Shown here: positions 1 to 64,000 of the stretch, piece by piece
Layout of the letters: each line of letters starts with the position of its first letter
Numbering within the stretch: position 1 is the stretch's first letter
NCBI GenBank assembly: GCA_016194975.1
Contig: JACQAM010000009.1
Span: 126,788-190,787, forward strand
Source: Bacteroidota bacterium
Lineage (GTDB): Bacteria > Bacteroidota > Bacteroidia > Palsa-965
Length of the DNA stretch: 64,000 nucleotides
Reading direction: 5' to 3'
Made by a program: the position numbers and the translations under genes
The notes under the pieces: generated by a model
Database searches by the model: none
Seen by the model: only the letters and a program-made list of their open reading frames with translations
Told to the model about the DNA's origin: nothing

Positions 1-139
1 TGAGAAGATCCAGGAAAGGAAGTATCATGGCCAGTGTGAACACACCGAAAACGACCGAGAGAATATTCGAAATAATATTGCCGATGCCGTAACGCCAGTA
101 ACCACGCACGTATTGGAGGACACCGAATAGATTTTTCAT
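1..139 (-). CDS. ABC transporter permease/ATP-binding protein, N-terminal fragment
   Basis: The reverse strand from ATG at 139-137 gives 46 residues running off the left edge. It begins MKNLFGVLQYVRGYWRYG and continues into a hydrophobic helix ending near MILPFLDLL. This matches the start of Bacteroidota MsbA-like exporters, in which a short amphipathic N-terminus leads into the first transmembrane helix of the permease domain. The ATP-binding domain lies outside the window, so the substrate cannot be judged and the assignment rests on the N-terminus alone. Confidence 0.6.
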   Translation of the reverse strand, partial: MKNLFGVLQYVRGYWRYGIGNIISNILSVVFGVFTLAMILPFLDLL

Positions 140-275
140 TGGGACAAATATAGTCAGGAGGGAGGAGGGGGGAGTTTGGAGAGGAGCAGTATTTCAACGT
201 ATGTGCGTTAATAATTGTGAGAAAAAAAACAAATCTCATTACTTCTCCCTCCATTCTCCATTCTACATTTACACT

Positions 276-788
276 ATGAAACCAAAAGCTCCCAAAGAAT
301 CACTTGCTGTGGCAACGCATCATGTTTTGCCGAACGACACGAACAACCTGAATAATTTATTCGGTGGGCGGCTGCTCGAGTGGATGGATGTGATAGCAGC
401 GATCTCCGCACACCGCCATTGCCGCAGGGTGGTGGTGACTGCAACGGTGAATCATGTTTCATTTCATTCGGCGATAGCGTATGCGAGTATTGTTACGCTG
501 GAAGCAAAAGTTTCGCGTTCGTTCAATTCTTCGATGGAAGTTTTCATTGATGTTTTTGTGGAAGATCCCGTTTCGGGTGAGCGCGTGAAAAGCAATGAAG
601 CGATCTACACGTTTGTTGCCGTTGATCAGAACGGGCAACCATTGCCGGTTCCTCCTGTGGTGCCGGAAACAGAGCAGGAAAAAGAAAGGTATGAAGGAGC
701 GTTGCGCAGAAGGCAACTGGCGTTGATCCTCGCTGGAAAAATGAAACCGGAAGATGCGACTGAATTGAAGAAGTTGTTCATTAACTAG
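276..788 (+). CDS. acyl-CoA thioesterase, hotdog fold (YciA-like)
   Basis: This 170-residue protein is a single hotdog domain of the cytosolic acyl-CoA thioesterase family, which hydrolyses acyl-CoA to free acid and CoA. Supporting signs are the N-terminal PNDTN...NLFGGRLLEWMD segment (residues 19-37, catalytic Asp/Asn region and the GG turn), the VNHVSFHSAI strand and the SNEAIYTFVAVD strand. The ATG at 276 is chosen because the frame upstream of it encodes no family sequence; an upstream GTG/ATG at 201 would add 25 unrelated residues. The C-terminal 40 residues are charged and helical. It is a single gene, divergent from the ABC gene. The exact substrate is unknown. Confidence 0.88.
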   Translation: MKPKAPKESLAVATHHVLPNDTNNLNNLFGGRLLEWMDVIAAISAHRHCRRVVVTATVNHVSFHSAIAYASIVTLEAKVSRSFNSSMEVFIDVFVEDPVSGERVKSNEAIYTFVAVDQNGQPLPVPPVVPETEQEKERYEGALRRRQLALILAGKMKPEDATELKKLFIN

Positions 789-902
789 TTTTCCTTCTGG
801 AAATTCAAAAATTCAAAATTGAATTCTTCCGTGGGGAAAAACCAGCCACAAAGTTCACAGGAAGACACAGGAGAAAATTAAAGGTGATGAAGTGAATACG
901 CA

Positions 903-978
903 TAGCCCCGGCCACGTCCCCGCTCTGGCGGGACACGGACGGGCACACAGAAAATTCGAAGTGAAAGCGGTGCGCTCC
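903..978. repeat. intergenic repeat, copy A (TAGCCCCGG...GCTCC)
   Basis: This 76-nt element starts TAGCCCCGGCCACG and ends TGCGCTCC. It contains a hairpin (arms GTCCC(C)GC and GCGGGAC, loop TCTG, about 916-934) followed by CACGGACGGG. A second copy with the same start, the same CACGGACGGG box and the same end is at 30011-30097, with a different hairpin and spacer. It lies between the thioesterase stop and the convergent gene at 1604. It could be a transcribed 3' element or a mobile palindromic repeat. Confidence 0.6.
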
Positions 979-1013
979 AAAAAAATTTCATTCACAAACT
1001 GATCATTCTCCTT

Positions 1014-1604
1014 CTACTTTTTATCAAGAAATTCCAGATCGAAATAATATTTCCGGCGATCCTTACGGTCGCGGTAGATAAAAGTTTTTTCGTGAATGTC
1101 AATGAGCATTTTCAACGTGATCTCTTCCCGATCCATCACCGGGCTGCGGAAGATCTCGTTATTGTGTTTGAAAATGATCACCGATTGCTGACGGCTTATT
1201 TCTTTTTCTGAATTGGAATTGCGCAATGCAGAACTGATGAGCGCGCCGGTACCGCCAATGGCAATGAGCGCGAGATCGACAGCGTCAGACCGGTTTTGAT
1301 TTTTATCGACCGTCTCCACCCAGGAATTACTTTTCACTTCGCACTCGCGCAGGTTCACCGGAATTTTTTCCCCTTCTTTTTTTATCCGGCTGATAACGGT
1401 GAAAAGATCATCCGCTTTTTTCTTATCGGTATTTTTTTTGACCGAAAGAAGCAGGATAAATCCCGCTAATGAAAAAAATCCGCTGATCAGCAACCACAGC
1501 AGAGGATAGGGGATGATGTGGCCGCGATAGAAACGAAAAAAAAGCACGGCGAACAAACCGAGAAAGATGCAGAAGGTGGCGAGTAATGCTTTGAATTTTT
1601 GCAT
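1014..1604 (-). CDS. hypothetical membrane protein, two N-terminal TM segments
   Basis: This 196-residue protein belongs to no family I recognise. Two hydrophobic segments (about residues 7-24 and 34-54) are followed by a Lys-rich KKNTDKKK stretch and a soluble, probably cytoplasmic domain of about 140 residues. That domain has a short hydrophobic Ala/Gly stretch (LALIAIGGTGALISSAL) and a basic C-terminus (DRKDRRKYY). The stop lies 43 bases upstream of the DusB stop on the same strand side, so the gene sits just downstream of dusB and may be read through from it. Function unknown. Confidence 0.6.
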   Translation of the reverse strand: MQKFKALLATFCIFLGLFAVLFFRFYRGHIIPYPLLWLLISGFFSLAGFILLLSVKKNTDKKKADDLFTVISRIKKEGEKIPVNLRECEVKSNSWVETVDKNQNRSDAVDLALIAIGGTGALISSALRNSNSEKEISRQQSVIIFKHNNEIFRSPVMDREEITLKMLIDIHEKTFIYRDRKDRRKYYFDLEFLDKK

Positions 1605-1647
1605 GGCATTAATTCATCAGGTGATAAAGGGAACGTTGAACGGCTGA

Positions 1648-2640
1648 TCAAAAAATCACAACCCGTGAAAATTTTTCTTTTACTGCGTCCAGCATTTCAT
1701 TTAATCGTTGCAGTGAATCTTCCGTCACCAATTGAGTGCGCACTTCTTTGAAATCGGGAAGGCCTTTGAAATAATTTGCATAGTGGCGGCGCATTTCAAT
1801 AATACCAAGACGCTCGCCTTTCCATTCCACCGATTTTTCCAAATGAGTCCTGCACACATTCACGCGGTCTTCGATGGAAGGAGGAGGCAGCTGTTTTCCT
1901 GTTTTAAGAAAATATTTTATCTGGTTGAAGATCCACGGATGTCCCACGCTCGCGCGGCCGATCATCACACCATCGACCCCGAATTTATTTTTCATCTCGA
2001 GCGCTTTCTCCGGCGAATCCACATCACCATTTCCGAAAATGGGAATTGCTATGCGCGGATCATTTTTCACTTCGCCAATGAGTGTCCAGTCGGCCGGGCC
2101 TTTGTAAAGTTGCGTGCGCGTACGCCCGTGTATAGCGAGCGCCTTCACACCCGCGTCCTGCATACGCAAAGCAACTTCAAGAATATTTTTTGAATTATTA
2201 TCCCAGCCCAATCGTGTTTTCACTGTGACAGGAAGCGAAGTGGAATTCACAACAGCTTTCGTGAGGCGCACCATGAGATCGATATTTTTCAGCACTGCTG
2301 CACCGGCGCCTTTACAAACAACTTTTTTCACAGGGCAACCGAAATTTATATCCACAAGATCGGGCTGAACGGTTTCCACAATTCTTGCCGACATCGCCAT
2401 TGCTTCTTCATCACCACCGAAAATTTGTATTCCCACCGGGCGTTCGTAATCGAAGATGTCTAATTTTTTTCTGCTCTTGATCGCATCGCGGATGAGTCCT
2501 TCGGAAGAAATAAATTCGGTGTACATGAGATCGGCGCCATGCTGTTTACAAACAAAACGAAACGGCGGATCGCTCACATCTTCCATCGGTGCGAGGAGGA
2601 GCGGAAAATCGGGGAGTGTTATTTTGCCAATGGAGATCAT
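1648..2640 (-). CDS. dusB: tRNA-dihydrouridine synthase (DusB family)
   Basis: This 330-residue flavoenzyme reduces uridine to dihydrouridine in the tRNA D-loop, using FMN and NAD(P)H. The TIM-barrel landmarks are all present: LLLAPMEDVSDPPFR (residues 15-29), MYTEFISSEGL, VDINFGCPVKKVVCKGAGAA with the catalytic Cys near residue 100, VKTRLGW, AIHGRTRTQLYKGPADW, IFGNGDVDS and the phosphate-binding GVMIGRASVGHPW. The length is typical. The ATG at 2640 fits the conserved start of the family. A TAAATTTG box at 2714-2707 gives a plausible promoter about 60 bases upstream. Confidence 0.95.
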   Translation of the reverse strand: MISIGKITLPDFPLLLAPMEDVSDPPFRFVCKQHGADLMYTEFISSEGLIRDAIKSRKKLDIFDYERPVGIQIFGGDEEAMAMSARIVETVQPDLVDINFGCPVKKVVCKGAGAAVLKNIDLMVRLTKAVVNSTSLPVTVKTRLGWDNNSKNILEVALRMQDAGVKALAIHGRTRTQLYKGPADWTLIGEVKNDPRIAIPIFGNGDVDSPEKALEMKNKFGVDGVMIGRASVGHPWIFNQIKYFLKTGKQLPPPSIEDRVNVCRTHLEKSVEWKGERLGIIEMRRHYANYFKGLPDFKEVRTQLVTEDSLQRLNEMLDAVKEKFSRVVIF

Positions 2641-2706
2641 AACCCTTCGTAAGTGCAGAGAAATATTTTACTTCGGAATAATCGGCCGGTAGCCCTTACC
2701 TTAGCG

Positions 2707-2714
2707 CAAATTTA
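2707..2714 (-). promoter_or_regulatory. Bacteroidota -7 box (TAAATTTG) upstream of dusB
   Basis: The reverse strand reads TAAATTTG, a perfect match to the Bacteroidota -7 consensus TAnnTTTG, 66 bases upstream of the dusB start. No clear -33 TTTG is seen at the usual spacing. Confidence 0.45.
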
Positions 2715-2733
2715 CTCATAAAGCGCCACTTCA

Positions 2734-3606
2734 TTGGATCAGAATAATCCACCACCACGACCAGTAATTTCATTCAGTCCGGGCATGCGTTTGTGGCTGC
2801 TCATCGTTCTGAATTTTGCCTGCGTGGGATTGTTCCAGCTTTTTGCAAATGCGAATAGTCTTGCGTGGTTGGGCGCAACTTCTCCTTCCGATGGTTACCC
2901 GCTGAGTTATGCGAGAACAGGGCAAGTGATTTCAGAAATTTTATTTTTCATGATCCCTGCAATGGTTTATGCGAATATTTTTCCGATGGAACGTTTTTCT
3001 TTTTTCCGCCATGGTGTGAAAGTGGATCTTAGAATTCTTCTCATCGGAATTCTTGTGATGATACTCATCATTCCCGGCCTTGATGCGATCGCCCAATACG
3101 TGGAGATGAAACTGATGAATCCCGATCTGAAAATAATGCAGGAAACGGGGCAGCAGGCGAGCGACTGGATGGAGAGCATGCCTGATGCGGGAAATCTTTT
3201 TATCGTGATCCTCGTGAGCGGGCTGGTGCCTGCGGTGTGCGAGGAACTTTTTTTCCGTGGCTGTATTCAGCAGGTGATGATCGAGTGGACGAAGAAAAAA
3301 AATATTTCTGTTTTCGTTACGGCGCTTTTCTTTGCATTCATTCATTTCAATCCCGCAGGATTTTTATCGATCTTTCTTGCCGGGCTCATTCTTGGTTATG
3401 CGTTTCTGTGGACCGGCTCCTTACGAACGAATGTGCTGATGCACTTTTTTTTCAACGCCACTTCCATTCTTATCGAATATGGCAACCAGCATTCCAAAGC
3501 GGTTCACGATTGGGAAATGCCAATGATGGTTGTTGCGGTGACAATGCTGCTCGGCGCCGGCTCATTTTTCTTTTTGTGGAAATTTTCGAAGAAAAGCATC
3601 GCCTGA
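2734..3606 (+). CDS. CPBP family intramembrane metalloprotease
   Basis: This multi-pass membrane protein of the CAAX-processing/bacteriocin-processing (CPBP, ABI) family has up to 290 residues. The catalytic motifs are visible: EELFFRG at residues 170-176 (tandem Glu and Arg), FAFIH at 200-204 and HFFFN at 237-241. About seven or eight hydrophobic segments are seen. The frame opens at TTG 2734 (MDQNNPPPRP...). An ATG at 2785 (MRLWLLIVLN) just before the first TM segment is an equally possible start. These enzymes cleave membrane substrates; the target here is unknown. It is divergent from dusB and shares its short intergenic region. Confidence 0.85.
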   Translation: MDQNNPPPRPVISFSPGMRLWLLIVLNFACVGLFQLFANANSLAWLGATSPSDGYPLSYARTGQVISEILFFMIPAMVYANIFPMERFSFFRHGVKVDLRILLIGILVMILIIPGLDAIAQYVEMKLMNPDLKIMQETGQQASDWMESMPDAGNLFIVILVSGLVPAVCEELFFRGCIQQVMIEWTKKKNISVFVTALFFAFIHFNPAGFLSIFLAGLILGYAFLWTGSLRTNVLMHFFFNATSILIEYGNQHSKAVHDWEMPMMVVAVTMLLGAGSFFFLWKFSKKSIA

Positions 3607-3672
3607 ACTCCTGCATTTGTAAGCGAAAATTTCCTAATTTTAATTTCGCAAACGCCCTTAAAATCCTTACCC

Positions 3673-6078
3673 ATGAATTTCATCCGGCAATTGATGAAGT
3701 TGCTTTTCCCTTTGCTGATCACACCGGTATTATCTGCACAACAATATTTTCCTGCCGGACTGAATGCTCCCCTGCAAACCTCTGAAAAAGATTCAACTTC
3801 TTCCCGTGCTCTTCTTGCTGATCGCGATCAATGGCAGGAAGTGGTCACTGAAAGAAAATTAAATTCCAGCACATACATTACGCCCGACGGGCGCGTGATC
3901 GTGCACACCTGCGAGCGGCCGATCAATTATTACAGGGAGAACGGAGATCTGGTTCCCATTAACAGCACACTTTCTCCAATGGAAAATGGCGGATGGAGTG
4001 CAACAGATCAGCCGCATCCTGTTTATTTTTATTCGGATGGTAGCATGGCGCTTTCCACATTGAACGGAGAATTATTTTCATTCGGGAATAATTGTAAGGT
4101 GAATGGTACCTGGAATTTCTCCGGGAATATTTCAGTAGAAGATAATCGCTGCTTGATGAATAATGTTGTTCCGGGCGTGAACAGGATCGTAGAAATGCAC
4201 GAAAATGCGGTAAAGTACAGTTATGTTATAACACAACCTCTGAATATTTCCACCACGGATTTCTCGGTTAGTGAAGAGCTGAATATTCCGCATGGAATGA
4301 ATCTGCAGAATGATGTTACCTATGGGCGGAAAGAAAATGATGGATGGAAAGGCGACATGATCCTGGTGGATGCAGAAAAAAATGTGAATGCAACATTGCA
4401 TTTGCCCATTGTGTACGATGCGAATCACCAATGGACGCTCGGCACTTACAAAACAGAAATTGAGAACGGAAAAACGATCCTTGAAATTAGTATTCCTGCT
4501 TCCTGGCTCAATGATCCTTCAAGAACATATCCTGTTACGATTGATCCGCTCATTACGGGGCCAACAGCGTTGTGGGTTGGCGGATACATGCCTTCCTGCC
4601 TGGCGCCCGCTTATAATTCCGATAGTATTCTTGTTACCCTTCCCGGACAAATATCTGTGACCGGCCTCGTGGTCACTTCCAGTTTTTATGCTGATCCATT
4701 TACGACGGCGATCATGGCTGATGGTGCAATGTGGTTCAGTACTGTTTGTAACATCTCGCAGGTTTTTACTATTCCAATTGCAAACGGCGGCAATCTTCCG
4801 GGAACTGCCTACCTCGATACATTCAACATGCGTTCTCCGCTGATGTGTTGTTTCCCGCAATCCTGTTCGCAGAGTACTTTTTATTTGCGCATGCATTTGC
4901 AGCGAACACAACCGGGTGCAGGTTGCAACACCACTTACATCCGGCATGATCCATTTACAACACTGTGGCCATTCCAGGCATTCGTTGTTGGACACACGGT
5001 GGAAAAATTCGGAAACGGATTCAGTGTGCAGGCGGCGGGAGTCTGTTCGCGTAATTGTACATTCACAGGAACAGCATATTTCAAATACGGAGTGCCACCA
5101 TTTACTGTCACGCATCCATGGCTAAGCGGACCTGTTGTGGTGGGAACGCCGGTCGGTTGCAGTTTTGCAACCACTATTCAATCGCTCACATTTCATATTC
5201 CGAATTGTCCTGTTTTCTGTGATACATCTACTTCGCTTTTCGTTTCACCACCGGTGATCACTGATGCGTGTGGGAATACAGTGACCGGGCTTGTGGGAAG
5301 ATATCTAACAATAAAACCAACGCCGGATATTACAGCATCGCCAGATCCGGAAACAGTTTGTTCGGGCACACCATACAATATTGCATTGACAAGTTGTTTA
5401 AATGGTTCAGCTTTTACATGGACGACTGTTGTGGATACCGGCAACGGAAATATTTCAGGCAATGCAATAAATAATTCCACTACGGATTCTACTACGAATT
5501 ACACAGCATACGCCACGCTCAATGGTTGTTATTCCGATACCATTCATCCTGTGCTTGTGATTGCTCCGGATCCGAGTGCTGCATTTACTTTTGCGCCGCA
5601 ACCTTTTATCGCGGGGGTTGCTGGAAATTTTATTGATCAGTCGAATTATTATTCGGGCACACCATTCGCCTGGTTCTGGGATTTCGGCGATACCACTTTG
5701 TTGGGAACATCGCAGAATCCTGTGCACACGTACACGCATCCGGGCACACACACGGTTTGCCTCATTGTTGAAACCAGTCAGACTTGTCTCGATACTATTT
5801 GCCAGGATGTAGATGTGATACCTGCAGAAGTAGAAGCGGTGAATGTGGTTACGCCGAATGGAGATGGCATCAATGATCATTTGCAATTCAAGTATCTCGA
5901 ATACTATGCAAGCAATCACCTCGATATTTATGATCGCTGGGGAGTGTTGTTGTATTCGAAGAATAATTATGCGAATGACTGGGACGGAAGTAAATATTCT
6001 GATGGAACGTATTATTACATTCTCTCGGTGCAGGACACGAAAAAGAATTACAAAGGATTTTTTGAGATAATAAAGTGA
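3673..6078 (+). CDS. secreted PKD-domain protein with type B T9SS sorting domain
   Basis: This 801-residue exported protein has a signal peptide (MNFIRQLMKLLFPLLITPVLSAQ, first 23 residues); an internal ATG at 3694 is a possible shorter start. Residues about 40-290 form an unassigned beta-rich region ending in YPVTIDPLITGP, a strand common in large Bacteroidota surface proteins. A Cys-rich middle section follows, then a PKD domain near residues 635-715 (WFWDFGDTTLLGTSQNPVHTY). The last about 85 residues are a gliding-motility-associated C-terminal domain (VVTPNGDGINDHLQF, YDRWGVLLY, SDGTYYYIL). It is predicted to cross the outer membrane by the type IX system and be surface-attached. Its role is unknown; adhesion is plausible. 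Confidence 0.85.
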   Translation: MNFIRQLMKLLFPLLITPVLSAQQYFPAGLNAPLQTSEKDSTSSRALLADRDQWQEVVTERKLNSSTYITPDGRVIVHTCERPINYYRENGDLVPINSTLSPMENGGWSATDQPHPVYFYSDGSMALSTLNGELFSFGNNCKVNGTWNFSGNISVEDNRCLMNNVVPGVNRIVEMHENAVKYSYVITQPLNISTTDFSVSEELNIPHGMNLQNDVTYGRKENDGWKGDMILVDAEKNVNATLHLPIVYDANHQWTLGTYKTEIENGKTILEISIPASWLNDPSRTYPVTIDPLITGPTALWVGGYMPSCLAPAYNSDSILVTLPGQISVTGLVVTSSFYADPFTTAIMADGAMWFSTVCNISQVFTIPIANGGNLPGTAYLDTFNMRSPLMCCFPQSCSQSTFYLRMHLQRTQPGAGCNTTYIRHDPFTTLWPFQAFVVGHTVEKFGNGFSVQAAGVCSRNCTFTGTAYFKYGVPPFTVTHPWLSGPVVVGTPVGCSFATTIQSLTFHIPNCPVFCDTSTSLFVSPPVITDACGNTVTGLVGRYLTIKPTPDITASPDPETVCSGTPYNIALTSCLNGSAFTWTTVVDTGNGNISGNAINNSTTDSTTNYTAYATLNGCYSDTIHPVLVIAPDPSAAFTFAPQPFIAGVAGNFIDQSNYYSGTPFAWFWDFGDTTLLGTSQNPVHTYTHPGTHTVCLIVETSQTCLDTICQDVDVIPAEVEAVNVVTPNGDGINDHLQFKYLEYYASNHLDIYDRWGVLLYSKNNYANDWDGSKYSDGTYYYILSVQDTKKNYKGFFEIIK

Positions 6079-6221
6079 GGGGTTATGGGTGATGAGTTAA
6101 TGAATTATTCTGAACATTAGCAGATCACCTCATTAGCCCATTAGCAATATTATAATTCCCTTATTCTGAAACCGTTGATATTTCGTTGAAAAAACAAAAT
6201 TTATTTCGGGCGGTGTTTGAC

Positions 6222-6229
6222 TAATTTTG
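6222..6229 (+). promoter_or_regulatory. Bacteroidota -7 box (TAATTTTG)
   Basis: TAATTTTG matches TAnnTTTG and lies 21 bases upstream of the GTG start at 6250, implying a leader of about 10-15 nt. No well-spaced -33 element is evident. Confidence 0.45.
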
Positions 6230-6249
6230 ACGCTTAGGACAAATCCGAA

Positions 6250-7323
6250 GTGAATATTCCGCATTACATCAGTGAATTGCTTTTTAAACACGATTGTGTT
6301 GTTGTGCCCGGCTTCGGCGCTTTTGTTTCCAATTATTCTTCAGCGAAAGTAAATCCAACTGAACATACCTTCACTCCTCCTTCTAAGCAGATCGTTTTCA
6401 ATAAGCATCTCCGGCAGAACGATGGACTGCTTGCCCAAACGATCGTGAATGAGAATGGATGCAGTTTTGATGAAGCGATGAATGCCATCCGTTATTTTTC
6501 TGAAGATCTTGCACGCAGAATAAAAAATAATGAGCGCGTAGAATTGCATCATCTCGGAATGATCTCGGGTGATGTGGAAGGAAATATTTCTTTCGAAGCG
6601 ACCACGGAAGTAAATTACTTCATCGGTTCATTCGGATTGACCTCTTTCCGTTCGTTGCCTGTAATAACGGATGTAATTCCTGATCGGAGGAAACCAATTG
6701 AGCGCATCGATCGTGTTGTTCCGGAAGAGAAAAAAACGATCACCGAAAAAGCAATTGCAACGCGCCCCCGGCGCACTCGTGCCGCCCTGGTGACTGTCGC
6801 TATACTGCTGCCATTACTAATTGCGGGATTATGGTTTACTTCTGTGAAGACAAATGCTCTTGCCGGATTCAGCTGGTTCGGAAATAAAAAGTATTCATTG
6901 TACAACCCGGAAAAAATTTCGCGCAATCTTCCCGGGAAAGATGAAGGAGATCTTGTTCCCGATGCAAATGGAATTGCGCACATCAATCTTGCAGATAACG
7001 CGCCGGATATTATCGTTGACATTCACAAAGTTGTTCCCGATTCCACAATGGTGGCGAAAATGAATGATCTTCATTTGAAAAATAGTTCATCCTGGGGCGA
7101 AAAAAAATATTATGTAATAGCAGGTGCGTTTGCTGTTCCGGAAAATGTGACAAAATATCTGCGGGTGCTGGAGAAAAAAGGATTCAAACCGGAAATAGTT
7201 GAACGCTTGTCAAGCAAACTCACCCACATCGGCATCGCTTCATTCGACTCAAAAACGGAAGCGGAACAATTTCTTTCAACGGTGAATAAAGATCTGCCGG
7301 GAGTCTGGATATTGAAAAAATAA
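6250..7323 (+). CDS. HU-CCDC81 and SPOR domain protein
   Basis: This 357-residue inner-membrane protein starts at GTG 6250. Residues 1-135 match the bacterial HU-CCDC81 repeat pair (HYISELLFKHDCVVVPGFGAF, then FNKHLRQNDGLLAQTI and the GxISGDVEGNISFE strand), an HU-like fold usual in Bacteroidota SPOR proteins. A single TM helix follows at about 180-198 (LVTVAILLPLLIAGLWF). After a linker, the last about 70 residues are a SPOR domain (KKYYVIAGAFAVPENVTKYL...GIASFDSKTEAEQFL) that binds denuded septal peptidoglycan. The gene probably acts in cell division or envelope organisation. Confidence 0.88.
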   Translation: MNIPHYISELLFKHDCVVVPGFGAFVSNYSSAKVNPTEHTFTPPSKQIVFNKHLRQNDGLLAQTIVNENGCSFDEAMNAIRYFSEDLARRIKNNERVELHHLGMISGDVEGNISFEATTEVNYFIGSFGLTSFRSLPVITDVIPDRRKPIERIDRVVPEEKKTITEKAIATRPRRTRAALVTVAILLPLLIAGLWFTSVKTNALAGFSWFGNKKYSLYNPEKISRNLPGKDEGDLVPDANGIAHINLADNAPDIIVDIHKVVPDSTMVAKMNDLHLKNSSSWGEKKYYVIAGAFAVPENVTKYLRVLEKKGFKPEIVERLSSKLTHIGIASFDSKTEAEQFLSTVNKDLPGVWILKK

Positions 7324-7345
7324 TTTTCTCCGCACTGCCTCCTGC

Positions 7346-7906
7346 TTATTGCTTGCCTCCTGCCTTCTCCTTCTTGTCCCTGTTTATTTTGTAGATCGCA
7401 ACGCTTGCCAGCAGGATCGCGGTGAGCACAAGCAGGCCAAGTGTGACCCACACCCAGTCGGAATTTTTTTTCGGGATCACGAGAAACATGATCGCAAAAA
7501 GAAAAATGGTCGCAACTTCATTCCACAATCTTAAATTGAACGACGACCATTTAAAAACATCTTTCTGTTGCATTGCGAAAATAAAATGAGTTTGAAAATG
7601 ATAAAGAAGTAATCCTGCGACGAAAGATAATTTGAGAATGAACCATCCTTCCTTGAGCAAACCGGGATTTAAACCGAACATCCACATACCGAAAATAGTG
7701 GCGAGCAGCATCGAAGGCCAGCCGATAGCATACCACAATCTTTTCTGCATGAGTTTGAATTGTGTGCTGAGAATTGTTCTCTCCGGTTCCTGTTTTGCAT
7801 CAGCTTCTACATGATAGATGAGTAAACGCGGCATGTAAAATAATGCAGCGAACCACGTAACTACAAAAATGACGTGCAGTGTTTTTATGTAAACATAATA
7901 ATCCAT
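7346..7906 (-). CDS. hemJ: HemJ-like protoporphyrinogen IX oxidase
   Basis: This 186-residue integral membrane protein of the HemJ (UPF0093/CopD-like) family oxidises protoporphyrinogen IX to protoporphyrin IX in haem synthesis. The N-terminal signature is complete: IKTLHVIFVVTWFAALFYMPRLLIYHVEA (residues 8 onward, with the conserved His and Arg), followed by MQKRLWYAIGWPSM, FGLNPGLLKEGWFILKL and YHFQTHFIF. Four to five TM segments are seen. The last 12 residues are Lys-rich (KKEKAGGKQ). It is convergent with the HU/SPOR gene, with only 22 bases between stops. Confidence 0.88.
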   Translation of the reverse strand: MDYYVYIKTLHVIFVVTWFAALFYMPRLLIYHVEADAKQEPERTILSTQFKLMQKRLWYAIGWPSMLLATIFGMWMFGLNPGLLKEGWFILKLSFVAGLLLYHFQTHFIFAMQQKDVFKWSSFNLRLWNEVATIFLFAIMFLVIPKKNSDWVWVTLGLLVLTAILLASVAIYKINRDKKEKAGGKQ

Positions 7907-8046
7907 AGTGTGAAGGTAAATGAAGATTGGTTATTATGTAGCATTAGAATTGATAAAGAATAAAGCATCTGTAGATGATGTCGCTATTGAAATCATTTCA
8001 TTTCCGCATGATAACTAATTTATAAAACAAATAAAGTTCAAAAATT

Positions 8047-9984
8047 CTAATCCTCAGCAAGAACAATGATCTTGTCGGCTGGAGAGAAAGTGATCATTTC
8101 TGATTTCGACGGATTCACTTTCACACCATACGCTTTTGCCGGATCAGAAGATTGTGCGGTGATGCGATAACCGATAGCAGTTTCTCCCCGTTGCGATGCT
8201 GCTTCGAGAATGGTATAAAAATTCATGGGCTTGCCCATCTGCACATATTCTTTCGCCGGCTTAAGATAAATTTCTGAACCTTCTGAACGGAACAGATCTT
8301 TGAAAACAGCTTCGAGACGTTTGTTCTCCGAGATCTGGGAAAGCAAAAGACTGATCAGTTTATCACTCACGATAAAATCATCTGCTTTCGCCACTTCTGC
8401 GAGCGCGCGGTTACGTACGTCGCGCATTTCAGAAACAATTGAAAATTCTTTTCCCCCTGCTTCCGAAATATTCCGCAGGTGAAGCAGCGTGATCAGCACT
8501 TGCGCATCTGCTTCCTGCACATCCATGTCGTTATAGCAAAGAAGAATGATGTGGTTGTAAGAAGGAATATCCAGCGACTGAATAACGGCTTTCTCTGTGA
8601 TATTTGCGTGGCGGTAAACAAGATTCTGACGCTGCAGATTTTTTTTGATCTCCTTAGTGTCTTCTTCCGAAGAATTGTCTGACGATACCACCATCACATC
8701 TGAACCCTGCGCAACATAATTATCGAGTTCGCTGATGATCGCAGATCCTTTTTCATTCCACCCCAGAATAAGCGTTCTTTCCTTTCCTGGTTTTTCTCTT
8801 TCGCCAATGCTGATCACCGACGTGTCGGCTTTCGGCGGCAAAGTTTTTCCAACAACAAGTGTATCGTCATCTTCCGTAATGGCAATCACCTGGTCTCCTT
8901 TTGCAAATTTGGTATCCATTGGCGGATTGATCAGTAATTCTCCATTCGCACGCATCATTCCCATTACGGCAGAATCTTCAAATGCGCTGATCACCTCGCG
9001 ATAGGTTTTTCCTGTCAATGTCGCTTCGTCTTTAAAATAAATTTCCGCGCCATCAAAATCCATGAGTTCGGTGTACACTACACTTAATCCCGACTGGCGG
9101 CAGGTTTGCGCAGTGACACGCGCAATGATGTCGCCCGAAAGCATGATCGATGCTTCATTCCCACCAACCAATTCCGCTGCTTCCATATTTTTTTCATTGC
9201 GCAATTCAGCAACAATGTGATAAGGATCTTTTTTACGATTCGGATTATTGGTAAGTGCAAGAATAGATTTGATCACGTACGTGTCGGGGTTGCCCACATC
9301 TTCCGGCGAAAGAATGATTACTGATCTTGCATCATGCGGACTCGCCACTTCAAGATCATCAAGATCAAGCGGACTTCCTGTGCGGCAAATGATCTTGGTG
9401 TTTTTTGTGGAAGGAAATTTAGAACGGATCTCATCTTCCATTTCCACTTTGTCTTTATCAGCGAGAATAACGATGCGCGGTTTTTTCTGATTTTCATTAG
9501 CGATCAGCAATTCAGAAATGATCGTGAAAATTTTTGGCGACCATCCGAGGATCAGCGTGTGCCTGTTCTCAAGGACCTTCGATCTTCCTTTGCGCAATTC
9601 TTCAATGGTGCTTTCCAATCCGGAAGTGATGGTACCAATGAGTGTACTGAGAATGAAAATTCCGCCGATTGTTACCACCAGCATCAGTCCGCGTACGCCC
9701 CACTTTTCGACTCGTGTATATTCAAGACTGTTTCCATCATTCGCAAGATTTCCGGAATCCATTGTGCGCATCAGACTCTGCCACATGGATTCGGCAAACC
9801 CTGGTTTAGTTCCCGGATTGTTTGAATCGGCACAAAGATGTGCGATCACAATGATGATCGCGGCAATGATCACAATGAGTACAGAGAGTACAGCGAGCCA
9901 GCCGATGATAGCTATCGGGCCCTTGGCAATGGTATTCTCAAATGAATAACGAAAACGCTGGCGGAAACTGGGTTTGGAAGACAT
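8047..9984 (-). CDS. CASTOR/POLLUX-type ion channel with TrkA-N/RCK domains
   Basis: This 645-residue membrane protein resembles the CASTOR/POLLUX/DMI1 ion channel family. Two TM helices (about residues 18-46 and 95-120) flank a pore-like loop with TMDSGN. A large cytoplasmic part follows with two Rossmann RCK units: HTLILGWSPKIFTIISELL with a DKDKVEMED acidic end, and later RTLILGWNEKGSAIISELD. A RITAQTCRQSGLS segment typical of the family lies between them. I chose ATG 9984 (MSSKPSFRQRF); an upstream ATG at 10071 would lie inside the terminator of the next gene. The ion carried is unknown. Confidence 0.8.
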   Translation of the reverse strand: MSSKPSFRQRFRYSFENTIAKGPIAIIGWLAVLSVLIVIIAAIIIVIAHLCADSNNPGTKPGFAESMWQSLMRTMDSGNLANDGNSLEYTRVEKWGVRGLMLVVTIGGIFILSTLIGTITSGLESTIEELRKGRSKVLENRHTLILGWSPKIFTIISELLIANENQKKPRIVILADKDKVEMEDEIRSKFPSTKNTKIICRTGSPLDLDDLEVASPHDARSVIILSPEDVGNPDTYVIKSILALTNNPNRKKDPYHIVAELRNEKNMEAAELVGGNEASIMLSGDIIARVTAQTCRQSGLSVVYTELMDFDGAEIYFKDEATLTGKTYREVISAFEDSAVMGMMRANGELLINPPMDTKFAKGDQVIAITEDDDTLVVGKTLPPKADTSVISIGEREKPGKERTLILGWNEKGSAIISELDNYVAQGSDVMVVSSDNSSEEDTKEIKKNLQRQNLVYRHANITEKAVIQSLDIPSYNHIILLCYNDMDVQEADAQVLITLLHLRNISEAGGKEFSIVSEMRDVRNRALAEVAKADDFIVSDKLISLLLSQISENKRLEAVFKDLFRSEGSEIYLKPAKEYVQMGKPMNFYTILEAASQRGETAIGYRITAQSSDPAKAYGVKVNPSKSEMITFSPADKIIVLAED

Positions 9985-10055
9985 AAGCAGTGATTTTGTT
10001 TCAGGCGATGAAGGTAAATCAAAATCGGAAAGAAGAAAATGGATGGAAAAGTTTA

Positions 10056-10090
10056 GGAAAAAATAAAGCACCGGCCGTTACGACCGGTGC
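10056..10090 (-). terminator. Rho-independent terminator for the 10236-10529 gene
   Basis: On the reverse strand a near-perfect 10-bp stem (GCACCGGTCG / CGGCCGGTGC, 10090-10068, loop TAA) is followed by TTTATTTTTT. It lies about 145 bases beyond the stop at 10236. Confidence 0.8.
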
Positions 10091-10235
10091 TATTTCAGGA
10101 CATTCGTTCAGCTAATTTTCCTGAAATTTGAAAGAAAGGCGAATAAAAAAGTGTTGCTTTAATAAAAACAAGCTGTATCCATTCAAAAAATTATTTGTAA
10201 AACAAACAACAGATTAAGCAGATCAATTCATTTTT

Positions 10236-10529
10236 TTATCCGTTAACAACATCGTAACCTGTGATCACGCCATTGCTGATGTAAACGATGTATTTTATAT
10301 TGTTCACATCATACACATACACGTTGCAGCTTCCTGGGATCGTCTCGATGGACTTAATGGTAATTCCATGTGAAAGCATGTAATCGTATATCTGTTGCGC
10401 TGTTACGCCACAATAGCTAGTGGTGTTGTCAATAGAAGCTGACTTTTTGGGCGCCGTATTCGTTCCTGCAAGAACAGGAGAAAGAGAAAGAAGTACGGCA
10501 GCTGCGAGGAGTAGGAATTTGTTTTTCAT
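10236..10529 (-). CDS. small secreted hypothetical protein
   Basis: This 97-residue protein has a clear signal peptide (MKNKFLLLAAAVLLSLSPVLAG). The mature part of about 75 residues has two Cys (SYCGVTAQQIYDYM and PGSCNVYVYDV), a likely disulphide, and a beta-rich tail with VYVYDVNNIKYIVYIS. It resembles small PepSY-like periplasmic proteins only loosely, and I cannot name a family. It has its own strong terminator, so it is probably a separate, possibly highly expressed transcript. Confidence 0.65.
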   Translation of the reverse strand: MKNKFLLLAAAVLLSLSPVLAGTNTAPKKSASIDNTTSYCGVTAQQIYDYMLSHGITIKSIETIPGSCNVYVYDVNNIKYIVYISNGVITGYDVVNG

Positions 10530-10649
10530 GAGAGGTGGTTTTAAGTTTTGCGATTAAAATAATTTTAGCAAACCTCTATAATAATAGTCAGGAACAGGCA
10601 GACATTACCGTTTATCTTGGACATTCGTTATATTTAATCCATCATTTTT

Positions 10650-12176
10650 ATGGAGAACCTATTTAAGCTTCTCAAATCACTCTCACCCATACAAAAAAAA
10701 GTGACGAAAAAATTTCTCACTTCTTTCAGTATGCGCAATGAGAAGACGAAGTATTGGGAACTCTCTGAATATGTTCTGGCGCGGGAAGAGTGTCCCACCC
10801 TCGAAGAATGTTCCCTTCACTTGTACAATTCACAAACAGATTCAAGAATTATCCGGATCAAGAACCGTGTTTTTGCGCGTGTGCTGGATTCACTGCTCAT
10901 CGACATCAACATTTCAAGATTCGGTTACGAAGATGAGATGCATCCGATCCAGATCCATTTGCGGAAGAAAATGATCCTTCACGAATTGTTGCGCTACACT
11001 CCGCTTCGCGTTACGGTTGGCGCGACTATCCTGCGGGAAGTGATCAGCACATCGAAGCGATATGAATTATTTTCCATTCTTCTCGACGCGTTATATATCA
11101 AGAAATGGTTGGGCGGAATGAAGGAAGGATTTGAATATTATAAAAAAATTGGTTCGGAGATCGAATTCTATGAAGAGGCAAAAATGGCCAATCAGAAAGC
11201 GAATGACCTGCTCATTGAATTAAACAGTTACGATGTATTCAATCCGAATGCAGATCCTGAACAGATGGAATCTTATATGGAGAACACGCTGAAATCGCTG
11301 AGATCCGGTTATACAAAATTCAAAACAAAAAATATTCTGTTCACTATTTATTATTTCGAACTCGCTTTGTTTCACCAGCGGAATCAGTTCAAAGAGGGAC
11401 TCGCATTGTTGGAGGGAACATTAGAGTGGTTGAAAAATGATAAAGTGGTTGGAAGAAAATTCCGCATTGGTACATGGTACAGCCAGATGGCCGAATTCCA
11501 GGCGTTGCTTGGTAATTATGAATTGGCTCTGGAACAGCTCAGGAATTCAAGAAAATATTTTTCAGAATCTTCCATGAATGTTGTAGTGAGTAAGCGAAGC
11601 GAGATCAATTATATTTTCCAGTTGGGAAAATACCGGGAAGCAAAAGACCTGATCGATGAACTCATAAATAAAGGAACCCGGGTAATGGGAGACTTCAGGC
11701 GGGATATTCTTGTTTACACAAAAGCATGTTGTCATTTTATGCTCGGTGAATTCAAAGAATGTTCCCGCATCGTCAGTCAGAAATATGTGATCATGAAAGA
11801 CAAACTCGGATGGGAACTCAATTTGCGATACCTGCGCATCATGACCATGATTGAACGCGGGCATCCGGATGAAGCGATGGCGATGGTGGAAAGCACATCG
11901 AAATTCATTGAGCGGAACCGGAATAACAAAATGCTCACCATCCGCGACAGGACGATCTGCAAACTCATGCAGGAACTTGCGAAAGAAGGATTCTCATTCC
12001 ATTCTCCTTCTGTGCAAGCGTATCATTATATCCTGCTATTGATGGAGAAGAATAAGCCACACCGCTGGGAATTACTCGGAACAGAACTTGTGAGGCCGCA
12101 CAATTGGGCAAAAAACAAATACAAACAATTTACAATTGCATCACCGAAAAAAAGAAAAGGAAAAAAATTGGTTTAA
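10650..12176 (+). CDS. hypothetical alpha-helical repeat (TPR-like) protein
   Basis: This 508-residue cytosolic protein has no signal or TM segment. It is helical throughout and contains TPR-like helix pairs in the second half, for example YFELALFHQRNQFKEGLALLEGTLEWL, QALLGNYELALEQLRNSRKYF, FQLGKYREAKDLIDELI and FMLGEFKECSRIV. The N-terminal third (LSPIQKKVTKKFLTSFS) is less regular. The C-terminus is strongly basic (PKKRKGKKLV). The function is unknown; TPR-like proteins usually act as scaffolds. A TATATTTA near-match to the -7 box lies at 10629-10636. Confidence 0.75.
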   Translation: MENLFKLLKSLSPIQKKVTKKFLTSFSMRNEKTKYWELSEYVLAREECPTLEECSLHLYNSQTDSRIIRIKNRVFARVLDSLLIDINISRFGYEDEMHPIQIHLRKKMILHELLRYTPLRVTVGATILREVISTSKRYELFSILLDALYIKKWLGGMKEGFEYYKKIGSEIEFYEEAKMANQKANDLLIELNSYDVFNPNADPEQMESYMENTLKSLRSGYTKFKTKNILFTIYYFELALFHQRNQFKEGLALLEGTLEWLKNDKVVGRKFRIGTWYSQMAEFQALLGNYELALEQLRNSRKYFSESSMNVVVSKRSEINYIFQLGKYREAKDLIDELINKGTRVMGDFRRDILVYTKACCHFMLGEFKECSRIVSQKYVIMKDKLGWELNLRYLRIMTMIERGHPDEAMAMVESTSKFIERNRNNKMLTIRDRTICKLMQELAKEGFSFHSPSVQAYHYILLLMEKNKPHRWELLGTELVRPHNWAKNKYKQFTIASPKKRKGKKLV

Positions 12177-12181
12177 AAAGC

Positions 12182-12219
12182 GAAGAGCAACGCTTAACCC
12201 CAAAAGCGCTGCTCTTCTT
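12182..12219 (+). terminator. hairpin after the 10650-12176 gene, possible terminator
   Basis: A 14-base arm (GAAGAGCAACGCTT, 12182-12195) pairs with AAGCGCTGCTCTTC (12204-12217) with one mismatch. Only TT follows, so termination strength is doubtful, but it lies 5 bases after the stop. Confidence 0.5.
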
Positions 12220-12227
12220 AAGTCGTC

Positions 12228-12241
12228 CTGCCGGGCGGCAG
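12228..12241. repeat. short GC-rich palindrome (CTGCCGGGCGGCAG)
   Basis: A 5-bp palindromic arm around GGGC sits in an otherwise AT-rich intergenic region. It resembles the GC-rich palindromes at 23162-23177 and 24704-24734. Confidence 0.4.
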
Positions 12242-12430
12242 AACTAATACAAATGTAGTCGTTCATTTTACTTATCCAAATTTCAAGGCATTTTTTTTAT
12301 TGTACCGGCTCATAAAACAAGAAGAATGCCGGTTATGACAATTTTCCGACAGAAAGCAGGAAATATTTTTTCGTTGATTCCCAATGAGAGATGCCTTCCG
12401 GCCGCAAGAATGCGTCCCTTCTTTTTCTGT

Positions 12431-12438
12431 TATCTTTG
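12431..12438 (+). promoter_or_regulatory. Bacteroidota -7 box (TATCTTTG) upstream of fabG
   Basis: TATCTTTG matches TAnnTTTG exactly, 26 bases upstream of the fabG ATG at 12465. This supports that start over any upstream in-frame start, because the box itself lies inside the longer frame. Confidence 0.5.
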
Positions 12439-12464
12439 AAAATTCAGTAACTCATTCATCCTCT

Positions 12465-13211
12465 ATGAAAATTTTAGAAGGGAAAAAAGCGCTCATTACC
12501 GGTGCGTCCCGCGGAATAGGAAACGGAATTGCTCTTCTGTTTGCAAAACACGGAGCCGATGTTGCATTCACCTATTTATCCTCAGTAGAAAAAGGGGAAG
12601 CGCTCGAAAAAGAATTGTCTTCATTCGGAATAAAAGCAAAAGGATATCGTTCAGATGCCGCCGATTTTAAAGCAGCAGAAGATCTCGTGAACGCAGTTGT
12701 CACTGATTTCGGAACGGTCGATGTGCTCGTGAATAATGCAGGCATCACGCGCGATACGCTCCTCATGCGCATGAGCGAACAACAATGGGACGAAGTGATA
12801 AAAGCAAATCTGAAATCTGTTTTCAATCTCACAAAAGCAGTACAGCGTCCCATGCTCAAACAAAGAAAAGGATCCATCATCAACATGAGTTCAGTGGTAG
12901 GCGTTCGCGGAAATGCGGGACAGGCGAATTACGCGGCATCAAAAGCCGGCATCATCGGGTTTACAAAATCAATTGCACTCGAACTCGGTTCAAGAAATAT
13001 CCGTTCCAATGTAGTTGCTCCCGGATTCATCGAAACAGAAATGACCGCAGCGCTCGATCAGAAAGTGGTGGAAGGATGGAGAGAAGGAATTCCGCTGAAA
13101 CGCGGCGGAACTCCGGAAGATGTAGCGAACGCATGTTTGTTTCTTGCTTCCGATCTTTCTTCATACATCACGGGCCAGGTTCTGAATGTTTGCGGAGGAA
13201 TGCTGACTTAA
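12465..13211 (+). CDS. fabG: 3-oxoacyl-ACP reductase FabG
   Basis: This 248-residue short-chain dehydrogenase carries out the NADPH-dependent reduction of 3-oxoacyl-ACP in fatty acid elongation. The motifs are complete: the TGASRGIG cofactor site (residues about 13-20), NNAGITRDTLLMRM, the Ser of NMSSVVGVRGNAGQ, the YAASK catalytic Tyr/Lys, and VAPGFIETEMT. The C-terminal YITGQVLNVCGGM is typical of FabG. The ATG at 12465 gives the usual family length. The following gene starts 78 bases downstream in the same direction. Confidence 0.93.
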   Translation: MKILEGKKALITGASRGIGNGIALLFAKHGADVAFTYLSSVEKGEALEKELSSFGIKAKGYRSDAADFKAAEDLVNAVVTDFGTVDVLVNNAGITRDTLLMRMSEQQWDEVIKANLKSVFNLTKAVQRPMLKQRKGSIINMSSVVGVRGNAGQANYAASKAGIIGFTKSIALELGSRNIRSNVVAPGFIETEMTAALDQKVVEGWREGIPLKRGGTPEDVANACLFLASDLSSYITGQVLNVCGGMLT

Positions 13212-13289
13212 GTCCTGAGACAGGAGGGAGGAGAGTGAAGATTAATTTCACTTCAAATTCCGATCTCCATTCTCTAAATTCCCAGCCGA

Positions 13290-15380
13290 ATGAAATTTTC
13301 CATTGTCACAGAAGCTCCACGCTGGTACACGCTCTTATGTGTGCTGTGCGGCATCGCATACGCACTCGTGCTGTATTTCCGCGACAAACGGCTGAGTGAA
13401 GTTTCGCGCAGATTGAAAATTGCAATGGCGATCCTGAGGGGAACAGTCATTTCTATTCTTGCTTTTCTTTTATTGAGTCCGCTGCTGAAAACTATTTTCC
13501 GCGAAGTGCAGAAACCTGTAATTGTGATCGCACAAGATGCATCAGGATCACTTTTGCTCGGAAAAGATTCTGCGTTTAATAAAAAAGAATTTCCTGAAAA
13601 ACTGGATGCGCTCATTGCAGCGCTCAGTGAAAAATACGATGTTCAGACGTATTCGTTCGGCGATCATTTCCGCGAGAAAACAGATTTTAGTTTTAAAGAC
13701 AAGCTCACCGATTTTTCGACGATGTTCGATGAATTACAAACGCGTTATTCTGATCGTAATCTCGGCGCTGTGATCGTGGCAAGCGACGGGATCTACAATG
13801 AAGGACAAAGTCCTGTTTATGCCGCTGAACAGATCCGTGCGCCGGTTTTTTCAATTGCACTCGGCGATACCACCATCCGGAAAGATCTTGTGCTGACAAA
13901 AGTCGTTCACAATCGTATTGCATTTCTCGGGAATACTTTTCCGCTTGAAGTGGTGGTTGATGCTCATCGTTGCAATGGTTCTGCTTCTACACTCACTGTT
14001 TCAAAAGGAGGCCAGATTCTTTTTTCGCAACCGGTGAATATTAATTCCGATCCGTTCAATACTACCATTCCGATTCAGTTAACGGCAACAAATGCGGGCA
14101 TGCAGCATTACGTGGTGGCGCTCTCCGTTCTTGATGATGAAAGTAATATTCACAATAACGCGGAAGATATTTTCATTGACGTTCTCGACAGCCGCGAAAA
14201 AATTCTCATCGTTGGCGCCACTCCTCATCCTGATATGGGCGCACTGAAAGAAAGCATTGAGTCGAATGATAATTATGAAGTGGAATCTTACCTGCTCGAT
14301 GATTTCGATCAACCGGTGAGCAAATATAATCTCGTAATACTTCACAGCATTCCTTCTGATAATGCGCAGGGACAGAAATTACTTTCCGATCTCGCTGCTG
14401 CAAAAATTCCGGTGTTCTATATCACCGGCTCGCTCAATCGTTACCAGCAGTTCAACGCACTCGGTACGGGTGTCACAATAAATGTGAACAGTTCGAACGC
14501 GAATGATTGTGAAGCGGTTCCGGTAAATGATTTTCCACTTTTTAACCTGAGTGATGAGGCACGGAATTACATTCCGAGATTTCCTGCAGTAAAAACTCCG
14601 TTCGGGAATTTTCAATCGAAACCTTCCGTCATTCCATTGCTCAAACAAAAGATCGGCTCGCTGAAAACAGATTACCCGCTCTGGGTTTTTTCACAGCAGG
14701 GCGATCGCAAAGTTTCTGTTTTTGTAGGAGAAGGATTCTGGCAATGGCGGTTGCATGATTTCGCCGATCACCAGAACCACGATATTTTCAATGAACTCAT
14801 TGGTAAAACAGTGCAATATCTTTCCGTGCGCGACGACCGTAGTTTTTTCCGCGTGTCGGTGAAAAATAATTTCCTGGAGAATGAACCGGTTTTGTTCGAT
14901 GCAGAAGTTTACAACCAGAGTTATGAATTGATCAATACTTCCGAAGTGAGCATCGATATCATTGATGAAAGCGGCAAACGTTACCAGGGAATTTTCACGC
15001 CTACTGCACACGCTTATCATTACGATGCGCGACAGTGGAAAGTGGGACAATACAAGTACGAAGCAAAAACAAAAGTGGGCGATAAAATTTATACACAGTC
15101 CGGAACTTTTTCGGTAAGCCCTTTGCTGATAGAAACAGCGAATTCCACCGCCGATCACCAGGTACTTTTCGATCTCTGTGCAAAACACAATGGAACGATG
15201 GTGCTTCCCGGCGAAATGCAGAAACTCGTGGAGATCCTCAATGCCCGCGATGATATCAAACCGGTTATTTACAATCCGAAAAAATTAGTCGACCTCATTA
15301 ATGTGTGGTGGATCTTTGCGCTTTTACTTTTTCTTCTTTCACTCGAGTGGTTCATGAGAAAAAGACATGGCGCTTATTAA
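13290..15380 (+). CDS. membrane-anchored VWA-like protein
   Basis: This 696-residue protein has two N-terminal TM segments (about residues 13-31 and 47-68), one C-terminal TM segment (about 672-690), and a large region between that should be periplasmic. It starts with a von Willebrand A-like fold: VIVIAQDASGSLLL (residues 78-90) carries the DxSxS metal site, and AVIVASDGIYNEG follows. The later part (EKILIVGATPHPDMGAL, FYITGSLNRYQQFNAL) resembles the glutamine-amidotransferase-like domain of Bacteroidota VWA membrane proteins. The role is unknown; related proteins accompany Bat-type aerotolerance genes, but no such neighbours are seen. Confidence 0.75.
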   Translation: MKFSIVTEAPRWYTLLCVLCGIAYALVLYFRDKRLSEVSRRLKIAMAILRGTVISILAFLLLSPLLKTIFREVQKPVIVIAQDASGSLLLGKDSAFNKKEFPEKLDALIAALSEKYDVQTYSFGDHFREKTDFSFKDKLTDFSTMFDELQTRYSDRNLGAVIVASDGIYNEGQSPVYAAEQIRAPVFSIALGDTTIRKDLVLTKVVHNRIAFLGNTFPLEVVVDAHRCNGSASTLTVSKGGQILFSQPVNINSDPFNTTIPIQLTATNAGMQHYVVALSVLDDESNIHNNAEDIFIDVLDSREKILIVGATPHPDMGALKESIESNDNYEVESYLLDDFDQPVSKYNLVILHSIPSDNAQGQKLLSDLAAAKIPVFYITGSLNRYQQFNALGTGVTINVNSSNANDCEAVPVNDFPLFNLSDEARNYIPRFPAVKTPFGNFQSKPSVIPLLKQKIGSLKTDYPLWVFSQQGDRKVSVFVGEGFWQWRLHDFADHQNHDIFNELIGKTVQYLSVRDDRSFFRVSVKNNFLENEPVLFDAEVYNQSYELINTSEVSIDIIDESGKRYQGIFTPTAHAYHYDARQWKVGQYKYEAKTKVGDKIYTQSGTFSVSPLLIETANSTADHQVLFDLCAKHNGTMVLPGEMQKLVEILNARDDIKPVIYNPKKLVDLINVWWIFALLLFLLSLEWFMRKRHGAY

Positions 15381-15477
15381 ATTCAAAAATTCAATGATTT
15401 GAATGGGAGTAAAACCCATTTGTTTATCGTTATAATAAAAGCATTGGTCGGAGGTTCATGCACATTTTACCAACAAA

Positions 15478-15508
15478 TTGTTTTTGGAGTGGAATTGTTG
15501 TAATATTG
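15478..15508 (+). promoter_or_regulatory. promoter, TTG (15478-15480) and TAATATTG (15501-15508)
   Basis: A TTG separated by 20 bases from TAATATTG (7 of 8 match to TAnnTTTG, if TATTG is read as the box end) lies 28 bases before the start at 15537. Spacing fits the Bacteroidota -33/-7 arrangement. Confidence 0.45.
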
Positions 15509-15536
15509 TTCTACAAACACGAAATAATACCCAACC

Positions 15537-15713
15537 ATGTTGAAGTCACTCCAAAAAATTGTAACCGGCAAAGTGATCATTGCCCTCCTCGCTTTTTCTG
15601 TAGTTGCATTTGTAGCAGAGTCCTGCGGGCCTAAGCACGCCTGCGGAACCAAGCACCAGAAAAAACAGCGTAACAAACGCATCAAGCATAACACCACGTT
15701 CATGACCTACTGA
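15537..15713 (+). CDS. 58-residue putative lipoprotein
   Basis: This short gene has its own promoter and terminator. The protein (MLKSLQKIVTGKVIIALLAF...) has one hydrophobic segment (residues 13-27) leading to ESCGPKHACG, where Cys30 may be a lipidation site, followed by a strongly basic His/Lys/Arg-rich tail (KHQKKQRNKRIKQHN). It matches no family I know. The well-defined terminator at 15740-15767 makes it likely to be real despite the size. An opposite-strand frame across the same bases is ignored because it lacks these signals. Confidence 0.7.
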   Translation: MLKSLQKIVTGKVIIALLAFSVVAFVAESCGPKHACGTKHQKKQRNKRIKHNTTFMTY

Positions 15714-15719
15714 TCATAA

Positions 15720-15739
15720 GGTTGTGTTAAAACACAAAT
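15720..15739. repeat. 20-nt palindrome, RGTTGTG...ACAACY family (site a)
   Basis: It starts GGTTGTGTT and has a central TTGTGTTAAAACACAA palindrome; the outer right end has decayed (AAAT instead of AACC). It sits between the lipoprotein stop and its terminator. Confidence 0.55.
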
Positions 15740-15767
15740 GACCTGCGGAAACGCGGGTCTTTTTTTT
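15740..15767 (+). terminator. Rho-independent terminator of the 58-residue gene
   Basis: The 8-bp stem GACCTGCG / CGCGGGTC (one G-U pair) closes a GAAA tetraloop and is followed by eight T. It lies 26 bases after the stop. Confidence 0.88.
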
Positions 15768-15820
15768 AACCGCAGATTTTCGCGGATTTATTTTTATCCG
15801 GGAGGACTCAATTCCTGCAA

Positions 15821-17848
15821 TTACTTTTGCTTCGCTAATTTTTCCAGCGCAAACATTTCATCCCGCAATCGTGCCGCCTCCAGGAAATCCATTTCCTTCG
15901 CCGCCGCCTCCATTCTCTTCCTCGTAACAGAAATGGTTTTTATCAATTGATCTTTCGTCATGTATTGAAAAACCGGTTCAGCCGCAATATTCGCACTCAA
16001 TGTATCCGGTTCCACGTAATAATCAGTTTTCATTTGTTTTCCGCGCGTCAGCTCGAGCACATTCGACAAAGCATCTTTCGATTTGATGATCTGCCGCGGA
16101 ATGATCTGGTGATCGAAATTATAAGCGATCTGTTTTTTTCTCCGGCGATCCGTTTCTGCGATCGTCTTTTTCATCGAGTCCGTCATCCGGTCCGCGTACA
16201 TGATCACTTTTCCATTGATGTTCCTCGCCGCTCTTCCCACGGTTTGCACTAATGATCGTTCTGAACGGAGAAATCCTTCTTTATCCGCATCGAGAATTGC
16301 AACCAGTGAAACTTCCGGCAGATCGAGCCCTTCGCGAAGAAGATTTATACCAATGAGAACATCGAACATTCCCTTGCGGAGATCCTGCAGAATTTCCACG
16401 CGGTCCAGCGTTTCAACATCACTGTGAATGTAACGGCATCGAACGCCGAGTCCTGAAAAATATTTGGTGAGTTCTTCCGCCATTCGCTTCGTGAGCGTGG
16501 TCACGAGTACGCGCTCATCACGCTCCGCCACACGGTTTATCTCATCCAGAAGATCATCCACCTGTCCTTTGCTCGGACGTATTTCTATTTGAGGATCCAA
16601 TAATCCCGTCGGGCGGATCACCTGTTCAACAACAACTCCTTCCGATTTTTCCAATTCATAATCTGCCGGAGTTGCACTCACGTAGATTACCTGGTTCTGC
16701 ATTAATTCAAATTCATCAAACTTCAGCGGACGATTATCAAGCGCCGATGGAAGACGGAATCCGAATTCCACGAGCGCCTCCTTGCGCGAGCGGTCGCCAC
16801 CGTACATGGCGCGCACCTGTGGAACTGTCACGTGGCTTTCATCGATCACCATAAGAAAATCATCCGGAAAATAATCGAGCAAACAGAACGGGCGTGCGCC
16901 GGCATTACGTCCATCAAAGTAACGCGAATAATTTTCTATCCCGGAGCAGTAACCGAGTTCGCGCATCATTTCAAGATCATACGTTACGCGATCTTCCAGT
17001 CGTTTCGCTTCCGCGGTTTTACCAATGGAATTGAAATATTCCACTTGCTTCATCATGTCGTCCTGGATGGAGTGAATAGCATTCTTCATTGTATCCTGCG
17101 AGGTGACGAAAATATTCGCCGGAAAAATATTGATGCTGTCGAATTTTTCAAGAATACGTCCCGTAGAATTTTCAAACGTTTCGATCTCTTCGATTTCATC
17201 ACCAAAAAAATAAACACGTACAGCGTGATCGGCATAAGCAAGATAAACATCCACCGTATCGCCTTTCACACGGAAATTTCCGCGGAGAAAATCACCTTCG
17301 GTTCGGGAGTAAAGTGAAGTAACCAACTGGTGAAGAAATTTATTCCGGCTGATCTTCTGCGTTTTTTCTATGTGAATGACATTCTGCGCAAATTCATCAG
17401 GATTACCAATGCCGTAAATGCAGGAAACGGAAGAAACCACGATCACATCACGCCGGCCCGACAATAAAGAAGAGGTAGCGCTCAGGCGGAGTTTTTCAAT
17501 TTCATCATTGATGGAAAGATCTTTTTCAATGTAAGTATCCGTTGTGGCGATGTAAGCTTCCGGCTGATAGTAATCGTAATAAGAAACAAAATACTCCACC
17601 GCATTTTCCGGGAAAAATAATTTGAACTCACTGTACAATTGCGCAGCAAGCGTTTTATTATGGCTGAGCACCAGTGTAGGTTTCTGAATTTTGTCAATGA
17701 CATTTGCGATCGTGAATGTTTTTCCGGAACCGGTAACGCCGAGCAGCGTCTGGAATTTTATTTTTTTACTCAGTCCTTCCGTAAGCTGGCGTATTGCTTC
17801 AGGTTGATCGCCTGTAGGTTTGTAATCGGAAACAATGTCAAATTCCAT
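15821..17848 (-). CDS. uvrB: excinuclease ABC subunit B (UvrB)
   Basis: This 675-residue helicase-like subunit of nucleotide excision repair takes damaged DNA from UvrA and recruits UvrC. The visible motifs are Walker A GVTGSGKT (residues about 38-45), the aromatic beta-hairpin [21 protein letters not shown], the ATPase motifs [21 protein letters not shown] and QTVGRAARN, and the C-terminal UVR motif ([12 protein letters not shown]). Length is normal. It is the only copy in the window, with no other uvr gene nearby. Confidence 0.97.
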
Positions 17849-17927
17849 TCGGTAAAGGTAATTAGGTTATCGGTTAAAGGTTATTGGGAAAAACCAATAA
17901 GCAATAACAAGTAACCAAATGCCATCT

Positions 17928-17935
17928 TATATTTG
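17928..17935 (+). promoter_or_regulatory. Bacteroidota -7 box (TATATTTG) adjacent to the GT2 start
   Basis: A perfect TAnnTTTG ends 5 bases before the GTG start at 17941. If used, transcription would start at or next to the first codon, giving a leaderless mRNA. Confidence 0.45.
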
Positions 17936-17940
17936 TCGCC

Positions 17941-18693
17941 GTGATCCTCGGAAAAAAATTAGTCGTGGTATTGCCGGCGTACAACGCAGAAAAAACGCTG
18001 CGTGAAACTTACGGCGAAATTCCAATGGAGATCGTTGACGAAGTGGTGCTGGTGGATGATGCGAGTAAGGACAATACCATTGGTGTTGCGCGCGAGATCG
18101 GGATCAATCACATTATCCGTCACGAAAAAAATAAAGGTTATGGCGGAAATCAGAAATCATGTTACGATAAAGCTTTATCGCTCGGAGCCGATATTGTGAT
18201 CATGCTTCATCCCGATTACCAGTACACACCGAAACTTATTTACTCGATGTCGTACCTCATCGCCAATGATGTTTATCCCGTTGTGCTTGGTTCGAGAATT
18301 TTAGGAAAAGGTGCGCGCAAAGGAGGAATGCCTTTTTACAAATATGTTTTCAATCGTTGTCTCACCTTCGCGCAGAATATTCTCATCAGCCAGAAACTTT
18401 CGGAATACCACACCGGTTATCGCGCATTTTCAAAAAAAATTCTTACCTCGATAAATTACCACGCCAACTCCGACGATTTTGTTTTTGACAATCAAATGAT
18501 ATCACAGATCGTTTACGCCGGATTTGAAATTGCAGAGATCACCTGCCCGACAAAATATTTTGATGAAGCATCGTCCATTAATTTCAGCCGTAGTTTGAAA
18601 TACGGATTAGGATGCATGAGTGTTTCCTTTAAACACCGATTCAACAAATGGGGGCTTATGAAGAGTGAGATTTACCAGGTTCCGAAGCATTGA
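17941..18693 (+). CDS. GT2 family glycosyltransferase (polyprenyl-phosphate type)
   Basis: This 250-residue GT-A enzyme starts at GTG 17941 (MILGKKLVVVLPAYNAEKTL). It shows the nucleotide-sugar motif VVLVDDASKDNT (about residues 35-46), MLHPDYQY as the DxD equivalent, and YHTGYRAFSKKI with the GYR segment. It resembles dolichol/undecaprenyl-phosphate mannosyl- or glucosyltransferases, but lacks their C-terminal TM helices, so a soluble or peripheral enzyme is likely. The donor and acceptor are unknown. It stands alone between divergent uvrB and a secreted protein. Confidence 0.88.
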   Translation: MILGKKLVVVLPAYNAEKTLRETYGEIPMEIVDEVVLVDDASKDNTIGVAREIGINHIIRHEKNKGYGGNQKSCYDKALSLGADIVIMLHPDYQYTPKLIYSMSYLIANDVYPVVLGSRILGKGARKGGMPFYKYVFNRCLTFAQNILISQKLSEYHTGYRAFSKKILTSINYHANSDDFVFDNQMISQIVYAGFEIAEITCPTKYFDEASSINFSRSLKYGLGCMSVSFKHRFNKWGLMKSEIYQVPKH

Positions 18694-18832
18694 TATTAAC
18701 CGGAAACCTTCAAAAACCAACCTTTCCTTGCATTTTATTGCTAATTCTCAACATATTTTGATCTGCTATTGACTTATATCAATTTTTTTTTGAAAATTGA
18801 GTACAAATTAAAGCCGTCCTAAAAAAACAAAC

Positions 18833-20494
18833 ATGAAAAAAGCATTTACTCTTCTAGCAGGTATCGCGCTCACCGCGACCAGTGCATTTGCGCAGCTCAC
18901 CAACGGAAGCACAGCTCCCGATTGGACGCTGACTGACATTAACGGAAACAGCTGGCATCTTTATCAGTTGACCGCAATGGGAAAAACAGTATTCTTTGAC
19001 GTATCCGCAACATGGTGCGGCCCTTGCTGGAATTATCATAACGGTCGCGCACTCGACAGTTTGTACGATCAGCATGGTCCGAGCGGAACCATCGACCAGA
19101 TGTGTTATGTTTTCTTCATTGAAGGAGACGGCACAACAACTTCTGCCGATCTCAATGGAACAGGAACGAACACACAGGGTAATTGGGTAGCTGGAACAAA
19201 TTTCCCAATCATTGATCCTCCTGCGGCAACCATCAATCCGTGGAATACGCAATACAACATTGCTTATTTCCCAACGATCTATATGGTTTGCCCGAACAAT
19301 AAAGTTTATGAAGCAGGCCAGCAGAATCTTGCAGGACTTGTAAGCTCCATGAATATCTGTCCTTACAATCTGGATGCACTTCCAAACGGAGCAGCTTCAC
19401 TTGCTTGCACAACAACTTATGCGCCGCAATTCACTTTGAAAAATAACAGCATAAGCACTGCGCTCACTTCCTGCGACGTAAACTGGCACGTTGATTCCAA
19501 CGGTCCGGCAACTTACAACTGGAGCGGAAATCTTGCAGCAGGCGCTTCTACTACTGTTACTCTTCCTACGCAAACGCTCACTGCCGGTAACCACGTTCTT
19601 TATGTGGCCACCACCAACCCAAATGCATCTACGGATAACAACATCAATAACGATTCTCATGCTTATCCTTTCGGAGTTGTTACTGCATCAGGAACAACAA
19701 CGCCTTACACTAATGCAATGACCAGCACTGCATGGCCATATACGAACTGGATCGTGAGCAATTCTGATGGTGGATTTACATGGTCGCACAGTACGCCTAA
19801 TGGTGGAGCTGCGAAATATGATTTCTACAATAATCCGAACATTGGTGATGTGGATGACATGATCGTTGAACCGATTGATATGAGTGCAATGACATCCGCT
19901 TCACTTTCTTTCGATGTGGCTGATGCACGTTACAGCGCATCTTACATTGATCAGCTTGATGTTCTTGTGTCAACCGATTGCGGCGCAACATGGACAAACG
20001 TTTACACCAAATCCGGTTCTACACTTGCAACTGTTCCTGACCAGACTTCCGCTTTCCTTCCAACTACTGCTAACCAGTGGAGAAATGATTGCGTGAACAT
20101 GACTCCGTTTGTCGGAAACAATAAAGTGTTCATCGCTTTCCGTGCAACGAATGGTTATGGCAATGATCTTTACATTGACAATATCAACGTTTCAAATGCT
20201 GCGTGTGCAACAGGAATTGCAAATGCAGGAGTTGGCGTGAATAACCTCACGCTCTTCCCGAATCCTTCGAACGACCAGGCCAACATCAATTTCAACCTGG
20301 ATCATTCTTCTGATGTAACGATCAACGTTTACAACATGGTTGGAGAACTTGTTTACTCCAAACTCATGGGCAACGTTGCAAACGGAACACAGAATGTACA
20401 AATGAATACAGCGGAACTCAGCAACGGCCTCTACATGGTAGAACTCATTGCCGGTGGCAACCGCACGGTAACAAGAATGACAGTAAGCCACTAA
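18833..20494 (+). CDS. secreted thioredoxin-fold protein with type A T9SS sorting domain
   Basis: This 553-residue exported protein has a signal peptide (MKKAFTLLAGIALTATSAFAQ). Residues about 25-170 are an AhpC/TlpA-like thioredoxin fold with the redox pair WCGPCW at residues 61-66. An Ig-like Thr-rich segment and a beta-sandwich with DDMIVEPIDMSAMTSASLSFDVADARY (choice-of-anchor type) follow. The last about 75 residues are a T9SS type A domain (LTLFPNPSNDQANI, INVYNMVGELVY, LSNGLYMVELI). It should be carried across the outer membrane. A cell-surface disulphide enzyme is the simplest reading. It has its own terminator. Confidence 0.87.
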   Translation: MKKAFTLLAGIALTATSAFAQLTNGSTAPDWTLTDINGNSWHLYQLTAMGKTVFFDVSATWCGPCWNYHNGRALDSLYDQHGPSGTIDQMCYVFFIEGDGTTTSADLNGTGTNTQGNWVAGTNFPIIDPPAATINPWNTQYNIAYFPTIYMVCPNNKVYEAGQQNLAGLVSSMNICPYNLDALPNGAASLACTTTYAPQFTLKNNSISTALTSCDVNWHVDSNGPATYNWSGNLAAGASTTVTLPTQTLTAGNHVLYVATTNPNASTDNNINNDSHAYPFGVVTASGTTTPYTNAMTSTAWPYTNWIVSNSDGGFTWSHSTPNGGAAKYDFYNNPNIGDVDDMIVEPIDMSAMTSASLSFDVADARYSASYIDQLDVLVSTDCGATWTNVYTKSGSTLATVPDQTSAFLPTTANQWRNDCVNMTPFVGNNKVFIAFRATNGYGNDLYIDNINVSNAACATGIANAGVGVNNLTLFPNPSNDQANINFNLDHSSDVTINVYNMVGELVYSKLMGNVANGTQNVQMNTAELSNGLYMVELIAGGNRTVTRMTVSH

Positions 20495-20517
20495 GGCCAA
20501 CTGGAATAAAAAATGAA

Positions 20518-20549
20518 AACCGCTCTCAGCAATGGGGGCGGTTTTTTTT
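20518..20549 (+). terminator. Rho-independent terminator
   Basis: The AACCGCTC / GGGCGGTT stem (one G-U pair, 20518-20543) is followed by eight T. It lies 23 bases after the stop of the secreted thioredoxin-fold gene. Confidence 0.85.
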
Positions 20550-20735
20550 ATTGGTATTTTATGTTGAAGCAAAAGGAAGTAAAAAAATCAGCCAGCACAT
20601 TCGAAAATATTACGTCGAAAAAAAATGGCCCGAAAATTATTTCCTTCACGGTCGTGATTTCCAAATACTCAGTTTAAATTTTTCTGCCGCTGCCGCTTAT
20701 TACTGCCACGACTGCCTTCTGCTTACTGCCAACTG

Positions 20736-22463
20736 TTACGGCACTCTTTCCCAGAATACAAACCCATTCTTCTCACCGGTGTACCGGAGAAATGGATAAC
20801 TTTTTTTCACGTCGTCTTTAAAAGTATTCTTGCAAATGAAATAAGCGGGATAGTCGATCGTTCCGTGCAGCATCCATTCGCGCTGCAGGCGAATCTCATT
20901 TTCAGATTTTGATAAAGATGAATTGTAATAAGTTTTTGCATATTTTTTCCGGAATGCAATATAGAGATGATTGTTGCTGATATGATCCTGCACTTCTCCG
21001 TAGAAATAATGCGCGTAACTTTTGAAGCCGAGTGTCTCGAGATAAAAATCGGAACAGTCGTGGCTGATCCAGTAGTCGATTGCTGTTTGCTGCGAATATT
21101 CTTCTACGCGCGGAACAAACAGTATTGCTGAAAGTGTGATGATCACGATCATCCCGGAAAAAAGAAAATAAATTCCGCGGAAATCCTTTTTGAATATCAT
21201 GAAAAGAAAAAATGCTATCAGTGCCAGCAGAATAATTCCCGTGGTCCATTCCCATCCGTTCCAGTGTGCATTCACTTCAAGATTTGCAACCGCGAAAGGA
21301 TCTTTTATCCAACCCGAATCAATGAGTTGCGTTTTGAATTTATCGATGAACGGAAGAAGTGTGAATACAGCAGCAAAAAATATTCCGAGGAAAATGAAAA
21401 GTATCGTCATCCATTTTTTCCATTCGAATGCACCGCTAAGTAATTTATAGATCGTGTAGGCCGCAAGGAAAGTAAGCGGGAACCAGCAGAGGGAAGAGTA
21501 GTGAATGATTTTCGTTTTTACAATGGAAAATAAAATGAGTACTACCCAGAAAAGAATGCGCATCCATTTCAGGAAATGAAGTTCAAATGGTGTGTCATTT
21601 GCTTTGCGCACGAGCGCACGTATCGCGAACACAGACGCAGGAAAACATCCGAACAGGAGAATGATCCAGTGATAGAAAAAACTTCCACCATGTCCGGCAT
21701 CTTCCGTTCCGAATAAACGAACCTGGTAGAGAAGAAATTCAACGACAAGATTTCCTTTTCCATGCACGATCAGTGTCAGCAGCCATGTCCCGGGAATAAG
21801 TGTTGCAATGAAAGAAAAAAGAAAAAAATGTTTCCAGCTCATGATCGGTCGTCTTTTCATGAACCGCCACACAAGAAAACACAAAACAAAAATGAGGAGT
21901 GCTACAGGACCCTTTGTGAGTACGGCGAGCGAAATAAAAATTGCCGAATAAATGATCCTGCTGTGAAATAATTTCTGTGTAGACAAAGAAGGAAATTCAT
22001 TCGTGTAAATAATGAACTGGTAAATTCCGAGAAAAATGAAAAGGTTAAACCAGGGATCGATGATGCCCGAATGAAAATAAAATGCCGGGAGAATGCTTCC
22101 CGCGAATGCAAGCGCCCATATACGCGCGAACTTCTCGTCGTAGATCTTTTTCCCAATGAAATAAACAGTGAGCAGCGTGATGATCCCGCAAATAGCATTC
22201 GGCAATCGCGCTGCAAATTCATTCACGCCGAAAAAATTCATCGACGCGGCCTGCATCCAGATGAAGAGCGGCGGCTTTTCCCAGAAAGGAAGAAAACCGA
22301 TCTGCACCGTCGAATAATTTTTACTCAGCAGCATTTCTCGCGCACACTCCGCAAAATTTATTTCATCCCAGTCGAAAAGATGAACCGCACCGAGATAAGG
22401 GATGAAAAGTACAGCAGCGATCACTGCAATGACGAAATAAGGAAACAGGTTGCGGATCTTCAT
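20736..22463 (-). CDS. GT39 (ArnT/PMT-like) glycosyltransferase
   Basis: This 575-residue GT-C membrane glycosyltransferase has about ten TM segments. It carries the first-loop acidic motif DWDEINFAECAREML (DWDE at residues 31-34), the conserved EKPPLFIWMQA and NEFAARLPNAICG segments, and a C-terminal soluble tail. Such enzymes move a sugar from a polyprenyl-phosphate carrier to lipid A, protein or glycan. The start codon overlaps the stop of the PAP2 gene by 4 bases (ATGA), indicating translational coupling, so the two probably work on the same lipid-linked product. Confidence 0.9.
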   Translation of the reverse strand: MKIRNLFPYFVIAVIAAVLFIPYLGAVHLFDWDEINFAECAREMLLSKNYSTVQIGFLPFWEKPPLFIWMQAASMNFFGVNEFAARLPNAICGIITLLTVYFIGKKIYDEKFARIWALAFAGSILPAFYFHSGIIDPWFNLFIFLGIYQFIIYTNEFPSLSTQKLFHSRIIYSAIFISLAVLTKGPVALLIFVLCFLVWRFMKRRPIMSWKHFFLFSFIATLIPGTWLLTLIVHGKGNLVVEFLLYQVRLFGTEDAGHGGSFFYHWIILLFGCFPASVFAIRALVRKANDTPFELHFLKWMRILFWVVLILFSIVKTKIIHYSSLCWFPLTFLAAYTIYKLLSGAFEWKKWMTILFIFLGIFFAAVFTLLPFIDKFKTQLIDSGWIKDPFAVANLEVNAHWNGWEWTTGIILLALIAFFLFMIFKKDFRGIYFLFSGMIVIITLSAILFVPRVEEYSQQTAIDYWISHDCSDFYLETLGFKSYAHYFYGEVQDHISNNHLYIAFRKKYAKTYYNSSLSKSENEIRLQREWMLHGTIDYPAYFICKNTFKDDVKKSYPFLRYTGEKNGFVFWERVP

Positions 22464-23104
22464 TTCTGAAAAGTGAGTGCCGGCAGATTTATTTTTTTAA
22501 AATGAAGCGCGAACGAAAGTACTGTGACCGATGAAAGTGTACCGATCAGCGAACCCGCGTAAACATCTTCCAGGAAATGCTGAGAAAGGTAAATGCGCGA
22601 ATAGCCGGCAAGCAGGGCAAGGAAGAAAAATAAAAATTTCATCCACAATTTATCGGTACCGATACAAAGGCAAATGAAAAATGCAAAAGCAAGAGTAGTG
22701 TGTCCCGAAGGAAACGTTTCGAAAAGATTATTTTCCACACCGGGAACAAGACGTATTTCATCCGGGCGAAAAAGCAATGCAGGCCGGGGATCACCGGGAA
22801 AAAAAACATGCTTCAGCAATTGTGTTATTCCCGAAGCGAGGATGCAACTTATTCCTGTAAACAAAGAGAAATTCCGATTCAGTGCGAAAAGTAGAAGAAT
22901 GAGAACGGTAATCGTCCATCCATCGCCAAGCAGCGTGATCCATGGCATGAGCAAATCACCTGCAGAAGAATAATGCCGGTTGATGAAAAGATGAATTTGT
23001 TCTTTTCCGAAATGTGCGAGAATAAAACCGGCGCCCAGCAGAAAAATAAGATACAGGAGAAGAATGCTCCGGTTCGAGCGGAGAATGAAAACAAAGCTGC
23101 GCAT
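22460..23104 (-). CDS. PAP2 family phosphatase (undecaprenyl-PP/PgpB/LpxE type)
   Basis: This 214-residue membrane phosphatase starts at ATG 23104 (MRSFVFILRSN); an in-frame start at 23269 is rejected because it would lie inside the next gene. Six TM segments are seen. The catalytic motifs are a KHVFFPGDPRP form of the first motif (two residues longer than the usual KX6RP), ETFPSGHTTLAF (PSGH) and SRIYLSQHFLEDVYAG (SRxxxxxHxxxD). It may recycle undecaprenyl pyrophosphate or dephosphorylate lipid A. It is coupled to the GT39 gene. Confidence 0.88.
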   Translation of the reverse strand: MRSFVFILRSNRSILLLYLIFLLGAGFILAHFGKEQIHLFINRHYSSAGDLLMPWITLLGDGWTITVLILLLFALNRNFSLFTGISCILASGITQLLKHVFFPGDPRPALLFRPDEIRLVPGVENNLFETFPSGHTTLAFAFFICLCIGTDKLWMKFLFFFLALLAGYSRIYLSQHFLEDVYAGSLIGTLSSVTVLSFALHFKKINLPALTFQK

Positions 23105-23161
23105 GTGCAGCGTAAAAATACAGCAATAAAAATGGAAAAAAGTAAAAATTCCCTGTCTGCG

Positions 23162-23177
23162 GCCCGTCCGACCGGGC
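23162..23177. repeat. short GC-rich palindrome (GCCCG...CGGGC)
   Basis: GCCCG TCCGAC CGGGC, followed by AGGCAGGC, lies in the AT-rich gap between the START-like gene and the PAP2 start. The arms are the same as the inner arms of the palindrome at 24704-24734. Confidence 0.45.
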
Positions 23178-23220
23178 AGGCAGGCAAACTCCGGATTTGG
23201 TATTTTTATTTTAGAATTTT

Positions 23221-24126
23221 TCAGTAGGTGCCAAGCGCCTTGATGAGTCGCTGGATCTGTGAAGCCCACAATCGTTTGCCGGTTACAATATCATCTTCAC
23301 TATCGCCGAAATCAGTAACAACGAGAGAAACTTCACCGGTCATTTCATCCTGCGTCATGCTGAATTCGAAATAATATCCATCCGGTTTATCGAGCCAGCG
23401 TAAGCGCAGGTAGCTATCGATCTTTGCATTCACGATCGCGGCACTTTGCTTTGCACCATCCCAGTTGAATGTATAAATATCATTTTTCAGATCCACACCA
23501 TCGGCAAACCATTCGGCTAGTCCATTCGGCGTGGTCAGAAAATCATAGAGAAGAGAAACAGGTGTGCGGATGATATATTCGAGTGAATATTTCCCTTTCG
23601 GTTCCGGTTTTAATTTTTTCTGATCTTCCAGAGGCATATCGTGGATCACGTGATGTGTGATCACTTCAGTCTTCAGAACTCTTTTTTCTCCCGGTGCCAG
23701 TTTTCCTTTTTGTTTTTTCAGGTGAAAAGTTTTCGGAAGGCGAGGAAGTTTCATCAACTCCGGTGACAATACAACAGGTACTTTCACTTTCGATTTTGGT
23801 GCCGGTTTTTTCAGCGGTGTCGTGTTATGGGTAACAGGAGGAGTTGGAACTGCAGTTGCCGGTTTGATGATCGCTTTTGGTACAGGGGTTTCTTTTTGTT
23901 TCGGATTGATTTTTTTTGATTTGATCACAGCTTCGGATTTAATTTTCTTTTTCACAATGGCCACAGGTTTTTTAGTCGCGGCTTTCACTTTCTTTGATTT
24001 GGGCAATGGTTTTTTTACAGCGGGTTTCGCTTTCGGTTTAGCAACTTTTGTTTTGCTCTTCACCTTTGCTTTCGCCTTTTTTTTCGGCGTCTGCTTCTTC
24101 GGTTTTTTCGCTGCTTTCTTTGTCAT
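23221..24126 (-). CDS. START-like domain protein with long Lys/Pro-rich N-terminal tail
   Basis: This 301-residue protein has two parts. Residues 177-301 are the compact Bacteroidota START-like (SRPBCC/AHSA1-type) domain: KYSLEYIIRTPVSLLYDFL, TPNGLAEWFADGVDLKND, YTFNWDGAKQSA, RLRWLD and the C-terminal helix. Residues 1-176 are low-complexity and rich in Lys, Ala and Pro (KKPKKQTPKKKAKAK, VAKPKAKPAVKKP), like histone H1 or bacterial Hc1 tails. Family members I know are only about 125 residues long, so the tail is an addition. A nucleic-acid-binding role for the tail is an inference. No frameshift is needed and the start at 24126 is unambiguous. Confidence 0.82.
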   Translation of the reverse strand: MTKKAAKKPKKQTPKKKAKAKVKSKTKVAKPKAKPAVKKPLPKSKKVKAATKKPVAIVKKKIKSEAVIKSKKINPKQKETPVPKAIIKPATAVPTPPVTHNTTPLKKPAPKSKVKVPVVLSPELMKLPRLPKTFHLKKQKGKLAPGEKRVLKTEVITHHVIHDMPLEDQKKLKPEPKGKYSLEYIIRTPVSLLYDFLTTPNGLAEWFADGVDLKNDIYTFNWDGAKQSAAIVNAKIDSYLRLRWLDKPDGYYFEFSMTQDEMTGEVSLVVTDFGDSEDDIVTGKRLWASQIQRLIKALGTY

Positions 24127-24256
24127 TTTTCATGAAGATTCCCGTTAAGGAATCTCATTTACGAATCGGTGGGAAAAGTAGAAAAAAATCTTAATCTCAC
24201 AACTTTAACTGAAAATTCCTGAAAAAAAGAGCCGGAAATCGAGATGGGCAAAATGC

Positions 24257-24264
24257 TATATTTG
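24257..24264 (+). promoter_or_regulatory. Bacteroidota -7 box (TATATTTG) upstream of tRNA-Met
   Basis: A perfect TAnnTTTG lies 81 bases before the mature tRNA start. No well-spaced -33 TTG is visible. Confidence 0.5.
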
Positions 24265-24344
24265 CGCTCCATTTTTGAATTTCAGGTGGGGAAGACAATC
24301 CTATAGTCCTGATTGTCACTATACCAGCAAAGAATTCAACAGTT

Positions 24345-24418
24345 GGCGAGGTAGCTCAGCTGGCTAGAGCGCAGCACTCATAATGCTGAGGTCGAGAGTT
24401 CGAGTCTCTCTCTCGCTA
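24345..24418 (+). tRNA. tRNA-Met (CAT anticodon)
   Basis: The 74-nt cloverleaf has acceptor GGCGAGG / TCTCGCT (G-U at both ends), D-stem GCTC/GAGC, anticodon stem CAGCA/TGCTG with loop CTCATAA, and T-stem GAGAG/CTCTC with loop TTCGAGT. The discriminator is A and CCA is not encoded. The body matches elongator tRNA-Met; a lysidine-modified tRNA-Ile(CAT) cannot be excluded by eye. Nucleotides 45-74 of this tRNA are repeated at 24692-24763. Confidence 0.93.
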
Positions 24419-24492
24419 CTTAATGTAAGGCATCTTCGATTGGAGATGCCTTTTTACTTTTGATTATGGTAACGATTTACGTCATCAGCTGT
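24389..24492 (+). repeat. direct repeat, copy 1 (tRNA 3' part, terminator, GIY-YIG start)
   Basis: These 104 bases hold tRNA nucleotides 45-74, the terminator hairpin and the nuclease start through codon 9. Compared with copy 2 (24692-24825) there is one substitution (CTTAATG against CTTTATG), one 1-base gap and one 29-base insertion in copy 2. Confidence 0.9.
24427..24455 (+). terminator. Rho-independent terminator after tRNA-Met
   Basis: AAGGCATCT / AGATGCCTT stem followed by five T. It lies between the tRNA and the GIY-YIG gene, and is duplicated intact after that gene (24769-24787). Confidence 0.8.
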
Positions 24493-24717
24493 CTTGCTGC
24501 GAAAAAGAAATATGTTGGCATGACAGAAAATATTGATCAGCGATTGAAAGATCATAATTCGGGAGCATCAAAATTCACATCTGGATACGGTCCATGGGTT
24601 TTAATTTATTCAGAAACAGCAGAAGATTTTGCAAGAGCGCGCGTAAGGGAAAAATATTTGAAGTCAGCAGCGGGAAGAAGATTTATAAAAAAGGTCGAGA
24701 GTTCCCCGCCCGCCTGA
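24466..24717 (+). CDS. GIY-YIG nuclease family protein
   Basis: This single-domain endonuclease-like protein of 83 residues (ATG 24466; a TTG at 24460 is in frame) matches the UPF0213/YhbQ-like class. The GIY-YIG core is intact: TIYVIS, KKKYVGMTENIDQRLKDHNSG with the catalytic Arg, FTSGYGPWVLIYSE, and ARVREKYLKSAAGRRF with the catalytic Glu. The last residues after RRFIKK (VESSPPA) are encoded by the duplicated tRNA fragment and an inserted GC-rich palindrome that supplies the stop. The gene begins 48 bases after the tRNA with the tRNA terminator between them. Confidence 0.85.
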   Translation: MVTIYVISCLAAKKKYVGMTENIDQRLKDHNSGASKFTSGYGPWVLIYSETAEDFARARVREKYLKSAAGRRFIKKVESSPPA

Positions 24718-24734
24718 CCGGCGGTCGGGCGGGG
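24704..24734. repeat. GC-rich palindrome inside the duplicated tRNA fragment
   Basis: Perfect 9-bp arms CCCCGCCCG (24704-24712) and CGGGCGGGG (24726-24734) flank a 13-base loop. Copy 1 shows the uninterrupted target, so the insertion boundaries (24705-24733, 29 bases) are exact. Confidence 0.85.
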
Positions 24735-24798
24735 AGTCTCTCTCTCGCTACTTTATGTAAGGCATCTTCGATTGGAGATGCCTTTTTACTTTTCGATT

Positions 24799-24825
24799 AT
24801 GGTAACGATTTACGTCATCAGCTGT
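24799..24825 (+). pseudogene. remnant of a second GIY-YIG gene start
   Basis: ATG 24799 begins MVTIYVISC, identical in DNA and protein to the intact nuclease start. After codon 9 the frame reads EKKMFCVFAIF and homology is lost, except perhaps the KK-aromatic pattern. It runs into the end of the opposite-strand hydrolase gene. Confidence 0.75.
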
Positions 24826-24870
24826 GAGAAGAAAATGTTCTGCGTCTTCGCAATATTTGAAAATAATTTT

Positions 24871-26019
24871 TCATTGAACATTCGTTCCTCCGGTCACCGA
24901 AAAAATAAATTCCTCCACTGCATAAGTCGACAGTTGTCCGCTCGGCCCATTAATGTTATAATCGCAGCCATGTGTTGCATCCGGAAGATCGAGCAGGTAA
25001 TTTTTCACATGAAATTCATCCAATTTTTTCTGAAGGCGAATGCTGTGCCGGAAAGAAACCATCGCATCAATTTCGCCATGAACAAGAAGAGTAGGAGGGG
25101 AATTTGCATCAACATATTCGCAGGAAGAACTTTCTGAATATTTCTGCGGCACTTCATCAATGCTGCCTCCAAGATAATCGGCAAAAACTTTATCCGTGTT
25201 CAGCACCCAGGGATTGCCTTTGATCCTTCCGCCCCAAACCATATCCGCAGGCGCATAAAAAGAAATGACTCCTTTTATTTTCGGATCATGAAAACTGTAA
25301 GCTGAAACAAGCGCGATCTGTCCGCCGGCAGAACGGCCGAGTAAAATAAAATTGTTCGTGTCAATGTTCAACTTCCCGGAATTCTCCACGAGAAATCGCA
25401 AGGCATCTTTCGTGTCTTCCACCTGCGCAGGACTTTTGAATTGAGGAGCAAGGCGGTAACTGATCGCCGCCACATTTATTCCGCGGTTGGCGAGATAAGA
25501 ATTAAGATCAGGCAATTGCTTTTCATCTCCTTCCGACCAGGAACCACCGTGAATGACAATAAGACAAGGAGTTTTTTTTGATGAAACGGATGAAGCATAA
25601 AAATCAATGACAAGATCATTCCCGGGAATTTTTTTGTAAACGAATTTCTGCGGAGTTACTTCCCGGATCCCGATGCCGGAAAACATTTTGAAAAAAGAAT
25701 AAGGATCTTTTTTCCCGCCAACATTTTTTCCTAATGGAAATATTTTTGCAAGTTCATCCGGAAGATATGCAGCGCGCTGGTATGCTCTGATCACCGGCAA
25801 CGAAAAAATGATCATGGAAATTCCGCTGATAGCGAGGGAAATTAATTTATAGCGCTCCGCCCAAAAACAGGAAATGAAAAGAAGTAAAGCGGTGAAAATA
25901 AAGATCCACGGAAATTCAGTTACGGCAACAGCAACCCGCCAGAAAAAATTAGTAGGCGCCCGGAAAAGAACCAGGAGCGAAAGCAAAAAGAGAAAAGCGG
26001 CAAAAAGTATTCTCCACAT
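24871..26019 (-). CDS. alpha/beta hydrolase, esterase/lipase type, membrane-anchored
   Basis: This 382-residue protein has two or three hydrophobic N-terminal segments (residues 1-80) and a hydrolase domain from about 110. The family motifs are HGGSWSEGD with the HGG oxyanion site at 157-159, GRSAGGQIAL with nucleophile Ser230, HGEIDAMV with Asp318, and ATHGCDY with His350. It resembles the BD-FAE/hormone-sensitive-lipase-like carboxylesterases. The catalytic domain probably faces the periplasm. The substrate is unknown. Its 3' end abuts the truncated copy of the tRNA/GIY-YIG repeat. Confidence 0.87.
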   Translation of the reverse strand: MWRILFAAFLFLLSLLVLFRAPTNFFWRVAVAVTEFPWIFIFTALLLFISCFWAERYKLISLAISGISMIIFSLPVIRAYQRAAYLPDELAKIFPLGKNVGGKKDPYSFFKMFSGIGIREVTPQKFVYKKIPGNDLVIDFYASSVSSKKTPCLIVIHGGSWSEGDEKQLPDLNSYLANRGINVAAISYRLAPQFKSPAQVEDTKDALRFLVENSGKLNIDTNNFILLGRSAGGQIALVSAYSFHDPKIKGVISFYAPADMVWGGRIKGNPWVLNTDKVFADYLGGSIDEVPQKYSESSSCEYVDANSPPTLLVHGEIDAMVSFRHSIRLQKKLDEFHVKNYLLDLPDATHGCDYNINGPSGQLSTYAVEEFIFSVTGGTNVQ

Positions 26020-26258
26020 AAAACAAAACGATTAGTTATTTTCTAAAAAAAAATCTACTGGCGAAAGTTATAAAAACCAACGGACGCGACAGAAAATCTC
26101 TGCTAAACTCCGATAACATCAGTTTTAATTCATGAATGCATAATTGAGTGTGAAAAACAAGAGCGAAAACGTGCATTTTTGCTATAGGAATTCAGGTTTT
26201 TTTGATCTACATTCGCTCTGCGATTCCCCAACTGGCTCTTATTAAAAAAACATACATC

Positions 26259-26597
26259 ATGATCAGAAGATTATTTTTTCTTTTGCCTTTGCTGTTTTTC
26301 ATGCACACCAGTCATGCACAAACAGCTGCCGATTCTGCAAGAGCGGAGTCGAAACGACTGATGGCTTTGTACCAGCAGTTGCAAGGCACTTACCAGGTGC
26401 AGGTCATCAACTCGCGCGACAAAGTGGAAATTCCATTACAGTACATGGACAATATCGTTTCCATGCGCCAGCAGAATGAAGTAACTTATTTCTATTACCC
26501 GAATAAAAAAAATGTGCGCATCATGATCCTTCCGTATTCGGAAATTCAGTCGAAAGATTTTGTTCCCGTTCAACAGGTTGCTTATATAACCGAATAA
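26259..26597 (+). CDS. small secreted hypothetical protein upstream of adhesin
   Basis: This 112-residue protein starts at ATG 26259 (MIRRLFFLLPLLFFMHTSHAQ, a clear signal peptide); an in-frame start at 26202 would put 19 residues before it and is unlikely. The mature part begins with a helical segment (SARAESKRLMALYQQLQ) and then a beta-rich domain (QVINSRDKVEIP, YFYYPNKKNVRIMILPYSEI). It belongs to no family I recognise. It is followed after 10 bases by the 1120-residue adhesin gene, so the two form an operon. Confidence 0.7.
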   Translation: MIRRLFFLLPLLFFMHTSHAQTAADSARAESKRLMALYQQLQGTYQVQVINSRDKVEIPLQYMDNIVSMRQQNEVTYFYYPNKKNVRIMILPYSEIQSKDFVPVQQVAYITE

Positions 26598-26607
26598 CAA
26601 ACACAAC

Positions 26608-29600
26608 ATGAAAAAAATTACAACTTTCTTCCTGTTCTGTTTGCTGTTCGTTTTTCCATCTGGAAAAATTTTCGCGCAATCCATGAACTGCGTTACGGCA
26701 ACTTCACTTACACTCACGAATAATTCTGTTTGTGTGAATGGAACAGATGTAGGAGCAATTACAGACAACACACTTTATGGCGGATGCAATACCGTTCCCG
26801 TTGACATGGTGTGGTACACTTATGTTACAACAGGATCTTCCAATCAATTTGTAGTTACGCCGGGAACACTTACGAATGCAGAAATTGTAATTTACCTCGG
26901 AGGCTGCCCCACAACAGGTGGTGTTCTCCAGATTTGCAACACTGCAGTAGGAAGTTCACCGATGACCACCAACTGGGGAATTCCAGTAGGCACACAGGTG
27001 TGGGTAGGCGTTGCATCGAATGCGGGAACCGACGGAACTTTTCAATTGTGTATCACTTCTACAATTCCTCCTCCTACCGGCGGACAATTCTGTAACACAC
27101 CGATTATTCTCTGCAATGAAAATGCGTACACGCAATCCAGCATGGCGCAGTACGGATCATCTGGGCAAACGCCGAGTTGTTTTGCAAATCCTACGCAGCA
27201 GGATATGTTCATTGAATTCACTGTTCTGCAAACCGGATTATTCGCATGGACCGCGAATCCTGCAAATCCCGCAACAGAATTTGACTGGTGTTTGTGGAAT
27301 GTTACAAGTGGATGCCCGGGAACAGAAGTGTGTTGTAATTATAATTATGGGGCCGGATCAAGTTTGGGATTCGGGCAACAAACTCAAGCGGGAACTGTTC
27401 CCTGCGGATACAATCTCGCAAGTGGAATTCCTTCCCAGGAATTTTCTCCACCAAATACACTTGTTGCAGGACAAACTTATTGTTTGCAGATTTCCAATTA
27501 CAATACCAACAGCACAGGATTCACATTGAACTGGACGAATTCTACTTGTGTTATTCAACCCAATGCACAATTCACTATCAATCCAACCGGCCCTATTTGC
27601 GGTGCGAGTGCAACTGTTTCGATCACGAATACTTCTCTCGGCGGGCCACAACAATGGAATTACGGCGATGGTTCTCCAATCTACACAGGAACAAATCCTC
27701 CGAGTCATACTTATAGTTCACCCGGAACGTATGCGATCACGTGTACCATCAACGGACAATGTCCTTCCACATTTACACAATTCATTCAAGTGCTTGATCC
27801 GCTTGCTGCGTCCTCCACATCTGCAAATGCAAGTTGTTCTGCATGCAATGGAACTGCATCAGTTACAAACGTAACGGGTGGAGATGGAATTTATACTTAC
27901 GCATGGTCGCCCGGCGGACAAACTACTCCATCAGTAAATGGATTATGTGCGGGCACTTACACAGTAACGGTAAGTAATGCAGCATGTGCATCTTCAGTTC
28001 AGCAAACAGTAACGATTACTTCAACAGGATCAATGACCGCATCTCTCACTGCATCTTCGAATGTTTCCTGCAACGCAGCCAATAACGGAAGTGCAACGGT
28101 TACTCCGTCAACAGGAACACCACCTTACACTTATTCCTGGAATCCATCAGCACAAACTACACAAACTGCAACGAATCTCGGACCCGGAACTTATACATGC
28201 ACAGTAACTTCTTCCGACGGATGCACTACTACTGTTACGGTTACCATTACAGAACCGCCTGCGCTCACTTTAGCATCGACAGGACTTTCGACAACTTGTT
28301 CTGCGAATTGCGACGGACAACTTGTAGTAATTCCAACCGGCGGAACACAACCTTATACTTTTTTATGGAACACCGGATGTGCTACTGCGAGTTGTACAAA
28401 TAATTGCGCAGGAAATTATACAGTGACAGTAACTGATCTCAATGGCTGCACGCAAACTTCAACTACAACAATCACATCACCTCCTCCAATTACAGCAGCC
28501 ATGTCATCGACCACTGCGCATTGCAATAATCCGGATGGAAGTGCAACTGTAAATGCATCGGGAGGAACAGGAGCATTTACTTATTCATGGGCACCATCGG
28601 GAGGAAATGCGGCAACAGCAAATAATCTTACACCGGGAACTTACACCGTAACAGTTACAGATGCGAACAATTGTGTAATAACAAATACGGTAACAGTTGC
28701 CAATGCACCGGGTGTGAATATTACACAGCAGGCATTTTCGAATGTAAGTTGCTTTGGTGCGTGCGATGGTTCTGTAACTATTTCTGCTTCGGGTGGAACT
28801 ACTCCTTATACTTATGCATGGTTACCGAGCGGAGGAAATGCAGCATCAGCTTCGAATCTCTGCAATGGAAATTATACATGCACTGTTACCGATGCAACAG
28901 GTTGTGCAAATACTTACACGATCAACATCACGCAACCGGTTTTACTCACAGTGAATACTCCTGCAGCACCTTCCATCTGCAGCGGACAAAACCAACAGTT
29001 GAATGCAAATGCTGCCGGCGGAACAACTGCGTATTCTTATTCGTGGCAACCCGGAAATATGAATACTGCAAATCCTACAGTGACTCCTGCAACAACTACA
29101 ACTTACACAATTACTGTTACGGATGCGAACGGATGTACAGCCATAGATTCTGAAATGGTTTTTGTGAATGCAGTTCCTATTGCAGCGCTTGTTGCCGATA
29201 CTACGCAGGGATGCGCACCACTTTGTGTGAACTTCACGGATCTTTCTACAGTTGCAAATCCTTCGGTGATCAATGCGTGGTCGTGGAATTTCGGTGACAA
29301 CGGAACAAGCACTTCACAGAATCCGCAGCATTGTTACGCGCTCCCGGGTGTGTACACGGTGACGCTGCAGGTAACGGGCACGGGTGGGTGCGTAGGAAAT
29401 ATTACAATGAATAATTACATCAATGTTTCCGGAAGTCCGAATGCAAGTTTCAGTGCAACACCGCAACCAACCGATATTCTTGACCCGACCGTTTTCTTCA
29501 CGGATCAATCAACAGGTGCAGTAGCATGGTTGTGGGAATTTTATGATCCGTCCAATGCAACTTCCATTTTGCAGAATCCATCTTTTGCTTTTCCTGATAC

Positions 29601-29970
29601 GGGATGTTATCCTGTAACGCTCATCGTGACAAATAATGCAGGATGTATTGATTCTGTGACCGAACCGGTTTGCATCGATCCTTACTGGACATTTTATATT
29701 CCGAATGCATTCACGCCGAATGCTGACGGGCTGAATGATGTTTTCATGCCGAAGGAATACGGAATAGAAGAAGACAATTATAAATTCTGGATCTTTGACC
29801 GCTGGGGAAATTTAATTTTCTACACCGATGATCTTCACAAAGGATGGGATGGCCATGCAAATGGGGGAGCGGAGATTGCGCAGATTGACACCTACGTATG
29901 GAAAGTCCAATGCCGCGATATTCTCGGTGGAAGACACAAGTACATCGGGAAAGTTTCGCTGATCAAGTAA
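26608..29970 (+). CDS. SprB-repeat/PKD adhesin with type B T9SS sorting domain
   Basis: This 1120-residue secreted protein has a signal peptide (MKKITTFFLFCLLFVFPSGKIFAQ). Beta-sandwich domains cover about residues 25-310, then a PKD domain (QQWNYGDGSPIYTG). Five SprB-like repeats of about 65-75 residues follow (each with a Cys pair, GGTxPYTYxW and PGTYTVTVTDxxGC), then a related Ig-like unit and two further PKD domains (WSWNFGDNGTST; AWLWEFYDP). The gliding-motility-associated T9SS type B domain closes it (PNAFTPNADGLNDVFMP, FDRWGNLIFYT). It resembles the gliding adhesin SprB in repeat type but is far shorter. Surface adhesion or gliding is the likely role. Confidence 0.87.
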   Translation: MKKITTFFLFCLLFVFPSGKIFAQSMNCVTATSLTLTNNSVCVNGTDVGAITDNTLYGGCNTVPVDMVWYTYVTTGSSNQFVVTPGTLTNAEIVIYLGGCPTTGGVLQICNTAVGSSPMTTNWGIPVGTQVWVGVASNAGTDGTFQLCITSTIPPPTGGQFCNTPIILCNENAYTQSSMAQYGSSGQTPSCFANPTQQDMFIEFTVLQTGLFAWTANPANPATEFDWCLWNVTSGCPGTEVCCNYNYGAGSSLGFGQQTQAGTVPCGYNLASGIPSQEFSPPNTLVAGQTYCLQISNYNTNSTGFTLNWTNSTCVIQPNAQFTINPTGPICGASATVSITNTSLGGPQQWNYGDGSPIYTGTNPPSHTYSSPGTYAITCTINGQCPSTFTQFIQVLDPLAASSTSANASCSACNGTASVTNVTGGDGIYTYAWSPGGQTTPSVNGLCAGTYTVTVSNAACASSVQQTVTITSTGSMTASLTASSNVSCNAANNGSATVTPSTGTPPYTYSWNPSAQTTQTATNLGPGTYTCTVTSSDGCTTTVTVTITEPPALTLASTGLSTTCSANCDGQLVVIPTGGTQPYTFLWNTGCATASCTNNCAGNYTVTVTDLNGCTQTSTTTITSPPPITAAMSSTTAHCNNPDGSATVNASGGTGAFTYSWAPSGGNAATANNLTPGTYTVTVTDANNCVITNTVTVANAPGVNITQQAFSNVSCFGACDGSVTISASGGTTPYTYAWLPSGGNAASASNLCNGNYTCTVTDATGCANTYTINITQPVLLTVNTPAAPSICSGQNQQLNANAAGGTTAYSYSWQPGNMNTANPTVTPATTTTYTITVTDANGCTAIDSEMVFVNAVPIAALVADTTQGCAPLCVNFTDLSTVANPSVINAWSWNFGDNGTSTSQNPQHCYALPGVYTVTLQVTGTGGCVGNITMNNYINVSGSPNASFSATPQPTDILDPTVFFTDQSTGAVAWLWEFYDPSNATSILQNPSFAFPDTGCYPVTLIVTNNAGCIDSVTEPVCIDPYWTFYIPNAFTPNADGLNDVFMPKEYGIEEDNYKFWIFDRWGNLIFYTDDLHKGWDGHANGGAEIAQIDTYVWKVQCRDILGGRHKYIGKVSLIK

Positions 29971-30010
29971 GGAGAGGAAGAGGGAATTTAAAGCACAGCA
30001 GGAACAACCT

Positions 30011-30097
30011 TAGCCCCGGCCACGCGCGTTCCCGACCGCGTTCTGGATGCGCACGGACGGGACAGGAGGTGATAAGAAGAACAGGCGGTTGTGCTCC
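30011..30097. repeat. intergenic repeat, copy B (TAGCCCCGG...GCTCC)
   Basis: This 87-nt element begins TAGCCCCGGCCACG, has a central hairpin (GCGC arms), then CACGGACGGG, and ends TGTGCTCC. It matches copy A at 903-978 at both ends and in the CACGGACGGG box. The last bases overlap a 20-nt palindrome (30087-30106). It lies after the adhesin gene. Confidence 0.6.
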
Positions 30098-30106
30098 AAC
30101 ACAACA
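30087..30106. repeat. 20-nt palindrome, RGTTGTG...ACAACY family (site b)
   Basis: GTTGTG / CACAAC arms around CTCCAA; the first half is also the 3' end of repeat copy B. Confidence 0.5.
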
Positions 30107-30121
30107 TCATTTTTAAAACAT

Positions 30122-30150
30122 GGGTTGTGAAATAACACAACCCTTCTCTT
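30122..30150 (+). terminator. palindrome of the same family (site c), possible terminator of adhesin gene
   Basis: GGGTTGTG / CACAACCC (30122-30143) is a perfect 8-bp hairpin with loop AAATAA, followed by TTCTCTTTTT. It is the best-preserved member of the 20-nt palindrome family and may end the adhesin transcript. Confidence 0.6.
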
Positions 30151-30162
30151 TTTCTCCGCTCT

Positions 30163-31059
30163 TCAGTAAATGAGCGAATTCCCGTCCAGTCCCATGGATT
30201 CGAAGTGGCCGTAGTGCGGTTTAATGCTCATGACCGGTATCCGGGAATGATTCACGATCTGTTTTGCGAGCGGGCCGAGAAAAATTCCGGTGAGCCGCGA
30301 TTCGTGATCGGTCATGATGATGATAAGATCGGCATTCATCCTTTCTCCGTAACGCAGCGCTTCGTGCGCCATGTTTTCACCGGCCGCCGTCTGGCATGTG
30401 CATCTCACCCCGGAATTTTTTACAAAATGTTCAACCTGGTGAAGAATGATCTGCAGTTTTGCATATTCATCGCTTTCGGAATTATCAGGCAGGCCCAGGA
30501 TGTGCAGTGTCGAATCGTAAGCAATAGCAAGCTTCACAGCGAGGTTCACTTTCTCTCTTGAATGCGGCGAACGATCGATAGGGAGAATAATATTTTTGAA
30601 ACCGGGATCTTTCGCGTGAGGTTGAATGGTGATCACCGGGCATTTTGCAAGCGTGACCACTTTGTGCGCATTGCTTCCGAGAAATAATTCTTCGAATCCT
30701 TTCGCGCCGTGTGTTCCCATAATAATGAGATCAACTTTTTCATCTTCTGCCGTCTGGATGATCTCGTTGGCAACTCTTCCGCGGCTCCTGATCTGGCGCG
30801 GATGAATATTATAATCGGAAGTTGCCTGTTCTGAAAGATCGTTGAGTTGCTGCTCTGCTCTTCTGCCGATCTCTGCACGGCTGTCTTCAACGAGGACAGG
30901 TTCGGGCATTTCGAAATAATAATTATTCAGCGGAAGAACATGAAGCAGGAGCATGTCGGCTCCTGTGAGGCGCGAAAGATAGGATGCATGTGCAGCCGCT
31001 TTCGTACTGGTCTCGGAAAAATCGACGGGAACCAGTATCTTTTTAAATAAATTTTTCAT
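30163..31059 (-). CDS. universal stress protein, tandem Usp domains
   Basis: This 298-residue protein has two UspA domains. The first (residues 5-150) begins KKILVPVDFSETSTKAAAHA and keeps the ATP-binding motif MGTHGAKGFEELFLGSNAHKVV (GxxGx9GS). The second (about 153-285) begins NIILPIDRSPHSREKV, and its phosphate-binding motif is degenerate (MTDHESRLTGIFLGPLAKQIV). I chose ATG 31059; the longer frame to 31143 would overlap the regulator gene upstream. It lies 49 bases downstream of that regulator, so it is probably its co-transcribed output partner. Confidence 0.88.
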   Translation of the reverse strand: MKNLFKKILVPVDFSETSTKAAAHASYLSRLTGADMLLLHVLPLNNYYFEMPEPVLVEDSRAEIGRRAEQQLNDLSEQATSDYNIHPRQIRSRGRVANEIIQTAEDEKVDLIIMGTHGAKGFEELFLGSNAHKVVTLAKCPVITIQPHAKDPGFKNIILPIDRSPHSREKVNLAVKLAIAYDSTLHILGLPDNSESDEYAKLQIILHQVEHFVKNSGVRCTCQTAAGENMAHEALRYGERMNADLIIIMTDHESRLTGIFLGPLAKQIVNHSRIPVMSIKPHYGHFESMGLDGNSLIY

Positions 31060-31108
31060 GATGGTGGGTTTTTGAAAATTGTTAGGAAAAGTTTTTAATA
31101 TATTTTTT

Positions 31109-31477
31109 TCAACTGGGTTGTTCATTCGAAATTTTCTGTACACGCCGTATCAGTTTTTCGACATTGACGGGCTTCACAAAAAAATCGACCACGCCAAGCC
31201 CTATTCCCGACAAAGCAAGTGTTGGGCGATCGAGACTGGTAATGATGATGACCGGCATTTTATCGAATGCATAATTCTTCAATAAGCTGATGAGTGTGAG
31301 TCCGGAAATGTCGGGCATCAGCAGGTCAGTAATGAGCAGGTCATATTTATTTGCAGATAACTCGTGAAGCGCATCCCAGCCGTTCGTGGCAACATTCACA
31401 TGAAATCCCTTTGCGCTCAATTTGAGATTGAGCATTTCTGCAATCATCGCATCATCATCTACCAACAGGATATTCAT
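31109..31477 (-). CDS. single-domain response regulator (CheY-like)
   Basis: These 122 residues are only a REC domain. The acidic triad is VDDDA (residues 6-9), phosphoacceptor Asp51 sits in LLITDLLMPD, a Thr/Ser switch is at IIITS, and Lys102-Pro is in FFVKPVN. There is no output domain, so it acts by protein contact or as a relay intermediate. It starts 11 bases after the DUF4199-like gene and precedes the Usp gene in the same direction. Confidence 0.9.
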   Translation of the reverse strand: MNILLVDDDAMIAEMLNLKLSAKGFHVNVATNGWDALHELSANKYDLLITDLLMPDISGLTLISLLKNYAFDKMPVIIITSLDRPTLALSGIGLGVVDFFVKPVNVEKLIRRVQKISNEQPS

Positions 31478-31488
31478 GGCTCTGAGAT

Positions 31489-31968
31489 TTATTTATTGAA
31501 CTGAATTTCTTTACGGTCATGCTTGTGAACTTTTTTATCGCCGATGTAGGAAAGAAAAATATAAGCCATAACAAAGCCGGATGATATTCCCTCTGCAAAT
31601 ACAGCAATGCCGGCAGTTTCCGGTGCGAGATATTGGCTCGCGCCTGTCGCATGTTTCAATTGTTCCATCAATCCGGTATCGAAGTTCAGATAGATCACGA
31701 TGAAGACAGAAAAAATTGCAACAGCAGTGATCACAGTAAGGCAACCTTTACCAAGCCGTTCGAAAAAAGAAAAATCACTTCCGCCCGTTTCTCTTTTCAT
31801 CGACCAGAAAATTCCGGCGAATAGAATAATAAAATTGAAAAGGCGGAACTCCGGTATGCGTGCAAGCCCTGCTACGCGCATGATCAGGAAATAACCAATA
31901 AGCGCCATCGCAGTAATGATCCCGATGTTGAGATGTTTTTTATTGCTTTTAATTTTTTCGGTTTCCAT
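31489..31968 (-). CDS. DUF4199-like membrane protein
   Basis: This 159-residue membrane protein starts at ATG 31968 (METEKIKSNKKHLN); a TTG seven codons earlier is less likely. Four hydrophobic segments are visible: GIITAMALIGYFLIM, LFNFIILFAGIFWSM, GCLTVITAVAIFSVFIVIYL, and GIAVFAEGISSGFVMAYIFL. The FSFFERLGKGCLTVI segment after the second helix is typical of the Bacteroidota DUF4199 family. Its role is unknown. It is the first gene of a three-gene unit with a CheY-like regulator and Usp. Confidence 0.7.
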   Translation of the reverse strand: METEKIKSNKKHLNIGIITAMALIGYFLIMRVAGLARIPEFRLFNFIILFAGIFWSMKRETGGSDFSFFERLGKGCLTVITAVAIFSVFIVIYLNFDTGLMEQLKHATGASQYLAPETAGIAVFAEGISSGFVMAYIFLSYIGDKKVHKHDRKEIQFNK

Positions 31969-32134
31969 GACGGTCGTTTTTAGTTTCAATCAGGTGAATC
32001 AGGATTATTCAACAGCAGCAAATCCATCTTCCCCTCATGAGTTTTTTACGCGCGGAATGAAGAAAGCATAATATTCTTTCGACGCCTTGATGTTCTTCTT
32101 CGATGGTCAGTAAAAATTATGAAGGCCCCGGACT

Positions 32135-32827
32135 TCAGTGAAGCATGTTCACTTTGTGGAGCAGGGGTTTTACATGTGAGCGGCTTACCGGGATAAGTTT
32201 TTTGTCGATCACCACCATATTGTCCTCTATCCTCGTAATTTTTTCCAGATTGATGATGAAAGAATTATGCACACGGAAAAATTCAGCTGCCGGTAATGTT
32301 TCCAGGATGGTTTTCATTGTGGAATGAACGGTATAGCGCTGCGTGGGAGTGTGGATCGTCACATAATCGGCGAGCGCTTCCACGTAAAGTATTTCACTCG
32401 TTTCTATTTTATTCAGGCATCCGTTCACTTTCACAAAAAGATGTTTACTCTTCAGCGACACGGATTCAGGCGCGTTGTGTAATGAGATAGCACGCATCAC
32501 CGCTTTCAGAAAACGTTCGCGCGAAAAAGGTTTGACCAGGAAATCGGTGACCTGATGATCGAAAGCATCTACCGCATATTTTTTTTCCGATGTCACCAGT
32601 ATGATCTGCGGATGATGCGCAGTCATGGTTTCGAGCAACTGCATGCCCGTCATTCCCGGCATGAGTATATCGAGAAAAACAAGATCGATATTCTCTTTCG
32701 ATATTATTTCTGCCGCATCGAGCGCCGAACTGCAGGAACCCGCCAACCTGAGGAAGGGGATTTCCCGAATTTTTTTTTCGAGATCAATGCGGATCATTTC
32801 GTCGTCATCAACAATCAGGCAATTCAT
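32135..32827 (-). CDS. LytTR family response regulator (second of pair)
   Basis: This 230-residue regulator has a REC domain (VDDDE at 6-10, phosphoacceptor Asp53 in LVFLDILMPGM, FLVKPFS) and a LytTR DNA-binding domain in the last 100 residues (KHLFVKVNGCLNKIETSEILYVEALADYVTIHT, then FRVHNSFIINLEKITRIE). I chose ATG 32827, just before the conserved start; the longer frame adds unrelated residues overlapping the intergenic region. It lies 28 bases after its paralogue and is the last gene of the kinase operon. Confidence 0.92.
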   Translation of the reverse strand: MNCLIVDDDEMIRIDLEKKIREIPFLRLAGSCSSALDAAEIISKENIDLVFLDILMPGMTGMQLLETMTAHHPQIILVTSEKKYAVDAFDHQVTDFLVKPFSRERFLKAVMRAISLHNAPESVSLKSKHLFVKVNGCLNKIETSEILYVEALADYVTIHTPTQRYTVHSTMKTILETLPAAEFFRVHNSFIINLEKITRIEDNMVVIDKKLIPVSRSHVKPLLHKVNMLH

Positions 32828-32855
32828 AGTTTTTGGTTTTAGCGGTGTGAATGAT

Positions 32856-33545
32856 TTAAAGAGGTTTGAGTTTTCGGAACACTTCTTCACGGTAGGATTT
32901 ACCGATCGGAATGACCTGCTTGCTGAAAGAGATCAGGTTGTCTTCAATTTTTTCTATTTCATCCACCTTAACGATGAACGACCTGTGCACGCGCAGGTGT
33001 GAGCGCGCCGGTAATTTTTCTTCGATCGCTTTCAGTGTGCAATGAACAATGAACCGGTCCTTCGGTGTGTTCAGTATTACATAATCGCCGCGCGCCTCTG
33101 CCCATAATATTTCCGACTTTCTTATTCTCACCATCAGGCGGTCTTTCTTGATGAAAACAATATCCTCATCCATTTCCTGCACCTCGTTATGACGCATCCG
33201 ATCTTTCACAGCGGAAACTGCATTGAAAAATCGTGCGTAGCTCACGGGCTTCACCAGGAAATCGAGCACGTGATGTTCGAATGCCTGCACTGCAAATTCA
33301 GTATGACTGGTAACAAGAATTATTTTCTGGGAAGGATCAGAAAGCGCATGAATGAATTCCAATCCGTTCATGCCCGGCATTTCTACATCGAGAAAAATAA
33401 GATCGGTTTTATTCAACGCAAGAAATGATAACGCCTTCGCAGGATCCCTGAAGATCCCCGAAAGTTCCAGGAATCCTGATCGCGAAACATACTGCGCGAT
33501 CACTTTCCCGGAAAGATCATCGTCATCTATCACAATTGCATTCAT
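32856..33545 (-). CDS. LytTR family response regulator (first of pair)
   Basis: This 229-residue paralogue of the next gene has a REC domain (IDDDD at 6-10, Asp53 in LIFLDVEMPGM, FLVKPVS) and a LytTR domain (DIVFIKKDRLMVRIRKSEILWAEARGDYVIL, then LRVHRSFIVKVDEIEKIEDN). Its start overlaps the stop of the large hybrid kinase by 4 bases (ATGA), so it is translationally coupled and is a strong candidate for the direct partner of that kinase. Confidence 0.93.
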   Translation of the reverse strand: MNAIVIDDDDLSGKVIAQYVSRSGFLELSGIFRDPAKALSFLALNKTDLIFLDVEMPGMNGLEFIHALSDPSQKIILVTSHTEFAVQAFEHHVLDFLVKPVSYARFFNAVSAVKDRMRHNEVQEMDEDIVFIKKDRLMVRIRKSEILWAEARGDYVILNTPKDRFIVHCTLKAIEEKLPARSHLRVHRSFIVKVDEIEKIEDNLISFSKQVIPIGKSYREEVFRKLKPL

Positions 33546-36500
33546 ACCATTGTACTTATTTTTTTATTCAGTTCAACTATTACTCCATTACAAACCGTTG
33601 TAACTTTTTTTACCATGTCTGGAAATTCTTCCGTGGTTTCTCCCAGCCCGGCTTTTTTTTCAAGGTCGGCCACCGTGGTTTTCAGTGAATGTATCCCAAT
33701 GAAGTCGAGCGACGGTTTCATTTTATGAGCCACACCCGACAACTCTTTCCATTTTTTTTCATTCACATATTTCCACATATCTTCCAGCATGACCGGCGTT
33801 TGTTTGAGAAATGTTTCGAGCATTTTTTTTACGAATTCATGATTTCCTTCGGCGATCTGTTCGAGGTAGGTGAGATCAATATTCGTTTCTGATGTGGACA
33901 ACGGATTTTCTATGTTCGGTTTTTCAGGTTCACAATGGCAATTCGCTTTTTTCTTCCGGAGCAATGCACTTATTTTTTCGTGCAATGTTTTCCTGCTGAA
34001 TGGTTTTGAAATGTAGTCGTCCATTCCAAGTGCAAGACATTTTTCGGCTTCTCCCACCAGCGCGTGTGCGGTCATGGCGATAATAGGAACTTCACTTTTC
34101 GGCAGCGGCATTTTTCCGCGGATGAATTGCGTGGCTTCATAGCCATCCATTTCCGGCATCTGGATATCCATGAGAACAATATCATAGTCCTTTGCATTCA
34201 TTTTTTCTATTACCTCTTTTCCGTTGCACGCAATATCAAGATGCAATCCCCATTGTTCAAAAACTTTTGAAGCGAGCATCTGGTTCATCTCGTTGTCTTC
34301 GGCAAGGATCACATTGAGATTTTCGAATTTTTCCTTAACGCCTGAATGAGTTTCAATCTGAGCCGGGACAAGATCAGACTCACATTTCCTGAATGGAAGT
34401 GTTATCCGGAATGTAGAACCATAACCGATCCTGCTTTCCACTTCGATGGTGCCATCAAGAAGTTCGGTGAGTTGTTTTACGATCGTGAGGCCGAGCCCGG
34501 TGCCTCCGTATTTTCTTGAAGTTTCATTGCTCGCCTGTGTGAAACTTTCAAAAATGGTTGCGAGCCGGTCCTGCGGTATGCCGATGCCCGTGTCTTTTAC
34601 AATGAATGTGAGTTTATAGTTTTCTGCATCTTCAGCAGTAATACCAATGCTGATGTCCACCCTGCCACTCTCCGTAAATTTTACCGAATTGCTTACGAGA
34701 TTTAAAAGGATCTGTCGCAGCCGCAACGGATCTCCTTTTACAAATTCCGGGATGCGGTCTTTCCCTGGCGAATAAGAAAGTGCAATTCCTTTGCGCGAAG
34801 CAGAAATGCGAAGTGTAAGCAAAACTCCATCTATCACTTCCTGCATTTTGAACGGAATCAATTCAACAGAAACTGTTCCTGATTTCAGTTTTGAAAAATC
34901 AAGAATATCATTGATGATCGACAAAAGGTTGTCGGACGAAAGCTGTATCGCTTCGAGACATTCTTTCTGATCTTCCGAAACATTTCCATCGAGCAGGATA
35001 TCCGTTAGCCCGACAATCGCATTCATCGGCGTTCGTATTTCGTGGCTCATTTTTGCAAGAAACTGTTCTTTCACCTGCATGGATTCTTCAAGATCTTTTT
35101 TTGCTTTGATGAGTTCGTTCAGCGCCTTGTTTCCTTTTTTCAACGAATGTTCAGCGATCCTGTTGGCGAGAATGAGATCTTCTTCAATGCGTTTTCTTTC
35201 TGTAATATCGGAATCGATGGCAATAATTCTTTCCAATTTTCCGTCCTTGCCTATTACAGGTGTAAGCGTAGTGATGACCCAATATTCATTTCCGGTTTTT
35301 GTATAATTCTTGCTTTCATACACCACCGGTTTTTTATTCGTGATGAGATTTTCAAAGAATTCCGAATTACCGGTGAGGCCGGTGTCACTTCCTTTCCTCA
35401 AAAGTTCACCGTGCGTATTCCGGATTTCTTCGAGTGTGTAACCGGTAAGTTTTGTGAATCCTTCATTCACCCATTCAATATTTCCATTGCTGTCGGTAAT
35501 GAGAACGGAGTTGTTCGATTTGGTTGCGGCCATTACTAATTTTTCCATTTCTTCTTCCTGGAATCTTTCCGTGATGTCCTGGTCGGTTCCAACTACTTTG
35601 ATCGCCTCTCCCGATTCATTCACTATTACTTCTCCTTTCGCACTCAATGTCCTCAATGAATTATCGGGACGGATAATGCGATGCTGAAAAGAAAATGGTT
35701 TATGATTTTTTCTCGCTTCAACAATTATCCGGCTTATGCGTTGTTTGTCTTCCGGGTGCATCATGGAAAAAATTTTCTCATAGGAGATTTCGCCGTTTTT
35801 TTGTTCGAGGCCGTAAATGCGGTACATCTCTTCAGACCAATCGATCGCGTTGTCGGCGAAAGTCCATTCCCAACTCCCGATGTGCGCGAGTTGCTGCGCG
35901 CTCGCGAGTTGTGCCATGCTCTGGACTAATTTATTTTCCGTTATTTTCCGGTTGGTATTGTCGCGGACAATCTTCGCGTATCCTTTCAGATTTCCGTTAT
36001 CGTCAAACAGTGATGTATAAATGATATCGGCCCAGAATAAAGAACCATCTTTTCTCAATCGCCATCCTTCACAGGTAAAATTTCCGTTTTCATAAGCGCT
36101 GTCGAGATTTTTTTTCGGTTCACCTGCCGCTACCATTTCCGGTGTGTAGAAAACCGAAATGTGTTTTCCTACAATCTCTTCTTCGGTGTAACCGCATATT
36201 CTTTTCGTTCCTTCATTCCAGCTTTTCACATAACCCGAGTGATCGATCATGAAGATCGCGTAGTCGCTGATGCTCCCGGAAAACAGCCGGAATATTTCTT
36301 CGCTTTCTTTCAGCAATGTTTTCGATCGTTTTTTTTCAACCGTGGTATAATTCAGTTCTTCTGTCATCCGGTTGAATGAATCGGCAAGCACGCCGATTTC
36401 ATCGCGCGAATATTTTTTTGCGCGTGCACTAAAATCACCCTTTGCAATTTTTTCAGATGCGTTCAGAATTTCTTTCAATCCTTTTTGAATTCCCTTGCTT

Positions 36501-37207
36501 ACTGAAACCGTCAGCAACAGGCCGGTGATCTCTACCGTGAGCGCAATGGAAAATAATATTTTCAGGATCAGATTTTCCAGCCAGCGTGAACCTTCGCCGA
36601 GCGTATAGGAAAAATCATCTTCGAGTTTAGTAAGTTGTGTGTTGATGGGGCCTATCGCGAGAAGTGTACTGTCGATTGCAGATTGGGAAGGATTTGGAGA
36701 ATTTATTTCTGCATGTAATTTACTTGCTATAGGAATGAGTTGCGAACTGATGCTGTCGGCAACGGCCCAGATGGAGATGGCTTTGTTGATGTAAGAAATA
36801 TTATGAAATCTCCGGAAGAGATTGATCATGCCATCTATGTCATGTTCATTGTTTCGCCCCTCGCGTAAACCTTCGCGCACCTCGCCATAATCAGGATATT
36901 TTTTTTCCAGTTCTATCCGCGCTTTGTGATCGCCGATAGGAACACGCATAAAATTTTCATATTCACCGAAGTAAGTCGCGTTCCTGGTGTAGCCGTATTT
37001 TTCAAGATGGTAAATTGCATCTTTCTGCGCCTTCGACCATAAACCTTCTCCGCCCACGTATGCACGCACAGAAGAAAGTGTGTGAATGGCAAACCAAAGC
37101 GTGAATAATTCCAGCGCAATGAGCAGCGCCATGATCCCCATCGTGAAATAAAGTTTTTTCTTTATGGAAATATTAGTCAGCCATTTAAACAGGAGAAAAT
37201 TTTTCAT
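33542..37207 (-). CDS. hybrid sensor histidine kinase (HAMP-PAS-PAS-PAS-HisKA-HATPase-REC-HPt)
   Basis: This 1221-residue inner-membrane kinase contains, in order: TM1 near residues 19-42, a periplasmic helical sensor of about 165 residues, TM2 near 215-235, HAMP, three PAS/PAC units (SDYAIFMIDHSGYVKSWNEG; GSWEWTFADNAIDW; NNSVLITDSNGNIEWVNEG), a HisKA box with KMSHEIRTPMNAIVG, and HATPase N/G boxes (NLVSNSVKF, DTGIGIP, GTGLGL). REC follows (DYDIVLMDIQMPEMDGYE), then a C-terminal HPt (SGVAHKMKPSLDF). All relay sites are intact, so a full His-Asp-His relay can pass phosphate to the coupled LytTR regulators. Confidence 0.95.
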   Translation of the reverse strand: MKNFLLFKWLTNISIKKKLYFTMGIMALLIALELFTLWFAIHTLSSVRAYVGGEGLWSKAQKDAIYHLEKYGYTRNATYFGEYENFMRVPIGDHKARIELEKKYPDYGEVREGLREGRNNEHDIDGMINLFRRFHNISYINKAISIWAVADSISSQLIPIASKLHAEINSPNPSQSAIDSTLLAIGPINTQLTKLEDDFSYTLGEGSRWLENLILKILFSIALTVEITGLLLTVSVSKGIQKGLKEILNASEKIAKGDFSARAKKYSRDEIGVLADSFNRMTEELNYTTVEKKRSKTLLKESEEIFRLFSGSISDYAIFMIDHSGYVKSWNEGTKRICGYTEEEIVGKHISVFYTPEMVAAGEPKKNLDSAYENGNFTCEGWRLRKDGSLFWADIIYTSLFDDNGNLKGYAKIVRDNTNRKITENKLVQSMAQLASAQQLAHIGSWEWTFADNAIDWSEEMYRIYGLEQKNGEISYEKIFSMMHPEDKQRISRIIVEARKNHKPFSFQHRIIRPDNSLRTLSAKGEVIVNESGEAIKVVGTDQDITERFQEEEMEKLVMAATKSNNSVLITDSNGNIEWVNEGFTKLTGYTLEEIRNTHGELLRKGSDTGLTGNSEFFENLITNKKPVVYESKNYTKTGNEYWVITTLTPVIGKDGKLERIIAIDSDITERKRIEEDLILANRIAEHSLKKGNKALNELIKAKKDLEESMQVKEQFLAKMSHEIRTPMNAIVGLTDILLDGNVSEDQKECLEAIQLSSDNLLSIINDILDFSKLKSGTVSVELIPFKMQEVIDGVLLTLRISASRKGIALSYSPGKDRIPEFVKGDPLRLRQILLNLVSNSVKFTESGRVDISIGITAEDAENYKLTFIVKDTGIGIPQDRLATIFESFTQASNETSRKYGGTGLGLTIVKQLTELLDGTIEVESRIGYGSTFRITLPFRKCESDLVPAQIETHSGVKEKFENLNVILAEDNEMNQMLASKVFEQWGLHLDIACNGKEVIEKMNAKDYDIVLMDIQMPEMDGYEATQFIRGKMPLPKSEVPIIAMTAHALVGEAEKCLALGMDDYISKPFSRKTLHEKISALLRKKKANCHCEPEKPNIENPLSTSETNIDLTYLEQIAEGNHEFVKKMLETFLKQTPVMLEDMWKYVNEKKWKELSGVAHKMKPSLDFIGIHSLKTTVADLEKKAGLGETTEEFPDMVKKVTTVCNGVIVELNKKISTMV

Positions 37208-37806
37208 GATCCGGGAATTGAAAGTGGGTTAAACAGATCTTCCGGTTCAGGGCAGAAATTTACTGGTGCTTGCTGTGTTACAAGTTGATTTTTTATCCGG
37301 GCAAATGACAGGGGCGGAAATTTTACGCTCAGAAAAAAATAACAAAACATTTCGACCGGAAATAATTTCTCACGGAGGAAATGGAAAATTTCCTGAAAAA
37401 AAAAGCATGATGAAATGATGATTGTCATGACCGCTCCTTTGTTTATACCCGGTGCCATCCTGTGGTAGTAAACTAATGAAGCCGCTCAATACTTCCCAAA
37501 CGGAAGAAGGTTTCGAAAAAGAAACAGGCGTAAAAGACGTTTTTTCTTTTACGTATGGTTAGGTGTTACATCATTATACTGAATTCGCGCCCAAAAGGTT
37601 TTTTAAATAATCGAAAAATTAATATTGAACAAATGAGAACTACGGCACGCAAAACCGGTATCATTTTTTTGAACGGTTCGGCCCCTTGTTTTTCTTTCGC
37701 ATCACCATTCATTCCATTCGTCTTCATTATCCTGCACGTTCAACGAATTATTTCCCGGTCGATTTGTTTGCCGGCTAATTTAGAGAGTGAATAAAACCGG
37801 AAAACC
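37208..37806. other. 599-base gap without a convincing gene
   Basis: This is a divergent region between the large kinase (leftward) and the membrane-anchored regulator (rightward), so it should hold both promoters. Short open frames on each strand lack family signs or good starts. A perfect 9-bp inverted repeat CGTAAAAGA / TCTTTTACG lies near 37529-37552. TAATTTAG at 37777-37784 is a near-match to the -7 box before the 37807 gene. No perfect TAnnTTTG was found on either strand. Confidence 0.5.
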
Positions 37807-38493
37807 ATGGAAACTGTATATGATTATGAGAAGAGGGTGTTTCCGCACGGAGCGAATAAGGCGGATGATGTGAAGATAGCTATCGTGGAAGATGATCCTA
37901 TGTTTCGACAAGCAATGGAATATTATCTGAATAAAGTTCCGGGCCATCGTGTTTTCTCTTTCGGTTCCGGCGAAGAATGTTTCAAGCATTATCACCAACT
38001 CGACCCGGAAATACTGATCCTTGATTTCAAACTTTCAGAAAGCGCCGGCAGCAATAAAATGAACGGACTCGATATTATGGAAGAAGTAAAAGCAGTAAAA
38101 CCTGAAACGGAAATAATATTTCTCACCGGCCAGGGTAATTTTGACATCGCAACTGCTGCCATAAAAGGAGGCGCCGTTGATTACATTATTAAAGATGATA
38201 AAGCGCTTAATAAAATGATGGACGAAGTGAAAAGAATTTCCTTTATCGTGCGCCTGAAAAGGCAGGAGTCTAAAAATTTTAAAGGAATACTAACACTCAC
38301 AGGCATCGTAATTGTGATGATGCTGATCATTTATTTCTCAGGATTCGGTTGGTTCTCTTTACCAATGAAAATTTTCGTGATCGCTTCCTGTGCGGGAATA
38401 GCAACCTGGTATTTTATTGCCATGCGCAACAGGAAAAAAATGAGTGAACATTTTGAACACAAAGCAGACAAACCCGGGGCGTGGGTGGATTGA
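37807..38493 (+). CDS. response regulator with C-terminal transmembrane anchor
   Basis: This 228-residue protein has a REC domain at residues 22-150: the VEDD acidic pocket (27-30), phosphoacceptor Asp73 in ILDFKLS, Thr at IFLTG, and Lys129 in YIIKDD where most regulators have Lys-Pro. Two hydrophobic helices follow (about 161-180 and 187-206), then a charged, possibly cytoplasmic tail (RNRKKMSEHFEHKADKPG). No DNA-binding or enzymatic output is present. A REC domain tethered to the membrane by its C-terminus is unusual. The next gene is another REC protein 23 bases downstream, probably in the same operon. Confidence 0.85.
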   Translation: METVYDYEKRVFPHGANKADDVKIAIVEDDPMFRQAMEYYLNKVPGHRVFSFGSGEECFKHYHQLDPEILILDFKLSESAGSNKMNGLDIMEEVKAVKPETEIIFLTGQGNFDIATAAIKGGAVDYIIKDDKALNKMMDEVKRISFIVRLKRQESKNFKGILTLTGIVIVMMLIIYFSGFGWFSLPMKIFVIASCAGIATWYFIAMRNRKKMSEHFEHKADKPGAWVD

Positions 38494-38516
38494 TTCATAC
38501 CGAAAAAATAAAAACT

Positions 38517-38975
38517 ATGAACACACAAACGCGAATGACACACGACGAAAACACTTTTCTCAGAAAAAAGTTTTCGGTTTTCATAGTCGACGACGATGAA
38601 TCGTATTTGTCTGCTCTTGGCTTTCGGCTGATGAAAGATAATAGGAAGCACGAGTACAGTGTTTACTGTTACACATCAGGCGAAGAGTGTATCAATAATC
38701 TTGACCTCTCGCCGGTAGTGATCATTCTCGATTATTATCTCAATGCGGGAGATCCTCTTGCCATGAGCGGGCTCAAAGTGCTCAGAAGAATAAAAGAGTT
38801 GAAGCCCGATATTCCGGTCGTTGTTCTTTCGGCGCAACACAGCGTGAATGTCGCGCTCGATACGTTGCACGAAGGCGCATACACCTACGTGATCAAAGAC
38901 AGGCACGCACTTTTCACTATAGAAAAGATCATCGAAAATATTGCAGCACCCGATCATGAAAGCATGGTGCATTGA
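38517..38975 (+). CDS. single-domain response regulator, KD variant
   Basis: This 152-residue REC protein starts at ATG 38517 (a GTG at 38481 would overlap the previous gene). A 19-residue polar leader precedes VFIVDDDE; phosphoacceptor Asp72 lies in VIILDYYLN and Lys127 in YVIKDRHAL. As in the previous gene, Pro after the Lys is replaced by Asp, and the GEEC segment is shared (TSGEECI / GSGEECF), so the two are close paralogues. There is no output domain. It is followed by a structured region with a strong terminator. Confidence 0.87.
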   Translation: MNTQTRMTHDENTFLRKKFSVFIVDDDESYLSALGFRLMKDNRKHEYSVYCYTSGEECINNLDLSPVVIILDYYLNAGDPLAMSGLKVLRRIKELKPDIPVVVLSAQHSVNVALDTLHEGAYTYVIKDRHALFTIEKIIENIAAPDHESMVH

Positions 38976-39076
38976 GTGGGAAAACTCCGTTGCGGTTATT
39001 CGTCGGTACATATTTCATACGTGAATGGTGAGGAAGTGTAAATGGTCTGATTAATCCGACTGATTATCGAAATTCA

Positions 39077-39108
39077 TTTTGTTAAATTTTAAAGTTATTT
39101 TATATTTA
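39077..39108 (+). promoter_or_regulatory. candidate promoter, TTTTG and TATATTTA
   Basis: TTTTG (39077-39081) is separated by 19 bases from TATATTTA (39101-39108), one base off TAnnTTTG. The spacing is right for a Bacteroidota promoter, and transcription would start near 39115, directly before the hairpin series. Confidence 0.4.
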
Positions 39109-39111
39109 GTG

Positions 39112-39261
39112 GACATTATAAGTGAATGTATTTTTTCATTCGGACGGCAGTTGTAATAATAAATTCCGGATGAGAGATAAAAATAAAGTTCACCCGGTGC
39201 CATCCGGATTTACCGGCAGGAATGAGAAACAAAACCCATAAACCTGCCGGTATTTTTTTTT
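39112..39261 (+). ncRNA. candidate structured small RNA or 3' UTR
   Basis: This stretch of about 150 bases has three successive hairpins: GAATG/CATTC (39124-39141), TCCGGATG/CATCCGGA (39165-39208, perfect 8 bp) and the terminator stem TACCGGCAGG/CCTGCCGGTA (39211-39252). It has a promoter-like pair just upstream and no plausible reading frame. It could be an independent sRNA or the long 3' UTR of the regulator gene ending at 38975. Homology was not tested. Confidence 0.4.
39211..39261 (+). terminator. Rho-independent terminator
   Basis: A perfect 10-bp stem TACCGGCAGG / CCTGCCGGTA is followed by nine T. The T-run touches the stop codon of the convergent gene at 39260. Confidence 0.85.
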
Positions 39262-39712
39262 AAATTCTCGTGTGAGGATTTTCATTCAGCAGCATCCAGT
39301 AAAGTCCGAGTTCAGAAACAGCTTTTACAAAAAATTCGAATCCCACCGGTTTTACCACGTAGCTGTTCACACCTAATTTGTATCCTTCTATAATGTCTTT
39401 TTCTTCGCGCGAAGAGGTCATGATCACAACCGGAATAGTTTTCAGGGACTCGTCTGCTTTTATTATTCTTAAAACTTCAAGCCCGTCCACCTTCGGTAGT
39501 TTAAGATCGAGAATAATGAGTCGCGGGTTAACCGCCCCATTTGTATTTTCATATTTTCCTTTCCGGAAAAGTAAGTCAAGCGCTTCTGCACCGTCTTTCA
39601 CGTGATGAAGACGGTTGACGAGATTATTTTTGTGAAGCGCCCTGATCGTCATTTCGGCATCATTCGGATTATCTTCCACGAGAAGGATCTCGACGTTCTG
39701 TAAATTTTCCAT
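39260..39712 (-). CDS. Rcp1-type response regulator
   Basis: This 150-residue REC protein is of the Rcp1/phytochrome-partner type, with the longer loop typical of that class ([28 protein letters not shown]). Acidic residues are in LVEDN (11-15), phosphoacceptor Asp69 in LIILDLKLP, switch Thr-Ser in VIMTSS, and Lys-Pro in SYVVKPVGF. Its first 44 bases overlap the end of the PAS kinase gene in another frame, so the two are translationally coupled and it is the expected partner of that kinase. Confidence 0.93.
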
Positions 39713-41270
39713 TGGAATTCGGTTTTATTTTTTCTGTGTTTGCGGGCAATGCAATAAAAAAAGTAGCGCCTTCATTCACCGCCGCTTCTGCCCACACGCG
39801 GCCGTGATGTTTTGTTGTGATGCGTTTCACGATGGCAAGGCCAACGCCGGTTCCTTCGAATTCTTCACTGGTATGCAAGCGCTGAAAAACACCGAAAAGT
39901 TTTCCGGCATATTTCATGTCGAATCCGACCCCGTTATCTTTCACACGGAAAATAATTTCCTTATCGGTTTCTTCCGAACTGATCTGTACAACCGGTTCTG
40001 CTTTTCCCGCAGAATATTTTATGGCGTTGGAAATAATATTATAAAACGCCTGGTGCATGAGCGCATAATCGACATTGGCATTGTGCAATTTACCAATGAC
40101 AATTTTTGCATGATGACTGATATTTTTATTCACTTCGAACAACACTCCTTCCACAAGCAGATTCATGTCTTCCATTGACCGGTTCAATTCTTTACGGCCA
40201 AGCCGGGAAAATGAAAGAAGATCGTCAATGAGTGTTCCCATCTTCGCGGCATTGTAACGGATTATTTTCAGCAGGCGTTTTCCTTCTTCATCGAGGCGCT
40301 GTCCGTAATCTTCTTCCAGCATATTGGCATAACCATTCACTGCGCGCAGCGGCGCACGCAGGTCATGCGAGACGGAATATGTAAATGCTTCCAGCTCTTG
40401 ATTCAACTGCAATACTTCTTTTTCCCTTTTTTTCTGTTCGGTAATATCTTCTGAAATACCAAGCAGGTAAGCAGGTTTCCCGTCTTTTCCAACGATCGGA
40501 ATTTTTTTTGTGTGCAATAAGCGTTGGCCTTTAGCAAATGTATCGATGGGCTCTTCGCTAATGTCACATAGTTTCATTTGAGCAAGAACATTGCGGTCAT
40601 TGGAAGTGAAAAACTCCGCCTGGCTTTTCGGAAAAAAATCGTAATCATTTTTACCAATGAGTTTTTCTCTTGTTAACCCAACCAATTCTTCCCCGGCTTT
40701 ATTGAAACGCACGAAGCGTAATTCGTTCGCGTCTTTCACAAATATCATGTTCGGAATATTTTCAAGGACCGCATCGAGAAAGTGATTCGATTCGGTGAGA
40801 GCCGCTTCTGTTTCCTGTCGCCAGCGAAACATCATGCTGATGGCTTCGTTCTGTACCATGGAATGAATATCTTCCAGTTCATTTACAATAGCCACAATTT
40901 TTTCCGGATCGGAAGTGTAATGTGGAATGAACTTATGCAGCGCTTTTTTCTGAGCGGCATAAACCAATACAAGATCCACCGGTTGTATCTGTCCTTTTGA
41001 TACACCCTCCAGTTTATCGTCTTCCCAATTTTTCAGATTCTCTTTTTGTTTTTTAATATAAATTCCTTGTGATAAATAATTGGAAAATTCAGTAAGCGAT
41101 TTCATGGATCTGGGAAGAATGGCTTCGTCGGGAACATTTGCGAATAATTTCATAAGCGGAATATCCATTTCCCTCGAAATCCGTAAACTTTCCCTTGCGA
41201 CTTTTTCAAGCATATTATCCCTGATGAATGCAAGAAATTCTTCTAAGTTTTTTGTTTCTGGATTTTTCAT
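39669..41270 (-). CDS. PAS sensor histidine kinase (non-hybrid, cytosolic)
   Basis: This 533-residue kinase has no TM segment. I chose ATG 41270 ([12 protein letters not shown]); another ATG lies two codons earlier. Residues 1-150 are an all-helical unit, possibly like the RsbR N-terminal sensor. A PAS domain follows ([34 protein letters not shown]), with a PAC end at [15 protein letters not shown]. The phosphoacceptor box is [20 protein letters not shown], then a HATPase with [31 protein letters not shown] and [12 protein letters not shown]. This HisKA type (SHDLRAPL) usually pairs with Rcp1-type regulators, as here. Confidence 0.93.
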
Positions 41271-41578
41271 ACGCAATCGGGGAAGAAAACAATTTCGCCC
41301 GCAATCAATTTAAGAATGTGATTTGTACGACGACTTGAAATTTCTATTTGCTGTTGTAATTTGTCGATGCATGGAAGAAATCTATCGATTCTTTGTTGGC
41401 ATCAGAAAAATTCCGCGAAGCGTGATGATAGTTTTCAGCAGTGAACAGTTGAAATTATTATTTCGATTTTGATTTATTTCTTATCTTTTATTAGGCGCTA
41501 ATTATTATTTTTACCTCCGAAATTCCCTCTGCTGATTTCCCCCATTACCTGATCAGCAGTATTTCGAACCAGTAATTG
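41271..41578. other. 308-base divergent intergenic region
   Basis: Between the leftward PAS kinase and the rightward REC gene. It is AT-rich with no convincing frame, hairpin or perfect -7 box. It should contain the promoters of both genes. Confidence 0.4.
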
Positions 41579-41998
41579 ATGAGTGAAGGCGCAATGAAAA
41601 AGATCACAGTTTTTCTGATCGATGATTCGCAGGAGGATATTGAGCTAACGATGCATGTCCTTCGTGGAAACAAATTTATTTCCGGCATCTATACTTTTCG
41701 TGATGCAGAAATTGCGTTGCGGTCGATCGTGCAGAAAAATATTGCTGAAGAAATTTCATTGCCGCTGATCCTTCTCGATATGAATATGCCCGGTATGGGA
41801 GGGCTTGAATTCATCAGGAGGATCAAAGGTGAAAAGCATACGCGCGAAATTCCTATCGCAATTCTTACCGGCACCACCGACCTTCCGGATATCAAAGAAA
41901 GTATCCGCATGGGTGTGAATCATTACATCCAGAAACCGATTGAAGAAGAAGACCTGGAAAAGATCGCAGTTGAACTCGGGGTGAAAGGAACAGAATGA
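41579..41998 (+). CDS. single-domain response regulator
   Basis: This 139-residue REC protein resembles the Rcp1-type class: FLIDDSQED (residues 12-20), phosphoacceptor Asp67 in LILLDMNMPGMGG, AILTGT, and Lys-Pro in HYIQKPIEEED. The start is uncertain: ATG 41579 is taken, but ATG 41594 has a GAGTGAAGG purine stretch before it. It stands alone, with no adjacent kinase on its strand, and may serve the divergent PAS kinase at 41270. Confidence 0.87.
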   Translation: MSEGAMKKITVFLIDDSQEDIELTMHVLRGNKFISGIYTFRDAEIALRSIVQKNIAEEISLPLILLDMNMPGMGGLEFIRRIKGEKHTREIPIAILTGTTDLPDIKESIRMGVNHYIQKPIEEEDLEKIAVELGVKGTE

Positions 41999-42077
41999 TT
42001 TTTATTTTTTTGTAAACGGAAAAAAGCACCGGCAGTTCAGCAACCCACTCATGCTGATACTGCCGGATTCCGTGCGC

Positions 42078-42176
42078 TTAACACGATTGTTCACCCTTTT
42101 CCCACAACTTCTGCATGTTCCGTTCGATCTTTTCTCCTTTCGTTTTTATAATTACAAAATAAACTCCGGAAGACAG
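42078..42176 (-). pseudogene. remnant of a T9SS type A sorting domain
   Basis: The reverse strand reads LSSGVYFVIIKTKGEKIERN and ends 12 residues later at TAA (42080-42078). This is the last strand pair of a type A T9SS domain (usual pattern LSxGIYxVxIxT...K). The frame closes with a TGA a few codons upstream, so only the 3' end of a former secreted-protein gene is preserved. Confidence 0.5.
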
Positions 42177-42387
42177 GACTGCACTACCTGACTTTTTTCA
42201 AGGCAGCCGCAGCCGCATATTCTTCGCCAAAAAATAATTATCCCTGTGTTATCATGGTTGACCGGCCACACCTTGCTATCAGTAGAAGCCGCTGCGTAGA
42301 TAAAGTATGCAGGAACGAGGTGAACTTTTATTTCAATGAACGGAATTTCTTCCATCCCATTTTTGCAATTAACGCTGGTTATCCAGT

Positions 42388-42407
42388 AGTTGTGTTCTGA
42401 TACAACC
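42388..42407. repeat. 20-nt palindrome, RGTTGTG...ACAACY family (site d)
   Basis: AGTTGTG...ATACAACC; within the region of decayed coding sequence. Confidence 0.5.
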
Positions 42408-42864
42408 CTTGTATGCTGACCAAAGGCCATGAACCGGGTGAAGACAGCGATCGCAGGAAGGTAAATTCTTCTCCTAAAATAATTTCCCGCGTTATGCATT
42501 AATTCTATTTCCCTTAATGAATCCATCACTCTGTTTTTTTTTCCTCTTTTTCTCTGAACTGATTCCTGTACAATGTTAGCCACGTTTCGGAAGGAGTGCT
42601 TCCTGATTTCGATGGGAAGATATTCTCCTGCGATTCTTTGCATGAAAATACCGGCAGCCGGCAGATGAAATATTGGAATTCTGGAAGGGATGCACAGGAA
42701 GAAATTGCGTAAAGAATGATCACTGACCGGAAATGCATTCCGGGGCTACAATTGCCGTCCTGGAAGAATCAAAAAATTATCATTTTAAAAATCTTTTTCT
42801 CAAAATGAAAATGAGAAGACGGTATTAAAAAAAGAAAAGCATTGAAAATCATATCCTTAAAAAA

Positions 42865-42880
42865 TTGCACGAAGCTTGCT
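42865..42880 (+). promoter_or_regulatory. sigma-54-type promoter candidate (TTGCACG-N4-TTGCT)
   Basis: The element matches the -24/-12 consensus TGGCACG-N4-TTGCW except for T in place of the first G of the GG pair. Spacing is exact. Transcription would start near 42891, giving a leader of about 32 bases with a GGAGG site before ATG 42923. A sigma-54 activator is encoded about 6 kb downstream. Confidence 0.45.
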
Positions 42881-42922
42881 GCCAACCAATAAAATTCACC
42901 AAAAGAAACGGAGGTAAGAATT

Positions 42923-43459
42923 ATGAAAACGATCAGAAGAATTTTCATTCTCGCAATTGCAATGTTCATGAATTATTCCATGACAGCGCAATCAACGCAG
43001 AGCATGACCGCAAATGTTGTCGGTTATAAAACGGCGGTCGGCCTCAGGGCGGGAGAAATGTCGGGCATTACATTCAAGCGATTCAGCGGACAGAATCATG
43101 CGCTTGAATTTATTGTTGGCGACTGGCCTTATGGTTTCAGAGCCACCGGGCTTTATGAAAAATATTCAGGTTCCGCTATTGCTGGACTGAATTGGTATTA
43201 TGGCGGAGGTGCACACTTTGGATTTGAAACCGGTCGCGTCTATTATTATTATCCTTATTACGACCGGTACTATAATTATTACTATCGCACCAGTGGCAAC
43301 ATGGCTTTAGGAATCGACGGCATCATCGGTATAGAATACAAGATCAAACCGATTCCGTTTGCCGTAAGTCTTGATATGAAACCATTTACTGAGATCAATT
43401 CATTCGGTGATATATTCTTCGGACTTGATCCGGGGCTCGGAATAAAAGTGGTTTTCTGA
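42923..43459 (+). CDS. predicted outer-membrane beta-barrel protein
   Basis: This 178-residue protein has a signal peptide (MKTIRRIFILAIAMFMNYSMTAQ) and a mature part of alternating aromatic strands (TAVGLRAGEMSGITFKRF, ALEFIVGDWPYGFRATGLYEKY, GGGAHFGFETGRVYYYYPYY) ending in aromatic Phe (LGIKVVF), as in small outer-membrane barrels. A very Tyr-rich segment lies at about residues 106-122. An unusually clear Shine-Dalgarno (GGAGG at 42910-42914) precedes ATG, which is rare in Bacteroidota. The sigma-54-like promoter lies upstream, and a DUF4382 lipoprotein gene follows after 58 bases. Confidence 0.75.
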   Translation: MKTIRRIFILAIAMFMNYSMTAQSTQSMTANVVGYKTAVGLRAGEMSGITFKRFSGQNHALEFIVGDWPYGFRATGLYEKYSGSAIAGLNWYYGGGAHFGFETGRVYYYYPYYDRYYNYYYRTSGNMALGIDGIIGIEYKIKPIPFAVSLDMKPFTEINSFGDIFFGLDPGLGIKVVF

Positions 43460-43517
43460 AAACAGATTTGCAATTCAAACCTAAATCAATAATTCAAAAA
43501 AAATGAAAGGAGAGATC

Positions 43518-44072
43518 ATGAAAACGAGAAAAATAATTCCGGCGATCATCACGCTCATTGCAATATTGTTTTTTTCCTGCACGAAAGACAGGATGGGCGC
43601 AGCGATGATGGTAAAAATGACGGATGGTTCTGCGGTAACATTCACCACGCATGCTGATGCTTACCAGGCGGTGAATGTTGAAATAACAGGTGTGGAGATC
43701 AACTATGAAGGCACAACTGATGCGTGGGTAGCGCTTCCTGTTCATGCAGGAATCTACAACCTGATCGATATCCAGAATGATATCACCACAGTTCTTGCTG
43801 ATCATTCGTCGATCCGTGCCGGAAAAGTGAGCCAGATGCGAATGATACTCGGAGATCACAACACGTTGGTCACGGGTAATGGTACGTTCGATCTGAAAGT
43901 TCCTTCCGGAGCGGAAACCGGTTTGAAAATTAATCTTGATACGGAGATCAAACCCGGTAAAACAGTTACGATCACAATAGATTTTAATTCTGAAAAATCT
44001 GTTGTTGATGAAGGAAATAATTCTTTCCTCTTGAAGCCATATCTTGAATTGAAAGCGGTGGATCAGTATTAG
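43518..44072 (+). CDS. DUF4382 lipoprotein
   Basis: This 184-residue lipoprotein starts at ATG 43518 (MKTRKIIPAIITLIAILFFSC); the AAAGGAGAG upstream favours this over ATG 43503. Cys21 in FFSC is the lipidation site. The body matches DUF4382: VKMTDGSAVTFT, AVNVEITGVEINYEG, YNLIDIQNDITTVLAD, SQMRMILGDHNTL, and a final beta-sandwich. Its role is unknown. It is probably in one operon with the barrel gene and ends in the terminator at 44088. Confidence 0.88.
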   Translation: MKTRKIIPAIITLIAILFFSCTKDRMGAAMMVKMTDGSAVTFTTHADAYQAVNVEITGVEINYEGTTDAWVALPVHAGIYNLIDIQNDITTVLADHSSIRAGKVSQMRMILGDHNTLVTGNGTFDLKVPSGAETGLKINLDTEIKPGKTVTITIDFNSEKSVVDEGNNSFLLKPYLELKAVDQY

Positions 44073-44087
44073 TGCAGATGTGGCGGG

Positions 44088-44117
44088 GGGCTGTCTCAAA
44101 AGGACAGCCCTTTTTTT
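44088..44117 (+). terminator. Rho-independent terminator
   Basis: A perfect 8-bp stem GGGCTGTC / GACAGCCC with loop TCAAAAG is followed by seven T, 15 bases after the DUF4382 stop. The stop codon of the convergent kinase (44098-44096) lies in the loop. Confidence 0.88.
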
Positions 44118-46207
44118 GTTTCACTCATTACGGAACGTATTTTTTCGAAGAGCGCTTTTTTTGAGAATGGTTTTGTGATGTATCCGTTCATTCCCGCTTC
44201 GAAACATTTTTCTTCTTCGCCATGCATGGCATGCGCGGTCACTGCAATGATCGGAACTGCGTTTCCGGTTGCGGTTAATTCACGCCTGATATAACGGGCA
44301 ACTTCATACCCGTCTTTTTCCGGGAGTTGTATATCGAGCAGAACAAGATCATATTTATTCGCTGTTGTTTTTTCGATGGCGATTTTTCCGTTCCATGCAA
44401 GATCTGTTTTACTTTTCAATCCTTCCAGCATTTTCATGATCAGCATCTGGTTCATCTCGTTGTCTTCTGCAACAAGTATGTTCAATCCTTCGATGGCAGA
44501 AAAATTTTCATTCGCATGACCAGTAGTTTTATTTTTCGGAAACGGAATATTTTTGCCGAACGGAAGATTGAAAGTGAATACGGATCCTTTCATCAACCGG
44601 CTTTCGAGATGAATGGAACCGTTCTGCATTTCCACCAATTGTTTTACAATGGCGAGTCCCAATCCTGTGCCTCCGTATTTTCTTGTCGTTTCATTGCTGG
44701 CCTGTGTGAAACCTTCGAACACCGACGAAATTTTATTTTGCGGAATACCGATCCCTGTGTCACTTACTTCAAACCTGAGCATCACACTGTCGTCATTTTC
44801 GGAAAGGAGACGAACACTTATTTTCACTTCTCCTTTTTCTGTGAACTTGATGGCGTTGTCAGCAAGATTGATCAGGATCTGGCTCATACGTGTGGGATCG
44901 CCGGTAAGAGCATCGGGAATTTTATCATCGCAGTGAACGGAGAGCGATATTTTTTTTTCATTGGCTTTCGGCAGCATAAGCATCATCATCGAATCGAGCA
45001 GTGAGGAAAGTTTAAGTTCTGTTTTTTCAAAAATAATTTTACCCGAACGGATCTTGGAGAAATCCAGGATATCATTGATGATGACAAGAAGATTCTGTCC
45101 CGATTTTTTTACCGCGTCTACGTACTGTTCCTGTTCGCTGTCCAGTTTTGTTTTTTCCATAAGTTCTGTAAATCCCACGATCGCATTCATCGGCGTACGT
45201 ATCTCGTGGCTCATATTCGCAAGGAAAGTATCCTTCACCTTCACCGACTCTTCCAGTTCCTTCTGCGCTTTTTCAAGATTGCTGTTTAATTTTTCAAGTT
45301 TCTGTTCTGATTCGCGCCGCTCATTGAGCGTAGTGCTCAAAAACATCATGATGATCGAGCTCACGCAAATAAAGATCTGCAGCGATAACAAAGAATTATT
45401 CTGCGTGTCGGAGATGAATGGCCCTTTCCCGCCCAGTGTATTCCAGATGGCCAGTCCAGATACCAGAAGTACAATGAGCGACGACTGCCATTGCTCGATC
45501 GCAAAAACACAACCGGTAAGAATGATCAGCAAAAGATAGATGGAAGAATTAAGCGGGAAGAAAGAAAGCCGGCCGTTGAATTCTGCTTCCATGTAAATGA
45601 TGAGGAGGATAAAGATCACGGAGAATTTCCAGAAATTTTTAAACTGAATTTTTTCCCGGAACGAATTCCAGCAACTGAGTAAGACCGGAGTGAGTACAAT
45701 AATTCCGGCTACATCTCCCATCCACCACGTGAACCACACCGTCTTGTACGCGCTCGCCTGGATCACTCCTCCTTCCAATAAACTGGTTGCGCCGAATGTG
45801 CAACTGACCATGCACATGAGCAAAGCAGCAAAAATAAAAAGAGAAAAATCTTTTGTTAAGCTGAGTATCTGCTTCGAACGAAAAAGATTGAGCAGATAAT
45901 TTCCGGTAAGCGCTTCGAGCGTATTTCCGGCCGCAATAATTCCCGACATAAAAAGAATGGTATTCAGGCCGGCGGCTTTGTTCGATAAAAAAACAACGAC
46001 GTTCGCAGCAAAAGCGCCGATAAATATTCCCGGCCACGAGCGGGAACCAAGAATAAGTATTGCAGCAAATGCAAAACCGGAAGGAGGCCACACCGGGGAA
46101 GCATTCGTATTTCCGAGCGCAAGCAAAAGTCCCGCTCTTGCAGAAAAATAATAAATGACAGCAACAGCTATAATCCTCGGAATCGATTTCAGGGAAACTT
46201 TATTCAT
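44096..46207 (-). CDS. MASE1 hybrid sensor histidine kinase
   Basis: This 703-residue kinase begins with a MASE1 membrane sensor of about eight TM helices (residues 10-295; NTNASPVWPPSGFAFAAILILGSRSWPGIFIGAF is diagnostic). A coiled-coil linker follows, then HisKA (FLANMSHEIRTPMNAIVGF) and HATPase boxes (NLADNAIKF, DTGIGIP, GTGLGL). A C-terminal REC has LVAEDNEMNQ, DLVLLDIQLPEKDGYE and YITKPFS. It has no HPt, so phosphate must pass to a separate HPt protein such as the one at 48531. It is monocistronic, and its stop lies in the convergent terminator loop. Confidence 0.95.
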   Translation of the reverse strand: MNKVSLKSIPRIIAVAVIYYFSARAGLLLALGNTNASPVWPPSGFAFAAILILGSRSWPGIFIGAFAANVVVFLSNKAAGLNTILFMSGIIAAGNTLEALTGNYLLNLFRSKQILSLTKDFSLFIFAALLMCMVSCTFGATSLLEGGVIQASAYKTVWFTWWMGDVAGIIVLTPVLLSCWNSFREKIQFKNFWKFSVIFILLIIYMEAEFNGRLSFFPLNSSIYLLLIILTGCVFAIEQWQSSLIVLLVSGLAIWNTLGGKGPFISDTQNNSLLSLQIFICVSSIIMMFLSTTLNERRESEQKLEKLNSNLEKAQKELEESVKVKDTFLANMSHEIRTPMNAIVGFTELMEKTKLDSEQEQYVDAVKKSGQNLLVIINDILDFSKIRSGKIIFEKTELKLSSLLDSMMMLMLPKANEKKISLSVHCDDKIPDALTGDPTRMSQILINLADNAIKFTEKGEVKISVRLLSENDDSVMLRFEVSDTGIGIPQNKISSVFEGFTQASNETTRKYGGTGLGLAIVKQLVEMQNGSIHLESRLMKGSVFTFNLPFGKNIPFPKNKTTGHANENFSAIEGLNILVAEDNEMNQMLIMKMLEGLKSKTDLAWNGKIAIEKTTANKYDLVLLDIQLPEKDGYEVARYIRRELTATGNAVPIIAVTAHAMHGEEEKCFEAGMNGYITKPFSKKALFEKIRSVMSETKKGLSF

Positions 46208-46441
46208 CGATCTTTAGTAAACAACTATTATACGAAGGAAATTCCGACAGGGATATGCGGAACATGAAATTCAAAAGAAAAAAATACTGAATAGCCGTCC
46301 CGGAATTCTTTTTACTCTTTTGTGAAAAAATGAAACAACATTTCGACGGAAGTGAAAACAAAAACAGGATGATCTCGTTTAAAAAAGAATCCTCCCCGTT
46401 ACGATTTTCAAAGACAGATCCGCCAGACACAATAATTACCA

Positions 46442-48505
46442 ATGAAAAATCCATTCAAAATATCGTTGTTCGGGCCGATGATGATCGTGTTTCTCATTCT
46501 CGTGCAGGCGATGGTGGTCGTGACGGGTTATCTGAGTTACAGGAAATTCAACACGATCGTCGATTATGTGAAGATCCCGGAAAAACCTTCTTCCAATCTC
46601 GTTCTCATGCGACAAATCATTTCCGATCTTTCGAATACAGAGCGAAATGCAAAATCATATTATCTCACGCGCAAAGGAAATTATCTCTCCGGTTATTATG
46701 AATCGCTTGTTCGCTTGTCTTCGAATATCGATAAGCTGGATACCGCAGGATGGGAAGATCATGAAGAACGTGTGTGTGCCGATAGCCTTGAATCGCTTTT
46801 TGGAAAAGAACTCTTAGTCCTTAATGACCTGGTTTATCTCGATAATAATGAATATGTGACGAATCAGTTACAGGTAATTTCCGACCAGATCGGTAAAATG
46901 AAACTGGCCCCGGCAAATCCCGTGTCAGCGAATAATAATGATGAAGAAAAAAATAAGAACGGATTTTTAAATCGGGTTTTCGGAAAAAATAAAAATGGAT
47001 CCAATGCACAGGCCGGCAACACCGACCAGCTTGCCCACATTAAAAAAGACATGAACAAGCAGGTGGTGACGGTGAAACAAACTCAGAAAGATGAACTTCG
47101 CCGCATCAAAAATGAAGAGTTCAGGATCACGGACGAAAATATGTCATTGTCGGACAACATTCATTCATTTCTCGACAAGATAGAAGTGATCGAACAGAAC
47201 AGGATCAGGACGCGCAACGCGCACGCTGCAGCGGATGCGCAGGAAAGTAAATCTACCATAAGTATTTTCTGCGGACTGATCATTTCCCTGTTGCTTATTT
47301 CCAGTGCATTTATTGCGCGTTATGCCACGCACAACAAACGCAGGAATGAGTTGTTGCGCAAAGAAAAAACTTTCGCGCAGCAACAGGCCGAATCAAAACA
47401 GAATCTCGTTGCCAATATGAGCCACGAGATACGTACGCCGCTTAATTCCATTATCGGTTTTTCGGAACAGGTATTGCAATCAGATCTTGCGCCACAGCAA
47501 CACCAGCACGTGAGCATTGTAAAAAAATCAGCAGACCATCTCCTGCACGTGATCAATAATATTCTTGACAATTCGAAACTCGAAGCCGGAAAATTTCTTT
47601 TCCAGGAAATAAATTTTTCACCTGCCGATCCTATTCTCGAAGCAATTCATTCCATGCAGGTCCAGGCGAAAGTGAAAGGAATTGCTTTGCAATATGAAAT
47701 CTCCGGTGATCTCCCCGCAATGATCGTTGGTGATCCTGTCCGGCTTACGCAGATCCTTCTGAATATTCTGGGTAACGCTATCAAATATACTCCTGAAGGA
47801 TGGGTGAAACTGGAAGCGACCTGTGACCAGGAAAAAAAGCTGATCTGCATAAGTGTTGCCGACACTGGTACAGGTATTCCTTCAGCAAAACTCACCACCA
47901 TCTTCAATGAGTATGAACAAGCCGATGCCATTGCATCTTTGCGCGGAACGGGACTTGGTTTATCCATCACAAAAAAATTAGTGGAATTGCAGGGCGGAAA
48001 TATTACGCTGGAAAGTAAAGTAGGTGAAGGAACAAAAGTCACGATCCTGATGCCTTATACGGAAACGGAAATAATAGCGGCAGAAAAACATAATAAGAAT
48101 GAGCAACAGGAATTTCATGATCCTGAAAAACTCCGCGGCAAAAGAATTCTTATTGCCGATGATGAACAGTTCAACAGGATGCTGCTGGCTTCCATTCTTA
48201 AAAAACACGGATTGTTTTTTTCCGAAGCGGCAAACGGAAAAGAAGCGCTTGCACAATTAGAAAAAAATGATTTCGACATGGTGCTCATGGATCTGCGGAT
48301 GCCGGAAATGAACGGCATCGTTGCAACAGAAAATATCCGCAATCTCGCCGATAGTAAAAAAGCAGGAGTTCCGGTTGTTGCATTGACCGCCGGCCTCGAG
48401 TCGGAAAAAACGGAAATATGCCGCAAAGCCGGGATGAATGATTTTATTTCCAAACCCTACCGCGAGGCCGAGCTGCTCCGGAAACTTGCCCGGTATTTAA
48501 CGTGA
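46442..48505 (+). CDS. hybrid sensor histidine kinase (HisKA-HATPase-REC)
   Basis: This 687-residue kinase has TM1 (about residues 10-32), a long mostly helical periplasmic region with a Lys/Asn-rich middle (KNKNGFLNRVFGKNKNGSNAQ), and TM2 (about 276-295). HisKA (LVANMSHEIRTPLNSIIGF), HATPase (NILGNAIKY, DTGTGIP, GTGLGL) and REC (RILIADDEQFNR, FDMVLMDLRMPEMNG, FISKPYR) follow. There is no HPt in the protein, but a free HPt gene starts 25 bases downstream, so the two form a split relay leading to the sigma-54 activator. Confidence 0.94.
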   Translation: MKNPFKISLFGPMMIVFLILVQAMVVVTGYLSYRKFNTIVDYVKIPEKPSSNLVLMRQIISDLSNTERNAKSYYLTRKGNYLSGYYESLVRLSSNIDKLDTAGWEDHEERVCADSLESLFGKELLVLNDLVYLDNNEYVTNQLQVISDQIGKMKLAPANPVSANNNDEEKNKNGFLNRVFGKNKNGSNAQAGNTDQLAHIKKDMNKQVVTVKQTQKDELRRIKNEEFRITDENMSLSDNIHSFLDKIEVIEQNRIRTRNAHAAADAQESKSTISIFCGLIISLLLISSAFIARYATHNKRRNELLRKEKTFAQQQAESKQNLVANMSHEIRTPLNSIIGFSEQVLQSDLAPQQHQHVSIVKKSADHLLHVINNILDNSKLEAGKFLFQEINFSPADPILEAIHSMQVQAKVKGIALQYEISGDLPAMIVGDPVRLTQILLNILGNAIKYTPEGWVKLEATCDQEKKLICISVADTGTGIPSAKLTTIFNEYEQADAIASLRGTGLGLSITKKLVELQGGNITLESKVGEGTKVTILMPYTETEIIAAEKHNKNEQQEFHDPEKLRGKRILIADDEQFNRMLLASILKKHGLFFSEAANGKEALAQLEKNDFDMVLMDLRMPEMNGIVATENIRNLADSKKAGVPVVALTAGLESEKTEICRKAGMNDFISKPYREAELLRKLARYLT

Positions 48506-48530
48506 AGTAAATTGAATAATAAACAAAGCT

Positions 48531-48881
48531 ATGCCTGATCGTAAAAAATTTGACCTGGGCCCATTGAAGGAACTTTGTTCAGGCGACGAAGTTTTTTATG
48601 CTGAAATGATAAAAACATTTTTCCGAACAACACTGGCCGGAATTTCATCCATGCAAAAAGCCGCTGAAGAAAAGAAGTGGAAAGAAGTTTCTGAACTCGC
48701 TCATAAAATGAGAGGGCCATGCACGCATCTTTCGACGCATGCACTTTCGGAATTATTGGTGCAGATAGAAAAAGATATTTCCGGCGGGCAAAGCACGGAT
48801 CACATTCCCGGTTTAGTGAGTAGGGCAACACAGGAAGCAGAAGATGTCATCGGCCTTATAAAAACAGAAACCGGTTTGTGA
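48531..48881 (+). CDS. free HPt (histidine phosphotransfer) protein
   Basis: This 116-residue four-helix HPt protein has phosphoacceptor His58 in SELAHKMRGPCTHLS, preceded by FFRTTLAGISSMQKAAEEKKW and followed by ALSELLVQIEKDI, as in standard HPt domains. The sequence parallels the C-terminal HPt of the 33542-37207 kinase. It lies between a hybrid kinase and a sigma-54 activator in the same direction, and should pass phosphate from the REC of the former to the REC of the latter. Confidence 0.92.
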   Translation: MPDRKKFDLGPLKELCSGDEVFYAEMIKTFFRTTLAGISSMQKAAEEKKWKEVSELAHKMRGPCTHLSTHALSELLVQIEKDISGGQSTDHIPGLVSRATQEAEDVIGLIKTETGL

Positions 48882-48965
48882 TCTTTTGTTTTTTTCCGGC
48901 CGAAGATTATTTTATTTTTTAAACTGATACATTGGCAAAAACTATTCTTTTTCACGCAGATGGCG

Positions 48966-48973
48966 TAATTTTG
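48966..48973 (+). promoter_or_regulatory. Bacteroidota -7 box (TAATTTTG) at the start of the activator gene
   Basis: A perfect TAnnTTTG ends 2 bases before ATG 48976 and 8 bases before ATG 48982. If used, the mRNA would begin near the second ATG and be almost leaderless, favouring 48982 as start in that transcript. Confidence 0.35.
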
Positions 48974-48975
48974 TA

Positions 48976-50343
48976 ATGACAATGAAAGCGAAACCAATAC
49001 TGATACAGGTAGTAGAAGATGACGAATGGTACAACAAATTGTTGGTACACACGGTTTCATTGAATCCCGATTTCGAGGTAAAAAGTTTTTTCAACGCAAA
49101 GGATTTTCTACGGCAGTTGGATTCATTGCCACACATCGTTACGCTCGATCATCGTTTGCCGGATATGCAGGGAACAGAAGTGCTTAGCGAGATCCGGAAA
49201 AAAAGCCCGGATACAGAAGTGATCATCATTTCTGAACAACAGGAAATAGCGGCGGCGGTTGAACTTTTTCATCTCGGCGTTTACGATTACCTCATTAAGG
49301 AAAAAAACATCCGCGAAAAACTACTCAATACACTAAATAATATTTTAAAAACAATTCATTTAAAGGAACGCGTTTCAACTCTTGAAAAAGAAGTCGGAAA
49401 AAAATATGATTTCTCACAATTGCTTATCGGTGAAAGCGAGCAACTGAAAAAAGTGGAAGAAATGATCGGCAAAGCGATCGGGTCGACGATCAATGTCATT
49501 ATCACCGGTGAAACAGGAACGGGAAAAGAAGTCGTCGCTAAATCCATTCATTTCAATTCGGTACGCCACAAAAAACCTTTTGTCGCAGTGAATGTTGCTG
49601 CAATTCCATCGGAGCTTATTGAAAGTGAATTGTTCGGCCACGAGAAAGGTGCATTTACCGGCGCATCGGCAAGGCGCATCGGAAAATTCGAAGAAGCAAA
49701 TGGCGGAACACTTTTCCTTGACGAGATCGGCGAAATGGATATTTCCATTCAGGCGAAATTGCTTCGCGCTTTGCAGGAAAAAGAAATTACGCGCGTAGGC
49801 GATAATGCGCATGTGAAAGTAGATTGCCGCATCATCGTAGCCACGCACCGCAACCTGAAAGAAGAAGTTTCACAAGGCCGTTTCCGCGAAGATCTTTATT
49901 ATCGGTTGTTCGGGCTTCCCATTGAATTGCCGCCATTGCGTGAGCGCGGGCGCGATGTGCTTTTGCTCGCGAATGAATTCATCAGTAGTTTCTGCGAAGA
50001 AAATGCAATTCCGCTGAAAGCACTTTCTCCGGAAACAGAAAAAAAATTAATGAGTTATACTTTTCCCGGAAATATCCGCGAACTGAAATCCGTTGTTGAA
50101 CTTGCGGTTGTACTCAGTGATTCTGAAAAAATTTATTCCGATGATATCAAGTTGTCTTCACCCGATGCGGTTGCTGAAGTAATTTCCGAAGAGGCGAGTT
50201 TACGCGAGTATAATATTCGTATTGTAAAAACGTATCTCCGGAAATATAATAATGATGTAAAGCTTGTGGCGCAGAAACTCGGAATAGGATCCGCTACCAT
50301 TTACCGGATGCAAAAAGAAGATTCCAGTATCATTTCGAAATAA
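48976..50343 (+). CDS. sigma-54-dependent transcriptional activator (NtrC family)
   Basis: This 455-residue protein has three parts. REC: VVEDD (12-16), Asp58 in [10 protein letters not shown], and Lys108 in YLIKEKN, with Glu instead of Pro after Lys. The AAA+ domain (about 145-380) has Walker A GETGTGKE (178-185), the sigma-54 contact loop GAFTGA (225-230), and Walker [10 protein letters not shown] short Fis-like HTH sits at the end ([18 protein letters not shown]). It should bind enhancers and activate RpoN promoters, possibly the one at 42865. The start is ATG 48976 or 48982. Confidence 0.95.
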
Positions 50344-50470
50344 TATTTCTCATTTTGAGAAAAGAAGAAAGCTCCCGCTTTTTTTATTCCCGTGAATTTT
50401 AATGATTTGCATTTTTTTCTGTTAATGGAATAGTATTGGTTGCTGTAGGTTCGAACAAAACACGGTAATC

Positions 50471-51364
50471 ATGAAAAAGAACTTCAGATCAATTTCAACT
50501 ATTCTGTTCACTGCAGGACTTTTATTTTCTTCATGTCATAATGCAGGGAAAAAAACCGCCGCGAACCGAATGTCCGATTCGCTGATCGTACAAACGCAGC
50601 GAAAGGATTCCGCTATTGATGCCTACATTCAAACGCTCAATGAGATCGATTTAAACCTGGACCAGATCCGTGATAAAAGAGGGTTGATCGTTATGGGGCC
50701 AAAAAGCAATGTAGCCGAAAATGTTTCGAAGAAAGAACAGATCCTTCGCAATCTTTCCATGATCGACATGATGCTCGCATCGAATAAAGAGAAGATCACA
50801 AAACTTGAAACGGATCTCTCCAAGTCGAATTCAGGCGATAAAAAACTTGCGGCGCTCGTAAAAAGTTACCGCGCACGCATTGCAGAATCAGACAGCGAAA
50901 CCGCAGACTTGAAAAAACAACTTGCTTCATTGTCATTCACGAACGAGGAACTCAAGACCAACGTGAAAAATATGCAGACTGACAATGATAAACTGCAGGG
51001 CGAGAACAGTGGCTTGCATGAAAATGTTTCCACGATGGACAGGGAACTTCATACGGCGTATTACGCAGTGGGCACTTATAAAAACCTGAAGAGTGAGAAG
51101 ATCATTCCGAAAAATGATGTGCTCGGAATTGAAACTACGCCAATACCTGGTCCCGGTTTCAACGCGTCATCATTTGCCGAGATCAATACCAAAACCACAA
51201 CCGACATCATGGTGAACAGTAAGAAAGTGAAGATCATGACCGATCACCCGGCAGAATCCTATTCTATTGTGAAAGATCCTGACGGTACGCTCACGATCCA
51301 CATCATCGATCCGGATTTGTTCTGGAGCATTTCGAAATATCTTGTTGTTGAAACAAGAGTGTAA
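50471..51364 (+). CDS. coiled-coil lipoprotein of unknown function
   Basis: This 297-residue protein has a lipoprotein signal (FTAGLLFSSC, Cys22). Residues about 30-205 are almost entirely helical with heptad-like Leu spacing (SNKEKITKLETDLSKS, KKQLASLSFTNEELKTNVKNM), so a long coiled coil is likely. The C-terminal 90 residues form a compact beta-rich domain (GIETTPIPGPGFNASSFAEI, ADLF-type end IIDPDLFWSISKYLVVE). It lies just after the sigma-54 activator, with a weak hairpin between. No function can be given. Confidence 0.72.
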   Translation: MKKNFRSISTILFTAGLLFSSCHNAGKKTAANRMSDSLIVQTQRKDSAIDAYIQTLNEIDLNLDQIRDKRGLIVMGPKSNVAENVSKKEQILRNLSMIDMMLASNKEKITKLETDLSKSNSGDKKLAALVKSYRARIAESDSETADLKKQLASLSFTNEELKTNVKNMQTDNDKLQGENSGLHENVSTMDRELHTAYYAVGTYKNLKSEKIIPKNDVLGIETTPIPGPGFNASSFAEINTKTTTDIMVNSKKVKIMTDHPAESYSIVKDPDGTLTIHIIDPDLFWSISKYLVVETRV

Positions 51365-51523
51365 TGAAACGAAACAGCAACTCAAGGCCGGCAATGCACC
51401 GGGATGGGAATGGCAATTTGAAATGAATGCCGAAGAAAATGGGAAGGTGTTAGTTCCTTTCCGGAATATTCAACCGGCGTGAGTTGCGTTTCAAAAATAA
51501 TTCTTCGACAAAAAAAAATCGTT

Positions 51524-52255
51524 ATGAAAAAATATCTTGTCATACTGTTTATGATCCTGTTGCCGATTGCCGGCTGCAGGAAAATAGAAATATTCAGGGA
51601 CGACCGCGTTTCTCCACACGATTTTCTCTCCGATAAAAAATACAGATCGCTCGTCGTCGAGATTGATTATGTTTCGGGTTTCGAGCCGTCGGGCGATGCA
51701 GCAGATAAGCTGCAACAATTTCTCGAACAGCGTTTGAATAAACCGGCAGGAATATCTTTTGTTTATCATTCCATTGCTTCGCCAGGTAAAACGTCTTACA
51801 CGATCGATGATATCAAAAAAACAGAAAAAGATCATCGCATGGAAAATGTGCACGGCGAAACAGTAACTGCATATTTTCTTTTCATCGATGGAAATTATGC
51901 CGACGATGGACAGAATTCAAAAGCGCTCGGACTTACTTATGGTAATTCTTCTGTTGTCATTTTCGAAAAAACGCTTCATGATTTTTCCGGGCATTTTGGC
52001 CAACCGGAAGAATATGTTCTTGAAGCAACGGTGATGGATCATGAGTTCGGACATTTGCTGGGGCTCGTCAATGACGGAACCAAAATGGTGGTCAATCACC
52101 AGGATGTTTCGAACGGATATCATTGCGACAATTCGGCCTGCCTGATGTATTACGCTGTGGAGACTTCGGACGTGCTTGCCAATATGGTTGGAAGTAATAT
52201 TCCGGCGCTCGATGACAATTGTATAAAAGATCTGCAGGCGAATGGCGGAAAATAA
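51524..52255 (+). CDS. metzincin-like metalloprotease lipoprotein
   Basis: This 243-residue lipoprotein starts at ATG 51524 (MKKYLVILFMILLPIAGC, lipid Cys18). The active-site helix MDHEFGHLLGL carries HExxH at residues 173-177, with the conserved Gly180. The usual third zinc ligand (His/Asp at 183) is Asn here, with Asp184 next to it. A Met-turn-like CLMYY lies at 206-210. The fold is therefore metzincin-like, with a changed ligand. It may cut envelope or extracellular substrates at the cell surface. Confidence 0.78.
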   Translation: MKKYLVILFMILLPIAGCRKIEIFRDDRVSPHDFLSDKKYRSLVVEIDYVSGFEPSGDAADKLQQFLEQRLNKPAGISFVYHSIASPGKTSYTIDDIKKTEKDHRMENVHGETVTAYFLFIDGNYADDGQNSKALGLTYGNSSVVIFEKTLHDFSGHFGQPEEYVLEATVMDHEFGHLLGLVNDGTKMVVNHQDVSNGYHCDNSACLMYYAVETSDVLANMVGSNIPALDDNCIKDLQANGGK

Positions 52256-52431
52256 ATAACAATTGAAAAAATACCGGGAGAAATATTCCTTTCATAATTA
52301 AAAATACTTCCTTCCCGGTTTCGGGTTGGTTAGTCTGGAGAATGGGACGGTATCGCGAAAGTGGTATCGTTCTTTTTATTATTGTAGAATTGAACGAAAG
52401 ATTTATTCACTTAATTTTATCGGGCAAACAA

Positions 52432-52451
52432 GGTTGTATTGAAACACAACC
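52432..52451. repeat. 20-nt palindrome, RGTTGTG...ACAACY family (site e)
   Basis: GGTTGTATT...ACACAACC between the convergent protease and creatininase genes, 32 bases beyond the creatininase stop. Confidence 0.55.
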
Positions 52452-52482
52452 CTGAATTCGAACAATTTTTCCCGTAAAAATA

Positions 52483-53178
52483 TCACCAGCCCGTTTCCAG
52501 CAGCGCACGCGTTTCCAGCACAGCCGTTTGCCACAGTTGAAATAGTTCTTCATCCTTCCGCTGGTAACAGCCGCCGTAATTCCCGTCGCCGAGATATTCG
52601 CGCGCTTCTTTTGCATTGAGTTTTTTCAAATAGTCCAGGTCGCACATTTTTTTCTGCGCGCCGGGCATGCTCACTCCCGCGAGGCGCGTCCAGGGAAAAT
52701 TTTCCATCCACGATGCGTGCGATGCAACCGGGTCAATCTCCATCACTTTCTTCCACGTTTTTTCCGCCTTCCACCAGTTGTGAAATTTTATGGAGATAGC
52801 GGAAGAAGAATATTGCTTCGCAATAAAATCCATCAGCGGAATATTTCCCCCGTGTCCGTTCACAAGGAGAATATGACGGAATCCGTGATGCGCGATCGAA
52901 TCAATAATATCTTTCATCAACAGGTTGAGCGTAGAGGGTTGGAGTGAAACCGTTCCGGGATAATCCATGAACAAAGGAGTGATGCCATAATGCACCACGG
53001 GAAAAACAGGAATTTCCAGCGGTTCTGCTGCTTCGATTGAAATGCGCTCAGCGAGAATGCTGTCGGTAGATAAACTCAGGTAAGCATGCTGTTCGGTGGA
53101 TCCGATAGGCAGAACGCAGCGGTCATCTTTTTCAAGATAGCTTTCTACCTGTTTCCAGTTGAGCGACGAGATGTGCAT
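52483..53178 (-). CDS. creatininase family amidohydrolase
   Basis: This 231-residue protein is of the creatininase/FAPy-deformylase (MftE-like) superfamily. Metal ligands are visible in GSTEQHAYLSLSTDS (Glu29, His31, Asp39) and VNGHGGNIPL (His109). The usual HAG-x-xET motif is replaced by ASHASWMENFPWTRL, in which the Glu is kept. It may hydrolyse a cyclic amide or formamide; the substrate is unknown. Its gene is flanked on both sides by members of the 20-nt palindrome family. Confidence 0.85.
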   Translation of the reverse strand: MHISSLNWKQVESYLEKDDRCVLPIGSTEQHAYLSLSTDSILAERISIEAAEPLEIPVFPVVHYGITPLFMDYPGTVSLQPSTLNLLMKDIIDSIAHHGFRHILLVNGHGGNIPLMDFIAKQYSSSAISIKFHNWWKAEKTWKKVMEIDPVASHASWMENFPWTRLAGVSMPGAQKKMCDLDYLKKLNAKEAREYLGDGNYGGCYQRKDEELFQLWQTAVLETRALLETGW

Positions 53179-53214
53179 GAGCTATTATTTTTGTGAAAAA
53201 AACCAGGAAATAAT

Positions 53215-53234
53215 GGTTGTGCAATAATACAACC
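53215..53234. repeat. 20-nt palindrome, RGTTGTG...ACAACY family (site f)
   Basis: GGTTGTGCA...ATACAACC, in the 74-base gap between uvrD and the creatininase gene. Confidence 0.55.
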
Positions 53235-53252
53235 CTCTTCAACATAGAAAGA

Positions 53253-55619
53253 TCATTGTACGATCTCCAGCTTCGCGAATTTCAGCAGCAATTGTTTCTG
53301 GCCGGCGCTGTCAAATTCCACAAATGCTTTTGTATTCGGGAAATTTCCTTCCATTGCGGTCACCGTTCCTTTTCCGAAACGTTCGTGCTTCACCACCGAA
53401 CCGATCTGCAGATTTTTCAAATGAGAATTATCGTGAAGGACCGGCGCCGACTTCGCCGTACTTGCTTTCACCAGATTTTTTTTCTTCGGTAAAACAGTAT
53501 TCGTCACCGTCTTCTTCATTCCGAAAGTAGGTTCATTGAATTCGCTGTGTTCGTTACGAGCCGCACTGTTTGCATACTCGATATATTTCGGATCGATCTC
53601 TTCAATGAACCGGCTTGCTTCGCAGGTGGTGAGATTTCCCCAGCGATAACGCGAAGAAGAGTAGGTGATGGTGGCACGTTTTTCCGCGCGCGTGACTGCA
53701 ACATAAAACAAACGGCGCTCTTCTTCGAGATCGGATCTTGAATTCAGTGACAGCGGAGAAGGGAAAAGATTTTCTTCAACTCCCACAATAAAGACATAAG
53801 GAAATTCAAGTCCCTTCGCTGCGTGAATGGTCATGAGTGAAACGCGATCGAGATCCGTTTCATCTTCTTTTACATCAGCGTCGGTGAGCAGGGCAATGTC
53901 CTGCATGAACTGATCGAGTGTACGCATCGCTTCTTTTTGCGGAGCGGTCTCCCCGAGGATCTCCGCTTGTTTTTCCAATTCTATCCGCGCTAATTCGGGA
54001 TCGCTCTCAATGAGTTCGATCGCCGGCGCTTCATCTCCGTCGGAAAATTCTTTGAGTCCGTTCAGTAATTCCTGCACGTTCTCATAGCGACTCACACCTT
54101 CCGGAGTTTTATCGGTGTACAATTCGCGCAGCAGTCCCGATGTATTTGCAATGTGATTTCCGAGATCATACGCATTATTCGTCGGCAACATCACCTGGAA
54201 ACTCTGGATCATGGTAATGAAATCGGCAATGCGTTGCGTGGTGCCCGAATTTATTCCCAATGCGAACGCCGTAATATTTTCGCAAACCGTCCACAAACTG
54301 ACATCATTATCGCGTGCGGCGATTGTGAGTTTGTCGAGTGAAGTGTCGCCTATTCCTCTTGCAGGATAATTGATCACGCGGCGGAAAGCTTCCTCATCAT
54401 GCGGATTTATCGCAAGCCGGTAATAGGCGAGTAAATCTTTCACTTCTTTCCGCTGGTAAAAAGAAAGTCCACCGTAAATGCGGTAAGCAATTCCTTTTTT
54501 CCGCAACGCTTCTTCCATTGCGCGGCTCTGCGCGTTCGTGCGATAGAGAATGGCGAAATCACGATTGCGTTTTTGTTTTTCCAATTTCGTATCGAAGATG
54601 CTGCGCGCTACTATCTGTCCTTCTTCATTATCAGTGTGCGCTTTCATGAGTTGAATCAGTTCTCCGTCGTCGTTGTGTGTCCACACTTTTTTCTCAAGCT
54701 GATCGCGGTTGTTGCTGATGATCGCGTTCGCAGCGCTCACAATATTTTTCGTGCTGCGGTAATTCTGTTCGAGTTTAAAAGTGTGCAGATCGGGATAATC
54801 TTTTTCGAAGCTGAGAATATTCTGAATGTTCGCGCCACGGAAAGCATAAATGGATTGCGCATCGTCGCCCACAACGCAGATGTTCTGGAATTTTGCGGCG
54901 AGTTGTTTTACAATAACGTATTGCGAAAAATTCGTGTCCTGGTACTCATCCACCATGATGTAGCGGAATTTATCCTGGTACTTATGGAGAATATCGGGAA
55001 AATCGCGGAGCAGAATATTCGTATTGAAAAGCAGGTCGTCGAAATCCATGGCGCCCGCTTTGAAACAGCGTTTGTGATAGAGATCGTAAACAAGGCCGAT
55101 CTTCGGTTTTCCACTCATGCGGTCTTCTTCCATGATCGTCGAATCCAATTGGTACGCTGCAGCAGAAACAAGATTATTTTTCGCCGATGAAATTCTGCTC
55201 AGCACTAAACCCGGTTTGTAAATTTTTTCGTCGAGTCCCTGTTCTTTGAGAATGGATTTGAGTAGCGATTTGGAATCGTCAGTATCATAAATTGTAAAAT
55301 TGGAAGGATAACCGATGCGTTCCGCCTCCGAGCGAAGAATGCGCGCAAACACCGAGTGAAAAGTTCCCATCCATAAATTCCGTGCTTCGCCTTTTGTCAC
55401 AATTTTTGCAATGCGGTCTTTCATTTCACGCGCCGCTTTATTTGTAAAAGTGAGCGCAAGAATATTGAACGCATCCACTCCGCTGTTCACGAGATGCGCC
55501 ACGCGGTATGTGAGTACGCGCGTTTTGCCCGAGCCCGCGCCCGCGACAATCATCACCGGGCCATCGGTACATTTTACCGCCGCACACTGCGCTTCATTGA
55601 GTTCTTCGAGGTAATTCAC
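53253..55619 (-). CDS. uvrD: DNA helicase UvrD/PcrA
   Basis: This 788-residue superfamily 1A helicase acts in excision and mismatch repair and in displacing proteins from DNA. Seen in order: the Q motif (LNEAQCAAV), Walker A AGAGSGKTR (26-34), TFTNKAAREMKDRI, DEYQDTN, GDDAQSIYAFRGA, NYRSTKNI, LYRTNAQSRAMEE, TIHAAKGLEFPYVFI and VAVTRAEKRATI. The C-terminus carries a PcrA-like tudor end (IGSVVKHERFGKGTVTAMEG...QKQLLLKFAKLEIV). A TAAATTTG box lies upstream at 55721-55714. Confidence 0.96.
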   Translation of the reverse strand: MNYLEELNEAQCAAVKCTDGPVMIVAGAGSGKTRVLTYRVAHLVNSGVDAFNILALTFTNKAAREMKDRIAKIVTKGEARNLWMGTFHSVFARILRSEAERIGYPSNFTIYDTDDSKSLLKSILKEQGLDEKIYKPGLVLSRISSAKNNLVSAAAYQLDSTIMEEDRMSGKPKIGLVYDLYHKRCFKAGAMDFDDLLFNTNILLRDFPDILHKYQDKFRYIMVDEYQDTNFSQYVIVKQLAAKFQNICVVGDDAQSIYAFRGANIQNILSFEKDYPDLHTFKLEQNYRSTKNIVSAANAIISNNRDQLEKKVWTHNDDGELIQLMKAHTDNEEGQIVARSIFDTKLEKQKRNRDFAILYRTNAQSRAMEEALRKKGIAYRIYGGLSFYQRKEVKDLLAYYRLAINPHDEEAFRRVINYPARGIGDTSLDKLTIAARDNDVSLWTVCENITAFALGINSGTTQRIADFITMIQSFQVMLPTNNAYDLGNHIANTSGLLRELYTDKTPEGVSRYENVQELLNGLKEFSDGDEAPAIELIESDPELARIELEKQAEILGETAPQKEAMRTLDQFMQDIALLTDADVKEDETDLDRVSLMTIHAAKGLEFPYVFIVGVEENLFPSPLSLNSRSDLEEERRLFYVAVTRAEKRATITYSSSRYRWGNLTTCEASRFIEEIDPKYIEYANSAARNEHSEFNEPTFGMKKTVTNTVLPKKKNLVKASTAKSAPVLHDNSHLKNLQIGSVVKHERFGKGTVTAMEGNFPNTKAFVEFDSAGQKQLLLKFAKLEIVQ

Positions 55620-55713
55620 TTTGGAAGAATAGTTATTGGGTTAATGAGTTATTGGGTTGGCGAAATCAAAAGTTGTTTTCACAGGTTAAAAAAAGCAAAA
55701 GAAAATTTCGTTA

Positions 55714-55721
55714 CAAATTTA
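55714..55721 (-). promoter_or_regulatory. Bacteroidota -7 box (TAAATTTG) upstream of uvrD
   Basis: The reverse strand reads TAAATTTG, a perfect TAnnTTTG, 94 bases before the uvrD start. No spaced -33 TTG is seen. Confidence 0.4.
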
Positions 55722-55794
55722 AGGGTTTGACGATGGAAGATGGATGATGTGGAAAACTAATTGGTGGAAAACTAATTTCGTATTTCGTAACTTT

Positions 55795-55812
55795 TCCCGA
55801 ATTAATTCGGGA
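55795..55812. repeat. 18-nt perfect palindrome flanked by a 13-nt direct repeat
   Basis: TCCCGAATTAATTCGGGA is a perfect palindrome. ATTTCGTATTTCG occurs on both sides (55775-55787 and 55812-55824). It lies 20 bases before the DUF2905 start and might be an operator or a small inserted palindrome. Confidence 0.6.
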
Positions 55813-55832
55813 TTTCGTATTTCGCACTTACC

Positions 55833-56054
55833 ATGCCTACTCTCACCAAATATCTATTCCTCGCCGGCGCACTACTCATTCTCGCCGGACTCGTGTGGTG
55901 GTTATTCGGCGACAAATTAAAATGGATAGGAAAACTTCCGGGAGACATTCGCATTGAAAATAATAATGGTGGATTTTATTTCCCGATCGTCACTTGTATT
56001 CTCATCAGTGTTGTGCTAACACTGTTGATGTGGCTGATCAGGAAATTTATGTGA
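55833..56054 (+). CDS. DUF2905 small membrane protein
   Basis: This 73-residue protein has two TM helices (about residues 7-24 and 50-69) separated by the family signature GDKLKWIGKLPGDIRIE and FYFPIVTCILIS. That is the whole DUF2905 domain; length is normal. Its function is unknown. It stands alone, with a strong palindrome just upstream. Confidence 0.9.
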   Translation: MPTLTKYLFLAGALLILAGLVWWLFGDKLKWIGKLPGDIRIENNNGGFYFPIVTCILISVVLTLLMWLIRKFM

Positions 56055-56175
56055 GGCCGTGTATTATTCAGTGACAGCAACCAGATTAGTTCAATGTGAT
56101 GTCGCTGCTCCAATGAAATTTCGTAAATTCGCTATGAGTTTACCGTTGTGATCAAAACGTCTAAGTCAAATTAAT

Positions 56176-56370
56176 ATGAAAGGTGTTAGCTATATCAAAG
56201 ACAGCCATAAAAAAGTGAAGGCGGTGCAGATCGACATTAGTCTTCTGGAAAAATATAATGAGCAACTGGAAGATTTGATCGATGTAATAATTGCTGAATC
56301 GAGGGTAGATGAACCCAGTGTACCATTTGAAAGAGTAGAAAAATCGCTCCGAAAAAAAGGTAAAATATGA
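56176..56370 (+). CDS. antitoxin of a RelE-type toxin-antitoxin pair
   Basis: This 64-residue protein has a central helical, acidic stretch (LLEKYNEQLEDLIDVIIAESRV) and a basic tail (RVEKSLRKKGKI). It resembles no named antitoxin strongly, but it is the right size and its stop overlaps the toxin start by 4 bases (ATGA). It is expected to bind and neutralise the toxin and to repress the operon. Confidence 0.75.
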   Translation: MKGVSYIKDSHKKVKAVQIDISLLEKYNEQLEDLIDVIIAESRVDEPSVPFERVEKSLRKKGKI

Positions 56371-56627
56371 TTTACCTGATTACGGTAAAAAGATCTGCCG
56401 TCAAGGAAATTGAAATGCTTCCGGTAAAAGTAGCTTCTAAAATCGTTGATGCGATTCGGGCGTTGGCAGTTAATCCCAGGCCGACAGGATGCATAAAACT
56501 AAAAGGTGATGGCGGATATTTCTGGAGAATCAGAATTGGAGATTACCGTGTCATCTATTCCATAAAAGACGAAATAAAAATTATTAATGTACAGAAAGTA
56601 GGACATCGAAAAGACATTTATAAATAA
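56367..56627 (+). CDS. RelE/ParE family toxin
   Basis: This 86-residue protein shows the RelE fold pattern: YLITVKRSAVKEIEMLP, a helix pair (KVASKIVDAIRALA), NPRPTGCIKLKGDGGYFWRIRIGDYRVIYSI and the end KVGHRKDIYK. The basic residues Lys/Arg in the central strands and the final HRKDIY are typical of mRNA-cleaving RelE members. It is coupled to the antitoxin by a 4-base overlap. It could be a chromosomal stabilising or persister module. Confidence 0.9.
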   Translation: MIYLITVKRSAVKEIEMLPVKVASKIVDAIRALAVNPRPTGCIKLKGDGGYFWRIRIGDYRVIYSIKDEIKIINVQKVGHRKDIYK

Positions 56628-56643
56628 ACTAAAAATTTCTCCA

Positions 56644-57831
56644 ATGAAAAAGATCATCACACTTCTCGTAATTATTCCGCTGAACATTGCTCTTCACGCC
56701 GGCGACCTGAATTATTTTTCCGGAACGTGGAATGAATCGCTGAAAAAAGCAGGCGCCGAAAAAAAATACGTGATGCTCGATTGCTACACCGATTGGTGCG
56801 GCTGGTGCAAAGTGATGGACCGCTCCACTTTCAAAAGCGACACTACGATTACAGAGATCGATAAGAATTTTGTCGCGATAAAAAGAGAAATGGAAAAAGA
56901 TCCGGAGGGACTCATGATCGCAATGAAATATCACATTCAGGCATTTCCTACTTACTTGATCTTTTCTCCCGAAGGAAAATTAATTTACACGATAGTGGGT
57001 TATCGCCCCACCCAGCAATTTGTAGATGAATTGATGAAAGCTGAAAATCCTGCAACGCAGGTTAATTATCCCGGCTATTCTCCGGCGCTCGATCCCGGTT
57101 TCCCGGAGTTTTACAAAAAATCGTACGGCACCGGAAAGGCACGTGTGAATCCTTCTCCAGATACAGTGAATACATTTCTCGATAAACAAAAAGATATTAC
57201 TGCTGAAGTTCCCTGGGATGTGATCGCACGTTTCAATGTGAATGATAAATATTCCAATCTCGTTCTTTCTAATGCAGATAAGTTGCGCGGGCTCTATGGA
57301 AAAGACCAGGTGGATAACAAAATTTACGCGATCATTTTTATGAAAGGAGATTCTGCTGCAAATAAGAATGATGAGAAGTTGCTGAATGAAGCGCTCGCCG
57401 ATCTCGACAAATATTTTCCCGGAAATATTTACAATGGAAGTAATAAACGCCGGTTGAGCATTTCATTCTATGAAAAGAATAACGGATGGGTGAAAGTGAC
57501 ACAGCTCGAACAAGCAATGCTTGATACGTGTAAACCTGCGAGTATGAATTCTGCTTCCAATGAAATAAATGACGTGTGCTGGGGATTTTATGAGAAGTGC
57601 GACGACAAAACTGCACTGGAACTTACATTACCATTAATGAAAAAAATTACGGATGCTGTCCCTGAATATGCTTCCATGGATACTTATGCCTCTTTGCTTT
57701 ACAAAGCCGGCCATTATAAAGAAGCAAAAACAGTCGCTGAAAATGCGATCGCGCTTGGTAAGAAGAGCGGCGATAAAACAGATTCGACCGAGAAACTGCT
57801 GGTGGACATCAACACTAAACTCAAGCAGTAG
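56644..57831 (+). CDS. secreted thioredoxin-family protein
   Basis: This 395-residue protein has a signal peptide (MKKIITLLVIIPLNIALHAG). Residues 25-135 form a thioredoxin fold with CxxC in DWCGWCKVMDRSTF (Cys52, Cys55) and the cis-Pro in QAFPTYLIFSPEG. The remaining about 260 residues are helical, with a TPR-like end (YASLLYKAGHYKEAKTVAENAIALGKKSG). It is likely a periplasmic disulphide reductase or isomerase. The gene starts 16 bases after the toxin, probably by read-through or with its own promoter. Confidence 0.85.
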   Translation: MKKIITLLVIIPLNIALHAGDLNYFSGTWNESLKKAGAEKKYVMLDCYTDWCGWCKVMDRSTFKSDTTITEIDKNFVAIKREMEKDPEGLMIAMKYHIQAFPTYLIFSPEGKLIYTIVGYRPTQQFVDELMKAENPATQVNYPGYSPALDPGFPEFYKKSYGTGKARVNPSPDTVNTFLDKQKDITAEVPWDVIARFNVNDKYSNLVLSNADKLRGLYGKDQVDNKIYAIIFMKGDSAANKNDEKLLNEALADLDKYFPGNIYNGSNKRRLSISFYEKNNGWVKVTQLEQAMLDTCKPASMNSASNEINDVCWGFYEKCDDKTALELTLPLMKKITDAVPEYASMDTYASLLYKAGHYKEAKTVAENAIALGKKSGDKTDSTEKLLVDINTKLKQ

Positions 57832-57846
57832 ACGGAATCTCGTTTT

Positions 57847-58869
57847 ATGTTTTACCGGGTTATTTTTTTTTTGAAGCTTATTTTATTTTTATGGTTGTGT
57901 TTCAGTACAACCACATCCATTCATGCCGGGAATGCACACCCTGTTCGTCCCGATTATTCCAATGAAAAATTCTGGATCGCACTTCCCGCAAGGCACGACA
58001 TAGGCGACAGCATTCCTCCCGGTTGTGAAATAAAGGAAGATGAAGCCAATGCAAATGCGGATGTGTTCTACATTCATCCAACGGTTTATCTTGCCGGCGG
58101 CCCCTGGAACGGCGATCTCGATGATAAAAGTCTCAACCGGAAATGTGATGCGTGTGTTTTATTCCAGGCCACGCCGTTCAACGCGTGTTGTAAAGTTTAT
58201 GCGCCGCGTTACCGGCAGGCTATTCTCCGCGCCTTCACCGATTCGTGTGCTGCAGGAGATGCTGCACTCGATACAGCGTACTCCGATGTGAAAAAAGCTT
58301 TTGAATATTATCTCGCGAATTATAATCACGGCCGGCCCATCATCGTTGCAGGGCACAGCCAGGGATCGTATCACGCAAAACGCTTACTCAAAGAATTTTT
58401 CGAGGGAAAACCTTTACTCAAACAACTCGTTGCCGCGTACGCAATTGGTTGCCCGATACCGGTGAATTATTTTAGCGACATTCCCGTTGGCGACAGTGCA
58501 GCGCAAACCGGATGTTTCATAACATGGAATACGGTTGCTTACGGTACGCAGATGACAGGCGCGCTCGCACGCTACACAGGCGATGCGTGTGTGAATCCGC
58601 TGACGTGGAGAACAGATACAACGACTGCGAAAAAAGAATTGCATGATGGAGCAGTACCGTTTGATTTTAAAAGTATCGATCGCCACCTCGTGCAGGCCTG
58701 CATCCGCGGAAATTTACTCTGGATTACTTCTTCCGACAAAAAACATTTCCGGAAATATTATCATCTCGGGAAGATCTATCATGTGAGTGATGTGAATTTT
58801 TTCTACATGGACATACGCGCGAATGCGATCGTGCGCGTGAATGCGTACAGGAAGAAGAATGGGAATTAA
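57847..58869 (+). CDS. DUF3089 protein, alpha/beta hydrolase-like
   Basis: This 340-residue exported protein has a signal segment (residues 1-28). The DUF3089 body has DVFYIHPTVYLAGGPWNGDL, APRYRQAIL, YSDVKKAFEYYLAN and the nucleophile elbow IIVAGHSQGSYHAKRLL (Ser171), followed by the IDRHLVQACIRG...HVSDVNFFYMDIRANAIVRV end with a possible catalytic His and Asp. It may be an esterase. A 20-nt palindrome of the RGTTGTG family lies within the signal-peptide codons, starting at the Trp codon. Confidence 0.87.
   Translation: MFYRVIFFLKLILFLWLCFSTTTSIHAGNAHPVRPDYSNEKFWIALPARHDIGDSIPPGCEIKEDEANANADVFYIHPTVYLAGGPWNGDLDDKSLNRKCDACVLFQATPFNACCKVYAPRYRQAILRAFTDSCAAGDAALDTAYSDVKKAFEYYLANYNHGRPIIVAGHSQGSYHAKRLLKEFFEGKPLLKQLVAAYAIGCPIPVNYFSDIPVGDSAAQTGCFITWNTVAYGTQMTGALARYTGDACVNPLTWRTDTTTAKKELHDGAVPFDFKSIDRHLVQACIRGNLLWITSSDKKHFRKYYHLGKIYHVSDVNFFYMDIRANAIVRVNAYRKKNGN
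57893..57912. repeat. 20-nt palindrome inside the DUF3089 signal peptide (site g)
   Basis: GGTTGTGTTTCAGTACAACC lies in frame and encodes part of WLCFSTT. The core TTGTGTTTCAG is also in site h (63643-63662). Confidence 0.6.
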
Positions 58870-58880
58870 TTCCAAAAAAA

Positions 58881-60737
58881 TTATCTGAACACAGTCAGCT
58901 TTACATCATCGATGGATGTTTCTGCATTTTTTTCAGTTTGATTGAACATCACTGAAAAAATATCGCCTTTCATCATGGAAGGAAGCGGAACAATAAGATG
59001 AACATCCTGCCATTTATTTTCTTCTGTCATTTGCCGGATAATGAAATAAGATCCGCCCGATAATTCCTTATCGTTATGACGGAAACTGTAAACGGCCGAG
59101 GCATCCGTTCCAATGTTATTCATCCTGCATTTGAAATCAATATCGAGGAGTAAACTTTCATAACCGGTTATTGAATCAGGAATGAGCCGATCAATGTAAC
59201 CACGACAGGCGAATGAGCGATCGGTGATCGAATCCATCAGTACAGAATGATTTCCGGAAAAAGAAGATTGTTTTAAAATATTTTTTCCCGCGATGAAAGG
59301 ATCATCCTGTTCGAGATTGAATTTTTTTACAGAATAAATTTTTGCATTCGAAGGAATTGGAAGCACCGGCGGATCATTGGCCAGCCACATGTATTGAATT
59401 TCTGACCGGAGAAAAACGCGGTAGTAATCTTTTTCCGTCATTCCACCCCATGCAAACATTCCCCGGTGATATTGCCACACCTGGAAGATAAGCAGGCAGG
59501 AGAGCGGAAGAATGAAAATAAAAGAAAGTAGAATGCGAAAAATAGTTCCAATGGATGAAAGAAAAATGCAGAAGAGAATAACGAAGAACGGTGTGAATTC
59601 CACGAGGGGGCGCATACCGAATGCGCCGGAATAATTCCATGCCCACCACGATGAGATGACCCATACTGCTGCAATGAAAAAAGAGAGGAAAGAAAAAAAA
59701 CGAAATTTATTTTTCAGGAACAATGGAATGATCCCGATAAAACAAATCAGCAGCAAAGGCGAATAAATGAACGCACCGTTATTGAAACTGAACAAACACT
59801 GAAAAAAATGCGGGTGAAGAAAATCAAATCCTTCTTTCGAATACGCATAGACGAACCATCGCCCCGACTGCGCATGGTAATAAAGTAATTGCGGGATCAG
59901 CGCAGACGCAAATGTGAGAAGAGGATAAATGAGTTTTGCTTTCAGGTGCAGAATATTTACCGCGAAAATTTTTAATGCAGATAAATTTTCTGCAAGGAAC
60001 GGCAGACTTAAAATGATCAACGCATTTACAGGGCGAATGGCAATGATCAGCCCGGTGATGAGCGAGAGGAAAATAAATTTCTTCGGAGTAAAATTATTTA
60101 TCGCTGAATGTGCGAGATAAATGAAAATGCAGAACATGCTGTAAGAATACACATGTGTCATTGCCGGTTCCCACAGGACATATTCGAAAAGATTGGTTCC
60201 GAAAAAAACAAGTGCGATGGAAATGGAAATTGAAATTTCATTGATGCCCGTTCTTCTCAGGTAACGGAGCAGGAAAAACGTTCCGAGTAAAAAATAAAAA
60301 AGCGCTGCAGCTTCCATCGCCACACGGTAGGGCGCCGAATAGCCGTCGGCCGCATCGCCGCTCATTTTTGCATACGCATGCCCGCAAAGAAAAAACGGCG
60401 CAGCAAGTAGTGCTTCACCCGCAAAATATTTGTTCACCGGTTTTCCATCGAAGAGGTTGCAGAAACCGCATTCACCGGTGTGAACGAGAGGAGGATATTT
60501 TTCCTGCAGCGCATTGATGAAATCAAAACGCAGATCATGATAAATAAAAGTTGCAGGCAGGTAAGAATAATACCCGATCGCATCTCCGCTTATTACCTGC
60601 TGTGCGTGGAAGGGTTTCCAGATCTGCTGCGAAGAATAGCGGAAAGAAAAAATAACAATGAAAACGAGCAGTAATTCAGGTCCTCTCCTGAAAGATGAAA
60701 TGTGCGAAAAAAAATTTTTCATTTTTCCGCCGTTCAT
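58881..60737 (-). CDS. multi-pass membrane protein, GT-C-like, with C-terminal beta-sandwich
   Basis: This 618-residue protein starts at ATG 60737, whose A follows directly on the TAA stop of the WG-repeat gene (TAAATG); an ATG at 60722 is possible. About ten TM segments lie between residues 20 and 440. The first loop has SGDAIGYYSYLPATFIYHDLRFDF, a region like that of membrane glycosyltransferases and mannosyltransferases. The last about 150 residues are soluble and beta-rich (YIDRLIPDSITGYESLLLDIDFKCRMNN...VHLIVPLP), like a carbohydrate-binding sandwich. The activity is unproven; membrane-anchored glycan transfer is an inference. Confidence 0.7.
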   Translation of the reverse strand: MNGGKMKNFFSHISSFRRGPELLLVFIVIFSFRYSSQQIWKPFHAQQVISGDAIGYYSYLPATFIYHDLRFDFINALQEKYPPLVHTGECGFCNLFDGKPVNKYFAGEALLAAPFFLCGHAYAKMSGDAADGYSAPYRVAMEAAALFYFLLGTFFLLRYLRRTGINEISISISIALVFFGTNLFEYVLWEPAMTHVYSYSMFCIFIYLAHSAINNFTPKKFIFLSLITGLIIAIRPVNALIILSLPFLAENLSALKIFAVNILHLKAKLIYPLLTFASALIPQLLYYHAQSGRWFVYAYSKEGFDFLHPHFFQCLFSFNNGAFIYSPLLLICFIGIIPLFLKNKFRFFSFLSFFIAAVWVISSWWAWNYSGAFGMRPLVEFTPFFVILFCIFLSSIGTIFRILLSFIFILPLSCLLIFQVWQYHRGMFAWGGMTEKDYYRVFLRSEIQYMWLANDPPVLPIPSNAKIYSVKKFNLEQDDPFIAGKNILKQSSFSGNHSVLMDSITDRSFACRGYIDRLIPDSITGYESLLLDIDFKCRMNNIGTDASAVYSFRHNDKELSGGSYFIIRQMTEENKWQDVHLIVPLPSMMKGDIFSVMFNQTEKNAETSIDDVKLTVFR

Positions 60738-62534
60738 TTATTCGAATTCTTTCCGGTCGGGATCTACCAGCACGGCGGCATCTTCGAATTTCGCTTCTAC
60801 AACCACTGCACCCTTCGTATCGAGATAACCGTATTTTCCATTGTCAGAAAAAACGGCGTAACCATTCACGAACGGCCGTATTTCGGAATACTTTGTGTCA
60901 ATTATTTTTTTTCCGGTGGAATCGATCAATCCGAATTTTCCTTTCAGCCGCACCGATGCATAGCCATTATAAAAAACGCCGATACTGTCGTAAACAGGCG
61001 GCACAAGATTTTTCCCGGTGGAATCGATGAGTGAAGGAATTCCATCATTATCCACGATGCAGGTTCCTTTCATGAAATAAACAGAGCGGGTGGATTTTGG
61101 CGGAAAAATTTCTTTGCCGGAAAGATCATAGCACCCGTTCAGCTCGTCTTTCTCTACAGTGAAAAAATTTTTCTGCAAATGAAAAACTTCAGTGAATACG
61201 GGTTGCAGAATTACTTTCCCGGTTGAATCAACAACGCCTGCGAGATCGTCTTCATTTTTTGTCTGGTAATATCCGCCACCGAGATCGTAAAAAAATTCAA
61301 ACTGCGGCTGCACAATGAAGTTTCCTTTGGTATCAATGAGTCCGTACTTATCATTCTCACTCACGATTGCGCGCCCGCGATCGAAATCATCGGCCACATC
61401 AAACGTTGTCGGTATCACACGTTTTCCGGTTACATCAAGAAAACCATATTGCCCGTCCATCGAACGGCATCGGGCAAGGCCGGAATTGAAACGATACAAA
61501 CCTGAACCGGGGCCAAGATCTTCCACAAGAACTTTCCCTGTTTTGTCAATGATGGAAGCGGTGTTCTGGTAAAGAACGATTTGTTTTCCCGAATGAGAGC
61601 CCACCGAAACAATTGCAAGCCCTTCATTGAAAGCTACCGCGTAATCATATTTCGGTTCGATGATCATTTTCCCTTTGACATCCATGTATCCGTATTTTCC
61701 TTTTTGTTTTACACGGAACATTCCATCGCCGTAAACAGGAATTTCTTCAAATGCAGGTTCTGAAATTATTTTTCCTGTAGTATCGGCAATGCCATAAATT
61801 CCCGGGGGAATTACTGCAGGTTCATCATCGAGATGAGGAAGGGTATCTGAAGTGGAATCTGCATTGCGCAGGAAAGGATAATAAAATCCATTGCTGAGAT
61901 CATAATCAAAAATGTCGTCGTACTTCGGTTGAATAATAACTTCGCCATTCCTGTTGATGAGTCCCTCTTTCACATCCTGTCCGCCCTGCATGAGGGAAAG
62001 GAGCATCGCCATCTCATCAGTCGTATCATTCTGAATACATTTTCCTGCAGCGCCCATCATATCTTTGAAATCCTGCATGACCACGGGGCAAGTTAATTTT
62101 CCTTTGTTGTTTACAATTCCCAGCGCTTTTCCTTTCTGTACCACGCACAGATTATCGGTGTAGTAAAAAACTTTTTCGTATTGAGGAGTAATGAGAATTT
62201 TTCCTGTACCGTTCTCCATGAAACCGAATGCCTTATTTTTTTCGATGATGATGCAGGAAGAACTGAAAGGGATCATGGAATCATATTCATTCTTCACAAT
62301 ATAATTTCCTTCTTTGTTGATGAGGCCATATTTTCCATTTTCTTTCACCACCGCACATCCGCGAATGAACGACCATGCATTTTCATATTTCGCATCGATG
62401 AGCATATCGCCATTCTCATTGATGTAACCGTATTTCCCTTTCACTTTCACATACGCCATATATTTTCCGTTATGCGAGCAGGAGGAGAGCAGAACGCCGG
62501 TAATAATTAATGGAGCGAGAAAAAATTTCTTCAT
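60738..62534 (-). CDS. WG-repeat lipoprotein
   Basis: This 598-residue lipoprotein (signal LIITGVLLSSCSHNG, lipid Cys19) is built of about fifteen WG-type repeats, each near 35-40 residues, with the pattern K[YF]G[YL][IM]D..GK.II.PKYD (for example KYGYINENGDMLIDAKYENA, KYGLIDTKGNFIVQPQFE, KFGLIDSTGKKIID). Some repeats are degenerate in the middle. WG proteins are usually surface or periplasmic; the role is unknown. It is directly followed by the membrane protein gene (no bases between stop and start), indicating co-translation. Confidence 0.92.
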   Translation of the reverse strand: MKKFFLAPLIITGVLLSSCSHNGKYMAYVKVKGKYGYINENGDMLIDAKYENAWSFIRGCAVVKENGKYGLINKEGNYIVKNEYDSMIPFSSSCIIIEKNKAFGFMENGTGKILITPQYEKVFYYTDNLCVVQKGKALGIVNNKGKLTCPVVMQDFKDMMGAAGKCIQNDTTDEMAMLLSLMQGGQDVKEGLINRNGEVIIQPKYDDIFDYDLSNGFYYPFLRNADSTSDTLPHLDDEPAVIPPGIYGIADTTGKIISEPAFEEIPVYGDGMFRVKQKGKYGYMDVKGKMIIEPKYDYAVAFNEGLAIVSVGSHSGKQIVLYQNTASIIDKTGKVLVEDLGPGSGLYRFNSGLARCRSMDGQYGFLDVTGKRVIPTTFDVADDFDRGRAIVSENDKYGLIDTKGNFIVQPQFEFFYDLGGGYYQTKNEDDLAGVVDSTGKVILQPVFTEVFHLQKNFFTVEKDELNGCYDLSGKEIFPPKSTRSVYFMKGTCIVDNDGIPSLIDSTGKNLVPPVYDSIGVFYNGYASVRLKGKFGLIDSTGKKIIDTKYSEIRPFVNGYAVFSDNGKYGYLDTKGAVVVEAKFEDAAVLVDPDRKEFE

Positions 62535-62684
62535 GTCTAAAGGTAGGTAATGGTTATTGGGTTATTAGGTGTTGGATGTTGTTTATTAATAATTATCGGT
62601 GCGATCAGTCAGGGTGTCTGAAATCCAAATTAAAAACGGATAATCAATGTCTCAATACCTTAATTACCTCAACAACCCAATACC

Positions 62685-64000
62685 TTACGCCATCTCCTTA
62701 TTGATACTTGTTTTCTTCACGAGCTTGTCATCGATCTCACCGAAGATCAGGTTCCAGTCGGCGCCGCAGGTTTTCTCATGAAGATTGGGGCGATCGACAA
62801 CAAGATTTTTCCATCGCGCAAATTGTTTTGGATTGCGAAGCATATCGAGGAATTCGCTGTACTCTTCATAGCGATTGAAAAAATCTCCGGCAAGCAAATA
62901 GTGTACGAGCGAGAAAGCGGTTTCATATCCTTTGTAATTCGATTCGGAAGTGGAACTGAGGTTGGCAAGGTTAAATGATTCGGGATCATAAAATATATTC
63001 ACAAATTTTTCCACGAGATCATACGCTCCGTCAATGTGTTTTTTCTTTTCCGTCATCGCGATCATTCCTTTTTCTTTTCCTTCTTTCATCAGCACATCGA
63101 GCGCTTCGGCAAATAATTTTGAACTGTTCATGCCGAGATAAACGCCGGAAGCAAAAATGGGATCGAGAAATTTTCCTGCATCGCCGAGCATCGCAAAATT
63201 GTGGCCGAAAGTTTTTTCTGCATAATAAGAAAAATCGGAAACAGCAATGAGCGGTTGTGCAATGGAAGCATTTTCAAGAATGTCATTGGTAAAAGCACAT
63301 TCCCGCACTTCCTGCAGGTAGAATTGCATTTGCCAGTCCTCTTCATTTCCGAGCGCTTTGAATTTCGCTTTCTGTTCTTTCAGGTATTTTCTGTCAATTA
63401 TGAGTCCCACACTGATGCGGTCTTTTCCCACGGGCTGAATGCCGAACCACCCGCTCTTCCGCTGATCGAGATAACAGATCTGCAACAATCCCACATCGAT
63501 GCCCTGCACGTACTTCGCGCCTTTCCAGTGCGTGAGAAAAGCAATGCGGTCGAGTTCCTTGTATGCTTTTTTGTCCCCGAGGCGCCGCGCAAGAAAAGTA
63601 TCCTGCCCGGTGGCATCGATCAGGAATTTACATCGGAAGGTGAGTTGTGTTTCAGCACAACTTGCTTTCACTTCCACCATATCGTCGCTGCGATCAAGAT
63701 CAACGCTTTCCACTTTTGTTTCTTCGCGCACTTTCGCGCCATGTGTGCGTGCGTGATCGAGCAGCATCTTGTCGAAATCGGCACGTACCACGTGAAAGGA
63801 AAGATAACTTTCATCGGGAATGATATTACGGAAACACCAGGTAGAACTTTTCGTTCCGTTGCTGTTCACAAAACGCGCCCCGGGTTTGCGCACAAATCTT
63901 TTTTTCATTTCTTCAAAAACGCCGAGCTCTTTGAAAAGAGAATAACAGAATGGAAGAAGCGATTCGCCTACGTGCTGGCGCGGGAATTTTTCACGCTCAA
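62685..64000 (-). CDS. FAD-dependent oxidoreductase, halogenase-like, 5' end beyond window
   Basis: The reverse-strand frame stays open to the right edge (438 codons seen), so the start is outside the window; ATG 63908 is internal. The last part before the edge reads EREKFPRQHVGESLLPFC, a conserved segment of tryptophan-halogenase-like and geranylgeranyl-reductase-like flavoproteins. Further motifs are VVRADFDKMLL, the FLIDATGQDTFLARRLG FAD motif, ISVGLIIDRKYL, MLGDAGKFLDPIFASGVYLGMNS, and a C-terminal helical region. Such enzymes occur in flexirubin or other pigment clusters, but no other such gene is in view. Confidence 0.85.
   Translation of the reverse strand, partial: EREKFPRQHVGESLLPFCYSLFKELGVFEEMKKRFVRKPGARFVNSNGTKSSTWCFRNIIPDESYLSFHVVRADFDKMLLDHARTHGAKVREETKVESVDLDRSDDMVEVKASCAETQLTFRCKFLIDATGQDTFLARRLGDKKAYKELDRIAFLTHWKGAKYVQGIDVGLLQICYLDQRKSGWFGIQPVGKDRISVGLIIDRKYLKEQKAKFKALGNEEDWQMQFYLQEVRECAFTNDILENASIAQPLIAVSDFSYYAEKTFGHNFAMLGDAGKFLDPIFASGVYLGMNSSKLFAEALDVLMKEGKEKGMIAMTEKKKHIDGAYDLVEKFVNIFYDPESFNLANLSSTSESNYKGYETAFSLVHYLLAGDFFNRYEEYSEFLDMLRNPKQFARWKNLVVDRPNLHEKTCGADWNLIFGEIDDKLVKKTSINKEMA
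63643..63662. repeat. 20-nt palindrome inside the oxidoreductase gene (site h)
   Basis: AGTTGTGTTTCAGCACAACT; arms of 7 bp. On the coding strand it encodes part of ASCAETQLTF. Confidence 0.55.

Follow-up and report, generated by a model that had tools for sequence, protein, structure and literature searches.

The nearest known system to the locus described here is SegB, a free-standing GIY-YIG homing endonuclease of T4-like phages that is encoded in a tRNA gene region (PMC2988022; PMC13096335). The likeness lies in a lone GIY-YIG gene that adjoins tRNA genes without an integrase or an intron, and in a spread that is thought to use the repair of breaks. Elements with a tyrosine integrase at tRNA 3′ ends resemble our locus in retaining an intact tRNA gene and in having a partial copy at the opposite boundary, and REP/RAYT systems resemble it in that a small nuclease gene occurs together with short palindromes rich in GC. 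Here we compare with these systems a tRNA-Met locus of the window (the whole stretch of 64,000 nucleotides from a Bacteroidota bacterium that was analysed) and its homologues in other genomes.

A tRNA-Met gene partly copied across a nuclease gene

An initial annotation of the window had proposed that an intact tRNA-Met gene, its terminator, an 83-residue GIY-YIG gene, a partial tRNA, the terminator again and nine codons of the nuclease gene follow one another. We could confirm this order to the base, and the coordinates agree with the lengths of 104 and 134 nt that had been given for the two copies:

24345-24419, + strand: intact tRNA-Met(CAT), the invaded gene (ARAGORN)
24427-24452, + strand: terminator-like hairpin followed by a T-run (to 24455), 3′ of the intact tRNA-Met (sequence)
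24466-24717, + strand: GIY-YIG nuclease ORF of 83 aa, from ATG at 24466 to a TGA ending at 24717 (Pfam PF01541, E 2e-15)
24692-24704, + strand: partial copy of tRNA-Met, piece 1 (tRNA nt 45-57; repeat spacing of 303 and split alignment, locus L209)
24705-24733, + strand: 29-nt palindrome CCCGCCCGCCTGACCGGCGGTCGGGCGGG within the T-loop of the second tRNA-Met copy, at GTTC^GAG (sequence, split alignment and folding)
24734-24751, + strand: partial copy of tRNA-Met, piece 2 (tRNA nt 58-75; repeat spacing of 332)
24759-24788, + strand: second copy of the terminator (repeat comparison)
24799-24825, + strand: truncated second copy of the nuclease gene, from an older unit, first nine codons (sequence and repeat comparison)

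The two copies had been said to differ by one insertion. Such an insertion is present but is not stray sequence; it is the 29-nt palindrome in the T-loop, an essential extra component, which is GC-rich and, when folded, prolongs the T-stem (z -3.5), and whose core has no other exact copy within the window's genome. The tRNA-Met gene exists in only one full-length copy genome-wide. As had also been proposed, the C-terminus of the nuclease is partly encoded by tRNA sequence: the codons for VESS are read through the tRNA copy, and those for PPA and the stop are read through the palindrome. The absence of an integrase was likewise borne out, in that the GIY-YIG ORF is the sole gene between the tRNA copies and no integrase or recombinase gene is found there. 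A two-copy repeat of such length, in an architecture directly observed at more than 100 loci, is not due to chance. (Note that the gene at 23221-24126 on the - strand encodes a protein with a START-like domain and a long N-terminal tail that is rich in lysine and alanine and resembles histone H1, and that this START-domain gene adjoins the tRNA-Met gene conservedly across the window's family. Elsewhere in the window, at 34275-35107 and 44442-45271, there are two pairs of similar segments, both spaced ~10.2 kb apart, which suggests paralogous genes or a duplicated block.)

The window protein scores 57.3 bits against PF01541 (cut-off 22.6), and the catalytic residues Y5, Y16, G18, R26 and E62 are invariant. 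The nearest solved structures by profile are those of UPF0213 (1zg2 and 1ywl) and SLX1. These nearest relatives include structure-specific endonucleases, an activity that would suit the recognition of DNA hairpins. The protein matches intron endonucleases only weakly, below the cut-off. A group I intron with a GIY-YIG ORF was rejected as an explanation because the tRNA has an intact copy and the unit is too small; moreover, no Rfam intron match was found in the 17 loci scanned, among which the window was not included. No relatives of the window protein were found in the viral contigs searched, and no vector for the element emerged from plasmid and phage records, which gave only distant GIY-YIG relatives of less than 60% identity. 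In annotated records the relatives are named merely "GIY-YIG nuclease family protein".

Recurrence at structured-RNA genes

A search with PF01541 of the 12 available genomes of the window's family returned ~40 small GIY-YIG genes, many of which lie directly 3′ of, and on the same strand as, a gene for tRNA-Met, Ser, Asn, Ala, Val, Leu or Asp or for tmRNA. At several of these family loci the anatomy of the window's tRNA-Met locus is repeated, with an intact tRNA followed by a terminator, the nuclease gene and a palindrome-interrupted 3′ part of the tRNA. At locus L038 the order is reversed, so that a palindrome-interrupted 5′ part comes before the nuclease gene and an intact tRNA-Ser after it. 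We also used an artificial consensus protein to scan 84,980 genomes, irrespective of gene context, and obtained 80 loci, many of them from metagenome-assembled genomes, that span Bacteroidota, Ignavibacteria/Chlorobiota, Patescibacteria, Omnitrophota, Planctomycetota and others. A same-strand tRNA gene lies within 400 nt in 72 of the 80 loci and an opposite-strand one in none; the tRNA is downstream in 59 and upstream in 15, some loci having both, and an upstream partial copy of the same tRNA accompanies 57 of the 59 downstream ones. With ~45 tRNA genes per 4 Mb, a same-strand tRNA gene would by our estimate fall within 400 nt by chance roughly 1% of the time.

We refer to the small GIY-YIG subfamily as class A and took ordinary UPF0213-like genes as a comparison set. 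A same-strand tRNA or tmRNA gene lies within 400 nt of 175 of 225 class A genes, in contrast to the ordinary UPF0213-type genes of the same genomes, which never adjoin one (0/45). Note that the examples from which class A was originally defined were tRNA-adjacent, so that this contrast is inflated; the figure of 72 in 80 is less affected, although the consensus was modelled on those same examples. Of the other 50 class A genes, most either belong to tandem arrays as additional units or are located close to a contig end, two adjoin an RNase P RNA gene and one a tmRNA gene overlooked by ARAGORN; class A genes with no RNA gene in reach also exist (for example at L043, L166 and L183). The initial annotation had suggested that such genes recur beside tRNA genes, as indeed they do, and a distribution of homologues independent of RNA genes, which would have refuted its reading, is contradicted by the same-strand clustering. 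Its further proposal of an element at the tRNA 3′ end needs to be amended: the elements are tRNA-associated and mobile, but the nuclease gene lies 5′ of the intact tRNA about as often as 3′ of it, and the targets extend beyond tRNA 3′ ends to tmRNA and RNase P RNA. (Separately, some GIY-YIG genes that we placed in class B lie near dispersed repeats, and the GIY-YIG genes of L008, L020 and L037 lie between long direct copies of dispersed palindromic repeats, such as ATTGCGAGGAACGAAGCAATC, rather than between tRNAs.)

The RNase P RNA case comprises three of eight genomes of one genus, in which the nuclease ORF lies within the P3 loop of the sole detected gene:

L322:1278-1475, L323:1278-1475 and L324:1278-1475, strand-oriented: GIY-YIG ORF within the rnpB P3 loop

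In all three the P3 stem is extended by an inverted repeat of 19-24 bp that borders the ORF, and in the remaining five genomes of the genus the P3 loop is short, as is normal, and the site is empty. The rnpB element needs no duplication, presumably because P3 tolerates an insert, and its position ties the element to the hairpin loops of structured-RNA genes generally.

A partial copy of the same tRNA or tmRNA lies across the nuclease gene at 145 of the 175 class A loci that adjoin an RNA gene, and none was detected at the threshold used in the other 30; the ends of the nuclease genes are often tRNA-derived, as at the window. An insert, in most cases palindromic, occupies a fixed loop position in 122 of the 145 partial copies. 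At least half of the bases are paired in 94 of 110 inserts (those of at least 12 nt), compared to 20% of random control segments. Inserts at ATA^GA in the D-loop number 35, nearly all of them in tRNA-Arg, those of the window type at TTC^GA in the T-loop number 15, and others lie in the anticodon loop at TTG^AA or TTG^CT. The median relative position of the insert is 0.29 in 5′ partial copies versus 0.65 in 3′ partial copies: 5′ copies usually carry inserts of the 5′ half and 3′ copies inserts of the 3′ half, as has to be the case if a copy must include the insertion site.

The palindrome of the tRNA-Arg elements, which reads CCTGCCTGCCGGCAGGCAGG in 15 of 34 loci, is 90% identical between loci, compared to 63% for the nuclease gene. 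Exact copies of it number only one to three in each of six genomes and lie mostly inside elements, whereas in a seventh genome (G018) the 20-mer palindrome occurs 12 times, in some cases at a distance from tRNAs. The low copy number and the location mostly within elements argue that the palindrome belongs mostly to the element, and the idea that it is a common genomic repeat was mostly rejected on the low counts of exact copies in the six genomes and in that of the window. (At L133:2368-2470 the tRNA-Arg element palindrome has grown into a long run of CCTG repeats.)

Mobility, target preference and mechanism

The mobility of the element is well supported. The orthologous tRNA-Met site beside the START-domain gene, examined across the window's genus and family, is occupied in the window and empty in L052, L055 and L056, and in L053 and L057 palindrome-interrupted 3′ copies of tRNA-Met lie 3′ of the tRNA-Met gene without a nuclease gene; the latter copies are scars or non-autonomous units. 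In Flavobacterium, 29 of 30 orthologous tRNA-Arg(TCG) loci have a single intact tRNA and the element is present only in the query genome. Close relatives thus do have a single intact tRNA at the orthologous site, which contradicts the alternative of an ancient fixed duplication without empty sites. Within a locus, the interrupted 5′ copy and the intact tRNA are 99.3% identical, compared to 81% between such a copy and the same tRNA elsewhere (42 loci), which argues that the duplication is local and either recent or kept uniform by gene conversion. The proposal that the element rebuilds the tRNA is consequently only partly upheld: an intact tRNA is kept, but the restored half is a local duplication. 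That this half was imported as cargo was rejected because the remnants resemble the tRNA of their own genome much more closely than those of other loci, and pairing in the acceptor stem gave no evidence of chimeric tRNAs. The moving part is the nuclease gene together with the palindrome.

Tandem arrays are directly visible. The longest unit series, at L091:1860-4960, consists of eight head-to-tail units of ~364 nt, each with a 3′ part of tRNA-fMet that carries one or two palindromes, a terminator and the nuclease gene; the first tRNA copy lacks its 5′ half, and each unit has one ORF and no intron, intein or integrase (unit size ~300-400 nt). Arrays of two or three units are found at other loci. 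Such arrays fit repeated insertion at a site that remains intact.

Target preference is apparent when tRNA isotype and arm are mapped onto a tree of 190 class A nucleases (77 columns, with many forks unresolved). Isotype changes 53 times, compared to a mean of 93 and a minimum of 85 after shuffling, and the insert-bearing arm changes 29 times, compared to a mean of 38 in shuffles within isotypes, none of 500 of which reached 29. On these alignments, nuclease phylogeny predicts the tRNA and the arm affected; that related nucleases mark the same tRNA and loop is what recognition or cutting at that loop by the nuclease would predict. At nuclease-first tRNA-Arg loci, the Bacteroidota-type promoter motif TAnnTTTG lies 5′ of the interrupted copy in 24 of 45 cases, compared to 4 of 45 for the intact copy, from which we infer that the intact tRNA at nuclease-first loci is probably made from the nuclease transcript.

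We think it probable, though far from settled, that these are minimal homing-type mobile elements made up of an SLX1/UPF0213-like GIY-YIG gene and a short palindrome, cutting by the nuclease being an inference. According to this model, the nuclease of each subfamily would recognise a particular structured-RNA gene and break the DNA at a set loop, namely the D-, anticodon or T-loop of a tRNA or the P3 loop of RNase P RNA, and recombination repair would then install the nuclease gene and leave the palindrome in that copy of the site which had been broken. In a loop that tolerates an insert, such as P3, the gene would simply occupy the loop. In an intolerant tRNA loop, the survivors would be those cells that had repaired the break by way of a local duplication, leaving the nuclease gene between an intact RNA gene and a palindrome-interrupted partial copy; insertion would be survivable because one intact RNA gene remains. 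Repeat strikes on the intact site would yield tandem arrays with the newest unit beside the RNA gene. Cleavage at the position of the palindrome, spread driven by repair and any part of the palindrome in protecting the copy or marking the join are all inferred; the palindrome may serve as protection, as a joining end or as a recognition hairpin, none of which has been shown. The main difficulty for homing is that the intact tRNA retains the presumed target, and no limit on self-cleavage is seen in the data. In addition, for a site-specific homing enzyme, an 80-aa GIY-YIG protein that lacks a DNA-binding domain would be unusually small, and because the duplication arose locally, classical copying of donor flanks cannot explain the whole structure.

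The same observations can be read in other ways. Were the palindrome the true mobile unit, as in REP sequences, and the GIY-YIG protein its mobiliser akin to RAYT/TnpA-REP, with tRNA arms targeted as hairpins, one would understand why palindromes enter loop positions and lengthen the tRNA stem, why an inverted repeat borders the nuclease gene in rnpB and why G018 has copies away from tRNAs; we nevertheless regard this as unlikely, given the one to three exact copies in the six other genomes, mostly inside elements, and the lack of a second exact copy of the window palindrome core. Slightly more doubtful in our view is a cleave-and-rescue or addiction system, in which the nuclease harms an essential tRNA, or the gene that encodes it, while the intact copy next to it serves as the rescue and makes the element hard to lose. 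Against such a system, no recoding is visible in the intact copy where the target is supposed to lie, and the duplicated half is of local origin and was not imported. In its favour, the tRNA is single-copy, every element combines a nuclease with an intact copy of one essential RNA gene and, in the gene-then-tRNA form, the native promoter lies 5′ of the interrupted copy, so that loss of the element would threaten expression of the tRNA.

That a resident nuclease gene was merely caught up in ordinary local tandem duplication, with palindromes arising by chance and no mobility, appears very improbable. The truncated second units and the arrays do resemble tandem duplication, but this account is already contradicted by the empty orthologous sites and by the recurrence of the arrangement, and it would have to accommodate the many different tRNAs struck within one family, insertion points that are fixed across phyla and an arm specificity that tracks nuclease phylogeny. 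Beyond the homing-type model that we favour, we put forward tentatively, as a possibility somewhat less likely than not, that the elements form an unrecognised class, consisting of a catalytic-domain-only GIY-YIG protein and a palindrome, that in Bacteroidota, Chlorobi/Ignavibacteria, Patescibacteria, Omnitrophota and others is specialised for the loops of structured-RNA genes that are essential, recognises DNA hairpin structure rather than a long sequence and duplicates the essential gene locally as its own rescue, one lineage residing inside the sole RNase P RNA gene.

Relation to known systems

At ~300-400 nt, the elements are among the smallest autonomous-looking mobile elements known to us. 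They invade genes that cannot be broken and appear to solve this problem by keeping an intact copy, which makes them a natural and testable model for how an element can attack an essential gene yet preserve it. Because each nuclease clade tends toward one tRNA and loop, they also offer a ready set for studying how an 80-residue nuclease finds its site. The elements are a possible route of origin for tRNA gene fragments, tandem tRNA-nuclease arrays and interrupted RNase P RNA; tRNA fragments beside nuclease genes are easily mistaken for annotation noise. We did not find a description of such elements in the open literature, preprints and most subscription papers lying outside our search.

Unlike tyrosine-integrase elements, those described here have no integrase, have 5′ copies as commonly as 3′ copies, carry a palindrome that interrupts the copy and also target tmRNA and RNase P RNA. 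They differ from REP/RAYT systems in that no HUH transposase is present in the element; the palindrome, mostly associated with RNA genes, had few exact copies in most of the genomes counted but 12 in one. With each of these two kinds of system the elements share single features but lack a defining one. The criteria of a lone gene and of presence or absence at the site, which characterise free-standing homing endonuclease elements, are met here. SegB-type enzymes, however, have separate DNA-binding regions, are associated with phage co-infections and have cut sites hundreds of bases from the gene, whereas the present elements reside in bacterial chromosomes, encode a catalytic domain only, place a palindrome in a fixed loop of an RNA gene and leave that RNA gene duplicated and partly restored. 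The elements may thus be a variant of the homing-endonuclease kind that has not been described before, or possibly a separate class.
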